From NCBI RefSeq assembly GCF_000002865.3, contig NW_001865040.1, positions 8,888 through 72,887 on the forward strand: a stretch of 64,000 nucleotides of DNA. Reading direction: 5' to 3'. Made by a program: the position numbers and the translations under genes. Source of the DNA: Monosiga brevicollis MX1 (taxonomy: Eukaryota; Opisthokonta; Choanoflagellata; Craspedida; Salpingoecidae). Below, piece after piece: positions 1-64,000 of this stretch. The notes beneath the pieces are model-generated. The model searched no databases. It had not been told where the DNA came from and worked only from the letters and a program-made list of their open reading frames with translations. Each line of letters opens with the position of its first letter. Within the stretch, counting starts at the first letter, position 1.

Positions 1-581
1 GCACTTCCTTTTTTAGCCCCCCCCCCCCCCCCCCCCCCAATCATGCTGGGTCCACGCGTTACTCCAACGTGAATGGGCGGGGTGTGGCTTTCTGCTTTCG
101 ATTCGTGCGGCACATAATGTGATGACATCTCAAGGCTTACTTCTATTTTCAAGTCTCCGCTGACGTAAACGAGCTCGTTAAAAACTTTCAGACTCTCTGC
201 CGTCAGGAGTGGACAGAAACTCAGGCTGACGTTGCCGAAGAGATGCGTCACATTTGAGGGCACACTCTCGAGCTGACAGCCGACCGTGCCTGTGTAGCTC
301 ACAGGCATGGCTGTAGAAGCGGCTACGGTGCTGGGCGCCGTCGTTGTTGTTCTTGGCACGTTGCCAGCACACTTTTGGCGCAGCTCAGTGAGCTCTCGAA
401 GCACGTCGACCCCATTCAGCAGCAGGCGGCGTGTATGTCCATCCGCTGATGATGAGGTATTGATGAAAAGGTTGCCATCCAAATCGACGCCGATGATGGG
501 CTCGTCATGTTCGAGCGCGGCGTGGACCACTGCCAGGCCCATGACCACAAGTAAACCGCCTGTGACGCAACGCCACCTCAT
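1..581 (-). CDS. Secreted or membrane protein with receptor-L-like repeat, 5' exon only (partial)
   Basis: Reads leftwards from ATG at 581 and leaves the window. A signal peptide is visible (start MRWRCVTGGLLVVMGLAVVHA), then a GNLFIN...LLLNGVDV segment and a short charged helix, a Thr/Ser-rich spacer, and a Cys-flanked segment ending in FGNVSLSFC...FNELVYVSGDLKI. That alternation of short beta strands resembles receptor L-domain repeats of secreted proteins (inference; not a firm family call). A good splice donor, GTAAGC, follows position 141, so exon 1 is 141-581 and 1-140 is probably intron with the C tract. N-glycosylation sequons are present. Substrate, membrane anchor and full length cannot be judged. 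It is divergent from the exostosin-like gene at 1952. Confidence 0.5.
   Translation of the reverse strand, partial: MRWRCVTGGLLVVMGLAVVHAALEHDEPIIGVDLDGNLFINTSSSADGHTRRLLLNGVDVLRELTELRQKCAGNVPRTTTTAPSTVAASTAMPVSYTGTVGCQLESVPSNVTHLFGNVSLSFCPLLTAESLKVFNELVYVSGDLKIEVSLEMSSHYVPHESKAESHTPPIHVGVTRGPSMIGGGGGGGAKKGS
17..38. repeat. C homopolymer, 22 bp
   Basis: Uninterrupted run of C on the plus strand at the left edge, probably inside the first intron of the gene described at 1-581. Length in such tracts is often unreliable in assemblies. Confidence 0.9.
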
Positions 582-1951
582 GGTGGCGTTGCGCATCAAT
601 CGACCAATGGATGCCCGTGGCCCTCAGGAAACCGTCATGCTTGGCCAGCAACCCCTTGCGTTCAAGAAAAAAAAAAAAAATAGGGGCTGTTACAGACAGC
701 ACTTTATGTCTGACAATCGCGCTGGCCCGACAACTTTAGTCGGTGACCTTTAAGAGCGAGAAAAAAATAGAGGGCCAACAGCACCATGTATTCCCATCTG
801 GTCACCCACGATAGTACTAGCATGGCCCAACATGGCTTAACTGCGGCGATCAGACGAGAGCCGGTGTATTCCATGTGGTATGACCGTTGGCAACAATTGC
901 CTAGCAAAGTTAAGATATAAAGGTCATTCTAATGTGCGCCCCAGCGCTGGCACCTTGAACCCACACCGAACCAGTTCATGAAGGTGTGACGTCACCCTTT
1001 CTTTTGGAAAAAGAGACAGGAACGCACTTTGTCTTATCCACACACCTAAAAGTGATACAACATGATGCGATGGCAGTGCGCCAACGGCAACGTTTGAAAC
1101 GCTTATGGTTTCTAGTGACGAAAACACCAAAATGTGACGCCCAACGTTTTCCTCATAATGAGCCAGCCCACATCTGTCCATCTGCTTTCGTCTCTGAATG
1201 GCTGAGTATCCACCACGCAGGTCTCTTGTTTCACATGACATGTTTCACACGACTGTTTCGGGCAGATCGTTCACTCTCTGAGACATTCTTTGGTTCAATT
1301 CACATCTCTGACGCAGCAGTCCTATTTTAACACGCCTTGGTTTGGGATCACATAGCAAGACTGGCAGGCATGTTGCCAACCCGCGTGCCCAGCGTTCAGT
1401 GCCGTGCGGTGCCGTTCATCCCCACCAACCACAGCAGCATGCCAACACGCGCGATTGCATCTTCCCCCTCATCTGGCTTGCTCATGACACACGCCCTGTG
1501 CACGCGCCCCCTTCTCGCCCATCTGGCCTCACCCCCCCCCCGCGTGACACTCCCCAACCCGCGAGCGCTTCGTTCCTATTTTCTTCCCCACTCTGTGTGT
1601 GGATGCCCCAGCCTCTTTGCCGGGACCACTGGATCTTCCTTGACCCAGCTCGCCCAAGCCCGATCATTGGTTTTGGTTGCTGAACAGGGAGCCATTCCAC
1701 CCACGGTTGCTTTCACACACATGTATTTACACATGCGCACAGATCGACAGACGCAGGCCCAAGTCACGTTCACAGACACAAACACAGTGGGAGGGCTTCC
1801 GGGTCCATTCACGACTCACGCACGACGCAGGGTGTGCATGTGTACGGATCCCAATCGCTCAAGCACGCACGGTCTGTTGCTTGTGAGCCGACAAGATGAT
1901 GGCCCCCACTCAACGCTCAAGGTTGGTCCTAGCCTGTGACCTTGTTCGACC
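582..1951. other. Intergenic, divergent promoter region
   Basis: About 1.37 kb between the minus-strand secreted protein and the plus-strand exostosin-like gene. It has a short poly-A run near 666-680 and C-rich stretches near 1530. The open frames here have no recognisable domains, and I see no convincing gene. Confidence 0.5.
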
Positions 1952-3325
1952 TTGCCTCATCTCTTCAGATTCCTCGCTCAACTCTCCGCCACTGCGCGCG
2001 CTTCACGCCTGCACAGAAGTCCACCGCGGACATGGAGCGAGCGGTCCACCCGCTTCTTCCGGCTGTGGGTGCTCGCCGTCGTGCTCACCCTGGGAGCCAG
2101 CATCTTCGTCATGTCCCAAGGTGGAATGTTCGACTTTCGCGAAACCGTCGAATGGGTCCGCCTCCAGGTCGATCGGGCCGTTTGCACGCCAGCCAAGCGA
2201 ACTCCTGCTGATCTGAGTGCGATTGATCTCGGCCCTCAAAATTGCACGCACATCCCCTTGCCGCCTCACATGCGCGTCCCCCGCATGTTTGTGGCCGACG
2301 AGGCCTTTGCCACCACCATGAACGGCCTGACTTGTCGCGAATGCGACGAACTTCCCGTGTACGACCAGATCCGTCGCAACCTAACGGGCACTCTTGTCAA
2401 CCGAGTGGAGGATGCGGAATTCATTGTCCTTCCCTTTCCAGCCGAGTGCCACGACAGTTGCCGCTTCAACCGCCAGATTGACTTTCGCCGCGCCGTGGAC
2501 GCCATGCAGCCGCTGCTGGACCGCAACCCCCGCGCCAAGCTGGTGACCGTGAGCCGACGGCCTTTCCCCGAGCGCACCAACTTCCGCACGCCCATGCGTG
2601 ACCTCCTTGCCAACAACCCCAACATCATGTTTCTTTCGCCAGAAATTAAGAATCTCCAGTCCCGCGAGCTCAGATCCGGTGCCGCCAAGTTCTCCTTCCT
2701 CAACCACGTCATCCTACCCCAGTTCCCCGTGGACTTTACCGTTTTTGATGCCCCCTTTGCCCCAGACTGGGACCGACCCTATCGCTTCTGCTTCCAAGGC
2801 ACACTCCTCAATGCTGAGCGCACCATGGTCACGGATGCGCTTCGCCAGCGCAATGATAGCTATGTGCTGTCAACATGTCGCTCCGATCGCGCCGACTTTG
2901 CCGCCACCACCTTTAGCTCCGGGGACTCGGCTACGCTCTACTCACAATGCCAGTTCTGCCCCACGCCCCGTGGTGACTCCAACTGCGATACACGCTTCTT
3001 CGATGCCATGCGCGTCGGCTGCATTCCCATTGTGACCAATGCCATGCGCGCCACACCCTACATCCGCCATGTGGACTATGCCACCTGGTCTTTGGCTTAT
3101 CTGCGTGACACCAACGCCAAGCGCTTTGCACAGTACCTTGATACCTTGGCCGACCAGTCTCCGGAGAGTATTCATCATCAGCGCTTGCGCATGCGCGAGG
3201 CTGCCCTTCAAATTACCCACGCCGAGTGTAACGGCGCGCCCGGTCTCCACTATGCGCTTGCCAGTCTCATTGAAGATCGGTCTGGCCTCGAGGACCTCTG
3301 GGGTCACAGCTTTCAAAACATGTAG
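1952..3325 (+). CDS. Exostosin-like glycosyltransferase (GT47 type), type II membrane protein
   Basis: Single open frame of 457 residues. A short basic N-terminus precedes one membrane segment at about residues 37-55 (FRLWVLAVVLTLGASIFVM), the topology of Golgi glycosyltransferases. The lumenal part begins with a Cys-containing segment and ends in the exostosin signature near residues 325-350, CPTPRGDSNCDTRFFDAM followed by GCIPIV, where the R-G-D-S and F-x-D-A-x-x-x-G-C-I-P elements of EXT proteins are plain. EXT-family enzymes add sugars from UDP donors to glycosaminoglycan-like or other glycans; the acceptor here is unknown. It is shorter than animal EXT1/2, which carry a second GT64 domain absent here. 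The start at 1952 gives a sensible cytosolic tail; a cryptic acceptor at about 1972 means an upstream exon cannot be excluded. Confidence 0.8.
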   Translation: MPHLFRFLAQLSATARASRLHRSPPRTWSERSTRFFRLWVLAVVLTLGASIFVMSQGGMFDFRETVEWVRLQVDRAVCTPAKRTPADLSAIDLGPQNCTHIPLPPHMRVPRMFVADEAFATTMNGLTCRECDELPVYDQIRRNLTGTLVNRVEDAEFIVLPFPAECHDSCRFNRQIDFRRAVDAMQPLLDRNPRAKLVTVSRRPFPERTNFRTPMRDLLANNPNIMFLSPEIKNLQSRELRSGAAKFSFLNHVILPQFPVDFTVFDAPFAPDWDRPYRFCFQGTLLNAERTMVTDALRQRNDSYVLSTCRSDRADFAATTFSSGDSATLYSQCQFCPTPRGDSNCDTRFFDAMRVGCIPIVTNAMRATPYIRHVDYATWSLAYLRDTNAKRFAQYLDTLADQSPESIHHQRLRMREAALQITHAECNGAPGLHYALASLIEDRSGLEDLWGHSFQNM

Positions 3326-3809
3326 CTTAACGCTGAACATCCACTCCCCATATCGAAACGCTGCTATGCAGCTGGCGCCGACTCTTGTCTTTATTTTTAT
3401 TTGTTTTTTTCCTTTCTTGCCTACCATTGTGTCCATCTCGTCCCTGCTTGGGCGCATCTGAACCCTCTGTGAGGGATTGCCCATTCGTATGGAATGAAAA
3501 TTCACATGATAAATTCACATGATATCATTATTTTCCATTGCGAGTGTGTGTCAGGCACCTCCCATGCGGCCCATTGCCGATGGGCGACATCCGCCACATC
3601 GCCGATCGGCGGCATCCGCCAGTACCCGGAACAACTTCAGAGCCTGTGTCCTCCCAGTGGCAATCACAAGTGAACGAATGACATGATTGAGACACATGAA
3701 CTGATTGAGCATGGAGATCAATTCAAAGCGCATGTCGAATATTCACATTTCTTTACTATCAGAAAACACCTCACACACACACACTGGTTCACATGTACAA
3801 CTATTCAGC
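3326..3809. other. Convergent intergenic with GC-rich inverted repeat
   Basis: Shared 3' region of the exostosin-like gene and HSP70. Contains T-rich sequence after the exostosin stop and, near 3567-3622, short G/C-rich inverted repeats including the perfect palindrome CGCCGATCGGCG. No gene seen. Confidence 0.5.
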
Positions 3810-5856
3810 TTAGTCAACCTCCTCGATGGTGGGGCCCTGGTTGCCAGAGGCATCACCAGCAGGAGCACCGCCGGGCATATCGCCGGGCATGCCACCGGCA
3901 CCCTCGGGCATGCCACCAGCTTGATAGAGCTTGCTGACAATGGGAGAGCAGACACCCTCGAGCTCCTTCTGCTGGTGCTCAAACTCCTCCTTCTCGGCCG
4001 ACTGGTTGGCGTCGAGCCAGGCGAGGACTTCGCTGCACTTGTCCGTGACAGTCTTTTGCTCTTCCTCAGAAACCTTGCCCTTGACCTTGTCATCGTCAAA
4101 GGTAGACTTCATGTTGTAGGCGTACGACTCGAGGGCGTTCTTGGCGGCAATCTTCTCCTTGACAGCCTCATCCTCGTTCTTGTACTTCTCGGCCTCGGCC
4201 ACCATGCGTTCAATGTCGTCGGCAGAGAGACGGCCCTTGTCATTGGTGATGGTGATCTTGTTGCTCTTGCCAGTCGACTTGTCGGCGGCCGAGACGTTTA
4301 GGATACCGTTGGCGTCAATGTCAAAGGTGACCTCAATCTGGGGCACACCACGGGGCGCGGGGGGAATGCCCGAGAGCTCAAACTTGCCCAGCATGTTGTT
4401 GTCTTTGGTCATGGCACGCTCGCCCTCGTAGACCTGGATGAGCACACCAGGCTGGTTGTCCGAGTAGGTGGTGAACGTCTGCGTCTGCTTGGTGGGGATG
4501 GTGGTGTTGCGCTTGATAAGGGCGGTCATGACACCACCGGCGGTCTCCAGACCCATGGAGAGGGGGGCAACGTCGAGCAGGAGCAGGTCCTGAACGGCCT
4601 CCGACTTGTCACCGGAGAGGATGGCGGCCTGAACGGCGGCACCGTAGGCAACGGCCTCATCGGGGTTGATGCTCTTGTTCAGCTCCTTGCCGTTGAAAAA
4701 GTCCTGGAGCAGCTTCTGGACCTTGGGGATACGCGTGGAGCCGCCAACAAGAACAACCTCGTTGATGCTGGACTTGTCCAACTTGGCGTCGCGCAGGGCC
4801 TTCTCAACGGGGTCAAGAGTGCCGCGGAAGAGATCGGCGCACAGATCTTCGAAGCGGGCACGGGTGATGCTGGTGTAAAAGTCAATGCCCTCGAAGAGGG
4901 AATCAATCTCGACGTTGGCCTGGGCCGAGGCGGAGAGGGTGCGCTTGGCGCGCTCGCAAGCGGTGCGCAGCCGACGGAGGGCGCGCTTGTTGGAGGTGAT
5001 GTCCTTCTTGTGCTTACGCTTGAACTCGGTCACAAAGTGGTTGACGAGACGGTTGTCAAAATCCTCGCCACCCAAGTGGGTGTCACCGGCGGTCGACTTG
5101 ACCTCGAAGATGCCATCATCGATGGAGAGGACGGACACATCAAAGGTACCACCACCCAGGTCAAAGATGAGCACGTGGTTCTCACCCTGGCTCTTCTTGT
5201 CGAGACCGTAGGCAATGGCGGCGGCGGTGGGCTCGTTGATGATACGGAGCACGTTGAGGCCAGCGATGGTACCGGCATCCTTGGTGGCCTGGCGCTGGCT
5301 GTCGTTGAAGTAAGCGGGGACGGTGACGACGGCGTCCTTGACCTCGGTACCGAGGTAGGCCTCGGCAATCTCGCGCATCTTGACGAGGACCATGGAGCTA
5401 ATCTCCTCAGGGAAGAACTGCTTGGTCTCACCCTTGTACTCAACCTCGAGCTTGGGGCGAGAGTCGACGTTGATGACGTTGAAGGGCCAGTGCTTCATAT
5501 CGCTCTGGACGGCGGCGTCATCGAACTTGCGGCCGATAAGGCGCTTGGCATCGAAGATGGTGTTGGTGGGGTTCATGGCCACCTGGTTCTTGGCGGCGTC
5601 ACCAATGAGGCGCTCAGAGTCGGTAAAGGCGACATAGCTGGGCGTGGTGCGGTTGCCCTGGTCGTTGGCGATAATCTCGACCTTGCCGTGCTGGAACACG
5701 CCAACGCACGAGTAAGTCTATAAATTCGAACAAGTGTGAAAGGTGAGAACACACGTATTAAACAAGCATCGGACGCGCGGGAGGAACTGTCCAACGCGCA
5801 GCTGAAGCGTCAACATTCCGACGTACCGTGCCAAGATCAATACCGATGGCGGGCAT
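3810..5856 (-). CDS. HSPA8-like: Cytosolic heat shock protein 70
   Basis: Two exons, 5827-5856 and 3810-5717, give 645 residues. Exon 1 encodes only [10 protein letters not shown]; a 109-bp intron (donor GTACGT, acceptor TATAG) falls inside the first phosphate-binding motif, and exon 2 restores TYSCVGV. All HSP70 landmarks follow: the second phosphate motif ([12 protein letters not shown]), the connect motifs, the substrate domain starting near KRNTTIP, and the lid. The C-terminal tail is Gly/Met/Pro-rich and ends in EEVD, the signal for TPR co-chaperones, which marks the nucleo-cytosolic paralogue rather than BiP (KDEL) or mortalin. It refolds proteins with J-proteins and nucleotide exchange factors. 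I could not find clear heat shock elements in the roughly 300 bp upstream, which fits a constitutive gene, but this was by eye only. Confidence 0.97.
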
Positions 5857-6743
5857 GGTGATGGTGTTGTAAGAAACAGTAACAGATGGTCTGGTACAGT
5901 GGTCAGCTAAAACAGCTTGTGAAATAATAGTCTTGAATGCTTTTGGATTGCTCTCTGGCAGTCGATGTTAGAAAATGCCACTCGCCGTCCAGCCCGAAGC
6001 ACTCATACCCGCAGCCAAGCGGTCCATTCCTCCGTGCAATTGGACTCTGACTCACATGTCAGTCACTCTTGACGATCATGGACGTCACCAGACGGTTCGA
6101 TGGTCAGTGTCGAAGACTCCAGCTTGTGTCAGGCACTTTTGATGTGTGAAACCGTGAATCAACCTCTGCTGGCGTGATCATCTCGATCCTTCTCTCTGCC
6201 CTATGCTTGATTTGCTGTTGCTTCCAGAACCCCAAGGAGAACGCTCTCTCTGTTTTTGGAACATCATCTGGCCACCTCTCTCGACGCTGACTTCGTCATC
6301 GGACTCCAGCATCTTCGAGAACAAGCCAGAATAATGTGTGCATAAATTACACTTTACCAAATGATTGTCAGATGATCTTGATGGCGATGATGTAGTTCCA
6401 GCTCGAACGTTACATCTTGGGGTGAGGAGGTTCGGCATGCTGAGCCCTTCCAGACGACTTAAGCTTGCCCCAGGCAAGTGGTCAGGCCGGCCAGTTGACT
6501 GGTTGTAAAATAATCGCCGTAGGCTCGGCCCATCTGACCACGAAGGAGCACACATCTGCGTCAGAGGCGGAGCAAGCGTGGTCCATCTCCCCCCGCCCGC
6601 CCCATACACCTCCCCCGCTTGCATACCTGTTCTGCGAACGTTGATGACGCTTGACCCTCCAGCCACAGGCAGACCTATGGTTGCAAATACAAGCGTCAGT
6701 CATGATTGTGAGCTCAAGTTTGACGCTTAAAGTCACCGCCCGC
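5857..6743. other. Intergenic between HSP70 start and the 3' end of the next minus-strand gene
   Basis: About 890 bp. It includes the HSP70 promoter. A 162-codon minus-strand open frame at 6178-6666 has mixed composition and an acceptor-like AG at its 5' side, but no recognisable domain and no supporting partner exons; it is more likely 3'UTR or spacer. Confidence 0.4.
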
Positions 6744-9549
6744 CTACTCTCCCCACGACAAACGATCAACACTTGCGGGTGCAGGCGCAGAAGCGCAGAG
6801 GTCTCGCCAGGCGCTGGCCTCGGCTGAATATGCCGAGCATTGGAGTTGCCATTGCGTTGTGTTGGCTTCTGCCTCGCCCTGACCGACCATCCAGAGGCAA
6901 GATGAGCGCGCCGTCAGGAGCGCATCGCCAGCACCAGTATTGGGCCGCATCACACCAACCGGCATCAGGGCTTGAGGGAGTGGAAGACCAACAATTGGTG
7001 CTGCAGGTTGGTGGTGAGCCCACCAAGTGGGAAACCCGTCCCAGCTCTGCTTGGGCAGCAACACGCGCACTGCGTGCGCGCTGAAAGGGTCAAGCGTTAG
7101 AACAACGTGGCACCAGCCAAGCGCTGACGGAAGCACGTGAGCATCTTACCTGAGTACAGCCAGCCAAGAGCGCGCGGTAGCTGCGTCCACCTCCATTAAC
7201 CGGAGCCAAGTGCTGGAGCTCAACTGCTGTTCGGGACAAGAATTGTGCTGTAGGCTTGGCAATAGCAAATCAAGCGCATGGGGCACAGGCAGGTTGGACG
7301 AGATCTCGGCACATGGGTCGAACTGCGTCAGCCATGGCAGCCAGTTGGTCCCCCGCGGCGCCAGCAACGTCAAATTCTGCAGGCGTGGGGCACCTGCCGT
7401 GTTCTTGACACGGAGAATGCCAGCTTCTGAACGCTCTTGCTTGGCCCAGTCGTGGATTGTGCCGTTCCTACCAACCAGAGCAAGCCTGAGTTTAAATTGC
7501 CGCCTGCCACTGCAGACATGGCTACACGGTAGCTTGTCAGACATCCAACTCACGCCTGCAACTCGGCGTGGGCCGCTACCTGCGCCCGTGTGCGGAAGAC
7601 GGCCTCTGCAGCCACCCGCGCAATGAGTTGGTTCGCTTTGACAAAGTCACTCTGGCCACACCGTACGGGCTGCAGGGCAGAACGTACTCGTGTACTGCCA
7701 GTAGTTGTGCTTTTGCTGTTGCACATGCTCCTGTTGCCAATCCTGCTTGGACCCAACACGCACTTGCTGGAATGAGACAGCATGTCACACGGCTAACGAC
7801 AGACTGGTTGACAAGCCACAGCTACGGAATGACTTACGCGCCCGGCGCCAATAAACTCTTCGGCGCTGTCAGTGCGGTGGCCCAAGTGACGGGTAAGACC
7901 AAACGTGCCCACGTTGGCATTGTAGCCCAGTTGCGCAGCAATTTGCTTGAGCTGTTTGATGAGGCCCGTGCCCCTACCAAATTGGCGACCGTGGCGTATG
8001 TTACATAAGATACACCGCCAGGGGACCCTAACCCTCACCAGACAAGTAGCTCATGGCTTGAAACTAGATCGAAACCCAATGGCGCCCCCCATTTCCCTGC
8101 TCGGACCACACGCACCAATAACCCATGCCCGTGATGTAATCGGCGTAATGAAGACAAGGCAGCCAAGCGCGTGGCAGGACAAAGCAATCGTGGCCGGGAT
8201 GGTCTGCAGTCTTGGGCCAACTGAACACGTCGGTCACGTCCCAGGTCCTGATTGAGACTGACCCATGTGCTGAAAAACATGACAATCCAAGGGACCGGGA
8301 GATAGCCATGAGCTGTCGTTACTATGAATCGCACGTGAAAGACAAGGGCCGACAGGCCTCCTTTTTAAATAACCAAAAAAGCCATACCGGCCACCACAAG
8401 ATCGCGGCGAAAGTTGTCGATCAGTTGGATGTTGTAGTTGACAATTTTGCGTTGAAGCTGGAGGTAAAAGTCACGACGCACGATAATGTCGTAGTTGGTG
8501 TAGACAAAGTGCGAGTGACGACCAAAGTGATACCCTAAAACACACCAGGGGCCCGGCAAAAGTCCAGAGTGGGGAGGGGCGTAAGCCAGCCAGCCTGTCT
8601 CGCCCACCCATTCAAACGTGAAATGCGGATCGGATGCAGGAGTGAGTCAACAAACCGGCGAGCCACAGGTCGGCCACCATGGGACCATAGACGGGCTTTT
8701 CTCCCTTGCCCAAGCCGCCCCAGCGCTGGTGAACGGCGCAAAAGCCAGTGCGCCAGGGGCAGAGGATGGGTAAGGAGCGCACAAAATCTACCGCAGCGCA
8801 AAAAAATACCCATGCGTTAATGTGCACGGAACACGTGTCGTCTTAGCCAGAGACAGTCACAGATGTGCCGACTGCATAACGGTTGGCGGGCTCACACACA
8901 AATAAAGGGCTCACCGGGTAGGCTAACGTTTTCGTGGGTAAACGTGAGGGCTAGGATTTCAACGCGAATCCCGGCTTCAGCCGCGGCCGCGCGAGCCTCG
9001 CCCAGCGCCTGCAAGGTCCACCGGTATTGCTCGTCCGACTACATCCAGCGTCAAGTCCACCAAACAGCGGGAATGAAGCCAACTGTGCAATGATGAATCG
9101 CGGGCTGCTTGAAGCAACATCACCGCAACAACTGGCATACCGTCTGAAAGGGATTGATAACGTGGGTGAACGAAACTTCGGGTCCAGCCGCGCGATGCAA
9201 AAGGTCTATCCTCACCAATGAGCACATGCATAACTTGGCATATCAGTGCGATTGGACGGGAGAAGATACGGCGAGCTGAAACACAAAATTGTGAGCCACA
9301 CGAATGACGCACCAGCTTGTGCGGAGCAGGTGGGAGTGAGGGTCAGAGACGCGTTGGGGGTGAATTTAAAGCATTGGCCCAGGGTTTCAATGCTTTCTGG
9401 CGCGGGAATCCCAAGGACAGGCCGCTGGGGTAGCACGGGTTTGTCGTATAGACTGGCATTGCAGCTGGCAGGCAAGGGCTGAAGGTCCAGCTCCACCTAC
9501 CACCCCAAGCATCGCCATTGAGGAGCAGCCATGGACAGCAACAAAGGGC

Positions 9550-9589
<40 letters not shown>

Positions 9590-10141
9590 GCAACAACAAC
9601 AGCAGCAACAACAGCAACACCGGCAGGGGGCACGCGTGGTTGCAGCGGCAGTGCAGACTCACGGGAATGGCCATGGGAGAATTGGAGTTTCGTTTGTTGA
9701 CTTGTATTTTCACTGTTGCGGTTTTTTGCACGCGAGCCCCATCTTTGGTCGCCGGCAAGCTCACGGTAGTGCTGGCGCGAGTAGAGGCTCGTAGTCCTAC
9801 TGATTGTGCTGCGGTCGACTGAGCAAGCGACAGCGTGGCAAGAGCCAGTGGTGTGCCCCGTTTTTCATGCTTGTACGGCTGGTTTCGTGCCAATTCAGCC
9901 ACAACATGAGTTTTCTGCCCCAAGGTCATGCTCTGGGAACGGGCGAGGCCGTGGGACAGACCTGAATTTTGGGTACGATGGGTGGTGGCTGCGTGGTAGC
10001 TGGAAAGAAGTGTCCCACAATGAGGTAGCCGGCAAGAGCAGCCACAAGTAGCTGCAGCGCAAAGCCCACCCCGAGGCGGGTGGCGCGCCCAGCTCCGCCC
10101 ATGGGCGATGGCGGTCGGGCGACGAGTTTGAGACGAAACAC
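6744..10141 (-). CDS. Type II membrane protein, glycosyltransferase-like (YTNxDI and HPGxDCFVxPR motifs)
   Basis: Eleven exons: 9962-10141, 9313-9496, 9133-9233, 8915-9038, 8656-8787, 8388-8534, 8116-8269, 7838-8027, 7554-7669, 7150-7509, 6744-7080. Phases fit throughout and give 674 residues. A cytosolic basic N-terminus precedes a membrane anchor (FALQLLVAALAGYLIVGHF, about residues 28-46), then a Pro-rich stem and lumenal sequence with NxS sequons. The middle carries SDEQYRWTLQALGEARAAAA, then HFVYTNYDIIVRRDFYLQL, then DHPGHDCFVLPRAW. From memory, the series of an A-R-rich helix, a Y-T-N-x-D-I-x-x-x-x-x-F-Y segment and H-P-G-x-D-C-F-V-x-P-R marks a family of glycosyltransferase-like secretory proteins; N-x-D could be the metal/nucleotide-sugar site. 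A Golgi role is inferred. The intron between exons 9 and 10 is only 44 nt. Confidence 0.65.
9549..9618. repeat. (CAA/TTG)n trinucleotide repeat
   Basis: About 23 CAA units with scattered CAG interruptions, located in intron 1 of the 6744-10141 gene. Translated on either strand it gives poly-Q or poly-L frames that should not be taken as protein. Confidence 0.9.
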
Positions 10142-11094
10142 TCTTATGTGCCAGCAAGGTGTGATACTTGCTTGGACCTATCCATGTGTGGTTGTTCACC
10201 TTTGCTGGGCGGTTTCGCCCGGTGCTTTGAACTATTGAGGGTCGGGGCATCTGCTGTAAATTTGACTGATCAGAAAGTCAGCGCCACAAAAAAAAAAATG
10301 GCCCGATCATGTGCATGCATGCAAGGTACCCTATTCAAGATGAAGATAACCTGATTGCCTTATGAGTTAGTAGATGAAGCACCTTCAATAGTTTATGTCG
10401 ATTTCGTACAGAAGCAACAGATATGCAAGCCAACTTCATAAGAGTTGTTGTGGCATTTACTCCAGTTGAAGCAGATGATCAGCCAAGCGAACGCGCGGTC
10501 TCGCTCGTGCTCGCGTTTGCTTGACGACTGCACGGCGTGATCATCATCACCATCCCGTCCCCTTGCTCTCTCAAGTCAAGCGCCTCATCACCCTCACCCC
10601 CACCCCCTTCAAGGACGCTTCTTGGCAGCCGGGACCCCTGCCGCCTGCGGTTTCGTCGGTCACTCTTGTGATTTTTTATCTTTTGAAACCACGAACCTTT
10701 CTCAAGCCGACTTCAAGCGTCTTCAAGTATGTCCGCTTCATTGTTGTGTGTTTGCCTTGGTCCTGTTGTGGTTCGTCCGCCCGCCATGACCCTTCTTGTG
10801 ACGCACGCGCGCTCGCGAATGTGCAGCTGGCTGCCAAGGGGGCCGCGCCACATCTGCAGCTCTCATTCTGGCTTGACGTCTTTTTTATTTGACATCCTTC
10901 GCAGCCACTTATTTTGCACAAACCTCTGAGCTATTGTTGTTGTTGTTGCTGTTGGTGCTGGCAGCCGATCTTCATTTCGACCCTTGCCCACCGGTGCACT
11001 CTTTGCTTGCTCGCAACGCGTTGGCGGGCACCCTTTACAAGTTTCCGGGTGTTGATCATCACACGCCCTCTGGTGCCGAACGTGAACAGCTGGC
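10142..11094. other. Intergenic, divergent promoter region
   Basis: Separates the minus-strand transferase-like gene from the plus-strand DEP-like gene. Contains small A runs (about 10289-10297), a T-rich stretch near 10670-10690 and a short TTG repeat at about 10934-10950. No domain-bearing open frame. Confidence 0.45.
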
Positions 11095-11637
11095 ATGGCG
11101 ACGGTGGTACATCCAGGCACCATGCCCAGTTCCGAGGATGACGCACACGGCCCCCGCTACCCAGCCATGGATCTGGTATGTCCAGGCAACCCGAGCACTG
11201 GGGTCCGATCGAGACGAGTCGGTTTGCTCAGCCCAGGAATCTTTGCTGCCACCAACTCATTCTTGCCGTTGACCTGCCCCGCGCCCCACGATGGTTGTGT
11301 GTTTCATCTCGTCTTGCAGTGGCGGGCCCTGTTGGACCTGGTGTCACAGGATCTGTTTCCCGCGAGCAAGCGCAAGGCGCGGCGCTTTGACAGTGGTGCC
11401 AACATCATTTCTGCCGTCCAACACCTGATTGCAACGCGTGGCGCTCGCCCCGAGGCAACACGCGAAGATGCGCAACGCGTTACCGGCTTGCTGTTGCTGT
11501 CCAACACCATCACGCCGCAGAAGAAGCACCCCCGGGACTCAACCGTGGTGGCTGATAGCCCCAAGGCCAAGTATGAGCTGCAACCCACAGAAGCCCACCG
11601 TGGCCTCCTTCCCATCAGTCCAAGCGCCTCGCCTTGA
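11095..11637 (+). CDS. Small DEP-like domain protein
   Basis: Two exons, 11095-11175 and 11320-11637 (donor GTATGT, acceptor TTGCAG), encode 132 residues in phase. After a short N-terminus of about 27 residues comes WRALLDLVSQDLFP, then FDSGANIISAVQHLIATRG, then EDAQRVTGLLLLSNTITP, and finally a KYELQP strand. The order, an F-x-G start, a hydrophobic helix, an R-x-x-A-x-x-x-x-x-x-L-L helix and a K-Y-x-L end strand, fits a DEP domain, the membrane- and receptor-tethering module of RGS and pleckstrin proteins. This is fold-level resemblance only. It lies about 1.1 kb upstream of, and on the same strand as, a PH/PTB adaptor; the in-frame stop at 11637 argues that it is a separate gene. Confidence 0.5.
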   Translation: MATVVHPGTMPSSEDDAHGPRYPAMDLVCPGNPSTGVRSRRVGLLSPGIFAATNSFLPLTCPAPHDGCVFHLVLQWRALLDLVSQDLFPASKRKARRFDSGANIISAVQHLIATRGARPEATREDAQRVTGLLLLSNTITPQKKHPRDSTVVADSPKAKYELQPTEAHRGLLPISPSASP

Positions 11638-12112
11638 GCTCCAGTCGCTTGGTTGTCATTCTCGCGACTGCCCAGTCTAAGTTATTTCGTCGCCTCGTTA
11701 TCTGATGTGCTTGGGGCTACTCGCGGAGCCGAATAGCCGGCCCCCGTCCCCGCCATGGCTGAGCCACGGCGTCGTGCAGTTGTTGCCGCCAAAAGTAGTC
11801 GACCTCTTGGCAAGAGCCGTGAAACGAGGATCAGACCAATATTGCCGTCCCGCCCGCGGTCTCCAATGGGCTTGTTTGACACCTGGTCGCCTTGCCTTGA
11901 GGCGTGCGCACGAGCTGTATTCAGGCTTCAAATTGAGAAAATCGTTCTTGGAACCCCGATCTCCTGTCCGCGGCACATTCAAAGCCAACCTCGCCAGTCG
12001 GTCACTTCAGCGTGTTGATCACCTCTTTTACATCTTTCCATCTCGTCCCCTTCGCCAATCTCTCTTCATTAACATGTAAACCTCATCTTTCTCTGTATCG
12101 ACGTCTCCTCCT

Positions 12113-12370
<258 letters not shown>

Positions 12371-12503
12371 GACATTTTTCCTCGTGCGCTTTCATCTCCC
12401 CTCATTTTTAAAAAAAAAAGCGCTACTCTTGTTGAATTGTCCGGCAGCTCGACGTTGCGTCGCACCTCCTCAACTCCCCCCTCCACCCGCTTCCCGCCGC
12501 CCG

Positions 12504-12507
<4 letters not shown>

Positions 12508-12534
<27 letters not shown>
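12508..12534. repeat. (CA)n short microsatellite
   Basis: About 12 CA units between the CT tract and the PH/PTB gene. Confidence 0.9.
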
Positions 12535-12785
12535 GTCGCATAGATTGCATGGTTGGCCGTCAACTTGGACCCTTTGGCAGATCCAGGAAGAGGATTGAGA
12601 GACACGATGCTGCTGGTGCAGCTTCCTGGCTGGAACCTGGTCCTACTCGCCCCATCAAATCAAGGCGGCGTTGAGCTGGCTTGAGGGTTCGAGCGCTGAT
12701 CAAGCCCTTCAACTCTCCTTGGCTGAGTCTGCCCTCCATTCAGGCTCGCTTGGTGCTGGCTGCATTCTTTGCTCGCCGCCCTATC

Positions 12786-15369
12786 ATGGCAGAGGAACCG
12801 TTGCAACTCAGCGGCTGGCTCGAAAAGTTTGTTGCCGCAAAGTCCCATTGTTGGACGTGCTGCTCATGCCCGGCATGTCGTGACTCACGCCTCTTCTGCT
12901 CCGACTCTTTTGCCCGCTGGCAGGAGTCCGCCGCTTGATAAGGCTGGATCCTTGCTCAAGGGTTTCAAACGCCGTTGGTTCTACCTAGACAGTATTCTGA
13001 CCGAGCTCCGGTATGCCGTCATGCCGCTCCCCCTTGCGCAAACTCGCTAGGCCTGTCCCACCTCCAAATCCATTCTGGGTCTCATGCTGACGCTTTGCGC
13101 AGCTATTATGCCTCGGAAGACCCCTCCACCGTGCCCAAGGGGAGCATTGACCTCGGCACTGTCGTAACCATCAACCCGTTTCAAACCTGGCCTGGAAAGA
13201 AGCAGTCGCGCCACGCCAACGTAAGCTTCGCCTTGACCCCACCCCGGCAAGGGTGTCGTTCGGTGGCCATAGGGCACCACATTTTCAATGCCGGCACGCT
13301 CGCCACTTTCTTCAGGTCTTCACCATCGAGACCACGACACGCACCTTCTACCTCAGTGCCCCTACCCTTGACCTGATGCGCACCTGGGTCGCCACGTTGC
13401 GCTTGGCCGCGCGAACCGCCATCATCAAGCATGCCACGCCTGACGATCGTGAGCTCCCCTTCTTGTTGCTCCCTTTGACTTGTTCGCTTGCGGACACGGC
13501 GCCTCACTCCCACACCTTGGTGCTCGCTGGCCGGACATTGCACAGAACCTCTGTTGGAGGCAGCACAGCATGGGCGATTGACAATCAACTTGGCGCTCAT
13601 GCACGACACCCTGCGTTCGCAAGTTGTCAGAGCCTCACCCACGACCACAGCGCACAACATTCTGCAAGACCTTGTCGTTCAAGACGACCTCTTTGCCGTC
13701 GAGCTTCAAGAGTTGGTTTTGCCATGTCTCGTTTCTCCCATTAATTACCTGCGAGTCGCTGACGTCTGCCTGTCGCGTCCTGCTCGCGCCCGACGCCGCC
13801 CCGGTCCCGCACTTTCAACTAGGCTTTGCCTCATGCTCATTGACCAGCGCCGCGTGGACGTGCGTGCTCTGGCCCAGGATGATCGACCCTTGATTCTGCA
13901 GCAGTGCGAGCCCTCCGCCCGTCTGTACCTCAACAAGCGAGGCAACATTGCCAACACCCTGAGTCTATTGGAAAGCAAAGAAAAAGACGTATGATGGCCG
14001 ACGCATGCCTTGTGAGTGTCCCTGTGAAGCCAGCTCTGACCAATCTCGCATCCGCGTAGATGCGCTTGAGTGAGAATCAACAAAGCTCGGAATACACTGT
14101 ACGATATCTTGGCAGTGTTGCCATGCCAGCCGGCACAGGTACGCACTACAAGCAGACGAGCCCAACGACACCCACTCTGAGCGCTCAGCTTTTGATCTTT
14201 TGATCAGTACGATAGCTCAGCCTCACGGTTCGCGAATGTGCAATGCAGACGAACAACACTACATGTCCGCCTACGATACCCTACGAAAAAAGTTGGAGCC
14301 GATCAACTCGGACTTGGTGTGTGTCCTGGAGGATGCGGCCGCCAAGTTCTACAACAACCGCGGTGATGGTCAACGCCGGACGGTGCGTGGTGTGACCGTT
14401 GCCAGCTCGGCCGGCCCAAGACCTGTCTTGGCCATATCTCATGTTATGTACGGGGTTATCGTTACTTGGCGTTTGCTGTGTTTTTACACGTGCCGCAGTT
14501 GATTTGGGAAGCTGGATTTGCCAACATGCTAGCCTGCCGAAGCCACAAGCGAGGTATGTGCCCCCCTTGTGCCACTGCCGCCAATTCAGAACCACAAAAC
14601 TCACACCTTTCGCATGTCCGCTCCTTCACCTCCGTGATGCGGCGCCTTGCTTGTCATACATAGCCATGGTCATTGCGATCGCCCCTTCCAACTCAGCGGT
14701 CAGTTCACCTCACCCCTTCCTCGCCTGAAAACATGGCGAGATCCCGACTCAATGGCGATTTGCCGATGGCTTACAACCCTGCGCCTAGATGGTCAAGGTG
14801 CACGCATTTCGCTGTCCTTCAACAACCTCAGTAAGCCTCTTCCACTCCCCTCTTTTTTTTTTTTTTTTTTTTTCTTTCGCTCAGCTTGGACTGCAAACTT
14901 ACGTGCAACCCGCGCCATTAGGCTGCCACGTTGTCGTACGTCATTACTCAGCAACACAAGGCTGTCAGTGACTCAATCCAGCGTGCCAAATCACGACGCG
15001 CCAGGGTCAAGCGTCAAAGTGTGCGCGTGAACAAGAGTCTCAAGTTACAAGTAGCCGACGGTGCGTTTGAGTTCTTGCCCCTCGCACCCCGGCTGGAGCT
15101 CTGCCTGTTCACCTGGATGCATGTACCACTTTGCGTGTCGTTTCGCAGTCCCAACCGCGGGGGTAGTGCTTGGTGATACGGCGCTGACCTATGACGAAGA
15201 CTTGGCACTTTTATTGGCAGCGGCGGGCTTGTCTTGGCCCCAGGGTGGATGGGCTGAGCTCGAGGCCGGCTTGGACGAGCTGGAGGCCAAGTATACGGTG
15301 CGGCTAGATCGAGCCGATACCCTATACGGCGATGGTCCTCAGGGTGAGAGTGGATCGACAGATATCTAG
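12786..15369 (+). CDS. PH / RA-like / PTB domain adaptor protein
   Basis: Twelve exons: 12786-12856, 12924-13010, 13103-13220, 13316-13448, 13546-13988, 14060-14138, 14249-14382, 14499-14553, 14664-14698, 14789-14830, 14922-15060, 15149-15369. They sum to 518 residues in phase. Residues ~6-130 form a PH domain (LQLSGWLEKF, KGFKRRWFYLDS, closing helix LDLMRTWVATLRLAAR). Residues ~140-280 hold a ubiquitin-fold/RA-like segment (LRSQVVRASPTTTAHNILQD, later ALAQDDRPLILQQ). Residues ~290-435 form a PTB domain: SSEYTVRYLGSVAMPAGT, a middle helix, MVKVHAFRC matching the C-H-V-F-x-C strand, then the C-terminal helix. PTB domains bind NPxY tails and PH domains bind phosphoinositides, so a membrane-proximal adaptor in tyrosine-kinase, integrin-like or endocytic signalling is inferred. 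The RA-like call is weakest; exon 5 could hide one more intron. Confidence 0.7.
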
Positions 15370-15896
15370 TGTTGGCGATTGGATCTGAACGACCCCGCGG
15401 CTGGCTTCTGGTCTATCTGGTCGCTCGTTCGAGCAGCACCAAAAAAAAGTCCGTGCTGCCATGAAAGCGGGGGACTCATTCTGACCAGCACGCTGTATTC
15501 ATACGGCAATGGACTTGCGAGCGGATGTGCGTAAAAGACCACGGTGGTAGTTGGCACGATTTCAGCGACTGCGTCGCCCCAACTTGTTTGAAACAAGCAG
15601 CATGATAGTCATCATCAGAATTGAGTCGAGTGTTTCATCCCGCGATGTCAGCCGACGACTGGTGTTTTATGCGGCATGCTATTCATATCAGGCAGAGAGT
15701 CAGGGTCTGATTTTGCTGTTTGCTTACGGCGTAATTCAAATTTGTCGCACCAGGCCAAGCCGCGGCTGTTTGCAGTTTGTGGAGAAGGATGAGTAAGCGG
15801 TGCGATGTTCTACTGTCACTTGAGATCCACACCAAAGCTGTAATCGTTGCGTGACATGTCTGAGGCAAGCGTGAAGTCTGAAGTATAGGCAGAGCC
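15370..15896. other. Convergent intergenic
   Basis: About 530 bp between the 3' ends of the PH/PTB gene and the FOP gene. No domain-bearing frames or repeats seen. Confidence 0.5.
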
Positions 15897-18044
15897 CTAT
15901 ATGACGGCGACGCGACATTGGGCACACACAATATTATTGAGCGGGATCCACCGACACAGGATGGTGCGTGAGTCGATGCAGGCAAGGCGTACCAGACTAA
16001 AGCCACTGCCATTGTTCTCGCTATTCAAACCGTCACTACCGAGGCCGTTGGAGAGGTTGGAGAGGGCGGAAAACTGGCCCATGCTCTCCTCGGGAATGCT
16101 GGATACGGCACTGAGCGCACTCTCGTTGTTCATGCTCCTGCGAGACGGCGGCAAGCATGGCGTGAAAGTAGAAGGTGTGAGCGCAGCCGTGCTGCACAAA
16201 ATTGGTGCGCGCGGCAAGCACATACGGTGGCTCAAAATCATCTTCGTAGGCAAGGGCTGCCGAGCCTGGGGCCCGGTCAGGTTGGGACAAAGCTTGCGAA
16301 CGGGGCGACGTGTGACTGCTGCTTTTTGGTGAAGCTTCTGCACCAAGAAGAGACACACACCTCTCACAGTGAGAACATGCTGCAGAGTCTATACAGACTG
16401 CAGAGTCTATACAGACTGGCAAAAGACATGAGTCATACCTTGACTACTTCTTCGGGCCTGAAACTCGGCCAGGCGGCGATCGATATCGGCCAAGCGCTGA
16501 CGATCGGCCTCAAACTGGTCTTGGTCGTAGCCTGGGCCCCCACTAGCAGAATTTGCGTGAGAGCCGACGGGCGAGCCACCACTGACGGGAGTGCGGTCAG
16601 TGGAGGGACGGCGAGGCTCGTTTGTTGGTGTGCGATTATCGTCGCGAAGACTAGGCGAGGCAACTGAGGGTGTTTGAGAGCCAAAGTCTGGGGCCTGGAA
16701 AGAACCGGAAAGGGAGTTGTTGGTATCCAAAATCTCAGAAAGCGGTTCCGACAGGGGTTCGCTAGCCACCACGGAGGCCCCCGAGGCTGGTGACCCTTGC
16801 GAGCCAAACGAGCCGCGTGCCTGGGCCTTATCAGCCATGCCACTGTGCTGTGGTGCCGATGCATTGTGGGTGGGTGGGGATCCAGGCGCCGGGCTCTGCT
16901 TTATTTTTTCGCTAAAGTCCTCGTCATCGCTCGCCTGCGTGAGAAAAGTGGCATTGGCGGCGGAGGCAGCATTGATTGTCGTCATGCCTAGACCATGGCG
17001 AGCACAAACACAGCGGCAGTGAGGACTCGGAGAGAAACACGCAGCATCTGCTGGTGCGCGATGCGGTAACGCACTCAGTTGCAACTGTTCCTCCGGTTCT
17101 GGCTCACTCAGGGGCCCGGCCGGATCCAAGCTGGAGCGGGCTGAACGCGGTGGGCTGAGTGAGTTGTGAGTTAGGCTGGGGCGGGGCGCTGGTTCGGGCC
17201 GAGACATGGAGGTGTTGCTGGCAGATGTGTTCGAAGGGCCACCAGGGCTGTGCAATCCCTGGGGCCGCGGCGCCGGTTCGGGGCGCTCGGCAGGCTGAGA
17301 CGCGCGTCGGCTGGAAGTGCCCAGTAATGCGGAAGAAGCGGCAATGGCCTGAACACGGTCCACAGAAGTTCCTTGCTCGGCCTTTGAGGCAAGCAATCCA
17401 ACCAATAAAGGCATTTGATTCTGAGCGGTCACGCCGCCGAGCGCCGTGGAAAGCTCGGCGCGAGGTAGCATCTATTCATTCGGCGTCAAAACCCCCACGA
17501 AAATGAGCTCTGTGAAGAGACGGACGTGGTCTTTCGAAGGCACTTTTGAAAAAAAAAAACAGGGACACGGACTTGAACGTTTGTTTCTGCGACTAGGACT
17601 TTGGCCGTTGCGTCCAGCTGCAGGGCGACCAGGGCTTCGTGAATGAGCGATAGCACATGATGACCTGCGTCGCCAACAAGAACAATGTCACATATGCTTG
17701 AGGTGAGAAGGGCGCGGGGGGGCTAGAACAGCATGGTGTATCAGACGCAGCAGCTAACCGGGATCTTCACGTTGGAGGTCATTGAGCTTCTCTTGAGCTG
17801 GGGTCGTGGGTAGCTTTTTGTTGAGTTTCAGCCGACCAAAAATCGCTGCGCGCAGCTCAGCCTAACATTTGGCGATGACGATTGTGAGCAAAGCAAGACC
17901 GCAAATCTCCAAATATGCGACAGCATTTTGACCACAGAGTCAAGATCCAAGCCAGGCGCCAACCTGAGTGCGCGCCAGAAGGCCGCTCGTCTCAAGCTCG
18001 GTGCGTAAGGACGCCTGCAGTTCCTCCAGAGCTCCCATGATCAT
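15897..18044 (-). CDS. CEP43: FOP / CEP43 (FGFR1OP) centrosomal protein homologue
   Basis: Six exons: 17964-18044 (ATG at 18044 or 18038), 17759-17861, 17573-17664, 16439-17471, 16226-16337, 15897-16137. From the ATG at 18038 this gives 551 residues in phase. Exon 1 encodes an amphipathic helix (EELQASLRTELETSGLL). Exon 2 has the AELRAAIFGRL motif, close to the AELRAAVF segment of FOP/FOR20. Exon 3 carries a LisH motif (LSLIHEALVALQLDATAKVL), the dimerisation element. Exon 4 resumes with AELSTALGGV, as in FOP after its LisH, then a long Ser/Pro-rich low-complexity stretch with acidic patches (SDDEDF). FOP anchors CEP350/CEP19 at centriolar satellites and promotes ciliogenesis, apt for a flagellate. 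Choice over FOR20 rests on the long C-terminal tail. An extra intron near 16985-17040 is possible. Divergent from POP7. Confidence 0.8.
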
Positions 18045-18538
18045 CCAATAAAGACGCGCGCTTGACGATCGCGGTACCGCGTCCTGCTCCTCTCCACAGC
18101 TGTTGTACACCCTCTCGCGGCTCGCCCAGCCACGATAGACTCCCCAACAGCCGCCCGCCACGCCCTTTCAACGCCACAGCAGCACCAAGGCCTCTGTTAC
18201 ACACCCTCAGCGACGAGGTCCACCAGGGAGGGCTGCCGTTTGGAACAAGCCGCGATCAACTGTCCGCTCCTTCGTGTGTGAGAGAGGAAAAAAGGAAAAA
18301 AAACGGTTTTTCAAGTCTCCTCGAAAAGAAAGCTCACTGTTTTCGTCAACTGTAGCTGGCTCATTTCTCGAGTTATCGCGCATCTGACTCGAGTTCAAAC
18401 GGCAGCGCGGGGGGTCTCGAGTGGCGGATGTGCAGAGATTTGGGGGGTGGTTAGTTGAGGATTTTTATCTGTGGGCTGGGGTGCTGGACTGGCGATCCGC
18501 GTTGAAGCTTGCAGAGGGCCAGGTGGGCCAGCTCGAGT
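18045..18538. promoter_or_regulatory. Divergent promoter interval FOP / POP7
   Basis: About 490 bp separate two start codons facing away from each other, so both promoters must lie here. The sequence has A-rich (about 18287-18305) and G-rich stretches; no classical TATA element was identified. Confidence 0.5.
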
Positions 18539-19467
18539 ATGGAAGCAGCGGGGAAGGGGCGCGCCGGTGGCGGCGGAGCGGAGGGGTCTAAGCGCGCCAA
18601 GGGAGGTAGCGCTGGTACACCACGCAAGACTGGAGCAAAGTCTGGTGCCAAGGGTGATGGTAGCAAAGCCACGAGTCGCTCCCCAGCAAAAAAAGGTGAG
18701 TCTCGCTGCTGTTACACCATTGCCACCGACGTGCTGCCTGTTTGTGGTCTGTCGAATGGCCTGACTTCCAACTGCCCCTGAACCCGCTTTTCGCGGCATC
18801 TTGATTCCATAGGCGACAAGCGCCGAGGTGAGATCATTTTGGTTGTGATGCAGTGGGTGCATTGCGTCGACGGATGAATGGACCTTGGCTGACACACGGT
18901 GTCTGGTGCGACACCTCCCCATCTAGATGGCCCTCCGAATAGGGGCAAGCGCCCACCTCCCCGCCCAGTGGCGCGCCCAGAGGACATTTACATTGGACGC
19001 AATTCGCCCTTTGCAGCACAGCTGCAACGAGCTCGCCAGCTGCTCATGAGCGGGTGGGTGGTATCTTACCAGGCTGTACACCCATGCACTCAAGCATGGT
19101 GGTGATGGATACGCGTGTTGTGCTCTTATTCCCTTGCCTGTCGCATCGCTTGCTGAGACAGGGAGAGCCGTGTGGTCCTACATGGCCTGAATGCTGCCAT
19201 CAACCGCTGCATCAATTTGGCTCTGCAGCTACACCGTGAATTCGGGGGCGAGGTACGATGCTACGGCTTGCGACCACGGATGTCCAGCGTTGTTGCTCAC
19301 CGCTACCCACGGCTCGCTTGAACCGATTACAGATGACCGTGGCCACGGATACAGTCGCGCTCGTGGATGATCTCCCCCCGGATGACCCGGTGCGTCGTGA
19401 CGTGCCGACTAGAACCGCTGCACCATTCATTTTCCAGTCTCATCGCCTGGTTGGCCTGGTGTCATAG
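18539..19467 (+). CDS. POP7: RNase P/MRP protein subunit POP7 (RPP20), Alba fold
   Basis: Five exons: 18539-18695, a 15-nt micro-exon 18813-18827, 18927-19053, 19162-19252, 19333-19467; 174 residues in phase. A Lys/Gly/Arg-rich tail of about 60 residues (basic, RNA-contacting in the family) leads to the Alba-like core: PEDIYIGRNSPFAAQLQRAR (human RPP20 has NDIYVN.KTDFKAQLAR), then VVLHGLNAAINRCINLALQL (human IHGLGLAINRAINIALQL), and the closing strands TVATDTVALVDDL with a downstream R-T-A-A-P-F-I segment. POP7 pairs with POP6/RPP25 to bind the P3 arm of RNase P and MRP RNAs in pre-tRNA and pre-rRNA processing. The N-terminal GTPRKTGAKSG-type repeats are lineage-specific. Splice borders around the micro-exon are canonical. 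Confidence 0.88.
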
Positions 19468-20799
19468 TTTGCCCTCCCCAAGACAGCTCAGCGACCTGTT
19501 TCTGCGGTTCACATCACGCTAGTGCGCGGGCAACGTGCTGCCTGAACACCCCAAAGGCCTCTTTCTTTCTTCTTTTTCTTGTTTTTCTTGGTGGCTTTGG
19601 CTCCCCATCGAGCCGTGTTCACCGCCGCCAACCGCGCTTCTGCCTCAAAGCGTGGACTCTTGGTTTCTGTTCACTTTTCTTTATTCTTTCTTTGCCCTCC
19701 CACCTCTGGCTGTGCCACGAATTCATTGATCCGGAAGGGGGCTGTGCCCCAGTCCCGGTCCAATCGTCCCCCACCCCTGGTTTTCCCGCCGCCGCCTTCC
19801 CCGTGTTTCCGAGATGCCACCACATCATCCCCATTCCAGATGTGCGAAGGCAGTGACAGCAACCCTTTCCTTTCGGGAATTTGTCATCTTTTTTCGTGTC
19901 ATCATCATGAAGACGTGGAGCGGAAAAACCACACAGGAATTTGTATGTGTTTCAACAAGAAAAAGCAAGCCCAAGCCTATACAGACTTATCGCTCGCCCG
20001 CTTCCCATTCACTCAAAGCCCAAAAATTAATGTCGACAGTTACACCTGGTAGCAAAAATGTCTCCGCCCACCTCTTCCCTTTCGCCTTTGTGCACACAGT
20101 CACCACTGGCCCCTCCCCCCTCTTTGCATTCTTTTTGTTCTTTTTGTTCTTTTTGTTGTGTTTTCCTGTTGTTGTGAGTAAGTCGTCAGTCAGTCAGTGC
20201 TTCCCTCTCCTTCCCCTCTGTTGCCCTTTGGGCCGCAAATGGCAGCCGGGGTCTGATGTCTTGCCTGGGATCCGAAATCTGCCCTGGTTTCTTGCGCGTG
20301 GCATCTCTGTCTGGGATGGGCAGTTATGTACCTGTCAAGGTCCTAAAGGGCACGTTGGTGTGGTGCAGCGTTGCGTTGACTCGAGTTGTGCGGGCTGTTG
20401 GTCAGCCTCAAGTTGTTGGCCTTGACTTGCTGTGAAGACGGGCTGCCTCTTGATCTGATCAGCACAGTTCCAACACCTGGCCGCAATATCAGCTTGTCGT
20501 CGTTTCCGTGCCTCGTCGTTTTCTTGTTGTGGGGGAGGGGGTTGATGATGTGCTTGTGACTGCGTGGTTGTGCTTGGCTCGGCGGGTCTGTTCATCGCTT
20601 GGTTTTTTTGCGAGCGGTGATGGATGGACCTCTTGCCACTTGCCTTCTGGCCTCCATTATTCATGGCATCAGACGATGGCGGGTCTCTTGTTGATTTGGG
20701 ACTGCTTTCTCAGCACGCATGACTCACACGTTCTTGTTTGGGCCGCTCTTGTGTAGTTTTCATCTTCTCTTTTTCTTTCTCCCTGCACTGACCGCTACA
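19468..20799. other. Intergenic / 3'UTR and upstream region, T-rich
   Basis: About 1.3 kb between POP7 and the calmodulin-like gene. Rich in T and CT on the plus strand, including TTTTTGTTC direct repeats near 20129-20160 and a pyrimidine tract just before the ATG at 20800. Long open frames here are low-complexity and not credible as proteins. Confidence 0.5.
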
Positions 20800-21856
20800 A
20801 TGGCGTACTCCATGGCTATGGTTGAGAACTTCAAGGAGGCCTTCTCCCTCTTTGACAAGGACAACAAGTCTGTCATTGACGTTGCCAACCTTGGCCGTGT
20901 CATGCGGTGAGCTGCGGCTGCTTTCCAAGTTGTTTTTATTTGTTGTTGTGGTTTTTTTTTTTTTTTTTGGTTTTTTTGACTCATGGACCCTGTTCCGTTT
21001 TTTGCAGTGCCATTGGCCTCGAGCCCTCGGATGATGAGCTCAAGAACATGATCACTGAGGTTGATGGCTCTGGTGCGTTGTTGAGAACCAATGGAGATAT
21101 CACAAGGCCTTTCTTTGACTGCTTTTCTGATATCCGCCTAGAGGGCTTTCCATCGCTCCTCCACTCATTTTGGTTCCCGCACACTTTGGCTTGATCGTGT
21201 ATGCAGGCAAGAACGCTGTCGACTTTGCCGAGTTCATGAAGATGATGTCCAAGAACGGCACTGAGACCGCCAAGGAGGTCAAGGAGACTTTTGCCCTCTT
21301 CAACAAGAGTGGCAGGTATGTGGTTTAGCACGCCATCTGATTTTATATCGCTTATGGTTTCTTGCCATGCCTGCCGCCTATGCCTCATGCACGTGCCCTC
21401 CCGCGTTGCTCTTCATTGCAGCGGCTCCATCTCCAAGTCGGAGCTGCAGGAGATCATGTCCGCGCTCGGCGAGAAGTTCGACGACAAGGTTTGTCCTCCA
21501 TTGCATGCCTTATTTTTGTTGTTGTTGTTCTGTGTGTGAAAGAGAGAGGGGGTGTCTGTGTCTGTGTCTGTGCTTGTGTGTGTTTCGTCCATCCAGCCCG
21601 CAGTGCCGCTGTGATGGCAAATCAGCTCATCTTGACCCGAATGACGTCCCATAGGATCTGGATGACATGATCAGCTCGATCGACAAGTCGGGCTCCGGCG
21701 CAGTCAGTACCGAGCTTTCTCCTGCATACCTACCTGTATCTGATTGTGTTGGCCATCGAGTTCGGGCTTCTCACATTTGCCTATCATTGTTGCTCTGGTT
21801 GTGTTTTACAGGTCAGCTTTGCGGACTTTGAGGCATGCATTGTCGGCGAGGAATAA
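20800..21856 (+). CDS. Calmodulin-like four-EF-hand protein with degenerate loops
   Basis: Six exons: 20800-20906, 21008-21072, 21207-21315, 21422-21488, 21655-21702, 21812-21856; 146 residues in phase, the usual calmodulin size. The fold is intact: FKEAFSLFDKD, GLEPSDDELKNMITEVD, FAEFMKMM, LQEIMSALGEKFDD, and a final ISSIDKSGSG segment. The loops are mostly poor calcium ligands. Loop 1 (DKDNKSVIDVAN) lacks the final Glu; loop 2 (DGSGKNAVDFAE) is the only canonical one; loop 3 begins with Asn (NKSGSGSISKSE); loop 4 ends with Asp and has Ser at a ligand position. This pattern resembles essential light chains or troponin C relatives rather than true calmodulin. A myosin-binding or IQ-motif partner is an inference. 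Confidence 0.85.
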
Positions 21857-22118
21857 ACTTCGCTTTAGTGTATTCCGCGTTGTTCGTGTTCGTACAAAGG
21901 TCTTTTCCGCGTTGCTTTCCATTTCGTTTGTGTCTCATGTCCTCTTTGAAGATATCACCTCTATCCGTCTCCCTTTTCAAACAACAAAAAAATGGTCAAA
22001 AACATGAAATTCATTAACAGCAGCACCTGTCTCCTATTTCATGCCTTCCCGGCGCCCCCATCTACCACCAGGTGGTCAAACAGGCTTCCCAACTACAAAA
22101 GGCGAGCGCTCATTTTAT

Positions 22119-22452
<334 letters not shown>

Positions 22453-22601
22453 CCTTTTTATGTTTCACTTTTTTTTTTTTTTTCTCGTTTTTCAGTGGAT
22501 TTTGTTGTCGGTGCGGTCTTTGTCGGGGCTTGAACCTGCGAATCATCAAGCCACCTGTCTGCTCGCACGGGTGCTGTGCATTTGCGTTGAGAACCGTTGT
22601 C

Positions 22602-25105
22602 ATGAGTGCCGAGATTTCGGGTCGGCAGTCGCTGCTGCAGATGGCGCGCGATAATCAATTGCCCATGCCCGAGGCCGCTCCCGAGCTTGCTGCTTCGCTG
22701 AGCGCTGAGCAGCAGGAGCGCCTGGAAAACGCCTTTCGCTTCATGGCCACCACCTCGATGCACTATGGCAAGGAGGCCACGGTGCGTACAGCCGCCATGT
22801 CACTTTTGCAATGCGCATACGTGACCAGAACGGTGGGGTAGGGAAATTCTGAAGCACCAAGCCAACATCGAGCACCTCACCTCACCCCACGTTTTACGGT
22901 TTTCATTGTGGCAGGGCAACCTGAATCCTGCATCAATGCCTGGTCCTGGCCCCATGAACATGGGTGCACCTGGTATGATGGGACCTGGTATGCGGGGTCC
23001 AGGCATGCGACCAGGCATGATGATGCCCGGCATGGGCGCGCCTGGCATGGTTCCGCCGATGGGGACTCCTGGCATGGGTGCACCTGGAATGGGCATGCCC
23101 GGCATGAGTACAGTGGGCATGACTCCGGAACAACACGAGCGTGCCCAGCGCCTCAAAGCCGTTCAACTTTTGGGCCGCGTCTATGTCGGTGGCATCCCGT
23201 TTGACGCTGGTGAACAGGAGATTGCCGAGGCTTTTCGCCCCTTTGGCGCCATTCAACAGTGTGCTTTCACCTATGACCAAGCGCTCAACAAGCACAAGGG
23301 CTTTTGCTTCGTCGAGTACGATGCACCCGAGGCTGCCCTGCTGGCCCTAGAGCAGATGACTAGCTATAACATCAAGGGTCGCACCCTCAAAATCGGCCGC
23401 CCCAACAATGCACCCCAGGCCCTGCCGTATCTGGAAACCCTGGCGGCCAAGGCGGCCGAGGCCCATCGCATCTACGTGTCCTCCATTCATCCCGACCTGG
23501 GTGAGCTCGAGATTAAGAGTGTGTTCGAATCCTTTGGGCCCGTCACGCGCGTCATTCTGGCACCCGGCGCCGAGGGCAAGGGCAACCATCGTGGCTACGG
23601 ATGGGTCGACTTTGAGGAGCAAAAGTCCGTGCCCGATGCCATCAAGAGCATGAACCTCTTTGACCTTGGTGGCCAATTTCTCCGTGTTTCCATTGGCATC
23701 AGGTTTGATACACGACCTCGGATGTCTCCCTCGCGCCCTCTCGCTTTTTTGTATGGCGTTTGGGACACATCCTCCTCATGCGCCGCCTGTTTCATCTTTT
23801 TTACCTTGGTGTAGCGAGCCAGAAGAAGTGTTCGAAATTGCCGACATTTTCAACAACACCAAGCAGCCAGCTGCCTTGCCTCGTACGCCACTCCCCTGTT
23901 GCTCCGTGGTACGCGGCTTCAATTTCGGAAGCACCTCGCCCTCACTCTTTGCTTAAATTTTTGGGCCGTAGCGCAACTGGCTGCCCAACAAGCCGCGGCG
24001 CGTCAAGCTGCCACCGCAGTCCTCACTAAAGTGGGGGCCGTTGCCCCACCGGTACGCACGCAGCCTATTTTTTTGCAAACCATGAGCTGTCATCAGAATA
24101 TTCGGGATTGTTGTCACAGCGCCGTATTTGTGGTTGTGTTTTTCTTGTGCTCACTGGGTGATGAACAGAGCGCTGCCCCTCAGAATGGCACTCCCGAAGC
24201 CAATGGGGCTGCAACAGAGGCGACGACAGCTACTGCTCAAGCAGGTTCGAGCACATCTTCCCGATCAGTCATTCTGATTAACTTTATCATGCTGATATTC
24301 TTGTTTTGTGTGGACTTGTTTCGTCAACCAACCCCTTGCAGAGAGTGCCAACTTGGATGAGGTCACGTTGACGGCCGAGGAACGTCAGAAGCTCATGCAG
24401 GCACGCCACCGTGCCATCTTCGAATCACCGGTAATTTTGCTCAAGAACATGGTCCCCATCAACGAGGTGGATGATCAACTCGAGGACGAGGTGAGTCACC
24501 TGTTGCTCTCATCCGTGACGAGCTCGTCGCCATTTTCGTAGTTTTTTTGTTTTTTTTCGGTTTGTTTGTTTGTTTGTTCTTGGCCCGCTGGTCCTTCTCC
24601 AAACTGATTGGATCCTCGGAACCGGACCATAATGTTAGGTCCGAGAAGAGTGCACCAACTTTGGCACCACAGAGAAAATTGTCATTGATACAAAACACGT
24701 GAGTGTTCCGAGACTGGGACCCATGTTCGCAGTGCAGTCCAAGTTCTCCGTGTGCGCTTCTGTCTGCTACCCTCATGTTGATGTTTTTGTTCCTTGCTCG
24801 TTGGGTCATCCTCCAATTTTCAGCCGGGCGATGACAACATGGCCAAGATTTTTGTTCAGTTTGGCACAAGCGCGGGTATGACACACTGCTTGTAGATTGG
24901 ATGCCTTGCTCGATGTGCAAATTATCGCTCAGATTCATTCTCGTGCATTCTTTGTGTACTGTGTCTCGCTCACTGAATGCTTGCGGATTCCTTAGCGGCA
25001 AAGGAGGCGATCAAAGCCTTGAATGGGCGGTTCTTCAGCGGACGAGAGGTGAAGGCTGAAAACTATTCATTGGCCAAATTTGAGGCGGGGGATTACGGCC
25101 ATTAA
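22602..25105 (+). CDS. PUF60: Poly(U)-binding splicing factor PUF60 / Half-pint
   Basis: Nine exons: 22602-22781, 22915-23702, 23815-23882, 23972-24051, 24169-24244, 24342-24490, 24639-24698, 24824-24875, 24996-25105; 520 residues in phase. An N-terminal helix (residues 28-50, LSAEQQERLENAFRFMATT) is followed by a 50-residue Met/Gly/Pro-rich tract (repeats such as PGMGAPGM), absent from animal PUF60 as far as I recall. RRM1 has RNP motifs RVYVGGIPF and KGFCFVEY; RRM2 has RIYVSSIHP and GYGWVDF, then SMNLFDLGGQFLRV, a PUF60 hallmark. An Ala/Gln linker leads to the UHM at residues ~430-520 (VILLKNMV, KIFVQF, LNGRFFSGREVKAE). UHM domains bind ULM tryptophans of SF3B1 and U2AF65. Role: 3' splice-site recognition at pyrimidine tracts. 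Confidence 0.93.
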
Positions 25106-25319
25106 AGTGCCCATGGTCACTGTTTGCCTGCTCGTACCGTCTTTCTTTTTTGAGATGGGTCGATTGTGAGCGGACCATGCAGTGACATGCGACAAAACTT
25201 TGTGATTGGCGGATGAAATTGACAGATGCATCAAAATAGGTTGCCAATCAAAAGTCTGCGCGCTACGGCACGAACGAGCAACCACCGCCTTGAAAAAGAA
25301 GTGTGTCATCCACGAGCAC

Positions 25320-26709
25320 TTAGAGCTCATCGTGTGCAGCTGGATCGATGGCAAGGAAGGGCTTGCAGACTGCTGGTGATTCCATTCTACATACAAACCA
25401 GCCGAACACATTAGGAAAGAAAGTGGCGGGTACTTGCAGTGTCCAGATAGTTCAACCCTTGAAAGACTGTCGAGTAGCGAGGCTTGCGACGGTTTGACTT
25501 GAAGACCCGCCACGTACCGCATCACATATTCGCAACGGTTCGGCTCGGCTACATCGAGAACCTTGTTCTCCGCCCCGCAGCTGAGCTGGACCTGGAAAGT
25601 CATGGAGTCAGTGGTGAATCCACAGCGCGTCAGCTGGGCACAAACGAACGAACGAACCTCGCAGGAGCGGTTGGGGCCGTTCCAGCACTTTTCTCCGTCG
25701 TCAAACTTGGCACGTGTACGGTCGCTGCCCTCGACAAAACCATTCCATTTGCTAGGGCGAGGAAGTGCGCACAGCAAGTGTGAGTGCGGGCCTTGGCTTG
25801 GACTCGAGTACACAGTCGAATACAAATCTCTTACCCGAGCTTGGTGGCGCGACCTCCAGCCTTGGGCTCCTGTGTCACCTTGTCAAACATGCAAAGCTTG
25901 TATCTGTACGTTTCGCGAAGCGTGAGTCAAGATCCTCATCGAAAGGGGACAAGGCCACACAGGCAAGCACGCCAAACGAAACAAAAAGACTAACTTGTAT
26001 TCGCGGTCTTCAAGCTCATAGCATTGATTAATCATGTGCGCAAATTCGTGCGAATCTCCCGTGTCATAGTTGAGCTCGTTCTCGAGTTTTTTGCGGTCTG
26101 ATTCCTTGAGCCGCTTCTGCGACTCGGCCTCGCGATGGGCAGTTCGTGCTGCGTCGGCGTCTAAACACGAAAGTGATGCAGGGTGTAGTGAATTGGCCGG
26201 CACTACCCTCACTTTCCTTTGAGCAAAGCCATGAGGTACACTCTCAATCGTTCTCAACGCACTGGCAATGAGGGTCTTGATGTCCTCGTCGTACTCAGGC
26301 TTGGGGTCAGAAGGCTCGGGATGGACGCCGTCCTTATCAGCCATGACCTTGGTAATGTGAGAATATAGATGCTCTTTGAAGTGATCCAGACTGACGGACT
26401 GTTCCGCTTCGGACAGTGAACCATCGTCGTCCACATCGAGCAATGCTTCAATATCCTTCATCGTCACCTATGGACGTGAACAATACAGGGCGTGGTGAAG
26501 GACATGCTCACACAAAACACCACCCTGTGAAGCAAGCACGGGTCGATTGAGTCAGATTGATTGGCAGACTCACGCCTTGTTGCTCGTCATTGGCCAGTTC
26601 CGGATGAAGCAGCAGCTCTTCGGCCGTAAGAGACTGATCATTGTTCACGTCCAGGAAGTCAAAGGTGTTGGCATGGGCCTCAGAGCGCCGCGCTTGCATT
26701 GTAGCTATA

Positions 26710-26804
<95 letters not shown>

Positions 26805-27818
26805 ACAGAGACCAAGCACATCCCCGGTCAGGAAGGTTGAGCTCAAAAGGAATTAGGCGGCCGCTGGGATTGCATCAAAGTCAATTTGTCTTACCTTCCC
26901 AGTCCTTGTCAAAGACCTCCTTAGCTGCTGCTTCGGGGGTCTCGGCTTCGGTTTTGGCAGCTTCAAGCTCTTGTACACGGCGTTCCAGGCTCTCCATTTC
27001 TTTGTCCAGAGCGGCAATGCGCTCCTTGCGCTCCTATTCATAATGTATCATGAGGACATACCATGTGATGTTTGGCTTGGCTTGGCACGACGCGAGAGTG
27101 TGCCAGAAACACACGGAAAAAGTAGCAGCAACTGGGTTGTATCACGCTCACCTGAATCTCTTGCTTGGCCTGATTTTCCAAGCGGACACGGGTTGCAAAG
27201 CCTTCCCGTTGCAGCTGTGCCTCACGTTCGGCGGCTTCGCGAGCGGCACGGCCCAGCTCCTCGCAGGTGTTGGGGCAGGCCACAAGACCACTGTACTCAT
27301 CCGAACCGTCACAGCAGTCACACAAACCGTCGTTGACCCGCCCGCTAACCATTAAAGCCGGCTCATGCCCTTCGTTAGTGCAGTAAAAGTGGCCATTGGC
27401 ACAAGCCGACGTGCCTAATGCAGGTAGGACATGAGGAGCAAACGTGAGCTCGCCTCAATGGCAGCCCCTTTAAGGCAAACGCCGAGAGGCACAAACGTAC
27501 CAGGTTCGTCTGAGCCGTCGTCGCAGTCGCAAAATTCGTCATTGACGCTCTCCATAGGGATGGATTTGCCGTTGTCACAGGCAAAAGCGTCGCCGGCAAA
27601 GTGAGGCGCATCTGTGGGGCAAGGAGCCGATGACCATGTGAAAGGCTTGTCGCGCCTCATCAGTAACCGTGTCCTACCCATTTATTCAAATGCATTTGCA
27701 TACCTTTGGGGGCAGCACCTCGAGGCAGATGGTCCAATGACGCCGTCGCAGGCACCACCACGGCCACTGCCAACAGCAGCACCAAGGTCGTCACTGACAT
27801 GAGCTCCAGCTTCATCAT
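25320..27818 (-). CDS. PRKCSH: Glucosidase II beta subunit (PRKCSH), HDEL-terminated
   Basis: Eleven exons: 27704-27818, 27501-27611, 27152-27414, 26895-27033, 26574-26704, 26263-26467, 25995-26160, 25835-25903, 25658-25751, 25518-25591, 25320-25386; 477 residues in phase. A signal peptide (LVLLLAVAVVVPATA) precedes two LDL-receptor class A-like modules (CDCDDGSDEPG and CDCCDGSDEYSG), a coiled coil, EF-hand-like loops (DVNNDQSLTAEE, DVDDDGSLSEAE), an acidic stretch, and the C-terminal MRH lectin domain (YDTGDS, CWNGPNRSC, CEYVMR). The last exon ends in HDEL, the ER retrieval signal, which strongly supports the model. With the GII alpha subunit it trims glucose from N-glycans in the calnexin cycle; the MRH domain binds the mannose arms. 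Exon 5 is preceded by a (CA)n tract in intron 4. Confidence 0.95.
26711..26803. repeat. (CA)n microsatellite, about 93 bp
   Basis: Near-perfect CA repeat in intron 4 of the glucosidase II beta gene, 7 bp from the exon 5 acceptor. On the transcript strand it is (TG)n, immediately upstream of the 3' splice site. Confidence 0.97.
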
Positions 27819-28062
27819 GACGATTGGAAACAGAAAAACGCACACACACCAAACATCAAACATCAGAGTGTGACCAACGTTACACTCAATGAATTGAATG
27901 AATCAGACTCCTTATGTGTGACTTGTGTCACACGTGTCGTTGTGAAAAGAAAGAAAAGGGAAGATTAGCAAATCTACCACATGTAGCATTGGAGAAAGAA
28001 ATTCGATTGGTTGATGCTTGCTTGTATAAAAACTGATCACAAGCAGAGAGGAGTTCTCTTCC

Positions 28063-28091
28063 TCTCTTTCTCTCTCTCTCTCTCTCTCTCT
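28063..28091. repeat. (CT)n tract
   Basis: About 14 CT units on the plus strand, 57-85 bp upstream of the ATG of the upstream RasGEF copy. Confidence 0.9.
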
Positions 28092-28147
28092 GGAGGTTTG
28101 CTTGAGGTTGCTTTCCATCTTCACTTTGCTCCATTTTCCTTTTGACC

Positions 28148-29885
28148 ATGGAGGAGCTTGGATGCCTCTGTGTGTTGGACGTGAACGTGTGCGAAAGTGA
28201 AAGAATGGGTCACCAGCACAGGCTGACCGCAGCCCCAAAACGTCTGGCCGGCCTTCAAGCAGACGAGGCGAAACGATCTGAAAGACAAGACTCTGAGTTG
28301 GACACAAGTCATTACGTGGACATGGAGGCCGCGTACCAACCAGACGAGGCACAGGCACAGGGCGACCATGATCCTTCGATGAGCGAAACGGACGGTGAGA
28401 TAGGAGGGCTTGGAGAAGATACCTTTGACTCAGATGAGAGTCAGTACGTGGACATGGAAGGCTCGTACTGCCCGCCAGAGGTCGTCTACTTTGAGGCGGA
28501 ACGCGATCAACAACCAGTGCTCAAAGCCGCCACATTGACCCAATGGGTTCAGCACGTCACCTCTGACAATACATGGATCCAATGTTGCAGAAGACCTTGG
28601 TCATCACATTTCCCTTGTTCACCACCGCCCAGGCTTTGCTAACTCACCTAGTGGAGCGCTTTGAAGCCCATCTTCCCAGACCAGACATGTCGGGCGATGA
28701 GCAAAAGGTGGCTTCTTGTGTACGCTCGCGCGTGCTGGTGTGTCTTCGCGCCTGGCTGCAGTACAACGGCGATTTCTTCCAGGATGTTACGCTCGAGGAC
28801 CGTCTGCGCCGTTTCATGCAAAATCAAGAAGCACACATGGACCCACAGCAGCGAGATGCTGTCCTCAAATTGCTTGCACAGCGGGTCGAAAACCTGGCCT
28901 CTGTGGAGTTGCGGCGCCCCTCACGTGCACGCCCATCTGTGTCTCGAAATGTGGCGCGGACTTTGGCAGCACAGTCGTATCATGACATTAGTCTGACCGA
29001 CCTCAAACCCATGGCAATTGCAGAGCAGCTCACCTTGTGGATGTGGCGCTCATACGCTCGTGTACGGCCAACAGAGCTCCTGATGAAAGAGCGCGGAGAG
29101 CGGACGCCCCACATCAATTCCATGACGATCAAGACAGAAAAGGTGACACACTGGGCTTTGGGCATGGTGTTGATGACCCGGGACCCGACGCAGCGCATGC
29201 GTAACTACAAGTTCCTGATCCGACTGGCAGATGCTCTGTTACAGCTGGGCAACTTTGAGCTGGCCAAGGGCGTGGCAGTGGCGGTCGACCACACTCTGGT
29301 CGTTCAAGTCATTGACGAGGTCAAATATTCGCCCGTGCAGCCCAAGATGAGCAAAGCTTTGTCCAGTATACAGAAGATCGCCATTGACAAAGGCCCCCAC
29401 CTCTTGGAGCGACTGCAAAATCGCCACTGTGAGCAGTTGCCTTGCATTCCGCCTCTCTTTGTCTACATGCGCAACCGAGCGATTTGCGAGGAGAAGGCAA
29501 ATGCAAAACGCCCTGAGTACATGCCCGAGGGCATGCTCTTCGTGCACAAGTACCGCATGATCTGCGAGCACGTCCGGGATGCGCTCAAGTTCCAGCGGTA
29601 TGAGTATGTCATTGAGACCAAAAATAGCATCCAGGTCGGTTCGGTTCGAGTTTTGCATCTATTGTGTTCTGTTGCATAGGTCTTGTATCGTTGTTGATGC
29701 GCTTTGACTCACTCGATGATTGGTACGAATAGGAGTATCTGGACACGCGATTGATGCCCAACATGACGAGTGAATTGGCTGAGAGCAAGTTTGAGGAGTG
29801 GAACCGGTTATCATACGAGCTGGTGCCTTCAAAGCGCGGGTCTAAGGCGATCTCGGGCAGCATTGATGAAACAGCCTCGGCCTAG
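28148..29885 (+). pseudogene. RasGEF gene, upstream copy, with a frameshift in the REM/N-terminal region
   Basis: Two exons, 28148-29634 and 29733-29885. The ATG at 28148 opens a short unique N-terminus with two YVDM motifs (HYVDMEAAY at about residue 55, QYVDMEGSY at about residue 99). The RasGEF N-terminal (REM) domain then starts at PVLKAATLTQWVQ. Near 28570 one A is missing compared with the downstream copy (GACAATAC against GACAAATAC); the frame shifts and stops at 28642. The reading frame resumes from 28573 and is open through the whole CDC25-type catalytic domain (DLKPMAIAEQLTLWMW, IKTEKVTHWALG, RMRNYKFLIRLADAL, CIPPLFVYMRN) to the stop at 29885. No further lesions were seen. It could be a young pseudogene, a sequencing error, or a shorter protein starting at ATG 28573. 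Confidence 0.75.
28442..29885 (+). repeat. Segmental duplication, copy 1 (partner 34650-36080)
   Basis: About 1.44 kb matched at very high identity to 34650-36080, starting at CAGTACGTGGACATGG and ending at the stop codon. The offset is 6,208 bp before the indel near 28570 and 6,209 after it. Both copies keep the intron at the same place, so this is a DNA duplication and not a retrocopy. Confidence 0.93.
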
Positions 29886-29998
29886 GCACCAAGCCCACAC
29901 ATGGGTCGTCGAACTTATCTGAAGGATCAACAGAAGACGGCGCAAAGCCACTGGTGAGTTGGCAACTCCTAAGTTTCCTTGAGTAGCGTATCCTGCCT

Positions 29999-30301
29999 TC
30001 AAATGCTGTCCGGTTCTTGCTTGGCTCCATGTACAAATGGCACATGACTCGTAAATTGTTTGTAATCGCACTCTTCATCTGCAAACTGACCTTCAAGCTT
30101 GGCTCGCTCAATCTTTTCTATGCCGCGTCTGCGGATGGACACAAATGTCACTTTCCCCGTTCCCTCGGGCAAGCGACGTTCAGAAGACTGTATTTGGGCT
30201 GTTGTATTAAACTCCAGGGACGAACGAATTGTCGTCAGAGGTGGGACGGAGATGCACTCATCGCCAAGAACCGCCGACGTATCGCTGCGTCCAATGTCCA
30301 G
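29999..30301 (-). CDS. Probable 3' coding exon, unknown protein
   Basis: After an acceptor (GATTGTAG) at 30302 the frame is open for 100 codons to TGA at 29999-30001. It reads as ordinary polar protein (LDIGRSDTSAVLGDECISVP, later KVTFVSIRRRGIEKIERAKL) and not as repeat or UTR. A second possible minus-strand exon lies at 30580-30767 (acceptor CCATAG; QLGRVNLAEAVRMADVWRAR). I could not join the two or find a start, so gene structure and function are unknown. It is tail-to-tail with the upstream RasGEF copy. Confidence 0.35.
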   Translation of the reverse strand: MDIGRSDTSAVLGDECISVPPLTTIRSSLEFNTTAQIQSSERRLPEGTGKVTFVSIRRRGIEKIERAKLEGQFADEECDYKQFTSHVPFVHGAKQEPDSI

Positions 30302-31418
30302 CTACAATCGCGATAGCAAGCAGTATTGAACAGCTGCTCTGATGCCGTCAAAATGTCCAACAGCAGCGCTCAACCCACAACAATGCCATGATGCTTGTGT
30401 TCATTCCTGTGCCCTGCTGAACAATTTGGCAAAATATTATTCTGTCGGCATGCCTGCCGTAGCAACTTTTGCGGTGTGAGCTGTGGAAAAGATCAGCTCA
30501 GTAACAGGCCAGAGCCGTCTGCAGGGAGCAACGCAATGCTCGAATGGGCGATGAACGATCTGACATACGACTCCTCAGCTCACAATGCTGGGTCGTCGTC
30601 AACTTCATTGCCGACAAAGCCGCAATAGAACAGCATTGCTCTCAAGTTCCCCCGGGCGCGGTGGTAGCATGCGGCCACAGCAGCTTCAGCAGCAGTTCGT
30701 GCACGCCATACGTCCGCCATGCGAACGGCTTCGGCCAGGTTGACGCGCCCGAGCTGATCTGCGCTTCCTATGGCCGTACGTCCTTGGCCATAATATCATG
30801 GCACTCCTGCTTGAAAAGTATGACAATAGGGAGTGTACATGAACATCCGGATGTACATGTAAGTGTGACTGAAGTTTTAGTAGACAAGTCACTGGACATG
30901 CACAATAAGTGATAGAGACACATGCTTTGGTTTTCACCATTTGCAACAACAGGTCTTAAAACTACTACAATTACTACCCTCCTTGTCTCTCTTTCTCTGT
31001 TTCCTCTTTCTGACTATCTCAAACTCTCTCCAAACTCTCTCACAAACTCTCTCACAAACTCCTCTCTCTCTCTCTCTCTGTCTGTTTCATCTCTCTCTTT
31101 CTCTCAATCCCTCTCTCAACCACTCTCTTCTCTCAAACTCTCTCTCTCTCAACCTCTCTCTCAAACTCTCTTTCTGCGACATCGACCTTGAAGCAAGAGA
31201 CGGCGACGAGCGCTGGGACGACTGGGGGGAGAAAGCGAGCGCCTTTCCTCTTTTTTATCTTTGACAACCTGACGGCCGGAAAGTGAAGGCGCTTTGGAAC
31301 ACACAAGGGTGGTATTTAGGGCATGATTTGAGCGGGAGAGGTCTCGCCGCGCTTGTCGGTGATTATCAACGCGTGCCGGCGACGTGAGTAAACCGGCATC
31401 CTCGGAGCCGCCTGCACA
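30302..31418. other. Unassigned region with CT-rich low-complexity stretch
   Basis: Contains the possible minus-strand exon 30580-30767. From about 30979 to 31180 the plus strand is a degenerate CTCTCAAA/CTCTCT pyrimidine tract, ending roughly 240 bp before the ATG at 31419. Confidence 0.5.
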
Positions 31419-32171
31419 ATGCGCTGGGACCCGGCCTGGATCAAGCCCGGGCACAATGACGCCAGCTTTGCCGTCTCTCATTTACTATCCCAAGGTTGGT
31501 GCATGCAATGAAACAGCTAGCCGCTGACAAGGTATTGATCACACAACGGCTCCGCTCATCGGATCGGTTCTGCTGATCTGCCCTCTCGGCCATCACCTTG
31601 CAAACAGCGGGTGCCAATACCTTTGCTGAGCTCTCCATCATCTTCAAGGACAAGGGCTTCTTTGTAGTCAACTCGGCTGTATGTACCGCGCAAACACCGC
31701 TCGCACGGTATTTTCCAACGACGCCCGTCTCATCACTCAACCCTGCTCTCGGGCACTCGTCATGCTTCGCAGCCTGCTGCTCTCTGCTGGGTGCAGGTGA
31801 ACGAATTGAGTCACCGGACAGGTGTGCCCCAGCATTATGACGGCCGAGGGACTCTGGTGATGGTCACTGTTGAGGTCAGTCCCATACGCCTCATCTCTCA
31901 CGCTCTTTTTTGCTCTCGCCAAACGCACCAACACAGAAAAATACCATACATGCGAACAGTGACTCGTGCCAAGCCTTATCAAAACTGATCGATCACCCTC
32001 TTGCCGACGCAGTGTGGACCGTTTTTCCCCTTGGAAGGTGGACGGCCCAAGGGCCTCGAAAAGCCCAAAGCCTCCCTCTGCTTCTACGCCGCCCCCGACA
32101 CTGCGTGCGTGCCTGCAAACCGAGGCCCCTACTATCCCTTCCGCTCGCTCCTCCTTGGCCCACTTTTATGA
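31419..32171 (+). CDS. Hypothetical 127-residue protein, four exons
   Basis: Exons 31419-31494, 31608-31678, 31797-31874, 32013-32171 have canonical borders (GTTGGT, GTATGT, GTCAGT donors; CAG acceptors) and sum to 128 codons in phase. The protein has no signal peptide or membrane segment. Recognisable stretches include WDPAWIKPGHNDASFAVSHL, FAELSIIFKDKGFFVVNSA, VPQHYDGRGTLVMVTVE and KPKASLCFYAAPDT. I do not recognise the family. The consistent phases and protein-like composition make a real gene likely; the last exon could be spliced further, since an acceptor-bounded open stretch (QLIRQLENVRESSSQ) follows at about 32270-32320. Confidence 0.5.
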
Positions 32172-32660
32172 CATCCATTTCTCACCGTGTCGCCGCCCCC
32201 CCGTGATCTTGCCCCTTGATCACGCTTACCCTCGCTATTTGTTGTGCGATCTCATTTGGTTTGCGTTCAGTGCTCAACTGATCCGACAACTGGAGAATGT
32301 GCGAGAGTCATCGTCCCAGGTATCCTTTGCTCGGGCTGCTCAAGTGTCACCCCTCTTTTTCAAACGTACCAGCCTTGGCCTTTTCCAGTTCGCTCCCAAC
32401 GCAACTCTCACCAGAACACTGTGACTGTCGCTATCGCCACCGTAGCCACTACTACGTGGTCGATCGGCCTCGGAACTCTTTTCTACAACTGCTGCTGCTG
32501 CCTCATCTGATGGTGAGAACTACCTCGGGCGCCCTCGATGCTGTCATGTCCCGATTCAAAAGACAGTGAAGCCTCGCAACGTCCTTGCTGAAGATCCGAC
32601 GCTTGATGCTATCATTGGGCCTCTTCGCCGACTTCCATAGGTACCAGCCAGCCGAGCGCC
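32172..32660. other. Intergenic / 5' region of the full-length RasGEF
   Basis: About 490 bp with small open, splice-bounded stretches (about 32272-32320 and 32390-32520) that may be leftover exons of the 31419 gene or 5'UTR exons of the RasGEF. Not resolved. Confidence 0.35.
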
Positions 32661-35600
32661 ATGGATTCCCTCTTCTCTCAATTGGCCAAGCTCATCCATG
32701 TGGAGTTGTCCCCGGCCATTCAATCCGCCTTCCACGATCGCGCTACCGTGCGCGCAAATGGCCTGCAAAAGCTTCTGACCCTCTTTCGTCGCCTGAGTGC
32801 GTTGCTCCGTCATGTCGTTCATGGCATGGATGACTTGCCGGATGTGGTCAGGCACGGGCTTCTTCATGTGGTCCGTCGCTTGACCGCTGCCTCCGGCATC
32901 ATTTACAATCAGCTGCGCCAGCTGTTGACACGTCTCGAAGCCGTCAAGGACCCCGATGCTGCCCCTAGTCACATGCTCTCAGATCTTCACCAGTACCGCT
33001 GGGAGTGCATCATGCTGCAAAAGAAGTACCAGGTCTTTCTCCTGGCCCTTGAAGGTGGTCTGCAATTTGCTAGCGCCCCGCTGCCAACATCCAAGGATGA
33101 GGTGATGCGCCAGGAAATCAAGGGCCTGCTTGACAACTTTGCAAAGCCCCGGGGCCGCAACTCCAGCATGCATCTGTGGGCCTCACAGGCCACACAGGCC
33201 GACGCAGACTTTCGCACCAGGACCGAGCTCATTCTCGATGCAGTGACATCGGGTACAGACGGCACCTGGTCACGCGAGGACAAGGCTCGTGCGGCCGTGT
33301 CCCGCGTGGCGTCGGCGTACCATGGCTGGCAAAGTACCGTCCGCATGGTGCTTGAACGAGCTGAATCCTTTGATGGAGACACCTTCACTCTGGACGCGCT
33401 CATCCCGGCCTATGCATGCATCCTTTCCGCTGCCCTTCTCAACGCTGTTCTGGTCGCGGTCCAGCTTCGACCTGACGTCTTTCGTGGCTGTAAGAGGCGT
33501 GAACATCGTTTTCACGAGACAAACCCCTTTGCACAGCTGCTTGACGAGGCTCATGAGGAGCCCAACGCCTCCGACACGGACAGTGACGACGACCACGAGG
33601 AATATGACGAGGAAGAAGACAACTCACTCGGAGAGGATGAGCTGGAGACGAAGGTTACTGCAGCATCAGAGCACGCTGTTGCAGATGCGGGACAGGGCTT
33701 GGCCGCAGATGCTGGTGCTGGTACTGGTGTCAATGCTGCGGCTCAGCAGCGCCACTTGTATGACAGTTATCCGCAACGTCCGAGCAGCAGCGCTTCGCCC
33801 ATGCCCATGTCCGACTCACAGTCCAGTGCTCGACCACCACGCGATAGCATGGATAGCAACTTCAGCAGCGCTGTGCGGCGCTCCTCTAGTCAGTTGTCTG
33901 GAAGTCGTGCCGGATCTGTACGCCGCAGCGGATCGTCGCGTAGTCGCCGACGCGACGACATGGACCTTCATCTGATCCAGCGCTTCGTACCTTTGGGTCA
34001 GCACGAGGATATTGTGAGCGAGTTGGTCAAGCGGTCTGACGCTGGGCCAATCTTGATGAATATCCGTCTTCACGACACTCTGCAACACCGTCTACCCGAG
34101 CTCGAGAAGTGTAGTCAAGCTCTGGTTGACGATCAACCCGTGACGACCGGCTACGTGGCTCGTGGAATCCGCACCTGTAATGAACTTGCCAAGCTGCTTC
34201 TCACGGTTAGCGTACCGACAGCTCGTGAGAGCGACTGGTATCGCTGGAATCTTGAGTTTCGCAAAGCCGTGCGAGAAGCAAACGCGACACTGGCCGACCT
34301 GGAAGCACGTCAAGTTCGACACGTGCAGGTACAAGATCCTGTGACGCAGTGCTGTCTCGAGGCCATTCTGAAACCTGCGGAGCTGGCGACAAAGCTAAAT
34401 GAAGAGATTCATGCCCAATACGAAGCGTTAAAGGCCCAGCCCAAACAGCCCAATGCAAGGTCACCGGGAGTTGACACTCGTGTAGGTCGTACCAACTCAT
34501 TTTTCGCCATGGACGCGAGCCCGGGCATGGGAATGGGTGAACGGCGTCAGCAAGCAGCGCCCTCGATGACTCTCGGCAACCTGCACGAGGATGAAGCGGT
34601 GGAGACGGAGGAAGCTCGCTTGGCGCGGATAGCCGATTCGGTCTCTGCTCAGTACGTGGACATGGAAGGCACCTCTCATCCAGACGAGGTCCTTTATTTT
34701 GAGGCGGAACGCGATCAACAACCAGTGCTCAAAGCCGCCACATTGACCCAGTGGGTTCAGCGCGTCACCTTTGACAAATACATAGATCCAATGTTGCAGA
34801 AGACCTTGGTCGTCACATTTCCCTTGTTCACCACCGCCCAGGCTTTGCTAACTCACCTAGTGGAGCGCTTTGAAGCCCATCTTCCCAGACCAGACATGTC
34901 GGGCGATGAGCAAAAGGTGGCTTTTTGTGTACGCTCGCGCGTGCTGGTGTGTCTTCGCGCATGGCTGCAGTACAACGGCGATTTCTTCCAGGATGTTACG
35001 CTCGAGGACCGTCTGCGCCGTTTCATGCAAAATCAAGAAGCACACATGGACCCACAGCAGCGAGATGCTGTCCTCAAATTGCTTGCACAGCGGGTCGAAA
35101 ACCTGGCCTCTGTGGAGTTGCGGCGCCCCTCACGTGCACGCCCATCTGTGTCTCGAAATGTGGCGCGGACTTTGGCAGCACAGTCGTATCATGACATTAG
35201 TCTGACCGACCTCAAACCCATGGCAATTGCAGAGCAGCTCACCTTGTGGATGTGGCGCTCATACGCTCGTGTACGGCCAACAGAGCTCCTGATGAAAGAG
35301 CGCGGAGAGCGGACGCCCCACATCAATTCCATGACGATCAAGACAGAAAAGGTGACACACTGGGCTTTGGGCATGGTGTTGATGACCCGGGACCCGACGC
35401 AGCGCATGCGTAACTACAAGTTCTTGATCCGACTGGCAGACGCTCTTTTACAGCTGGGCAACTTTGAGCTGGCCAAGGGCGTGGCAGTGGCGGTCGACCA
35501 CACTCTGGTCGTTCGAGTCATTGACCAGTTCAAGTTTGCGCGCAAGCACCCCAAGTCAAGCGAGATTTTGTCCAGTATACAGAAGATCGCTATTGACAAA

Positions 35601-36080
35601 GGCCCCCACCTTTTGGAGCGACTGCAAAATCGCCACTGTGAGCAGTTGCCCTGCATTCCGCCGCTCTTCGTCTACATGCGCAACCGAGTGATTTGCGAGG
35701 AGAAGGCAAATGCCAAACGCCCTGAGTACATGCCCGAGGGCATGCTCTTCGTGCACAAGTACCGCATGATCTGCGAGCACGTCCGGGATGCGCTCAAGTT
35801 CCAGCAGTATGAGTATGTCATTGAACCTTTTAGCATCATCCAGGTTTGTCCGAGTTTGCGCTTCTAGTGTGCTGCGTTGAATCGGGATCGTGCAGTCTTT
35901 GACTCACTCGATGAATGGTACGAATAGGAGTATCTGGACACGCGATTGATGCCCAACATGACGAGTGAATTGGCTGAGAGCAAGTTTGAGGAGTGGAACC
36001 GGCTATCATACGAGCTGGTGCCTTCAAAGCGTGGGTCTAAGGCGATCTCGGGCAGCATAGATGGAGCATCCCCGGCCTAG
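32661..36080 (+). CDS. Ras guanine nucleotide exchange factor (REM + CDC25 domains) with long unique N-terminus
   Basis: Two exons, 32661-35843 and 35928-36080, encode 1111 residues. Residues 1-~280 are helical and unrecognised (a Leu/Arg-rich helix bundle). Residues ~300-440 are acidic then Ser/Arg-rich disorder; ~440-610 are helical again. At residue 665 sits QYVDMEG, a YxxM motif. The REM domain follows at ~684-800 (PVLKAATLTQWVQ, MLQKTLVVTFPLFTTAQALL, LEDRLRRFM), then the catalytic domain at ~849-1110 (IAEQLTLWMWRSYARVRPTE, MTIKTEKVTHWALGMVLMTR, LQNRHCEQLPCIPPLFVYMR, the hairpin-bearing C-terminal part and EYLDTRL in exon 2). It should load Ras-family GTPases with GTP. Regulation by tyrosine phosphorylation of YVDM and recruitment of SH2 proteins is inferred. 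It is the intact member of the tandem pair. Confidence 0.9.
34650..36080 (+). repeat. Segmental duplication, copy 2 (partner 28442-29885)
   Basis: Matches copy 1 across the YVDM motif, REM domain, catalytic domain, most of the intron and the last exon. Divergence is concentrated in a block at about 35516-35570 and in the start of the intron; elsewhere only scattered substitutions are seen. Confidence 0.93.
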
Positions 36081-36361
36081 TCAACCAAGGACAACACGGA
36101 GCATGGGGCATGGAGCGAACATGAAGGAGTAGTTCAGGATCATGGTAAATGTCGAGGGGTGGGAGATCTGAGACCTCCCATCTACCTTATGCGCGATATT
36201 TTGCTCTTGAATGCTGTCCACAAAAGGGTGTTTGATAAGGTAAATTGAGAATGGCATTCAGATTTGGAATGTAACGTCATGATAACAATTCGCATTCTTG
36301 TGTCAATTTGTGCAGCCCTGACCACAGCTGATCAGAGCGAAGATTTCACTCTTCATGAGTC

Positions 36362-37165
36362 TTACTTTTCTTTCTGAATCGCGGGGATACCTGCGTCCTG
36401 GAAAAATGGATTGACCAAGGCTGCCCAGCTGAAGCGCTGCTGCAACTGGCTACGCTCGTCCACGTTCGGGGGCCGCTGTACAAAGGCCCATACACCGTGA
36501 TCAGCAATCACGTCAATGGCTGGTCCGGTCCGCATGCCTTTGTTCAAAAGAACAAGATGCCAGGCAAGAAGCACGCCCACGCCCTCGAGAAGGCCAAAGG
36601 GCGCCACCCAAAGCAGGCTCACCATCCTGTCCGTGCCATCAATTTGCAAAAGCGCAGGATCCGCACCCGGTAATAGCGGGGCGACCCAATGTTGGTAAAA
36701 CCGAGGCCACGCAACCAAGCAAGCGAGCGCGCACCCGGCTGATGCATAGGCAAGCAAGCAAAAATATTTCACAATGTTGTCACGGTACACAATGTTCATG
36801 GTAAAGGGGCAGTGGTGATCAAAGCCTGGCACGCGACGCGCACGCCGGTCCTCCAGCGGCGGCCGAGTGGTGGTGCAAATGTAGTAGTAGCTGGCGCACA
36901 TTATCCAGAGGTAGAGGATGAGGAGGGTGAGCATCCCCTGCAGGACTGTTCCGTATGTTTCACCGATCGTGTCGTAGTACAAGCCAAAATAACAGCCCAA
37001 TGCCGCCACAAACGCCGCGACGACCCCGACCGCCACCATAATGCGCAGACCAGACACCGTTCGCGTGACGCGTGGCCCACCAAACACAGACAGAACCAGA
37101 TCCAGCAGCATGGGCATCTGAACCAGTCCCACGCAAGCCGCGATGATAACAACAACCCACGCCAT
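36362..37165 (-). CDS. DHHC-type palmitoyltransferase-like membrane protein with eroded Cys-rich domain
   Basis: Single exon, 267 residues from ATG at 37165; the longer frame upstream runs through a poly-A/T tract and is not credible. At least five hydrophobic segments are visible (for example WVVVIIAACVGLV, VAVGVVAAFVAALGCYFGLY, LTLLILYLWIMC, YASAGCALACLVAW, FGLLEGVGVLLAWHLVLL). Between the third and fourth lies RPPLEDRRARRVPGFDHHCP, then NIVYRDNIVKYF, which matches the RPP...DHHCP...N...N.KYF order of zDHHC enzymes. The catalytic DHHC is intact (Cys119), but the upstream zinc-binding C-x2-C/H-C cluster is replaced by a short Arg-rich stretch. Palmitoyl transfer without those zinc ligands is uncertain; it may be a pseudoenzyme or a divergent branch. 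Head-to-head with RRP9. Confidence 0.75.
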   Translation of the reverse strand: MAWVVVIIAACVGLVQMPMLLDLVLSVFGGPRVTRTVSGLRIMVAVGVVAAFVAALGCYFGLYYDTIGETYGTVLQGMLTLLILYLWIMCASYYYICTTTRPPLEDRRARRVPGFDHHCPFTMNIVYRDNIVKYFCLLAYASAGCALACLVAWPRFYQHWVAPLLPGADPALLQIDGTDRMVSLLWVAPFGLLEGVGVLLAWHLVLLNKGMRTGPAIDVIADHGVWAFVQRPPNVDERSQLQQRFSWAALVNPFFQDAGIPAIQKEK

Positions 37166-37227
37166 GGCCAATGTTAGTCCCACTTCAACCCACCGCCCCT
37201 CTTCTCCCGAGACCCCGTCGTGCTCCC

Positions 37228-37377
37228 AAAAAAAAAAAAAAAAAAAAAAGTTAAGCGCGGATCGCTCCAAACCCGCTCGAAAAGTCTGACAAATCTAAAA
37301 CTTCTGACAACCGCATGCGGATAATACGAATGTGTAACATCTGCTACACAATGATAAGAGACAATTTGAACCGCGTG

Positions 37378-37436
<59 letters not shown>
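37228..37436. repeat. Poly-A run and (CT)n tract in the divergent promoter
   Basis: About 20 A at 37229-37249 (a T run in the sense of the DHHC gene) and about 26 CT units at 37383-37435 on the plus strand (sense for RRP9). Both lie in the roughly 530-bp interval between the DHHC and RRP9 start codons. Confidence 0.9.
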
Positions 37437-37438
<2 letters not shown>

Positions 37439-37692
37439 GTGCGCTCGGCTCTCGGCGGTCTCACACCTCCGCTGGACTTGCGCGCGCTGTTAAGTCTGTG
37501 TGTTCGGTCGTGGTGGTAGGAGTAGCGAGCTGGTTGCAGCAGGTGTTGTTCTGAGTTTTGTTGAATCACGAGGAGGCTTGACGCTGCTGTGGTTGGTTTT
37601 GAGCGCAGTGGTATTCTGCTGACGGGGTAGACAACGGCGCGACCCACTTGTGGGCCGGGCTTGGCAACATCAGAACACCGAGAAACGGCAAC

Positions 37693-40198
37693 ATGGATAG
37701 TGACCCCTTTTTCAAGTCTGCCGCCAAAGTTGAGCGGTCACGTGCACGTGGACGCGCTGGTGCTGGCCGTGGTGCTGGCCGTGGTGCTGGCCGTGGTGCT
37801 GGCCGTGGTGCTGGCCGTGGTGCTGGCCGTGGTGCTGGCCGTGGTGCCGGCCGTGGTGCTGGCCGTGGTGCTGGCCGTGGTGCTGGCCGTGGACGTGGCG
37901 CCGGCCGAGATAGCGCCAAGCGTGGAGCAGCTGATCGTCAGCTTGAACGACATGAGGAGGGTAGCTTGTATGATGACGATGCGCCTACGAATGGCCTGCT
38001 TGAGGCCTCGGATGATGAGCTGTCAGACCATGAAACACCCGCGGAGAAGCGCTTGCGCATGGCCAAAGAATTAGTTGCCCGCGTGCAGGCCGACGAAGAT
38101 GAGGACGAGGAACAAGTCTCTGCCCGGCTCAAAGATCATTGGCGTGAGGCCAAGGGTGTGTTGGCACGCGCCGTGGCCGCCACGCTCCAGGGTGCAACCA
38201 TTGACCCGCAACGTACCATTCGCGTGGCTGGACATCGCCTTCCGGTCACCTGCGTGGCCTTGGCCCCAAGCGGAAAATCTTTTGTCAGTGCCAGCAAGGA
38301 CGGCACCATCATCAAGTGGAGTGCCGTGACAGGTGCGTCTTTTGACCCTTCAGCAGCTCAAATATTACAAGCTGCAATAGTCGTCTATGGCAGAAACAAG
38401 TCACTGGTGTGGCGCTCTTGCTCTTCTTCCATTTCTTCTTCCTCTCGCCCTGTCCTTCCCTCCCCGCCACAACGTCTCCTTTTTTCGCTTCTTGGTGTAC
38501 CCCGTGGGACGCAAACAATTGTTATACCTCACAGGCTGGCATGGGTGATGCAGGATTGCGCGAGTTTACGTTCAAACGAGTGACTCGTGACAAGAAAGCA
38601 GGCGAGAATGCGTTCCCTAAGGGACACAGCAAGGCCGTTCTAGCCGTGGCCATTAGTCCAGATGAGCAGTATCTTGTGTCCAGTGGCGTGGAACCGTTGA
38701 TTCACGTGTGGGATTACAAAACGCATGCCCACATCAAATGCCTCAAGGGCCATCGTGGCCCAGTCAATGCGCTTGCCTTCCGACTGGGTTCGCTACAACT
38801 CTTTTCCGCTTCGGACGACCGCACCCTCAAAGTACGCACAGTTGGTGTCCTTCGTGTTGCAAAGGGGCATCAAAGCCGGTGATGCGGGGCGAGGATGCAC
38901 TTTGCACACTTGGCAATGCATTTGATTCAGTGTTAACGTTCTGGACTGCCTTTTGTCACTTGGACGTAGTTGTGGACGTTGGCGGAGATGACCTACGTAG
39001 AAACACTGTTTGGTCATCAAGAAGGCGTGCTGGCGGTTGATGCTCTGCACCGTGAGCGAGCACTCAGTTGCGGCGGTCGTGATGTCTCCTTGCGCCTTTG
39101 GAAGGTTGGTCACGGGTCCTCGACATGATTCCCTGCCTCATGCAAATGCTCCCTTTTCGTTTTCAGCACGCTACCTTCTGACGTTCTGATGTCCGAATAG
39201 ATTGTGGAAGAGTCGCAGCTTGTTTACAACTCAACCCAGGCTGCATCCATCGATTGTTTGGCCCTGCTCTCTGAAGCCTACTACGTCTCGGGCGATCAAA
39301 ATGGGTTCGTCGGACCCACTCGTTGACCCGTAGCTCTCTTTCTCTCTTTCTCTCTTTCTCTCTTTCTCCCTTTCTCCCTCTCCCTCTTCGTCGCTCTCTT
39401 GTTCTTGTGGACAGCATGATGGCTCAGTGACCGCCGTTCTTTGTGTAGCACGATTCAGTTGTGGGATCAAAACAAGAAAAAGGCATGCCATACGCTACGC
39501 AATGCGCATGGCGAGGGTGTCTGGATCACCGCCGTGGCGGCCGTGCCGTACGGTGACATTCTGGCATCAGGTTCGGCACTCGATAGTTTTTCCCTCTGTT
39601 TCCGCAGCCAACGGGCCGCTCCAAATGCTGTGTGATTGCTCATACTTGCTATATGCTCGGTGGCGTGGCTGGCATGCAGGTGGCTCGGACGGGCGTATCA
39701 TCTTTTGGCAGGTAGCAGACAAGCTTCGACGGCTAACCAGTGTAATGGAGATTGTCGTGGTAAGTCGCACAGCATGTAGGATCACGGCCTGAGCTTCTTT
39801 TCAAGCCTGTTGTCTCATATCCTTCGATACTTTGGCTTGCAGGGTGGTTTTGTAAATTCGTTGCGTTTCAGCAGCGATGGCATGCGCTTGTTAGCTGGTT
39901 GTGGCAAGGTAGGCTTGGGAGTTCCTTGCTCCTTTTTTGAAGCCCCTTGTTGACGCTTTTTTTTTCTATGAACAGACGTCTCGCCCGCTGGGCTCTGGGC
40001 TAACCTGATTTCGCGCCATGCCAATTTCGACAATGACAGGAGCACCGATTGGGTAGATGGACGGTGGATAAGTCAGGCGCCAACGTTAGCTACCTTTATG
40101 ACCTATCAAAGGAGAGCCTGCTTCGTACGCCAGCGGCAACTGAAGGCGAAGGGTCCACGGCCCACGAGGATGGCGATGCCATGTCCGAGGCTGATTAA
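37693..40198 (+). CDS. RRP9: U3 snoRNP protein RRP9 (U3-55K), WD-repeat
   Basis: Eight exons: 37693-38332, 38554-38831, 38970-39104, 39201-39304, 39449-39570, 39680-39759, 39843-39908, 40040-40198; 527 residues in phase. The N-terminus has a Gly-Arg-Gly-Ala tandem repeat at about residues 19-70, then acidic sequence with ETPAEKRLRMAKELV, close to RRP9's ETPQEKKLRLAK. Seven WD-type blades follow: GHRLPVTCVALAPSG...IIKWS, GHSKAVLAVAISPD...IHVWD, GHRGPVNALAFRLG, TYVETLFGHQEGVLAVDAL (nearly identical to human), QAASIDCLALL, HGEGVWITAVAAV, and GGFVNSLRFSSDG...GKEHRLGRW. The EHRLGRW signature is specific to RRP9. It binds the U3 snoRNA B/C motif with 15.5K and acts in early 18S rRNA processing in the nucleolus. 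The RG repeat may add RNA binding. Confidence 0.95.
37752..37907 (+). repeat. 12-bp coding minisatellite (GRGA repeat)
   Basis: About a dozen tandem copies of GGTGCTGGCCGT-type units, in frame within RRP9 exon 1. They encode repeated Gly-Ala-Gly-Arg. Copies differ at only a few bases (GCC/GCT), indicating recent expansion or homogenisation. Confidence 0.93.
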
Positions 40199-40418
40199 GC
40201 TTTCAAATTACGGTAGCCTGTCAGACCATGCCCGAGTTTTGTGGCAAAATGCACACACTGTTTGTTGCCACTGTATTCGGTTTTTTTTTTTTTTCTTCTC
40301 TCTCTTTGTGTTCTTGTTGACAGTAAAATCGATTCATGGCAACTGCATCAACCAAGGCAGCGGCGGCAGAGAGCCTCCGTTGGGTGGACATCATGCATGG
40401 AAAATACCAGTTGGTCCT

Positions 40419-42326
40419 TTAGAGAAAGAAGCGAGCCGCAACGCAGGTTGCCACAGTCAGTGCGGCAAAGGCAACGAGCGAAGTCTGGCGGCCGAGGTTC
40501 TCGTCCTCGGGGATGCGGTAGTACTTGCTCACGAGAGGAGCCAGGTTACGCAGAGTGGTAGGGTTGAGTTTCTCAGGGGCAGTCATGATGGCCACCTGTC
40601 AAAATTGCCGAAATTGTCAATGTGTTGTGACCGGGGAAAACAATTACAAAAGAGCGCGTGCGCGGGGGAGGGGGGTGAGGAGGAGGGTGAGTTTCGAGCG
40701 CACAAGGCGCCAGGATCGGGGCCAGAAAAACTGACTTTGAGCGCATCATGCTGGGGGCAAGGGCCGGGGTGAGCATTGACACGGTTCACAACATTGCGGA
40801 CAATGGCCTGAGAGAGCTGAACGTTGGCCTGCAGATGAAGGAAAGAAAGAAAAAATGCAGAACCGTGAGGCTGAAGATGGTAGAGGGGCCAGAGCGACAA
40901 TTCCTTGAGCAAGACACGACAGGGCGTTGATGAGAATGACAAGCTCATACCTTGAGCACGGCAACGACGGCGTCGACGGAAACATTGTCGTGGTTGGGAT
41001 GCCAGCTGTCGTAGTCGGTTGCCATGGCGAGGACGGCGTAGGAAATTTCGGCCTCGCGAGCAAGACGAGCCTCGGCAAGGCAGGTCATGCCGATGACATC
41101 GGCGTCCCACGAGCAATAGAGGCAAGACTCGGCAATGGTCGAGAAGGCCGGGCCTTCCATGTTGACGTAGGTACCTGGTACGCCGAGGCAAGGCAGGTGA
41201 CAGGTTGAATAGGCATATCACGACAGAGACACAAGAACATAGTTTGATGGTTTGGTTCATGCTGTTTTTCCCATTTCAGCCTGCGGTTATTGTTTGGTAT
41301 ACAAGAGAGAGAACCGGGATGCGGGTCGTACCGTGGGCATGAAACTTGACCTTGGCGCTGGAGCAGGCCTCCTCGCACGATTCATAGAGGTATTCACGGA
41401 GCTTCTCGCACACGGGGTGGGCCATGCTCACGTGACCAACACAGCCTAAAGATGGCAGAGATAAGCAAGCGAAAAAGAAAGACGAGATGAGGATGAACAG
41501 TGTTGTGACGCTCATAAGTTACGGGTTTGAGCAAACAAGGGGCAATGGCCTCTGGAACACACCGTTCTCGAAAAAAGTGTGCTGGCGATGGTGGGTGCGG
41601 TCAATGAATTGATCCACAAGGACGACCTCGCCCGGAACAATATCGTCCTGCATGTGACAATGAAAAGGCGGTCGGGTACCATGATTGAGCCAAAAAGATT
41701 AAAATTGAAAAAAGAAGAAGGAAGGGGAGCGCTGGAAGCACGTTGCGAAACACGGCCAGGAGACCGACCTTGAGCGAGCCCACGGCGGACACGCCAATGA
41801 GAAACTCCACGCCCAGAACCTGCGAGCGAACCGCAGGCCTGGTGAGAACGCGAATGATGCGAGAGTGGATCAACGCATCCAGGATTGCGGCTTACAGGCG
41901 CATACCTTCATGCCGTAGATGTTGGCACGATAGTTGACCTCGGTGGGGTTGTGCACGTGACCATAGCCGTGGCGGGGGAGGAAGACGCACTGGCACATGT
42001 GCCAGTGGAAGCTTGATGAGCGGGATGGGAAGGAATGGTTTGAACGCGTGGAGAACGCCGGAAGCTCTCACCTCAACACCCTCGAGGCGACCAATAATGA
42101 ATTCGCCCGAGGGATCGCCAAAGGGGGTCGAGATCTTGACTTTCCTATTGAGCGGGACACCAGCACCTTGTTGTCAACAATGGGGCGACAGGCGAGTTGC
42201 AACAAGCAGGCAGGCTGGTCCAGCGCATTGCGAAACAAGAGAGATGCAGGCGGGTACGTACTTGATGACCTCGAGGCCAGTCATGTTGTAAAGGCCGGAG
42301 CCACCGATCAAACCAACGCGAGGCAT
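40419..42326 (-). CDS. MTAP: S-methyl-5'-thioadenosine phosphorylase with C-terminal hydrophobic tail
   Basis: Nine exons: 42262-42326, 42072-42144, 41906-41989, 41769-41819, 41563-41647, 41332-41445, 40951-41174, 40736-40828, 40419-40595; 321 residues in phase. Landmarks: phosphate loop [66 protein letters not shown], and the purine/ribose site [10 protein letters not shown], as in MTAP. It cleaves methylthioadenosine with phosphate in methionine salvage and polyamine metabolism. The last exon continues with [15 protein letters not shown] and then [20 protein letters not shown], ending in a hydrophobic stretch [20 protein letters not shown] just before the stop. Human MTAP (283 residues) has no such tail, so this looks like a tail-anchored form. 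Divergent from PABPN1. Confidence 0.9.
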
Positions 42327-43388
42327 GTTACTGGTCCTGTTCAGTTCTACATCCGCAGCACGGCGCGCACACCATTTGCCGAGGGCGTATAAGATACCAT
42401 ACTCGAGTAGTCACCCTTCACCCTCGGCTTATAACCTTATCACCTCAAGATCCCCAGCCCAAACGACCAACATCAACAGCACCATCACGACCACCACCAA
42501 CAGCCCGATGCGCAGATAGAGAGAGGGAGGGGCGCTGCCATTTGGGGGGCTCTCACCTCTTCACACTTGGGAAAAAAAAAATGAAAAAAATAAAATAAAA
42601 AGCTGTTGAAGGAGAATGAGAGACTAAGAGAGAGACTGAGAGACTGAGAGACTGAGACGAAGAAATAAAAAGCCAGAGCTTGAGAGACGAGGAGACTGAG
42701 AGACTGAAAGACTTGCGGGACACTGCTTCTTCAACACGTGCGTTGAGTCGATAACGCTTTCGAGACGGCATTGAAAAGGACGGATGCGGCAAACTTTTGA
42801 GGAACAGGTTCCATGCCAACGACAAGCATGAGGGCTGCCAGCTGCTAACCATCACAGTAGCCCGAAGCAGCCGGCAGAGCCACCGCGCAGGAGAGGTCGA
42901 GCCCCCCGCCGCCCTGAAAGGTGAACAACACATGTTGAGCATAGCATGTTGGTTGAAACAGTAGTTTTGTCTATCGCAGATTGTAAGACTTTTGAGAACT
43001 CCTTTTTCCCTCCGCAAGAGGGTATGAACGTTTGCCCAACACAAGTGAGAGAGTCAACCCAACATCAACAATCATCAGTAAATAGAATCATGCAGTACGC
43101 AGAGATATGGCTGGATCAGGGTCCACAACCAGAGAAGGATCATGTCAGCGTGCAGTTGACCAGCGAGCGATGCACAACGTATTTTCCTTTGAAATCCAAA
43201 AGTTGGTACGTCATCGTTCGTGTGTGAAACGGAACGGCATCCGGCGACCAGACGCCGCGCTGACCCCAAATGCAATCAACGGGAGCATGAAAGACATTGC
43301 TCAGTGCCCAGATGTCTGATAGCTCATCACGTTGGTCAAACCGTTTTGTGTTGTGTGGTTGTTGTTTTGCTACAGAGAGCAGAGCAAG
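42327..43388. promoter_or_regulatory. Divergent promoter interval MTAP / PABPN1
   Basis: About 1.06 kb. The part at 42600-42715 is a GAGACTGAGAGA-type purine repeat on the plus strand, so a CT-rich tract in the sense of MTAP; there is also an A-rich run at 42571-42601. No credible coding exon. Confidence 0.5.
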
Positions 43389-44621
43389 ATGGCGGAACTC
43401 GAGAACGAGGTCAACTTTGATGAGCTCGATGAGCAGCTCAATGGTGTGTCGCGTCAGCTGCCAGGCTTGTCGTTGTATAGATGGTCGTGCTCAATACCTG
43501 TCGTGCCGCGCATTCAAGGCCTCGGCTAGAGCGACCCCTTCTCTCCTCCCGTGCTTCTTTTTCTTCTACTTTTCTGTTTGTTTGTTTTTTTCTTTTTCTT
43601 TTTTTCATTGGTGTTTGGCCACCTATTGTAGAAACAGACGGCGGCGCGACTGCTGAAGCCAATGAAGATGACGCAAATGCTGGTGCAGGTCAAGAAGAGG
43701 GAGACGAGGACGATGGCGAGACACCAACTCTCGAAGAACTGAAGGCACAGGTCGAGGCATACTCCAAAGAATCAGATGAGGACGCCCAAAAGCTGAAGCA
43801 GATTCAGGAGGCTGCTCGTCGCCAATATTCGACATCCAATGACGGTGAGAGCCCCCACCACCGTACCGCGCCATGCCTACACGAGCACTCCTTCAGATCA
43901 GAACCCGATTCATTATGTAACTTTGCCTTTTGGTCCTTGATCCGTCTCTATTGCTTTCTTTGTGTTCCAGACGAGGCCTCGGGTGAATCGCGAGAGGAGG
44001 TGGACGCACGCTCCATCTATGTGGGCAACGTATGTTTCTTTCGAACCTTCTCCTGCCCCCTCCTCCCTTTTTGTTCCGATTTATTTGTTCTACGTACGTG
44101 CAAAGGCCCGAGCTCATTCGCTGTCCTCGTCCCCAGGTTGAGTATGCTGCCACGGAGGAAGAAATTCAGGCCCTGTTCAAGGATTGTGGCGTTGTGAAAC
44201 GCATCAAGATTATGCGCGACAAGTTTACGGGTCATCCCAAGGGGTGCGTTTGCCCGAATTGACGATCGCTCGCCACAAACACGGTTGTGGCCTCTGACTT
44301 TGAAATATTTCTCGGCCGGCTCTTACACACCCATCTGGCTGGCTGTTTGCCCCTGCCACCCGTTTCCCTTGCTGCAGATTCTGCTACGTCGAGTTTGCCG
44401 AGCCCAACGCCGTGCCGCTTGCCATGGCTTTGGACGAAAGCATGTTCCACGGCCGACAAATCAAGGTCAAATCAAAGCGTACCAACCTGCCCGGCTTGGC
44501 CCGAGGCCGAGGCCGAGGCCGTGGCCGCAGTCGTGGTCGTGGCCGCGGTTACCGTGGCGGTTACCGCGGCCGCGGCAACCGCGGCGGCATGGCCGTCTAC
44601 TTTGCTCCCGTCAGCTACTAA
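43389..44621 (+). CDS. PABPN1: Nuclear poly(A)-binding protein PABPN1
   Basis: Five exons: 43389-43443, 43632-43844, 43971-44029, 44137-44243, 44378-44621; 225 residues in phase. An acidic N-terminus is followed by a coiled-coil helix ([20 protein letters not shown]), which in the family stimulates poly(A) polymerase. The single RRM has RNP2 [38 protein letters not shown]1 CYVEFAEP and the diagnostic [19 protein letters not shown]. The C-terminus is Arg/Gly-rich ([18 protein letters not shown]), equivalent to the methylated nuclear-import tail, and ends in VSY. It binds growing poly(A) tails and sets their length. No poly-alanine tract of the human OPMD type is present. The small first exon ends after 18 codons. 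Confidence 0.95.
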
Positions 44622-45069
44622 GTGCCCATAACCAAACATGAAACCCTTTGTCATGATGCACACGAGGCTTTTGCCCCACCTGCAGCCACCTCTAGCAAGG
44701 CGTGGGCTGTTTGCAGCAACACCAAGCAAGTCTTTGCCGGCTTTGCTGGGAGCAATCCTATTGCCGTTGTGTGCATGCGTGGCCAGTTGCCTCTTCCCCA
44801 CCTTGAAAACGTCGCCGCCTTGCAGCAGAGGCCTAGACTTGCCGGCACGCCTCTCTGGAAAGGAATTAGGGTAGCATTGCCCAGCTTCCGTTTAAACCCT
44901 CAAGTTTGAGCCCACTTTCCAGGTTTCTCGACACTCGTGACGCATGCTCTATCAATCGATCAATTATAAAAATATTAAAATGTACATTGAGCCTTTCCCA
45001 CCTCGCAAGCTCTGCCTGCCGAAACACGCGGCTCACACCAGAGCATAGTCGCCAGGCGCAGCATCATAG
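44622..45069. other. Convergent intergenic
   Basis: About 450 bp between PABPN1 and the PH-WH2 gene. An AT-rich patch with polyadenylation-like AATTATAAAAATATTAAAA sits near 44962-44980. No gene seen. Confidence 0.5.
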
Positions 45070-48000
45070 TTAAAAACCGTCATCCTCGCTATCACTTGAA
45101 GCAGGATTACTCGCGACAGATGCCATCTTGGCCCGCCGGAGAGCCAAAGCCCCCATAAGTGCACTAATCACAGCATCTGATCCCCCAGCCGATGTCGTCG
45201 GCTCTTGTGTGTTGGTCAAAGCTGCTTCCTCTTGCTTCAAACGCTCGCTGAGCGGCTTGAGCTGCCCACTATGGCCACGGATAGATGCCAGTAGGTCGGT
45301 GCGCCCTCCTGCCGTGGCTGTGCTAGAATTGTGACTGGTCGCTGATTGCTGATCGGCATTGCTGGTCGTGGCCGACTTGAGCTGGCCGCCATGACCCCGA
45401 ATGGCCGCCATCAAATCTTGGCGACCCGATACAGCTGCACTGGCTGTGGCTGAGCCCGATGGGGTGTCTTGCAATTGTTGAAGCGCAGATGGTACAGGTG
45501 CAGGTGGTGCAGGCGGTGCAGGCGGTGCAGGCGGTGTTGGTGCTGCGGGTGCTGCGGGTGCTGCGGGTGCTGCAGGTGGTGCAGGCGGTGCAGGCGGTGC
45601 AGGCGGTGCGGGTGCTGCAGGTACTGCTGCGGGTGCTGCGGGTACTGCTGGTGCCGCTGGCGGTGCTGGTGCCGCTGGTGCTGCAGGCGGTGCAGGTGGT
45701 GCAGGCGGTGCGGGTGCTGCAGGTACTGCTGCGGGTGCCGCTGGTGTCGCTGGTGCCGCTGGTGCCGCTGGTGCCGCTGGCTCAAATGCAGTCGAGGCTG
45801 CTTGTGTCTTCTTGCCAGGGGCGTTTTTTTCAGCTTGAGGTGCGCTCACACATTGGCTCGCCTCATCGGCTATACAAGCTTCCAAAGCCTGACGGGCGCG
45901 CTGTGTCTTGATGGTCTCGGGGTATTTCGGGCGAGCGGCGATGGGACGCTGGCTAAAGGCGTGCTGCAGGGACTCGTTTTGCCTGTGCTGCACGTTGTTG
46001 CGCATGGCCATGAATTCCTCGTGCTCAGCCCGTCGACGGCTCAGGGCCGCGCGCTGCGCTGCAAGGGCATAGCGCTCTTGTTGTGCTGCATAGGCGCGAA
46101 TGCGATCGAGGGCGCGCATGCGCAAGACCTCCACCTGCTCGGGGCTCAATTGAGCCGAGGCTTCTTGCAAGGCTGGCAGGTGGTTGGCCACAAACGCCAA
46201 ACTTCGGTTGCGCGCCTGGGCACGAGCCCCTTCACTGCTGCACAACGCGGCCTCGCGGTGCTGGCGGTTGTGTGTGGCACGACGCTTGGCCTGCGTGTGC
46301 GCCGTATGACGACGTATCAAAGCTTGCGCACGCTCGCAAACGCCATCCAACTTCAGCTTGACGGCAACAGTGGCACTGCGAATCCCGGCCAACTTGGCAG
46401 ATCGCTGTTGCGCGGCACGTTGTTCGCGCTTGCGACGCATCACGGTCATGGTAGCTTCAGCTACAAACCCCGCCAGTGCAAGCTCCTGCTGCTGCTGGGC
46501 CAAGCGCGCTCCCTCTGCAAAAGCGTCGACCACCCGCTCACACATGACTTCTAAACGCGCCAAGAGCTCGTGCAAACGCTCCAGCACGCTGAGTTCACGG
46601 CTCTGACTACCCTCTTCCAGTTCATCGTACGTTTGACGAATGGCCAGCAGCCACTGCAAGCGCTTGAGCCGCAACACTCGGGCTCGGGCAGACAGGGCTT
46701 GGGCACCTGCGGTGGTGGCAGACCGCTGGCGTTGTGACAGTGGTTCGGTCCAGTCAATGGCGTCATCGGCGTGTCGGGCCTCTGACTCCACTACAGTTGC
46801 GCTGTTGGGCCCGTGGGGCAACCGCCCACGTTCAAAGCGAGCAGCGTCTGTGGCCAGCTGCCGCGCAGCGCGTTCGTGGGCTTCAGCGCACGCATGCAGC
46901 AAGTCACAGCGCAACTCGGCCAGTCCGCTTTGGTTCTGCAAGAGGGCTTGTGTAGACGGCGGTAAGACCACACGCTTGTCGAACCATTGCTCCAATAGCT
47001 GGGTCGGACTGGCACGGAGTAGAGCACGGTGAGTCTGCTCTAGAGTGCTGAGCGAGTCGAGGTCGTCGCCCGCGGCAAGCGCCAGAATGGCTTCGCCCTC
47101 TGCTTGCAAGACGGTGTGGTTCTCATCATAGGATGTGCGCAGGCGAGCTAGCAGTAGATCGATGAGCTGATCTTCGACATGCAGTGCGTTTATGACTTGC
47201 ATGACCTGACCCAAGCTGCGACGGTTAAAATAGTGCTTGGTCAGCTCGTGGCGGCATTGTTCGACCACGTCCAAACTGAAGACGATCTGTTGTTGTTGTA
47301 AAGCATCGGGCAATTCTTCCGCGCGAAAAAAGGTGCTCAAAAGTTGCGCGTGGGGCAGGATGGAAGCGGCTGCGCTGAGCCAGGCCTGCGCGTCAGCAGC
47401 CTCGAGCTGAGGGGCCAGAAGCCACCGAAGCCCGTTGCGAGGTGTCTTGTTGTGTGCATAAGCGCGTAGCTCAGCACAGAGTTCGGATGGCAAAAGGGAC
47501 TCGAGCACGGTAAGCCGGCGGCGCAGTTCTTCTCCGGAAAGATGAAGCGACCAAGCAGCCTCGGCTTCGTCCGTGGTGTGGTCGCGCAACTCGGTACGAA
47601 TAACATACGACGCGCCGAGGCCCAGAGTATGGGGCTGTCGATCCACCTGAAACACAAATGCCGATGCCAGGTCCGTGGGCTGCCGGGCGATGCCCACTTC
47701 CTCGGCATCAACGAGTTCAAATTGTAAAAGTTCATCGCTTTCGGCGATGGCTGTTGCTGATGGCTCCTCATCCCCAATCGCCTGAGGCCATTTGGTAGCA
47801 GGCGTGTTGGATGGGATGGTTTCCATGTTGTTGGCCGCCATCTCAAGGGCCTGGCGCCAGGCAGTCGTGTGGGTGGAGAAGAACCAGAAGATGCGGTGGC
47901 CATCAGACACGCTGAACCGTTGTCCATTGTCCTGTACGCGCAGATTCATGCCAAGTGGAATAATGGCGCGAAACTGGTGCTTTTCGGCCTCTTCGGCGTT

Positions 48001-48413
48001 GAGCGCATAGGCAACGGAGCATTCCGACTCGCCCTCACGATATATGACGAGGAAGCGCGCTTGCCAACCTGCCAGGAGATTGACATACTTGGAGATGGTT
48101 CCTACACGAAATGATCGAGAGTGCGAAGCACACACACAGAGAGAGAATGAGTGGGTGGTGAGTCAACGTGTTGGAGACAAGTGGGTGTGGCACGATGAGA
48201 TGTTCGGCTCGGCACCAGCATAGCCTTCGCACCGTAGTATAGCCATTGCAGGCGAGACGCTGATGAGGAAGGAATGGGATCTTCACTGGTTTCGTTGTGT
48301 CCGGCACTGTGTGCGGCTTGAGAAAGAGGACCAGAGGCCTTGGTGGAGGGAGCATCTTCTGGAGTTCTCGAAGGACTCGCGGGACCCGGCAACTCGCTAT
48401 GAGCAATGGCCAT
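45070..48413 (-). CDS. PH-domain protein with WASP-like WH2-WH2-central-acidic C-terminus (putative Arp2/3 activator)
   Basis: Two exons, 48233-48413 and 45070-48101, encode 1070 residues in phase. Residues ~57-155 look like a PH domain (LQWLYYG spliced to TISKYVNLLAGWQARFLVIY, then FWFFSTHTTAWRQALEM as the closing helix). Residues ~200-800 are helical with long coiled-coil-like, Ala/Arg/Glu-rich stretches. Residues ~830-940 are a Pro/Ala low-complexity tract (PAPPAPPAPPAAPAAP), a candidate profilin or SH3 site. Two WH2 motifs follow, QDLMAAIRGHGGQLKSA (~955) and TDLLASIRGHSGQLKPL (~995), then ISALMGALALRRAK, resembling the C helix GALMEVMQKRSKA of N-WASP, and the acidic end SSDSEDDGF with Phe instead of Trp. 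Actin binding and Arp2/3 activation are inferred. No WH1, CRIB or SH2 was seen, so it matches no standard WASP, WAVE, WASH or WHAMM layout. Confidence 0.78.
45480..45785 (-). repeat. Coding Pro-Ala tandem repeats
   Basis: About 300 bp of GGTGCAGGC/GGTGCTGCGG-type units within the PH-WH2 gene, encoding Pro/Ala runs. Some blocks of about 100 bp recur (for example near 45586-45640 and 45688-45740), which suggests duplication by slippage. Confidence 0.85.
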
Positions 48414-49349
48414 GGTCAATGGTCGCTGCGAGCCAACAAACTGCCTTGATGACCGCCAAGTTGAGTGACCACCACTGGCTCACGGCAGCGTGATCGGTTG
48501 GAATGATTCAACACGGAAGATCAGATTCGTTGTGGCGTTGCTAAATGCCACCTCCAGCCGCTCGGTGCCCTGCACTGATCACGGCCGGCGATCTGCTCCC
48601 AAAGCCCCAAAGTGCATGACACCCCTTGTTTGAGGCTTTTACACATGTACATGAAGAGACAGAGACGGCATCAGAGACAAGCGCAGAGAAGGAGCCTTGT
48701 GGCAGAAAGTCGATAGAGAAAGAGGGGAAGCTGGTGGTATTTCTCTTAATGACAAAGGAGGAAAGTCAGAGAAAAGGACTTGAGGAGCAAACACAGCAGA
48801 GATGCGTGTAAAACAAGGTCCAAATTCAGAGAAGTATACAGTTCAAGTGACGTGGCGATGAGGATGACCGCACACGTATCTACACAGCAAATTGGCTACA
48901 TGTGCTGTGCTGACATTTTGATGTGATTTGTCAGCACAGCCAGCGGGGGAAGTGTGAGGCATGAGTCCGTTTGAAATGTTGATATGAGCGCTGCAGACAC
49001 GCGCACAGAACGCAGGGTGGGCAGACGGCGTACCGCCTTAATTCACACCTGTGGCACCATACCACGATGGGATATAGGGCGCATTGTAAAACTTCGTCGC
49101 TGGACTGATCGTGGGCTTGGATTCGGCAAAAGTTGATCATCGTTATTTTAAAGAGGAAGGAAGCTGATTTGCGTCTTTAAATCAGAGTTGATTTATATGA
49201 ACATGCTGTGCGGGCCAAGGGAACACAATAAACAAGACAAAACCACAGAACGCTATCATGCGGGGAGGCAGGATTGGGGCCCAAAAGCACAATGGAGCTG
49301 CAAGCACTCAAACAAAATAACATTATTATTATTATGAACCAGCTTGGCA
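48414..49349. other. Intergenic
   Basis: About 940 bp upstream of the PH-WH2 gene. A purine-rich part at 48650-48800 (CT-rich in the sense of the minus-strand gene) is the only notable structure. No credible coding exon. Confidence 0.45.
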
Positions 49350-49876
49350 TTACGCAGCCTGGGACACGTACTCCACCTCATACTCTTCGGAGTGGGGGCC
49401 CTGCAAGTCGGCCACAAAGGTGTGCATGTCTTCTAAGCGAACATCCTCAAGGCGGGCGGCACGCTGGACGCGCTCTAGCGTGTCGGGGTCATCGAGGATG
49501 GTCTTCATCTTGTGCGTCAAGAAACGAAGACAGGCAGCCTCGTCCGGGTAGGCGGCATGACCCAGGGGGGCGTGCACGGTGCGAGTGAGCTGCCGACCGT
49601 CAGCCAGGTCTACAATGACACGGGTGAGGATGTTGGCCGGGTAGTGGGCATCTAGAGCCGGGTCGTGCCCAACCCGGACCTAGCTAATGCACTCGCGTGT
49701 GGCATAGTCTTCCAGAGCCTCGGCGTCGTAGTCTTCCGGGGTGAGCATGAGGTCCTCGCAGAGGCCCACGAGGTCGTGGTCGGTGGACTGGCCCGGCGGC
49801 ATGAACCATTCACCCATTGGTACCCAGTGTGCACTGTTTTTTTTCTTGCGTTTGGACTTGGGCATGTATTTTGCTC
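49350..49876 (-). pseudogene. Truncated MmgE/PrpD (2-methylcitrate dehydratase-like) relic
   Basis: One continuous minus-strand frame, interrupted by a single TAG at 49680-49682. The part after the stop reads VRVGHDPALDAHYPANILTR, VIVDLADGRQLTRTVHAPLG, then FLTHKMKTILDD and a final ARLEDVRLEDMHTFVADL. This matches the end of PrpD/MmgE proteins: a V-D-P strand, D-G-R, an E-x-P-x-G-H segment, and an R-L-E-x-x-x-V-x-x-x-x-D-L end. The part before the stop (from MPKSKRKK at 49876) includes QSTDHDLVGLCEDLMLTPED and is in the same frame. Only about 175 codons of an expected 450-500 are present, and no upstream exons were found, so I read it as a 5'-truncated relic. A real gene starting in an unseen upstream exon, with TAG as an acceptor, is the alternative. 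Confidence 0.45.
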
Positions 49877-50672
49877 TTGAGTGCGCGAGCGCCTCTCTCT
49901 GAAGCTCTCTCTCTCGTTCTCTCCTTGAAGCTCTCTCTCTCTCTCTCCGGAGGGGCGGCAGCGAGGAAATCACACAGAATGCGCGTTTGACGGAGAATGA
50001 TCAATGCTTTTATGCCGTCGCAGCATAGGTCCCTCTCTCTGATTGCCCCTCGTTGATTCTACGTACATGTCCACAGTAGGAAGCATACAAGGGTCGCGAA
50101 AATCGTGAAACGGACATCAAATCACAACAGATAAACACAACACTTCCTTTCAACCGTCTGACATTTTGCGCTTACATCAGCTATTTTGTCTGACATTGTT
50201 GCTCGTCGCGCGCCGTTTTGGGAAAAGCCAACTTCAGACGTTTTTTGCTCTGCGCGCTCATCATCAACGGCGGCTGCTTCTCAGGTAGACCTCCTCCTCC
50301 TTCTCCTCCTTCTCCTCCTCCTCCTCTTCCTCCTCCTTCTCCTCCTCTTCCTCCTTCTCCCCCTTCTCCTCCGCCTCCTTCTCCTCCTCCTCTTCTTCCT
50401 TCTCCTTCTCCTCCTCCTCCTTCTCCTTCTCCTTCTCCTCCTGCGGCGCCTTCTGGCTGCTTGGCCTCGTAGCTGTGCCTCCACCTGTGCCTTGGTCCGT
50501 GCCCTGATCTGTGCCTTAGTCCGTGCATTGGATCCCAGATCAAAAGAGGGAGCGCCGTGCTTTTGCCCATTGCTGTGTCAGGTACCAGGTCGGTGCTGCA
50601 TACGCACTTGACTTTCCGCGTCTCAAGCCCACTGACACCTATACCTTGGCTGCTGCTTGACCCTTCAGAGAC
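49877..50672. other. Intergenic with (CTC/CTT)n pyrimidine tract
   Basis: Includes GA/CT-rich sequence at 49893-49950 and, from 50287 to 50446, an almost pure polypyrimidine tract of CTC and CTT triplets on the plus strand, ending about 225 bp before the PPP1R7 ATG. Open frames through the tract (poly-Leu, poly-Arg or poly-Gly/Glu) are artefacts. Confidence 0.85.
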
Positions 50673-51289
50673 ATGTCGGAACACGAGGCCGAGAATAACA
50701 TGAGTGATATCGACGAGGACCCCGTCCCAGCCCCCGCAACGCGCCAGGCTGTGCTCGCGCCGCTCGACCCAGACACGTTGGCGGCTCTGCAGGCTCGCGG
50801 GGCTCAGCCTGCTGCCGCAGAGGACGCTGACGACGACGAAGATCCGTTTTTGGAATACGAAGACAATGACACGGTACCTGTGCGCGCTGGCTCACACATG
50901 GACCTTGTTGCCTGTTCCGAGACTGGGTTTGTTTCTTGCGACACCCCGGCTCAAGGTCTCGTGGCTGGATAGGTCATAGATCTGAACCATCGACGACTCA
51001 AGTCCATGGCCAAGATTGCTCGCTTCAAAGCTGTACAGGTAGTGTGACAGCCCAACCGTCACCGGCAAGCCCTATATCCCTCCGCAACCTCCTGACTCTT
51101 GTGTGCTCTTGCGCACGCGATGGCTAGGAAATCTGCTTGCGCCAAAATTACATTGAAGCCATCGAAGGCCTGGAGGACCTCAAGGCCCTTACATCTCTGG
51201 AAATGCGCGACAATATGCTTGAAACAATGGAAGGCGTTGAGAGCTGCACCAGCCTGACGTCAGTCTTATCCCATTCCCTACACAGCACT

Positions 51290-51378
<89 letters not shown>

Positions 51379-52643
51379 CCCCCTCCTTTCTTTCTGCCAA
51401 TGCGCAATGTTTAGCCAAGGAAGCAAAGCACGTGCTCTGTCGAATATAATCTGGTCCTAGCTCACATTGGTGTTTGATGTTGATGTAGGGATCTGGACGT
51501 GTCATACAACGGTATTCGCCGCATCGAGCACCTCGAAGCTCTCACGGACCTGCGTCGTCTCTTTTTGGCCAACAACAAGATCAAAACCATTCGCAACGTG
51601 AACCATCTGAGCAACCTGGTCATGCTAGAGCTGGGTGCCAATCGCCTTCGAGTACGCCCTGCGGCGTCTTTCAAAAGCTGTGTACCGCCATGGCGGGGTG
51701 CTGTCATGGCTGGGTTGCCAAGTCCCAACTGGCCCATGCACAGCATCACTCATCCGACCACCTGCACGATACGACACTAGACGATCGACAACTTGCAAGG
51801 CCTCTCCAACCTTGAAGAGTTGTATCTTGGCAAGAACAAGCTGACCGACTTGACCGGGCTTGAGGGACTCCCAAAGCTGCGCATCCTGAGCATTCAAGTA
51901 CGCTCCCACCTGCTTTTCCGCCAACCTCGCTTTTCCCGACACTAGCTGATGTTTGACCTGCATCGACAGAGCAACCGACTGACGAGCTTGGAAGGAATCG
52001 AAGCTGTTCCGACGCTGCAAGAGCTGTATGCCAGTCACAACGCCATCGAAGACATCTCCCTCTTGAACAAACTGGTTCGGTGATTGGGTGGCCCGCTTTT
52101 CAGCCGATGATATCCCCTGTACCGGCGCCTTTGCATGTTTTTCACCCTCGACCTGCCCGCGCAGCCCCATCTGGAGATTGTGGATGTGTCTGGCAACCGA
52201 ATTCAGAACTTGGTCGACTTTGAAGGATGCGCGAATCTGCGCGAATTTTGGGTGTGTAGTTCCTTGCCGTCTATTTACAGGCCTGCGTGTGGTGCATGCT
52301 CTAGCAGCCAGGCTTGGCGGATGGTGCACAGGTACTAACACACGGCACCCATTATGTTGGTCTTGCAGGCCAGCTCCAACCAGGTGGCCGGCTGGCGAGA
52401 GGTCGACAAATTGCGTGCCTGCAAGCAACTCACCTGCGTTTACTTTGAAATGAACCCCATTGCCAAGGTGCAGACTCGGCGCGAGCAGCGTGCGTGTGAT
52501 TCACAAAGGGCGGTCTTGTCCTTGGTCTCATGTGTGCTGTATGCTCTTTGTTACAGGAAACGATGTACCGCAAGAAAATGATGTTGGCCCTGCCAAACCT
52601 GACACAGATTGATGCCACCCTTTGCACCAGCAGTGCCCGCTAG
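50673..52643 (+). CDS. PPP1R7: Protein phosphatase 1 regulatory subunit 7 (SDS22), leucine-rich repeat protein
   Basis: Nine exons: 50673-50873, 50973-51038, 51128-51258, 51489-51651, 51781-51897, 51970-52074, 52165-52251, 52369-52467, 52557-52643; 351 residues in phase. An acidic, disordered N-terminus (about 65 residues) is followed by SDS22-type 22-residue LRRs, for example LRQNYIEAIEGLEDLKALTS, LFLANNKIKTIRNVNHLSNL, LYLGKNKLTDLTGLEGLPKL, VDVSGNRIQNLVDFEGCANL. The LRR cap at the C-terminus, NPIAK then YRKKMMLALPNLTQIDAT, is the SDS22 signature (human YRRKVMLALPSVRQIDAT). It binds and stores newly made PP1 catalytic subunit and controls mitotic PP1. Exon borders fall near repeat borders. 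Intron 3 holds a (CT)n tract. Confidence 0.95.
51293..51377. repeat. (CT)n microsatellite, about 80 bp
   Basis: In intron 3 of PPP1R7, sense-strand CT, about 110 bp before the acceptor at 51488. Confidence 0.96.
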
Positions 52644-52972
52644 AGCTCCTTTAAATGTATCGCGCTTCAACCTCTCCCCCAACGCCGTACTGGCCTGTCT
52701 TGGGCGCCGGGCCATTTGGCTCTGAAGAATCTATTTTTTTTTCTTTTGTGTCTTTACCCTTTTAAGATGAAGAATCCAATCCAAATCGATGAGCTAGAAA
52801 GGACTGCCGCATAAGAAAACGCTCAGTACATTCATTTTCTCCGCCAAATTGACAACATAACTATCAGGGTTACTGGAGGACTGCCGGGCCTTGTAACGAT
52901 GCCCATCCTGTCCAAGGCAAGACTGGCTCATTTATCCGTACATTCTGTGTCAATACAGGGCCACCAGTTTTC

Positions 52973-53003
<31 letters not shown>

Positions 53004-53079
53004 GAAAAACACCCAGAAGTTTACGAAAAATAGCTGAAAGTATTGCAAAACTCGGCAAATTTAGTGATGGGCGCGTGTG

Positions 53080-53368
53080 NNNNNNNNNNNNNNNNNNNNN
53101 NNNNNNNNNNNNNNNNNNNNNNNNNNNNNNNNNNNNNNNNNNNNNNNNNNNNNNNNNNNNNNNNNNNNNNNNNNNNNNNNNNNNNNNNNNNNNNNNNNNN
53201 NNNNNNNNNNNNNNNNNNNNNNNNNNNNNNNNNNNNNNNNNNNNNNNNNNNNNNNNNNNNNNNNNNNNNNNNNNNNNNNNNNNNNNNNNNNNNNNNNNNN
53301 NNNNNNNNNNNNNNNNNNNNNNNNNNNNNNNNNNNNNNNNNNNNNNNNNNNNNNNNNNNNNNNNNNNN
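53080..53368. other. Assembly gap (289 N)
   Basis: Run of N flanked on the left by a GTGTG end and on the right by (GA)n at 53370-53411, so the gap is probably collapsed or unsequenced microsatellite. All open frames through the N run are meaningless. Confidence 0.99.

Positions 53369-53411
<43 letters not shown>
53369..53411. repeat. (GA)n microsatellite at gap edge
   Basis: About 20 GA units on the plus strand immediately right of the gap; true length unknown. Confidence 0.9.
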
Positions 53412-53413
<2 letters not shown>

Positions 53414-53643
53414 CAGGCATATAGTGCGACAGAGTCAGAAAATCTGGTTGTGAGGTTGAGAGCTAGTTTGCGTGCCGACAAGAAAAAAAAACACAGGGAA
53501 GATACCCATTCAAGACTCAATTTTTCACAATGTTACCCTCTTCTCCAGCATAGCACGCGTGTACCAGGGCGTGAAGCACGGTCGCAAAGCGAAGAAGGGG
53601 CCAAGCAGGAGAACCAAGCGATCACGGGGCATCGATGGTTCCT

Positions 53644-54528
53644 CTACATGCGCAAACCTAGTTTGAGACGCACGACGCATCTGTAGAACCAGCTCTGATC
53701 CTCCAAGCGGCCTGCAGCCGTAACGTGCGAGAAGGTTTTGGCGGGCTTGAGGAAGACGGCCGTGTAGTCTTTCATAAACATGAGATACTGGGGGTTCATC
53801 ATGAACATGCCCGAGCAGACAGGTTCATTCTCGGAGATGTAATCGAGAGCCGCCTGATCGGCCGTGTACTTGCCACTGAAGATTTCCTTGCACCAAGCCT
53901 GCAGGCATGGGTCTGAAGCGCCTCGGGTGGCTACCATCACGCCCCCGTGCCAGCGGTCACAATCGATGCAGGTGCCCCAAAAGTGACCGCTGCTATCGCC
54001 AAAAAGACCAAGGTTGCGCCCGCGGTCGGCCTCCAAGGCATGGCCAAGCCAGGTCATAAAGCTAGTTAGGCTTGTGCTCACGATAATGTCGGCATCCATG
54101 TACATGACGCGGTGCACGTGACTTGGCAAGTAATCAAACATGGTACACTTGTACGAATGGATGCCCAGCTTGGATTCCTTGGCCGGAACCGTCACCACGG
54201 TGGCTTTGTACTCATCACGCATCACAGGCCATCCATCATCACGGTCTGTCAGGATGTAAACCTCCCCGGCCCATCGACCGTTGGCGCGTAGCGAGCCCAC
54301 GCCGTGCTCCAGAATGGGGGTGTGCGTCCAAGCCCCCATGCAAATAAAGACGATGGCGTCAATGGGCGCGTCGTCACCGTCAATGCTCACCTTGTCCGAG
54401 CCCGAGCGCGAGAACAAGGGGGTCCACACGATCACATAGTAAAAGAAAAAGACGAGCAGAATGGCGAGCCACCCCGCCCCCGTCAAGAGGCCGCGTGGCA
54501 TGCCACTTTTCTTCCGCTCGCTCGTCAT
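53644..54528 (-). CDS. Type II membrane glycosyltransferase, GT8-like (glycogenin/galactinol-synthase fold)
   Basis: Single exon, 294 residues. Residues 18-37 form a signal anchor (GWLAILLVFFFYYVIVW), typical of Golgi transferases. The lumenal domain has the GT-A nucleotide-sugar elements of family 8: EVYILTDRDD, a lysine-bearing K-C-T-M-F-D-Y segment before V-M-Y-M-D-A-D-I-I-V, where D-A-D is the metal-binding D-x-D, then CDRWHGGVMVATRG and DQAALDYI. The last matches the D-Q-x-x-L/A-x-N/D region of GT8 proteins. Donor and acceptor are unknown; similar short GT8 proteins are common in protists. The C-terminus (FYRCVVRLKLGLRM) seems complete. It follows UFL1 on the same strand, about 530 bp away, with no sign of co-transcription. 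Confidence 0.75.
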   Translation of the reverse strand: MTSERKKSGMPRGLLTGAGWLAILLVFFFYYVIVWTPLFSRSGSDKVSIDGDDAPIDAIVFICMGAWTHTPILEHGVGSLRANGRWAGEVYILTDRDDGWPVMRDEYKATVVTVPAKESKLGIHSYKCTMFDYLPSHVHRVMYMDADIIVSTSLTSFMTWLGHALEADRGRNLGLFGDSSGHFWGTCIDCDRWHGGVMVATRGASDPCLQAWCKEIFSGKYTADQAALDYISENEPVCSGMFMMNPQYLMFMKDYTAVFLKPAKTFSHVTAAGRLEDQSWFYRCVVRLKLGLRM

Positions 54529-55055
54529 GGTCGCAGAGACCTTGTCCAGCCTCGTCGCCTATGCCACGGCGCCTACAGCCCCCACCCTCAATCCTGCTTT
54601 GAGGCCCTCTGAATACCGCCCTCCTGAATCACCACGACCACCACCACGACCACACTACCGCCGCTGCCGCGACGCTGCGTCGCCACCGATTCAAGCCCTC
54701 AAGGAGCCTGTAGATGCGCCAACAACGCACATCCAACACAACCTTGCAACCTTGTGTAAATGAACACTTTCTTGTGTTGACAGGTTTTTCTTGGCTCTTT
54801 GCTCCTTGTTTTTTGTTTTTTCCTTTCTCATCTCTTTTTCGATTCCAGCCAGCAAAGGGACGGTGAGGTAAAATGCAAGACTGCGAGAGGCGCCGTGGCT
54901 GGCCATGGGATCAATGGTCAGTAATCGCAAGGCAGCGTGGTCAATTATCGAGTTGTTGCCAAAGTGGCACCTGTCAAGGCATGCCAATGGCCAATGACAC
55001 AAGTGCCTTTTCCCCCACGCCTTGGGCACTTTTCGTCTGTTCCAAGCGTATGTAC
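54529..55055. other. Intergenic, tandem minus-strand genes
   Basis: About 530 bp between the GT8-like start and the UFL1 stop. T-rich at 54795-54845; no gene seen. Confidence 0.5.
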
Positions 55056-58000
55056 TTAAGCGCGAGTAAGCGCTTGAAGCTCAGCCACAAGAGCTGCGGC
55101 ATCGCCGTCCGCTTTGCCCAGCACCACGTCCTGCGCTGTGGAAATGCAGGCTGGCAAATCAGCCTCATGGGCTTGCAGCTCCTGAATCAGGGCCGGCACA
55201 CAGCGTCCAGGCACGTTTACGGCCCGCCCAGTCGCTCGTTGATACACCTACATAACAACGCCAGAGATAATCAAGTACTTGTAACAAAAAAAGCAGAGGC
55301 CCGCTGCCACGCCATGTTCCTTTACACGAACCACAGATGTAGCGGCATGAAGTGCAGGGGCCAGCTCGAGGTTGCTGGTGGTCATTAGCTGCTGCAAGCC
55401 CTCCAGATGGCGCTGCGCAAGTGCCCTGTTCCCCCAGACGAAGATCGATCCATTGAGCATTTGCTATGATAGCGTCTTGCAAGCTCCGAAAAACATGGCA
55501 TGGAGAACAAGATACACATGGCGATCAAAAGATGTCATACCCAGATCGCTTGGCATTGAGCGGTGGCGCAAACACTTCATATTTAGCAGCTGCCTCGTCC
55601 AGCTTGGCCAGCAGCGGCTCCACCTCCTGATATACCAAAACCCGGGGCGAACAGCAGCCATGTGCGTTGAGCAGTGTCTATGCTTTCCCTGCCCAGCACT
55701 CCAGGTAGCAAAAGCCAGAGGGTCAGCGGCGTGCCCAGGCGTCACTCCCTCGCACCTTCTCTGAAGTCGTGGCCTGTACGTGATCATTCACAGTTTTGCG
55801 TGTGGTTTCAGGAAGCTGAGCAAGGATCTGCAAGGCCAGCCAAGTGTGGTGAACGGACGCAGGGCTTTCTACAAACACCCAGGCAAGCCGCTGCGAGGGA
55901 AGCAGTGCAAACATGGATCACGGGCCATTGGACGTGGCCGAATCATGATACAGACCGATTTTCGTGAATCTGGTTGGAGGGGCGCCATGTAATCTAATTC
56001 GAGACCATGCTCCAAAGCCTGCGAGTGCAATCACGCGTCAGTCCAGCTGAAGTTTGAGCAGACTGGAGGGCGTCAGGTCGAGTCGCACCATGAATTTGAC
56101 AATGATATGCAGTGCATCCAAGCCCAATGTGCGGTTGATGTGCTTCGCCACCAGCTCCTGTTAACCAAAATGACCAAAGGTTAACCAGCCGCATGCATGG
56201 CCAGAAGGTACGATCGGATCGCAATGGGAAGAGGCATAGGTGCAAGGAAGCAAAAAGGCCTTCATCGACACCCACTTTGATACTATCGTCCTCAAAGGCA
56301 GCCCGGGACTCATCAAAGAGACGCATCGAGTTGGTCACGTTGCTAAAAGCCGCGAGGCATGAGTTCAAGATGTCTTGAGCCAACACTAGCATCTGCAGCG
56401 AAAGAAGAGCGAATGCAAATGGAAGGCCCACACCAACCTGTATTGGCCGATCAGCTCTTCCCGGAGCTTGCGTTGATCAACTTGATCGTCACCGTGACTG
56501 GCGACAACCTCCGCAACCTTCTGCTCAAAGGATGCCTGGAGCCGTGGCTGCACCTGCTCAGCCACCGCTTGCGGCAAGTCCACCACATCTGCAAGCATGC
56601 CAACCGCCACAGGCCACGACAAGCACGTGAGGACTTGCAGACCCTCACGGGGATCGTAACCATGCAAGGATGGAATGCAAGTCGGATGCGCTGACCATCT
56701 AGTTCAGGCATGGCCGAAAGAATTTCACGAGCCACTTCTTCTTGCGTCATAAAGGTAAGGGCCGTCGACCTGCCTCCGCCATTCACGAGGGATACACGTG
56801 AGCCAAGACAAGTGCCAGCAAGTCAGAACAAGCGCTTTTGTGGGAGCTGGTGATGATGTTCATGACTTACGTTGGGCTTGAGACGGCCGCAGCCGCCGCA
56901 TTAGCCTCGCGCTTGCCTTTTCGACCCTTGCGTCCTTTCCTAGTGTGTGGCCAGCCAAGGTAAATTTTAGTGGAAGTCAATGAGCTTGGGTGGTCACAAC
57001 TAAGGAACTGACTTTTTGTTGCTACTGCTTCCAAAGTCATCGTCATCGTCGGCCGCAGTGCTTGATGCCATCGGTGCAGACGCCTAGCCAGTGCACGACC
57101 AACGGCAAGCGAGCCCGGTGCTTGAGCTGTAGTGTGATACAAAAAATAAAGAGCAGGGGTTCCAGATGGGGGTGGGTGAGACGTTTGAGCACTGACCGCA
57201 CTGCCACCTTGTTTCAAACGCTTGATGGTGGTAATATCCAAGCCGGCCGCCTTGGCCTCCAAGCGCGTCTACAGAAATGACAACAGCACCCATTGAACAC
57301 GGCATAGCCCGACATTTCACAAACACAAAGACTCGATGCGGCGTGGTGTGGCATCGAGCAGGCCGCAAACATACCGAAAACAGCTGAAGCGCCTGGTCTA
57401 ACAGCTTTGGGCTGACCACAACACTCCCGCATAAAAGCACGGCACCCGAGGCCTCTGTGTAGGCGGGGCATCTAAGAAGCAGTGGTGTGGCACAGGGGCT
57501 CTGCGGTAAGATTGATGTGGGAAGTGGGTCAACAAGATCAAGAAAAAGCGCGTTGCAGACCGTTTGAGAAGTTCAGCGGCGTCCAGCTCATCACACACGG
57601 GTGGCATCAGCGTCTAAGGTCACATGACGGCAGGTAGAATGGGTAATCTGCTGTCTTGTGGCGATACACTTTGCCTAGGTGGTAACAATCGCGAAGAGCA
57701 GAGGGGGAAACGATGGGACGCACCAGCGCATCGAAAAAGCCTGCGCCATCGGTCGGATCAAAGGCCTCCTCGATGGAAGCATTGACCAAATCCAATAGGG
57801 TCGAGTCGACGTAGCATGTTTGCAGTGCCAATCCTTCAGGGTACTTGGCCTGCAGAAAGTGTCGCGGGTCCCCAATACCCAATGCACTGACTTTGCTAAA
57901 TTCTACTCAAACATCCACCACGATGGGCGTGAGGTCGGACGTGGGAAAAGCCAGTAGCCATGGCAAGGCGTCCACTTTGGCGCGCACCGATATAATTGTT

Positions 58001-59824
58001 GGCGGAAAAGAAGCTTTCAAGATATTGCTGCTGCGCTTGTTGAAAGAGGGCGGGTACGAAGCGGCCCTTCTCGCCCTTGCCCTCCAGCGTTCCCGTGACA
58101 GCACCCGAGGCAATCATCTCGCTGACAAGATCTACAAAGCACAAAGGGGTTCAGATCAAAGGAGAGGCACGCAAAGACACGTAGAATTGAGGCTTGGCCA
58201 CGCACACCAGAGCCACGTACCACTCAGTCGCACATCTTCCGTCTGAAAGCGCTGACGGACAGCGCTCAGAGCAATCGGCGAGGCCAACGCAGCAAAAAAG
58301 CCTCGCAGGATGGCATTCTGCAAGTGAGCCAATAGAGCTCAAGGTGAGGGCTGAGCCAGATGTCGAAAACCTTGTTGGCTGGTAAAACCGGCCAAATCGA
58401 GGGCCCCGATGGAGAAAAAAAAGGTTGGCAAGCCGAGTGCAGGCGGTCGAGCCATGTCGCACCTGGCGGTTGAGGTACGCGTCAGTATGGATGGCATGGC
58501 CATCGCGATCCAGCTTGCCATTGATGATAGTGCCCACTCTTTGCGTCAGTTGCTATTTGGGAGCGGCAATGTACTTGATTAGCAGGGCTTGCTGGCGCCG
58601 AGGGTCGATAGATGAGCTCAAGCGAGCAGAGCAGAGTTGCCATACTGGGATGATAAAATCACTGGGGAGTTGAAAGCGAAGGCTCATTTCCGATAGTTGG
58701 AGCTGCATCATCGTGTGGCCATGGCCAATGCCATACAACGTGAGGCTTGTTGCGTCAAGAGCTACGCAGGTTGTGGAGCGTTGAGTGCTACCAATTCTCA
58801 CCTTGCCGGCCTCCTGGAGCAGTTCGTTAACCTCGGCAGCAATGTTGTCCACAGCCACGCTGTCCTCCCCACCAATCGCAATCCAAATGGATGAGCAAGG
58901 CAGCAAGACGGATTGGGGAGCCACATGAGCGGGTGGAAGGGGCGGTGCCAACATTGTACCTGTTGATGAGCTCGCCTTGAATCAGCATGAGCGAGGGTCG
59001 CTCCTTCAAGATTTGCTCTGTCGCTGCCTCAATGTGAATGAGATCAATGTTGAGCAGCTGATGCAGATCCACCAGGTTGACGCGGCCTAAGGGCGTGTGC
59101 GAGCGCGTCAGTCGATGGCAAAGGTACCACTTGAGCAAGCCCGCAGAACGGCGCCGCGCATGGTGCGTGCACGTCTGATCACAGGAATGTGCCCGAAATC
59201 GAGGCTAACCGCCATGCACGTAAATCTCATCCTCAATCTCGCGCTTGAGATGTTCTGGGGTGACGTACTCCTGCACAGGGGTGATTGTTCAAGACTCATG
59301 TGAGGCGGTGTGCATTGGCAGGTGTTGGTAAACCCATGAATAGCACCAATGCCGGCAGCCAGGCTGGTCTCAGACCTTGCCGTCCATGGTATAAAGCAGC
59401 TCGACCAGTTTCATGTCGGTTAAGGTCATGATCAACTGAATGCAGTTACGTCGCGACAACCTGGGAAAGAGTGCCGCGCGCACAACCCATGATCGATTTG
59501 CGAGGGCAAGCAGCAGGATGAGGTTAGAAAGTCATGACAGCACCAGATGAGATACACGGATAGCCGAGGCGCCAAAGGACGAAGCAAGGGGGCGAGTCAA
59601 CGCACTTGACTGTCGTCTCGGCCGACTGCGCCTCCCGGAACTGCTCCTGCAGCTTCAGGATTTCCTCCAACGAGACCTGCCATCGAACAATGTTCCCCAG
59701 GATCAAGCCATCCGATGCCGGTAAGGCCACCCAAACAGCGAACCATTCTGCCGCGGCAAGGCAAAAGAGCCAGAGCAAGGGGGGCAGAGCAAGGGTCGAG
59801 TACCTCCGGTTCGTTCGTGTCCAT
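55056..59824 (-). CDS. UFL1: E3 UFM1-protein ligase 1 (UFL1)
   Basis: Twenty-five exons, from 59804-59824 through 59606-59676, 59376-59460, 59210-59270, 58953-59086, 58802-58864, 58646-58702, 58463-58552, 58221-58317, 57988-58131, 57670-57890, 57561-57613, 57375-57471, 57197-57268, 57013-57083, 56871-56939, 56696-56769, 56434-56588, 56276-56392, 56089-56157, 55956-56018, 55756-55827, 55541-55626, 55332-55425 to 55056-55247. They sum to 775 residues in phase, against 794 in human. Matches by memory: SRRNCIQLIMTLTDMKLVEL, LYTMDGKEYVTPEHLKREIE, GRVNLVDLHQLLNIDLIHIE, LTQRVGTIINGKLDRDGHAI, GTLEGKGEKGRFVPALF, the basic KKGRKGRKGKRE stretch, and NVPGRCVPALIQELQ near the end. UFL1 works with DDRGK1 and the E2 UFC1 to attach UFM1 at the ER and on ribosomes. 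The first exon codes only seven residues. Confidence 0.93.
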
Positions 59825-59851
59825 CGTGACGGTTGGAGAGACAGAGAGATG

Positions 59852-59857
<6 letters not shown>

Positions 59858-59905
<48 letters not shown>
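59858..59905. repeat. (GA)n microsatellite
   Basis: About 24 GA units on the plus strand, i.e. (CT)n in the sense of UFL1, 34 bp upstream of its ATG. Confidence 0.95.
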
Positions 59906-59910
<5 letters not shown>

Positions 59911-60370
59911 AGACAAAAAAAAAGAAGAAAGAAAAAGGAAAAGGAAAGGGAAAGCAATGGATCCATTGGATTTTCGTTTCAAGCAGAAGGGCTTGGCATG
60001 TGGATGCAGATGTCGGCCATGATACAATTCAAAGGGAGGGGAAAATCAAAGGAGCGCTACGCGGGTGCGAGAGAGAGGCAGAGGCCGAGGAAAGAACGAA
60101 GAAGCAGAAAAAGATGGAAAGAAGAAAAAGAAAAAAAAAAAAAAGAAAAAGAAAGGAAAGCGACAAGAAACCAAAGGAAAGGAGCCTCCCGGACCTCTTT
60201 GGGTCTTGAGGGCATCAACCACGCTACTCGAGGGTCCAGGCCGGAAAAGAATAGAATCCAGGAGTGGGCTGGTATTCCTTCATGATTCAACACATCACGT
60301 TGCGCGTGGCGCAAGGCTCAAGTGCGTACGGCGGACCAAGTGGTGGAGTTTCCTCGAAACATCACCATCT
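59906..60370. other. Intergenic, purine-rich
   Basis: Between UFL1 5' end and TUFM 3' end (both minus). Highly A/G-rich on the plus strand (59906-59960, 60070-60165). No credible exon. Confidence 0.6.
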
Positions 60371-62361
60371 TTACTCAATGATCTTGGAGACGATGCCGGT
60401 GCCGACGGTCTTGTTGCCCTCACGGACGGTGAAGCGCTGACCCTCTTCGAGTGCAAGCTCGGTGATGAGCTCAACTTCGAGGGCGGCATCCTCACCAGGC
60501 ATGACCATCTTGCCCTCGGGCAGCTGGATGGTGCAGGTGATGTCACCAGTGCGGGTGAAGAGCTGGGGACGGTAGCCGTTGACAAAGGGGGTGTGGCGGC
60601 CACCCTCCTCCTTGCTGAGAACGTAGAGCTGGCTTTGGAACTTGCGGTGGCACTTGACGGAGCCGGGGGCGCACATGACCATGCCCTTGGTGGCATCCTC
60701 ACGCTTGATACCACGGCACAGGGCGCCGAGGTTGTCACCAGCCTGACCCTCGGTCAGATCCTTGTGGAACATCTCCAGACCTGTGATGGTAGTCTTGATG
60801 TTCTTGCCGTAACCAATGATCTCAACTTCGTCACCTTTCTTGACAATACCACGCTCAATCTTGCCAGTCACAACGGTGCCGCGGCCGGAGATGGAGAAGG
60901 CATTCTCAACAGGCATCAGGAAGGGCTTGTCCAGGTCGCGCACGGGGGTAGGGATCCAGTTGTCGACGGCTTCCATAAGCTTGAGGATGGCTTCGCGACC
61001 CATTTCGGGGGACTTGTCCTCGAGAGCGCAGAGGGCCGAGCCGGTGATCACGGGAGTCTCATCTTCATCGAAACCATAGGTACCCAAAAGCTCGCGAATC
61101 TCAACCTCAACCTGTCGATTGCCACGGGCACACCAATGGAAGGTGGTGAGTGCAAAGTGGAATGTGCACGCCTAGCGAGTCACGAAGCGAGAGAAAAAAC
61201 AAAAAAATCCATGGTGTCCAAGACGTACCAGCTCGAGCAGTTCAGGATCGTCAATCATGTCAGCCTTGTTGATGAAGACAACGAGGTGACCCACGCCGAC
61301 CTGCTTGGCAAGCAGGAGATGCTCGCGGGTCTGGGGCATCTGGCCATCAGTGGCGCTGACAACAAGAATAGCACCGTCCATCTAGTAGGAGTCAATAACC
61401 GGCCGTGAGAGTGACGCGTGTGTGGCAAGCGTACAGACAGAAAGGCGTGCATACCTGGGCGGCACCGGTGATCATGTTCTTGATGTAATCGGCGTGGCCG
61501 GGGCAGTCCATGTGAGCATAGTGGCGGTTCTCGGTCTGATACTCGACGTGGGCGGTCGAGATGGTGATACCACGGACGCGCTCTATTTACAAAATACGGA
61601 GGACAAAGTTGTGACTGTGTGCAGGGAGAGTGCAAGGCCAGAGTGCAAAGCAGGACACACCTTCGGGGGCACGATCAATATCAGCGTAGCCCTTGAACTC
61701 GGCGAGGTTCGACTCGGCAAGGACTGCACGGAATGGCCATGGAAAAAAAAAAAAAAGCAAGAGGGTGTAAGAACTTTGGTCATGGCGGGGTCAAACGGCT
61801 ATTGGGGGTCGAGCAAGGCATGTACATACCCTTGGTGATGGCGGCGGTGAGAGAGGTCTTGCCGTGGTCGACGTGACCGATGGTGCCAATGTTGCAGTGA
61901 GGCTTGGAGCGGTCGAACGAGCTCATCGAGCGCACTGATACAAGAAGAAAAAAATTGGCAGTTGGTTGTTTGCACAAGCGCGTGAGGGAATGAGCAGAAG
62001 AGCAGAAGAGCAGAAGAAGAAGAAGAAGAAGACGAGAGAGAGGGCACAGCGTGTGGTATATTGTGTGTGCGGTCAAGGGTCGCGGGTAATGGGCAAGAAC
62101 ACACAAGGGCCGCTGGCGCCTTCACATGCACGGTGTGCAAGTGGGACTATGGCGGCGAGGTGGCGCGCTGGCTCGTCACGTGTCTCTTTGTGTGTGTGTG
62201 TGTGTATGCAAAAAGAAAAGGCGGCGGGTTTCGCCTCACATGACCACAGTGAAAGGAACGTCTACAAGGAACTTACCACCGTTGAAGATGGAGCGCTGGA
62301 GCATGGACTGGCGCCCGGGGGCAGCCATGGAAGACATGGCCTTGTGCACGGCGGTCAACAT
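60371..62361 (-). CDS. TUFM: Mitochondrial elongation factor Tu
   Basis: Six exons: 62277-62361, 61830-61934, 61661-61723, 61455-61582, 61229-61381, 60371-61111; 424 residues in phase. The first ~38 residues are basic and Ser-rich without acidic residues until SSFDRSK ([20 protein letters not shown]), fitting a mitochondrial presequence. The GTPase motifs are all present: G1 GHVDHGKTS, switch I RGITIS, G3 DCPGH, G4 NKAD, G5 GSALCALE. Domain II ([13 protein letters not shown]) and domain III ([35 protein letters not shown]) follow. It delivers aminoacyl-tRNA to mitoribosomes. The sequence is bacterial-type, clearly different from cytosolic EF1A. Splicing makes it a nuclear gene. Upstream sense-strand CT-rich repeats at 62452-62565. 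Confidence 0.97.
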
Positions 62362-62403
62362 CCTGTCAGGTACAACAAAACCCAAAAATCGGAAATGGCA
62401 GCG

Positions 62404-62437
<34 letters not shown>

Positions 62438-62756
62438 CCACGAGGCACAGAGAGAGAGAGAGAGAAGAGAGAGAAGAGAGAGAAGAGAGAGAGAAGAGAG
62501 AGAGAAGAGAGAAGAGAGAGAAGAGAGAGAAGAGAGAGAGAAGAGAGAAGAGAAAGAAGAGAGAAAACCATAGTTGAGAACAAAAGGCTTGGCGAGCAAC
62601 CTGACTGCAACGTTTGGAAACAAAAAGTGTGACAACATCACACTTTACCATTGGGACGCTGGATTCACACACACGTGCCTTCAGAAATTAGATCAATTTT
62701 GAAGAGTTGTTGTTTAGATTGGTCCGTTCGGTAGGCGAGCCGGCCTCATAGTTTAC
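62362..62756. other. Intergenic, repeat-rich promoter region of TUFM
   Basis: Holds a (GT)n tract at 62405-62434 and a GAGA/GAGAA purine block at 62450-62565 on the plus strand (CT-rich in TUFM sense). The rest is the 3' flank of the metalloprotease gene. Confidence 0.8.
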
Positions 62757-64000
62757 TTAGGTGGTGGTGACGAGGCACTGGCTGGCTTGGGTGACCTTGC
62801 GCTCGGGCATGTGCAATACGTAGGCGAGATTGAGGGGGTTCTCGACAACCACCCGCCACTTGGTGCCACGGGCACAGGCTGCGCCCGCGACCTCGTAGCT
62901 GAGGCAGCTCCCCAGGACGGCCAGGCGACGCTCGTATCGCCCCTCACGTTTCTCCTCGAGCGCCAATGTCAGATTGGCGGGCGCCTGGCCGTTGCCTGGC
63001 TCTTCGACGCACACGTGAAATCGATACGCGGCGCAAGCCTTGGTCTTAAACTTGATGCTCCAGCGCTTGCGAGCCTTGCGGGAGCCATATGTGCTGTAGC
63101 TGGCCGTGCAAGCACAGACCCCACTAGATGCCTCTTCATGGCTCCCCGCAGTGTCGGTGCTCGCTGTGGTACTTGGGGCCAGCGCCACGGTACTCGCTTC
63201 AAACGCGGGCGTCTCTGTCATTGACGTTGGGGTTGTGACGAGCGCAGTCGGGGTGGGCGCGGCGATGGACGCTGTGGTCGTCTCGTCCACGGATGATACC
63301 AAATCATTCAATACCGCATACAACCAGTATTGCCCCAGCGAGGCGTACGCATCGAGCAGGCCCCGTTGGTCGGTCTGAGCACTGACGCGTATGTAATAGC
63401 TGCCCGGTACCAGGCGCAGCGACAATTCAAGCCCTTGAGCCACCAGTCCACCTCGCCCGTCGAGTAGTTGGACATTGAGTTTCAAGTTGGCCCCCAACGT
63501 GTGGGCAGGCGCCACAAAGCTTTGCATGCGCATCTGGAAATGTACAATGTTTGGGCGCACGACCTCAAATTCGTAAAAGTCGACATCAGCCTCGTGGCCC
63601 AGCACGCCCTGCAACAGCAGGCTCTTGTCTCTGACAGCTGCCATCGATGCCGTGGTGAGCGTGTCTCCGGCCTCATCGGCCCGCGAACCCAGCGCCGCTC
63701 GTAAAATCTGCACATTGTCTTGTTGCACATTGGCGTTGGGATAGTCGCCCTATCAGAGTTTGCCGTCAGGAACAATGCCACACACAAAGCAGGCGTGAGT
63801 TGCCGGCCCAGGCGCCGTAGCCGGGTCCAGCCCGACACAGGCGGTCCCGAGGTGGCGTCATCTCCCAGAAGTGGATGGCAGCAGGTAAACACACCTGTGA
63901 CCAAACAGTGTATTGGCGGTTGTAGGCCGAGCCCATGATCACGCCCGTGTCGCCACTCCCCGTGTAATACGTCTGCACAGTCTGGCCAACTTTGGTTCCC
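62757..64000 (-). CDS. Secreted reprolysin-like metalloprotease, C-terminal part (partial)
   Basis: Two exons in the window, 63895 to beyond 64000 and 62757-63749 (phase 0). The upstream exon reads QTVQTYYTGSGDTGVIMGSA then YNRQYTVWSQ; the next begins GDYPNANVQQDN and runs to a DEAGDTLTTA segment. From memory, Y-x-G-x-G-x-x-x-x-I-M-G...x-x-W-S-x-G-x-Y-x-x-A-x-x-x-x-D is the region just after the catalytic site of reprolysin-like metallopeptidases, followed by a pre-peptidase-C-type beta domain (VDFYEFEVV...PGSYYIRVSAQT). The last ~130 residues are a Thr/Ser-rich linker and a Cys-containing domain (CACTASYSTYGSRKARKRW). The zinc-binding HExxH would lie beyond the right edge. An extracellular matrix- or prey-degrading role is inferred. 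Confidence 0.6.

Follow-up and report, generated by a model that had tools for sequence, protein, structure and literature searches.

Within the window, by which we mean the whole 64,000-nucleotide stretch of Monosiga brevicollis DNA that was analyzed, the minus strand carries a predicted two-exon gene that joins a PH domain to a WH2-containing tail in a protein of 1070 amino acids (ATG at 48413, stop at 45070; Table 1). The coordinates 45070..48413 given in a preliminary description of this locus were exact, and the motifs quoted there lie in frame. Residues 54-60 of the first exon (RLQWLYY) run into the PH domain, and the second exon holds ~1010 uninterrupted codons within an open frame of 1030 codons. 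The GC contents by codon position over the first 830 codons were 68/47/63%, with 54.7% for the window as a whole. On the plus strand, a mechanical open frame of 361 amino acids at 45469-46554, overlapping the helical region and the Pro/Ala tract in antisense, is probably the shadow of this gene, and at 43600-44630 lies a gene for a PABPN1-like RRM protein (family assigned by eye) that is convergent with the PH/WH2 gene.

Table 1. Features of the predicted PH/WH2 gene, with positions in the window and residues in the protein.
Feature	Position	Strand	Residues	Remarks
Exon 1	48233..48413	-	1-60	ATG, residues 1-60 and first base of codon 61; donor G|GTGCGA in phase with exon 2
Intron	48102..48232	-		131 bp, GT-AG, phase-1; predicted from sequence
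Exon 2	45070..48101	-	61-1070	remainder of codon 61 and all later codons including the stop; no interruption
PH domain, CERT/OSBP/FAPP/ORP group	47827..48254 (intron within span)	-	54-152	profile and residue alignment
Helix-like region, family unassigned	45883..47742	-	181-800 (~620)	composition
Pro/Ala tract	45487..45786	-	833-932	45 Pro and 46 Ala in 100
WH2 motif 1	45376..45423	-	954-969	Pfam PF02205
WH2 motif 2	45256..45303	-	994-1009	Pfam PF02205; near cordon-bleu LLAAIRGHSG
Connector (C)-like amphipathic helix	45124..45171	-	1038-1053	fits published WASP-family C pattern
Acidic C-terminus SSDSEDDGF	45073..45099	-	1062-1070	short; Phe replaces Trp

The preliminary description had proposed that the C-terminus holds two WH2 motifs, a helix like the WASP central region and an acidic end in which Phe replaces the final Trp, and each of these elements was recovered. 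Searched as a whole, the open reading frame gave 23.4 bits with Pfam PF02205 (WH2) over two stretches, barely above the cut-off of 23.1 bits. With the C-terminal 136 amino acids alone the score rose to 34.6 bits (E 1.3e-8), and because of that score a chance match of low complexity can be ruled out. Both motifs retained the hydrophobic helix and the LK, with LKKV changed to LKSA and LKPL, and the PDB chain closest to the tail was cordon-bleu (E 0.0016). In a WH2 search of the organism's own genome, covered here as 39.5 Mb in 57 contigs, each of the two motifs was a match of its own (20.8 and 19.2 bits), and 12 matches in all had an E of up to 10. The protein has, near its C-terminus, the one or more WH2 motifs looked for in a WASP-family member.

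For the connector region, the general C pattern has been given as three large hydrophobic residues at three-residue spacing, two or three basic residues and a final hydrophobic one (Kollmar et al. 2012, PMC3298513). As coded here, this pattern had a single match in the 1070 residues, at 1038 (VISALMGALALRRAKM), against a background of 11 matches in 65,658 residues of background frames, from which 0.0097 matches would be expected per 58 amino acids. Of seven reference C regions, six of them human and one from the own genome, four matched (N-WASP, WASP, WASH and WAVE1) and three failed to do so (the own-genome WASP-like tail, WHAMM and JMY), and the coding is therefore a strict one. A matrix derived from the same seven regions gave weaker support, with a score of 5.7 bits for the helix at 1038 that was equaled or bettered by 352 of 5000 shuffles of the 58-residue tail and that ranked third in the whole protein, after two windows of the helical region (at 737 and 715). 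The connector helix of a WASP-family member was found by pattern, with weak backing from the matrix. In the acidic end, four of the last seven residues are acidic. Phe in the position of the Trp is also found in invertebrate WHAMMs and some WASPs (Kollmar 2012, PMC3298513), and the WASP and WASH tails of the own genome, identified by eye, end in ...DSDWD and ...DDGDDWD, respectively, both with Trp.

Upstream of the tail, the claim of a Pro/Ala tract was borne out, and that of about 600 helical or coiled-coil residues stood as to composition (helix-like residues with low Pro and Gly and high Leu, Ala and Arg contents, Arg/Ala-rich near the end of the region) but found no convincing family match. 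Residues 181-800 matched no Pfam family, and the middle alone gave a weak best result against the PDB (E 2.5). Ribosomal protein L19 chains returned by a PDB search with the whole open reading frame (E 0.03-0.04) covered the basic end of the middle and ran into the Pro/Ala tract, and these matches look compositional. A single-sequence structure model of residues 61-350 was uninformative, with a pLDDT of 31.7; a PX-like fold considered by eye for residues 181-335, and for the WMD of WHAMM/JMY, had no Pfam match and was not retained. The longest Pro run in the Pro/Ala tract was two residues. Classical profilin-binding runs have five or more Pro and are therefore absent from this tract.

The N-terminus had been called PH-like. 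In support of this, a phmmer search of residues 49-165 against the PDB found the PH domain of ORP11 at E 0.0022, followed by CERT PH chains at E 0.7-0.8, and a COF profile built on six PH domains (one of them from the own genome) gave 27.2 bits on residues 54-160 and 21.9 bits on the full protein, with no more than 9.3 bits in 1000 shuffles and 607 frames of the window. On the other side, generic Pfam PH models gave no match to the domain up to E 10, with controls at 64.5 bits for CERT and 43.2 bits for the own-genome CERT. The best non-self match of residues 61-828 in the own genome was to that same type of domain, a CERT-like PH, and it was weak (34%, E 0.215). In three of three alignment modes, CERT K32, N35, R43, Y54 and R66 aligned with the identical residues K65, N68, R76, Y92 and R105, and the alpha-C Trp of CERT aligned with W142 in all three. 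In the CERT structure, K32, R43, Y54 and R66 are sulfate/phosphate contacts, N35 is an additional contact in a PI4P docking model, and exchange of K56 for Ala left the affinity for PI4P liposomes unaffected (PMC3832616). This K56, which is able to substitute for R66, aligned with Leu, so that the domain combines the group sequence match and four of four phosphate contacts with the loss of K56. It shares with the PH domains of CERT, OSBP, FAPP and ORP11 the beta1-beta2 signature GxxxKxxNxxxGWQxRxxV together with the phosphate-contact residues, and differs from them in a diverged second half and a longer beta2-beta3 loop; unlike in those proteins, no lipid-transfer domain was matched by Pfam in the rest of the sequence. 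We take the N-terminal domain as a diverged COF-type PH domain, its first half being the most secure. Because the phosphate-contact residues of CERT are kept, the candidate lipid narrows to PI4P, and the earlier suggestion of a phosphoinositide-steered Arp2/3 activator becomes plausible in this more specific form.

We compared the protein with the known families that carry such tails. Membership in the WASP family has been defined by a WH2-connector-acidic domain (by the authors of WHIMP, PMC7112243), and on that broad definition the protein is a candidate member, with an N-terminal module of which no description was seen among the openly licensed papers listed. It has in common with WASP/N-WASP and WAWH a WWCA tail after a Pro-rich tract, but Pfam matched neither WH1 nor GBD in it, the former in line with the preliminary description, and a separate WASP-like tail with Trp, named by eye, exists in the own genome. 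WAHD, as expected for WASH, was likewise not matched by Pfam; the own genome has a separate WASH gene, recognized by WASH_WAHD matches that are adjoined by the frame with the ...DDGDDWD tail. In Monosiga brevicollis, WASP and WAVE have been listed (Fritz-Laylin et al., PMC5461030). ARPC2, the sole Arp2/3 subunit searched for, was found in the own genome at 142.8 bits. The combination of a lipid domain with a VCA tail has a precedent in WAML, which carries an IMD (PMC3298513), whereas the membrane module here is PH and Pfam gave no IMD match. The WH2 motifs resemble those of cordon-bleu (LLAxIRGHSG), with which the protein shares no further domain by Pfam and from which it differs by the C-like and acidic segments that follow.

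Searches for relatives were made in a protein database that includes eukaryotes, and they required shared five-residue words and scored a limited number of candidates, so that a diverged orthologue may escape them. With the whole open reading frame, the 7989 scored candidates held one match up to E 10, an adenylate cyclase at E 0.053; the PH part had no relatives among 20 scored candidates, and none were found in viral (11 stretches) or prokaryote (30 stretches) contigs. No orthologue thus emerged from these searches.

According to the preliminary description, no WASP, WAVE, WASH, WHAMM or JMY member is built in this way, which holds for the domains but not for the overall plan. That plan is the one of WHAMM and JMY, comprising an N-terminal membrane-binding part, a long helical middle, a Pro-rich tract, two WH2 motifs, C and A; the last four were found here in the same order, the tract being without Pro runs above two. 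Where WHAMM and JMY have their WMD, however, the present protein has a PH domain. An AlphaFold2 model of one vertebrate JMY, made with 18 sequences, had a pLDDT of about 32-56 in the WMD, and at this low confidence the JMY N-terminus showed three strands followed by helices, not the PH pattern. Pfam WHAMM-JMY_N (WMD) and JMY (coiled coil) did not match the protein, and neither was found in the own genome or in the control genomes. WMD-like and coiled-coil-like anchors seen by eye behind the PH domain had pointed to homology of the middle region with WHAMM/JMY, a candidate that was rejected as sequence tests fell mostly at or near chance. With hhalign, 130 of 200 shuffles were equally good, and in 12 pairwise comparisons (two proteins, two modes, three settings) the corresponding numbers were 24 to 157 of 200 window-shuffles. 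Using BLOSUM45 with gaps of 10/1, WHAMM did better than all 80 circular shifts in either mode, but for JMY 27-28 of 80 were equal or better. Two-sequence HMMs all stayed at or below 0.1 bits, with a best E of about 0.04-0.06 in a one-sequence search that is uncorrected for nine comparisons; a WHAMM/JMY core HMM of 28 sequences gave E 9.2e3, with 280 of 300 shuffles equally good, and BLAST against 120 database WHAMM/JMYs had a best E of 0.59.

Two further tests bear on whether the protein is a WHAMM/JMY homologue, strongly diverged and with a PH domain acquired at its N-terminus, whose helical middle would correspond to WMD and coiled coil; we consider this reading unlikely. The identical order of parts and the Phe that invertebrate WHAMMs also have in place of Trp (PMC3298513) speak for it, as does a WHAMM/JMY tail HMM: the real tail scored 7.0 bits (E 4.1) and none of its 300 shuffles came up to it, although shuffled versions of the middle region in some cases reached 8.7 bits. 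A model-global alignment of the core likewise gave a score rarely reached by shuffling (z 2.5; equaled by 2 of 200 window-shuffles and by none of 200 full shuffles; against block-shuffles z 2.2-3.4, with 0-3 of 200 for each of four block sizes), and it stopped at residue 733, where the LxRLRxF end would be expected. This positive result was nevertheless rejected because 22 of 118 circular shifts were equally good and because the traceback had a different register, with the WMD at about residues 320-515 and not directly behind the PH domain; the WMD alone was at chance level in the same test. The silence of Pfam WHAMM-JMY_N and JMY also counts against homology, since both recognize human WHAMM/JMY at E 3e-40 or better, and so does the lack of a convincing signal from hhalign, pairwise alignment, core HMM and BLAST.

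About equally improbable, in our judgment, is a PH-targeted protein that uses its WH2 motifs to bind actin monomers or to nucleate independently of Arp2/3, in the style of cordon-bleu, WIP or leiomodin, with a C-like helix and acidic end that do not engage Arp2/3. Cordon-bleu being the nearest PDB match of the tail, the short acidic end without Trp and the weak matrix score of the C helix would all agree with such a protein, but the C pattern is placed exactly between the WH2 motifs and the acidic terminus, and WH2 is the sole family that Pfam reported. PH-containing formins occur in animals and in Monosiga brevicollis (PMC5047451), and the gene could in principle be a formin relative or remnant that has lost FH2; with no formin domain matched by Pfam anywhere in the protein and a tail of WH2-WH2-C-A composition, this is highly improbable, and PH-containing formins are a different family from the protein studied here. 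Least probable of all, and hardly to be credited, is that unrelated exons were fused in the reading by chance or mis-assembly. The gene model is a prediction from sequence and the Pro/Ala tract is a simple repeat, but one uninterrupted frame in exon 2 holds both the PH domain (from residue 61) and the tail.

Weighing these data, we lean by a small measure towards a putative WASP-type Arp2/3 activator that would be recruited to PI4P membranes through its own PH domain; its Arp2/3 activation, lipid binding, location and oligomerization are what we infer. The WH2 pair, the C pattern, the score of the tail with the WHAMM/JMY tail HMM and the COF PH match with its aligned PI4P-site residues, together with ARPC2, the WASP-like tail and WASH in the genome, argue for this prediction, and the silence of generic Pfam PH, the exchange of K56 for Leu, the weak C matrix score, the short Trp-less acidic end, the reduced LKKV and the lack of an orthologue in the searches made here argue against it. 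As we would picture it, the COF-type PH domain docks on a PI4P-rich membrane, either trans-Golgi/endosome or plasma membrane. Oligomerization or partner binding is the probable role of the long helical middle, and the Pro/Ala tract may keep the tail at a distance from this membrane. Actin monomers would then be passed by the two WH2 motifs to the Arp2/3 complex, and contact with the complex would be made by the C helix together with the short, Phe-containing acidic end, giving branched actin on the PI4P membrane. Such recruitment and action may be likened, by analogy, to those of WHAMM, which binds phosphoinositides and acts on internal membranes (PMC6697732).

The preliminary description had spoken of a new class of nucleation-promoting factor acting in the microvillar collar or filopodia. 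Because no orthologue is known, the former is too strong, and a variant of a WASP-type tail protein is the more fitting term; nothing points to collar or filopodia, and since the PH domain matches the PI4P-reading COF group, a location at the Golgi/TGN or plasma membrane would be suggested instead. A bolder proposal, which we find possible and yet would sooner doubt than accept, is that of a separate subfamily of Arp2/3 activators reading PI4P via a COF-type PH domain, without WH1, GBD, WHD or WAHD, which would assemble actin on Golgi/TGN-type membranes in a protist and would have reached the WHAMM plan independently with another membrane module. Most WASP-family members are under the control of GTPases or kept in large complexes; if the proposal is true, the direct combination of such a tail with a PH domain that reads PI4P would link lipid to branched actin in a simple way. 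WHAMM has been described as metazoa specific (Kollmar 2012, PMC3298513), and a counterpart to its plan of a membrane-directed Arp2/3 activator would then exist elsewhere. Among the matches listed from openly licensed papers, none described a WASP-family protein with PH and WH2/VCA or a choanoflagellate member of that kind.

The genome held other frames with WH2-like motifs. At C54:1542091, about 20 thymosin/WH2-like repeats (NTPVRNAIRQGVELKSTKPEPAL type, counted by eye) follow one another in the open frame 1084-3039; they may bind actin monomers, and an array of this length is unusual. Pro-rich multi-WH2 frames were seen at C26:62691 and C26:105592; PAWKRxxxxKK-like motifs recur further along in each, and one of the two has a SAM-like N-terminus (by eye). 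At C32:298233 a WIP/verprolin-like WH2 exon, also recognized by eye, lies beside a long N run.
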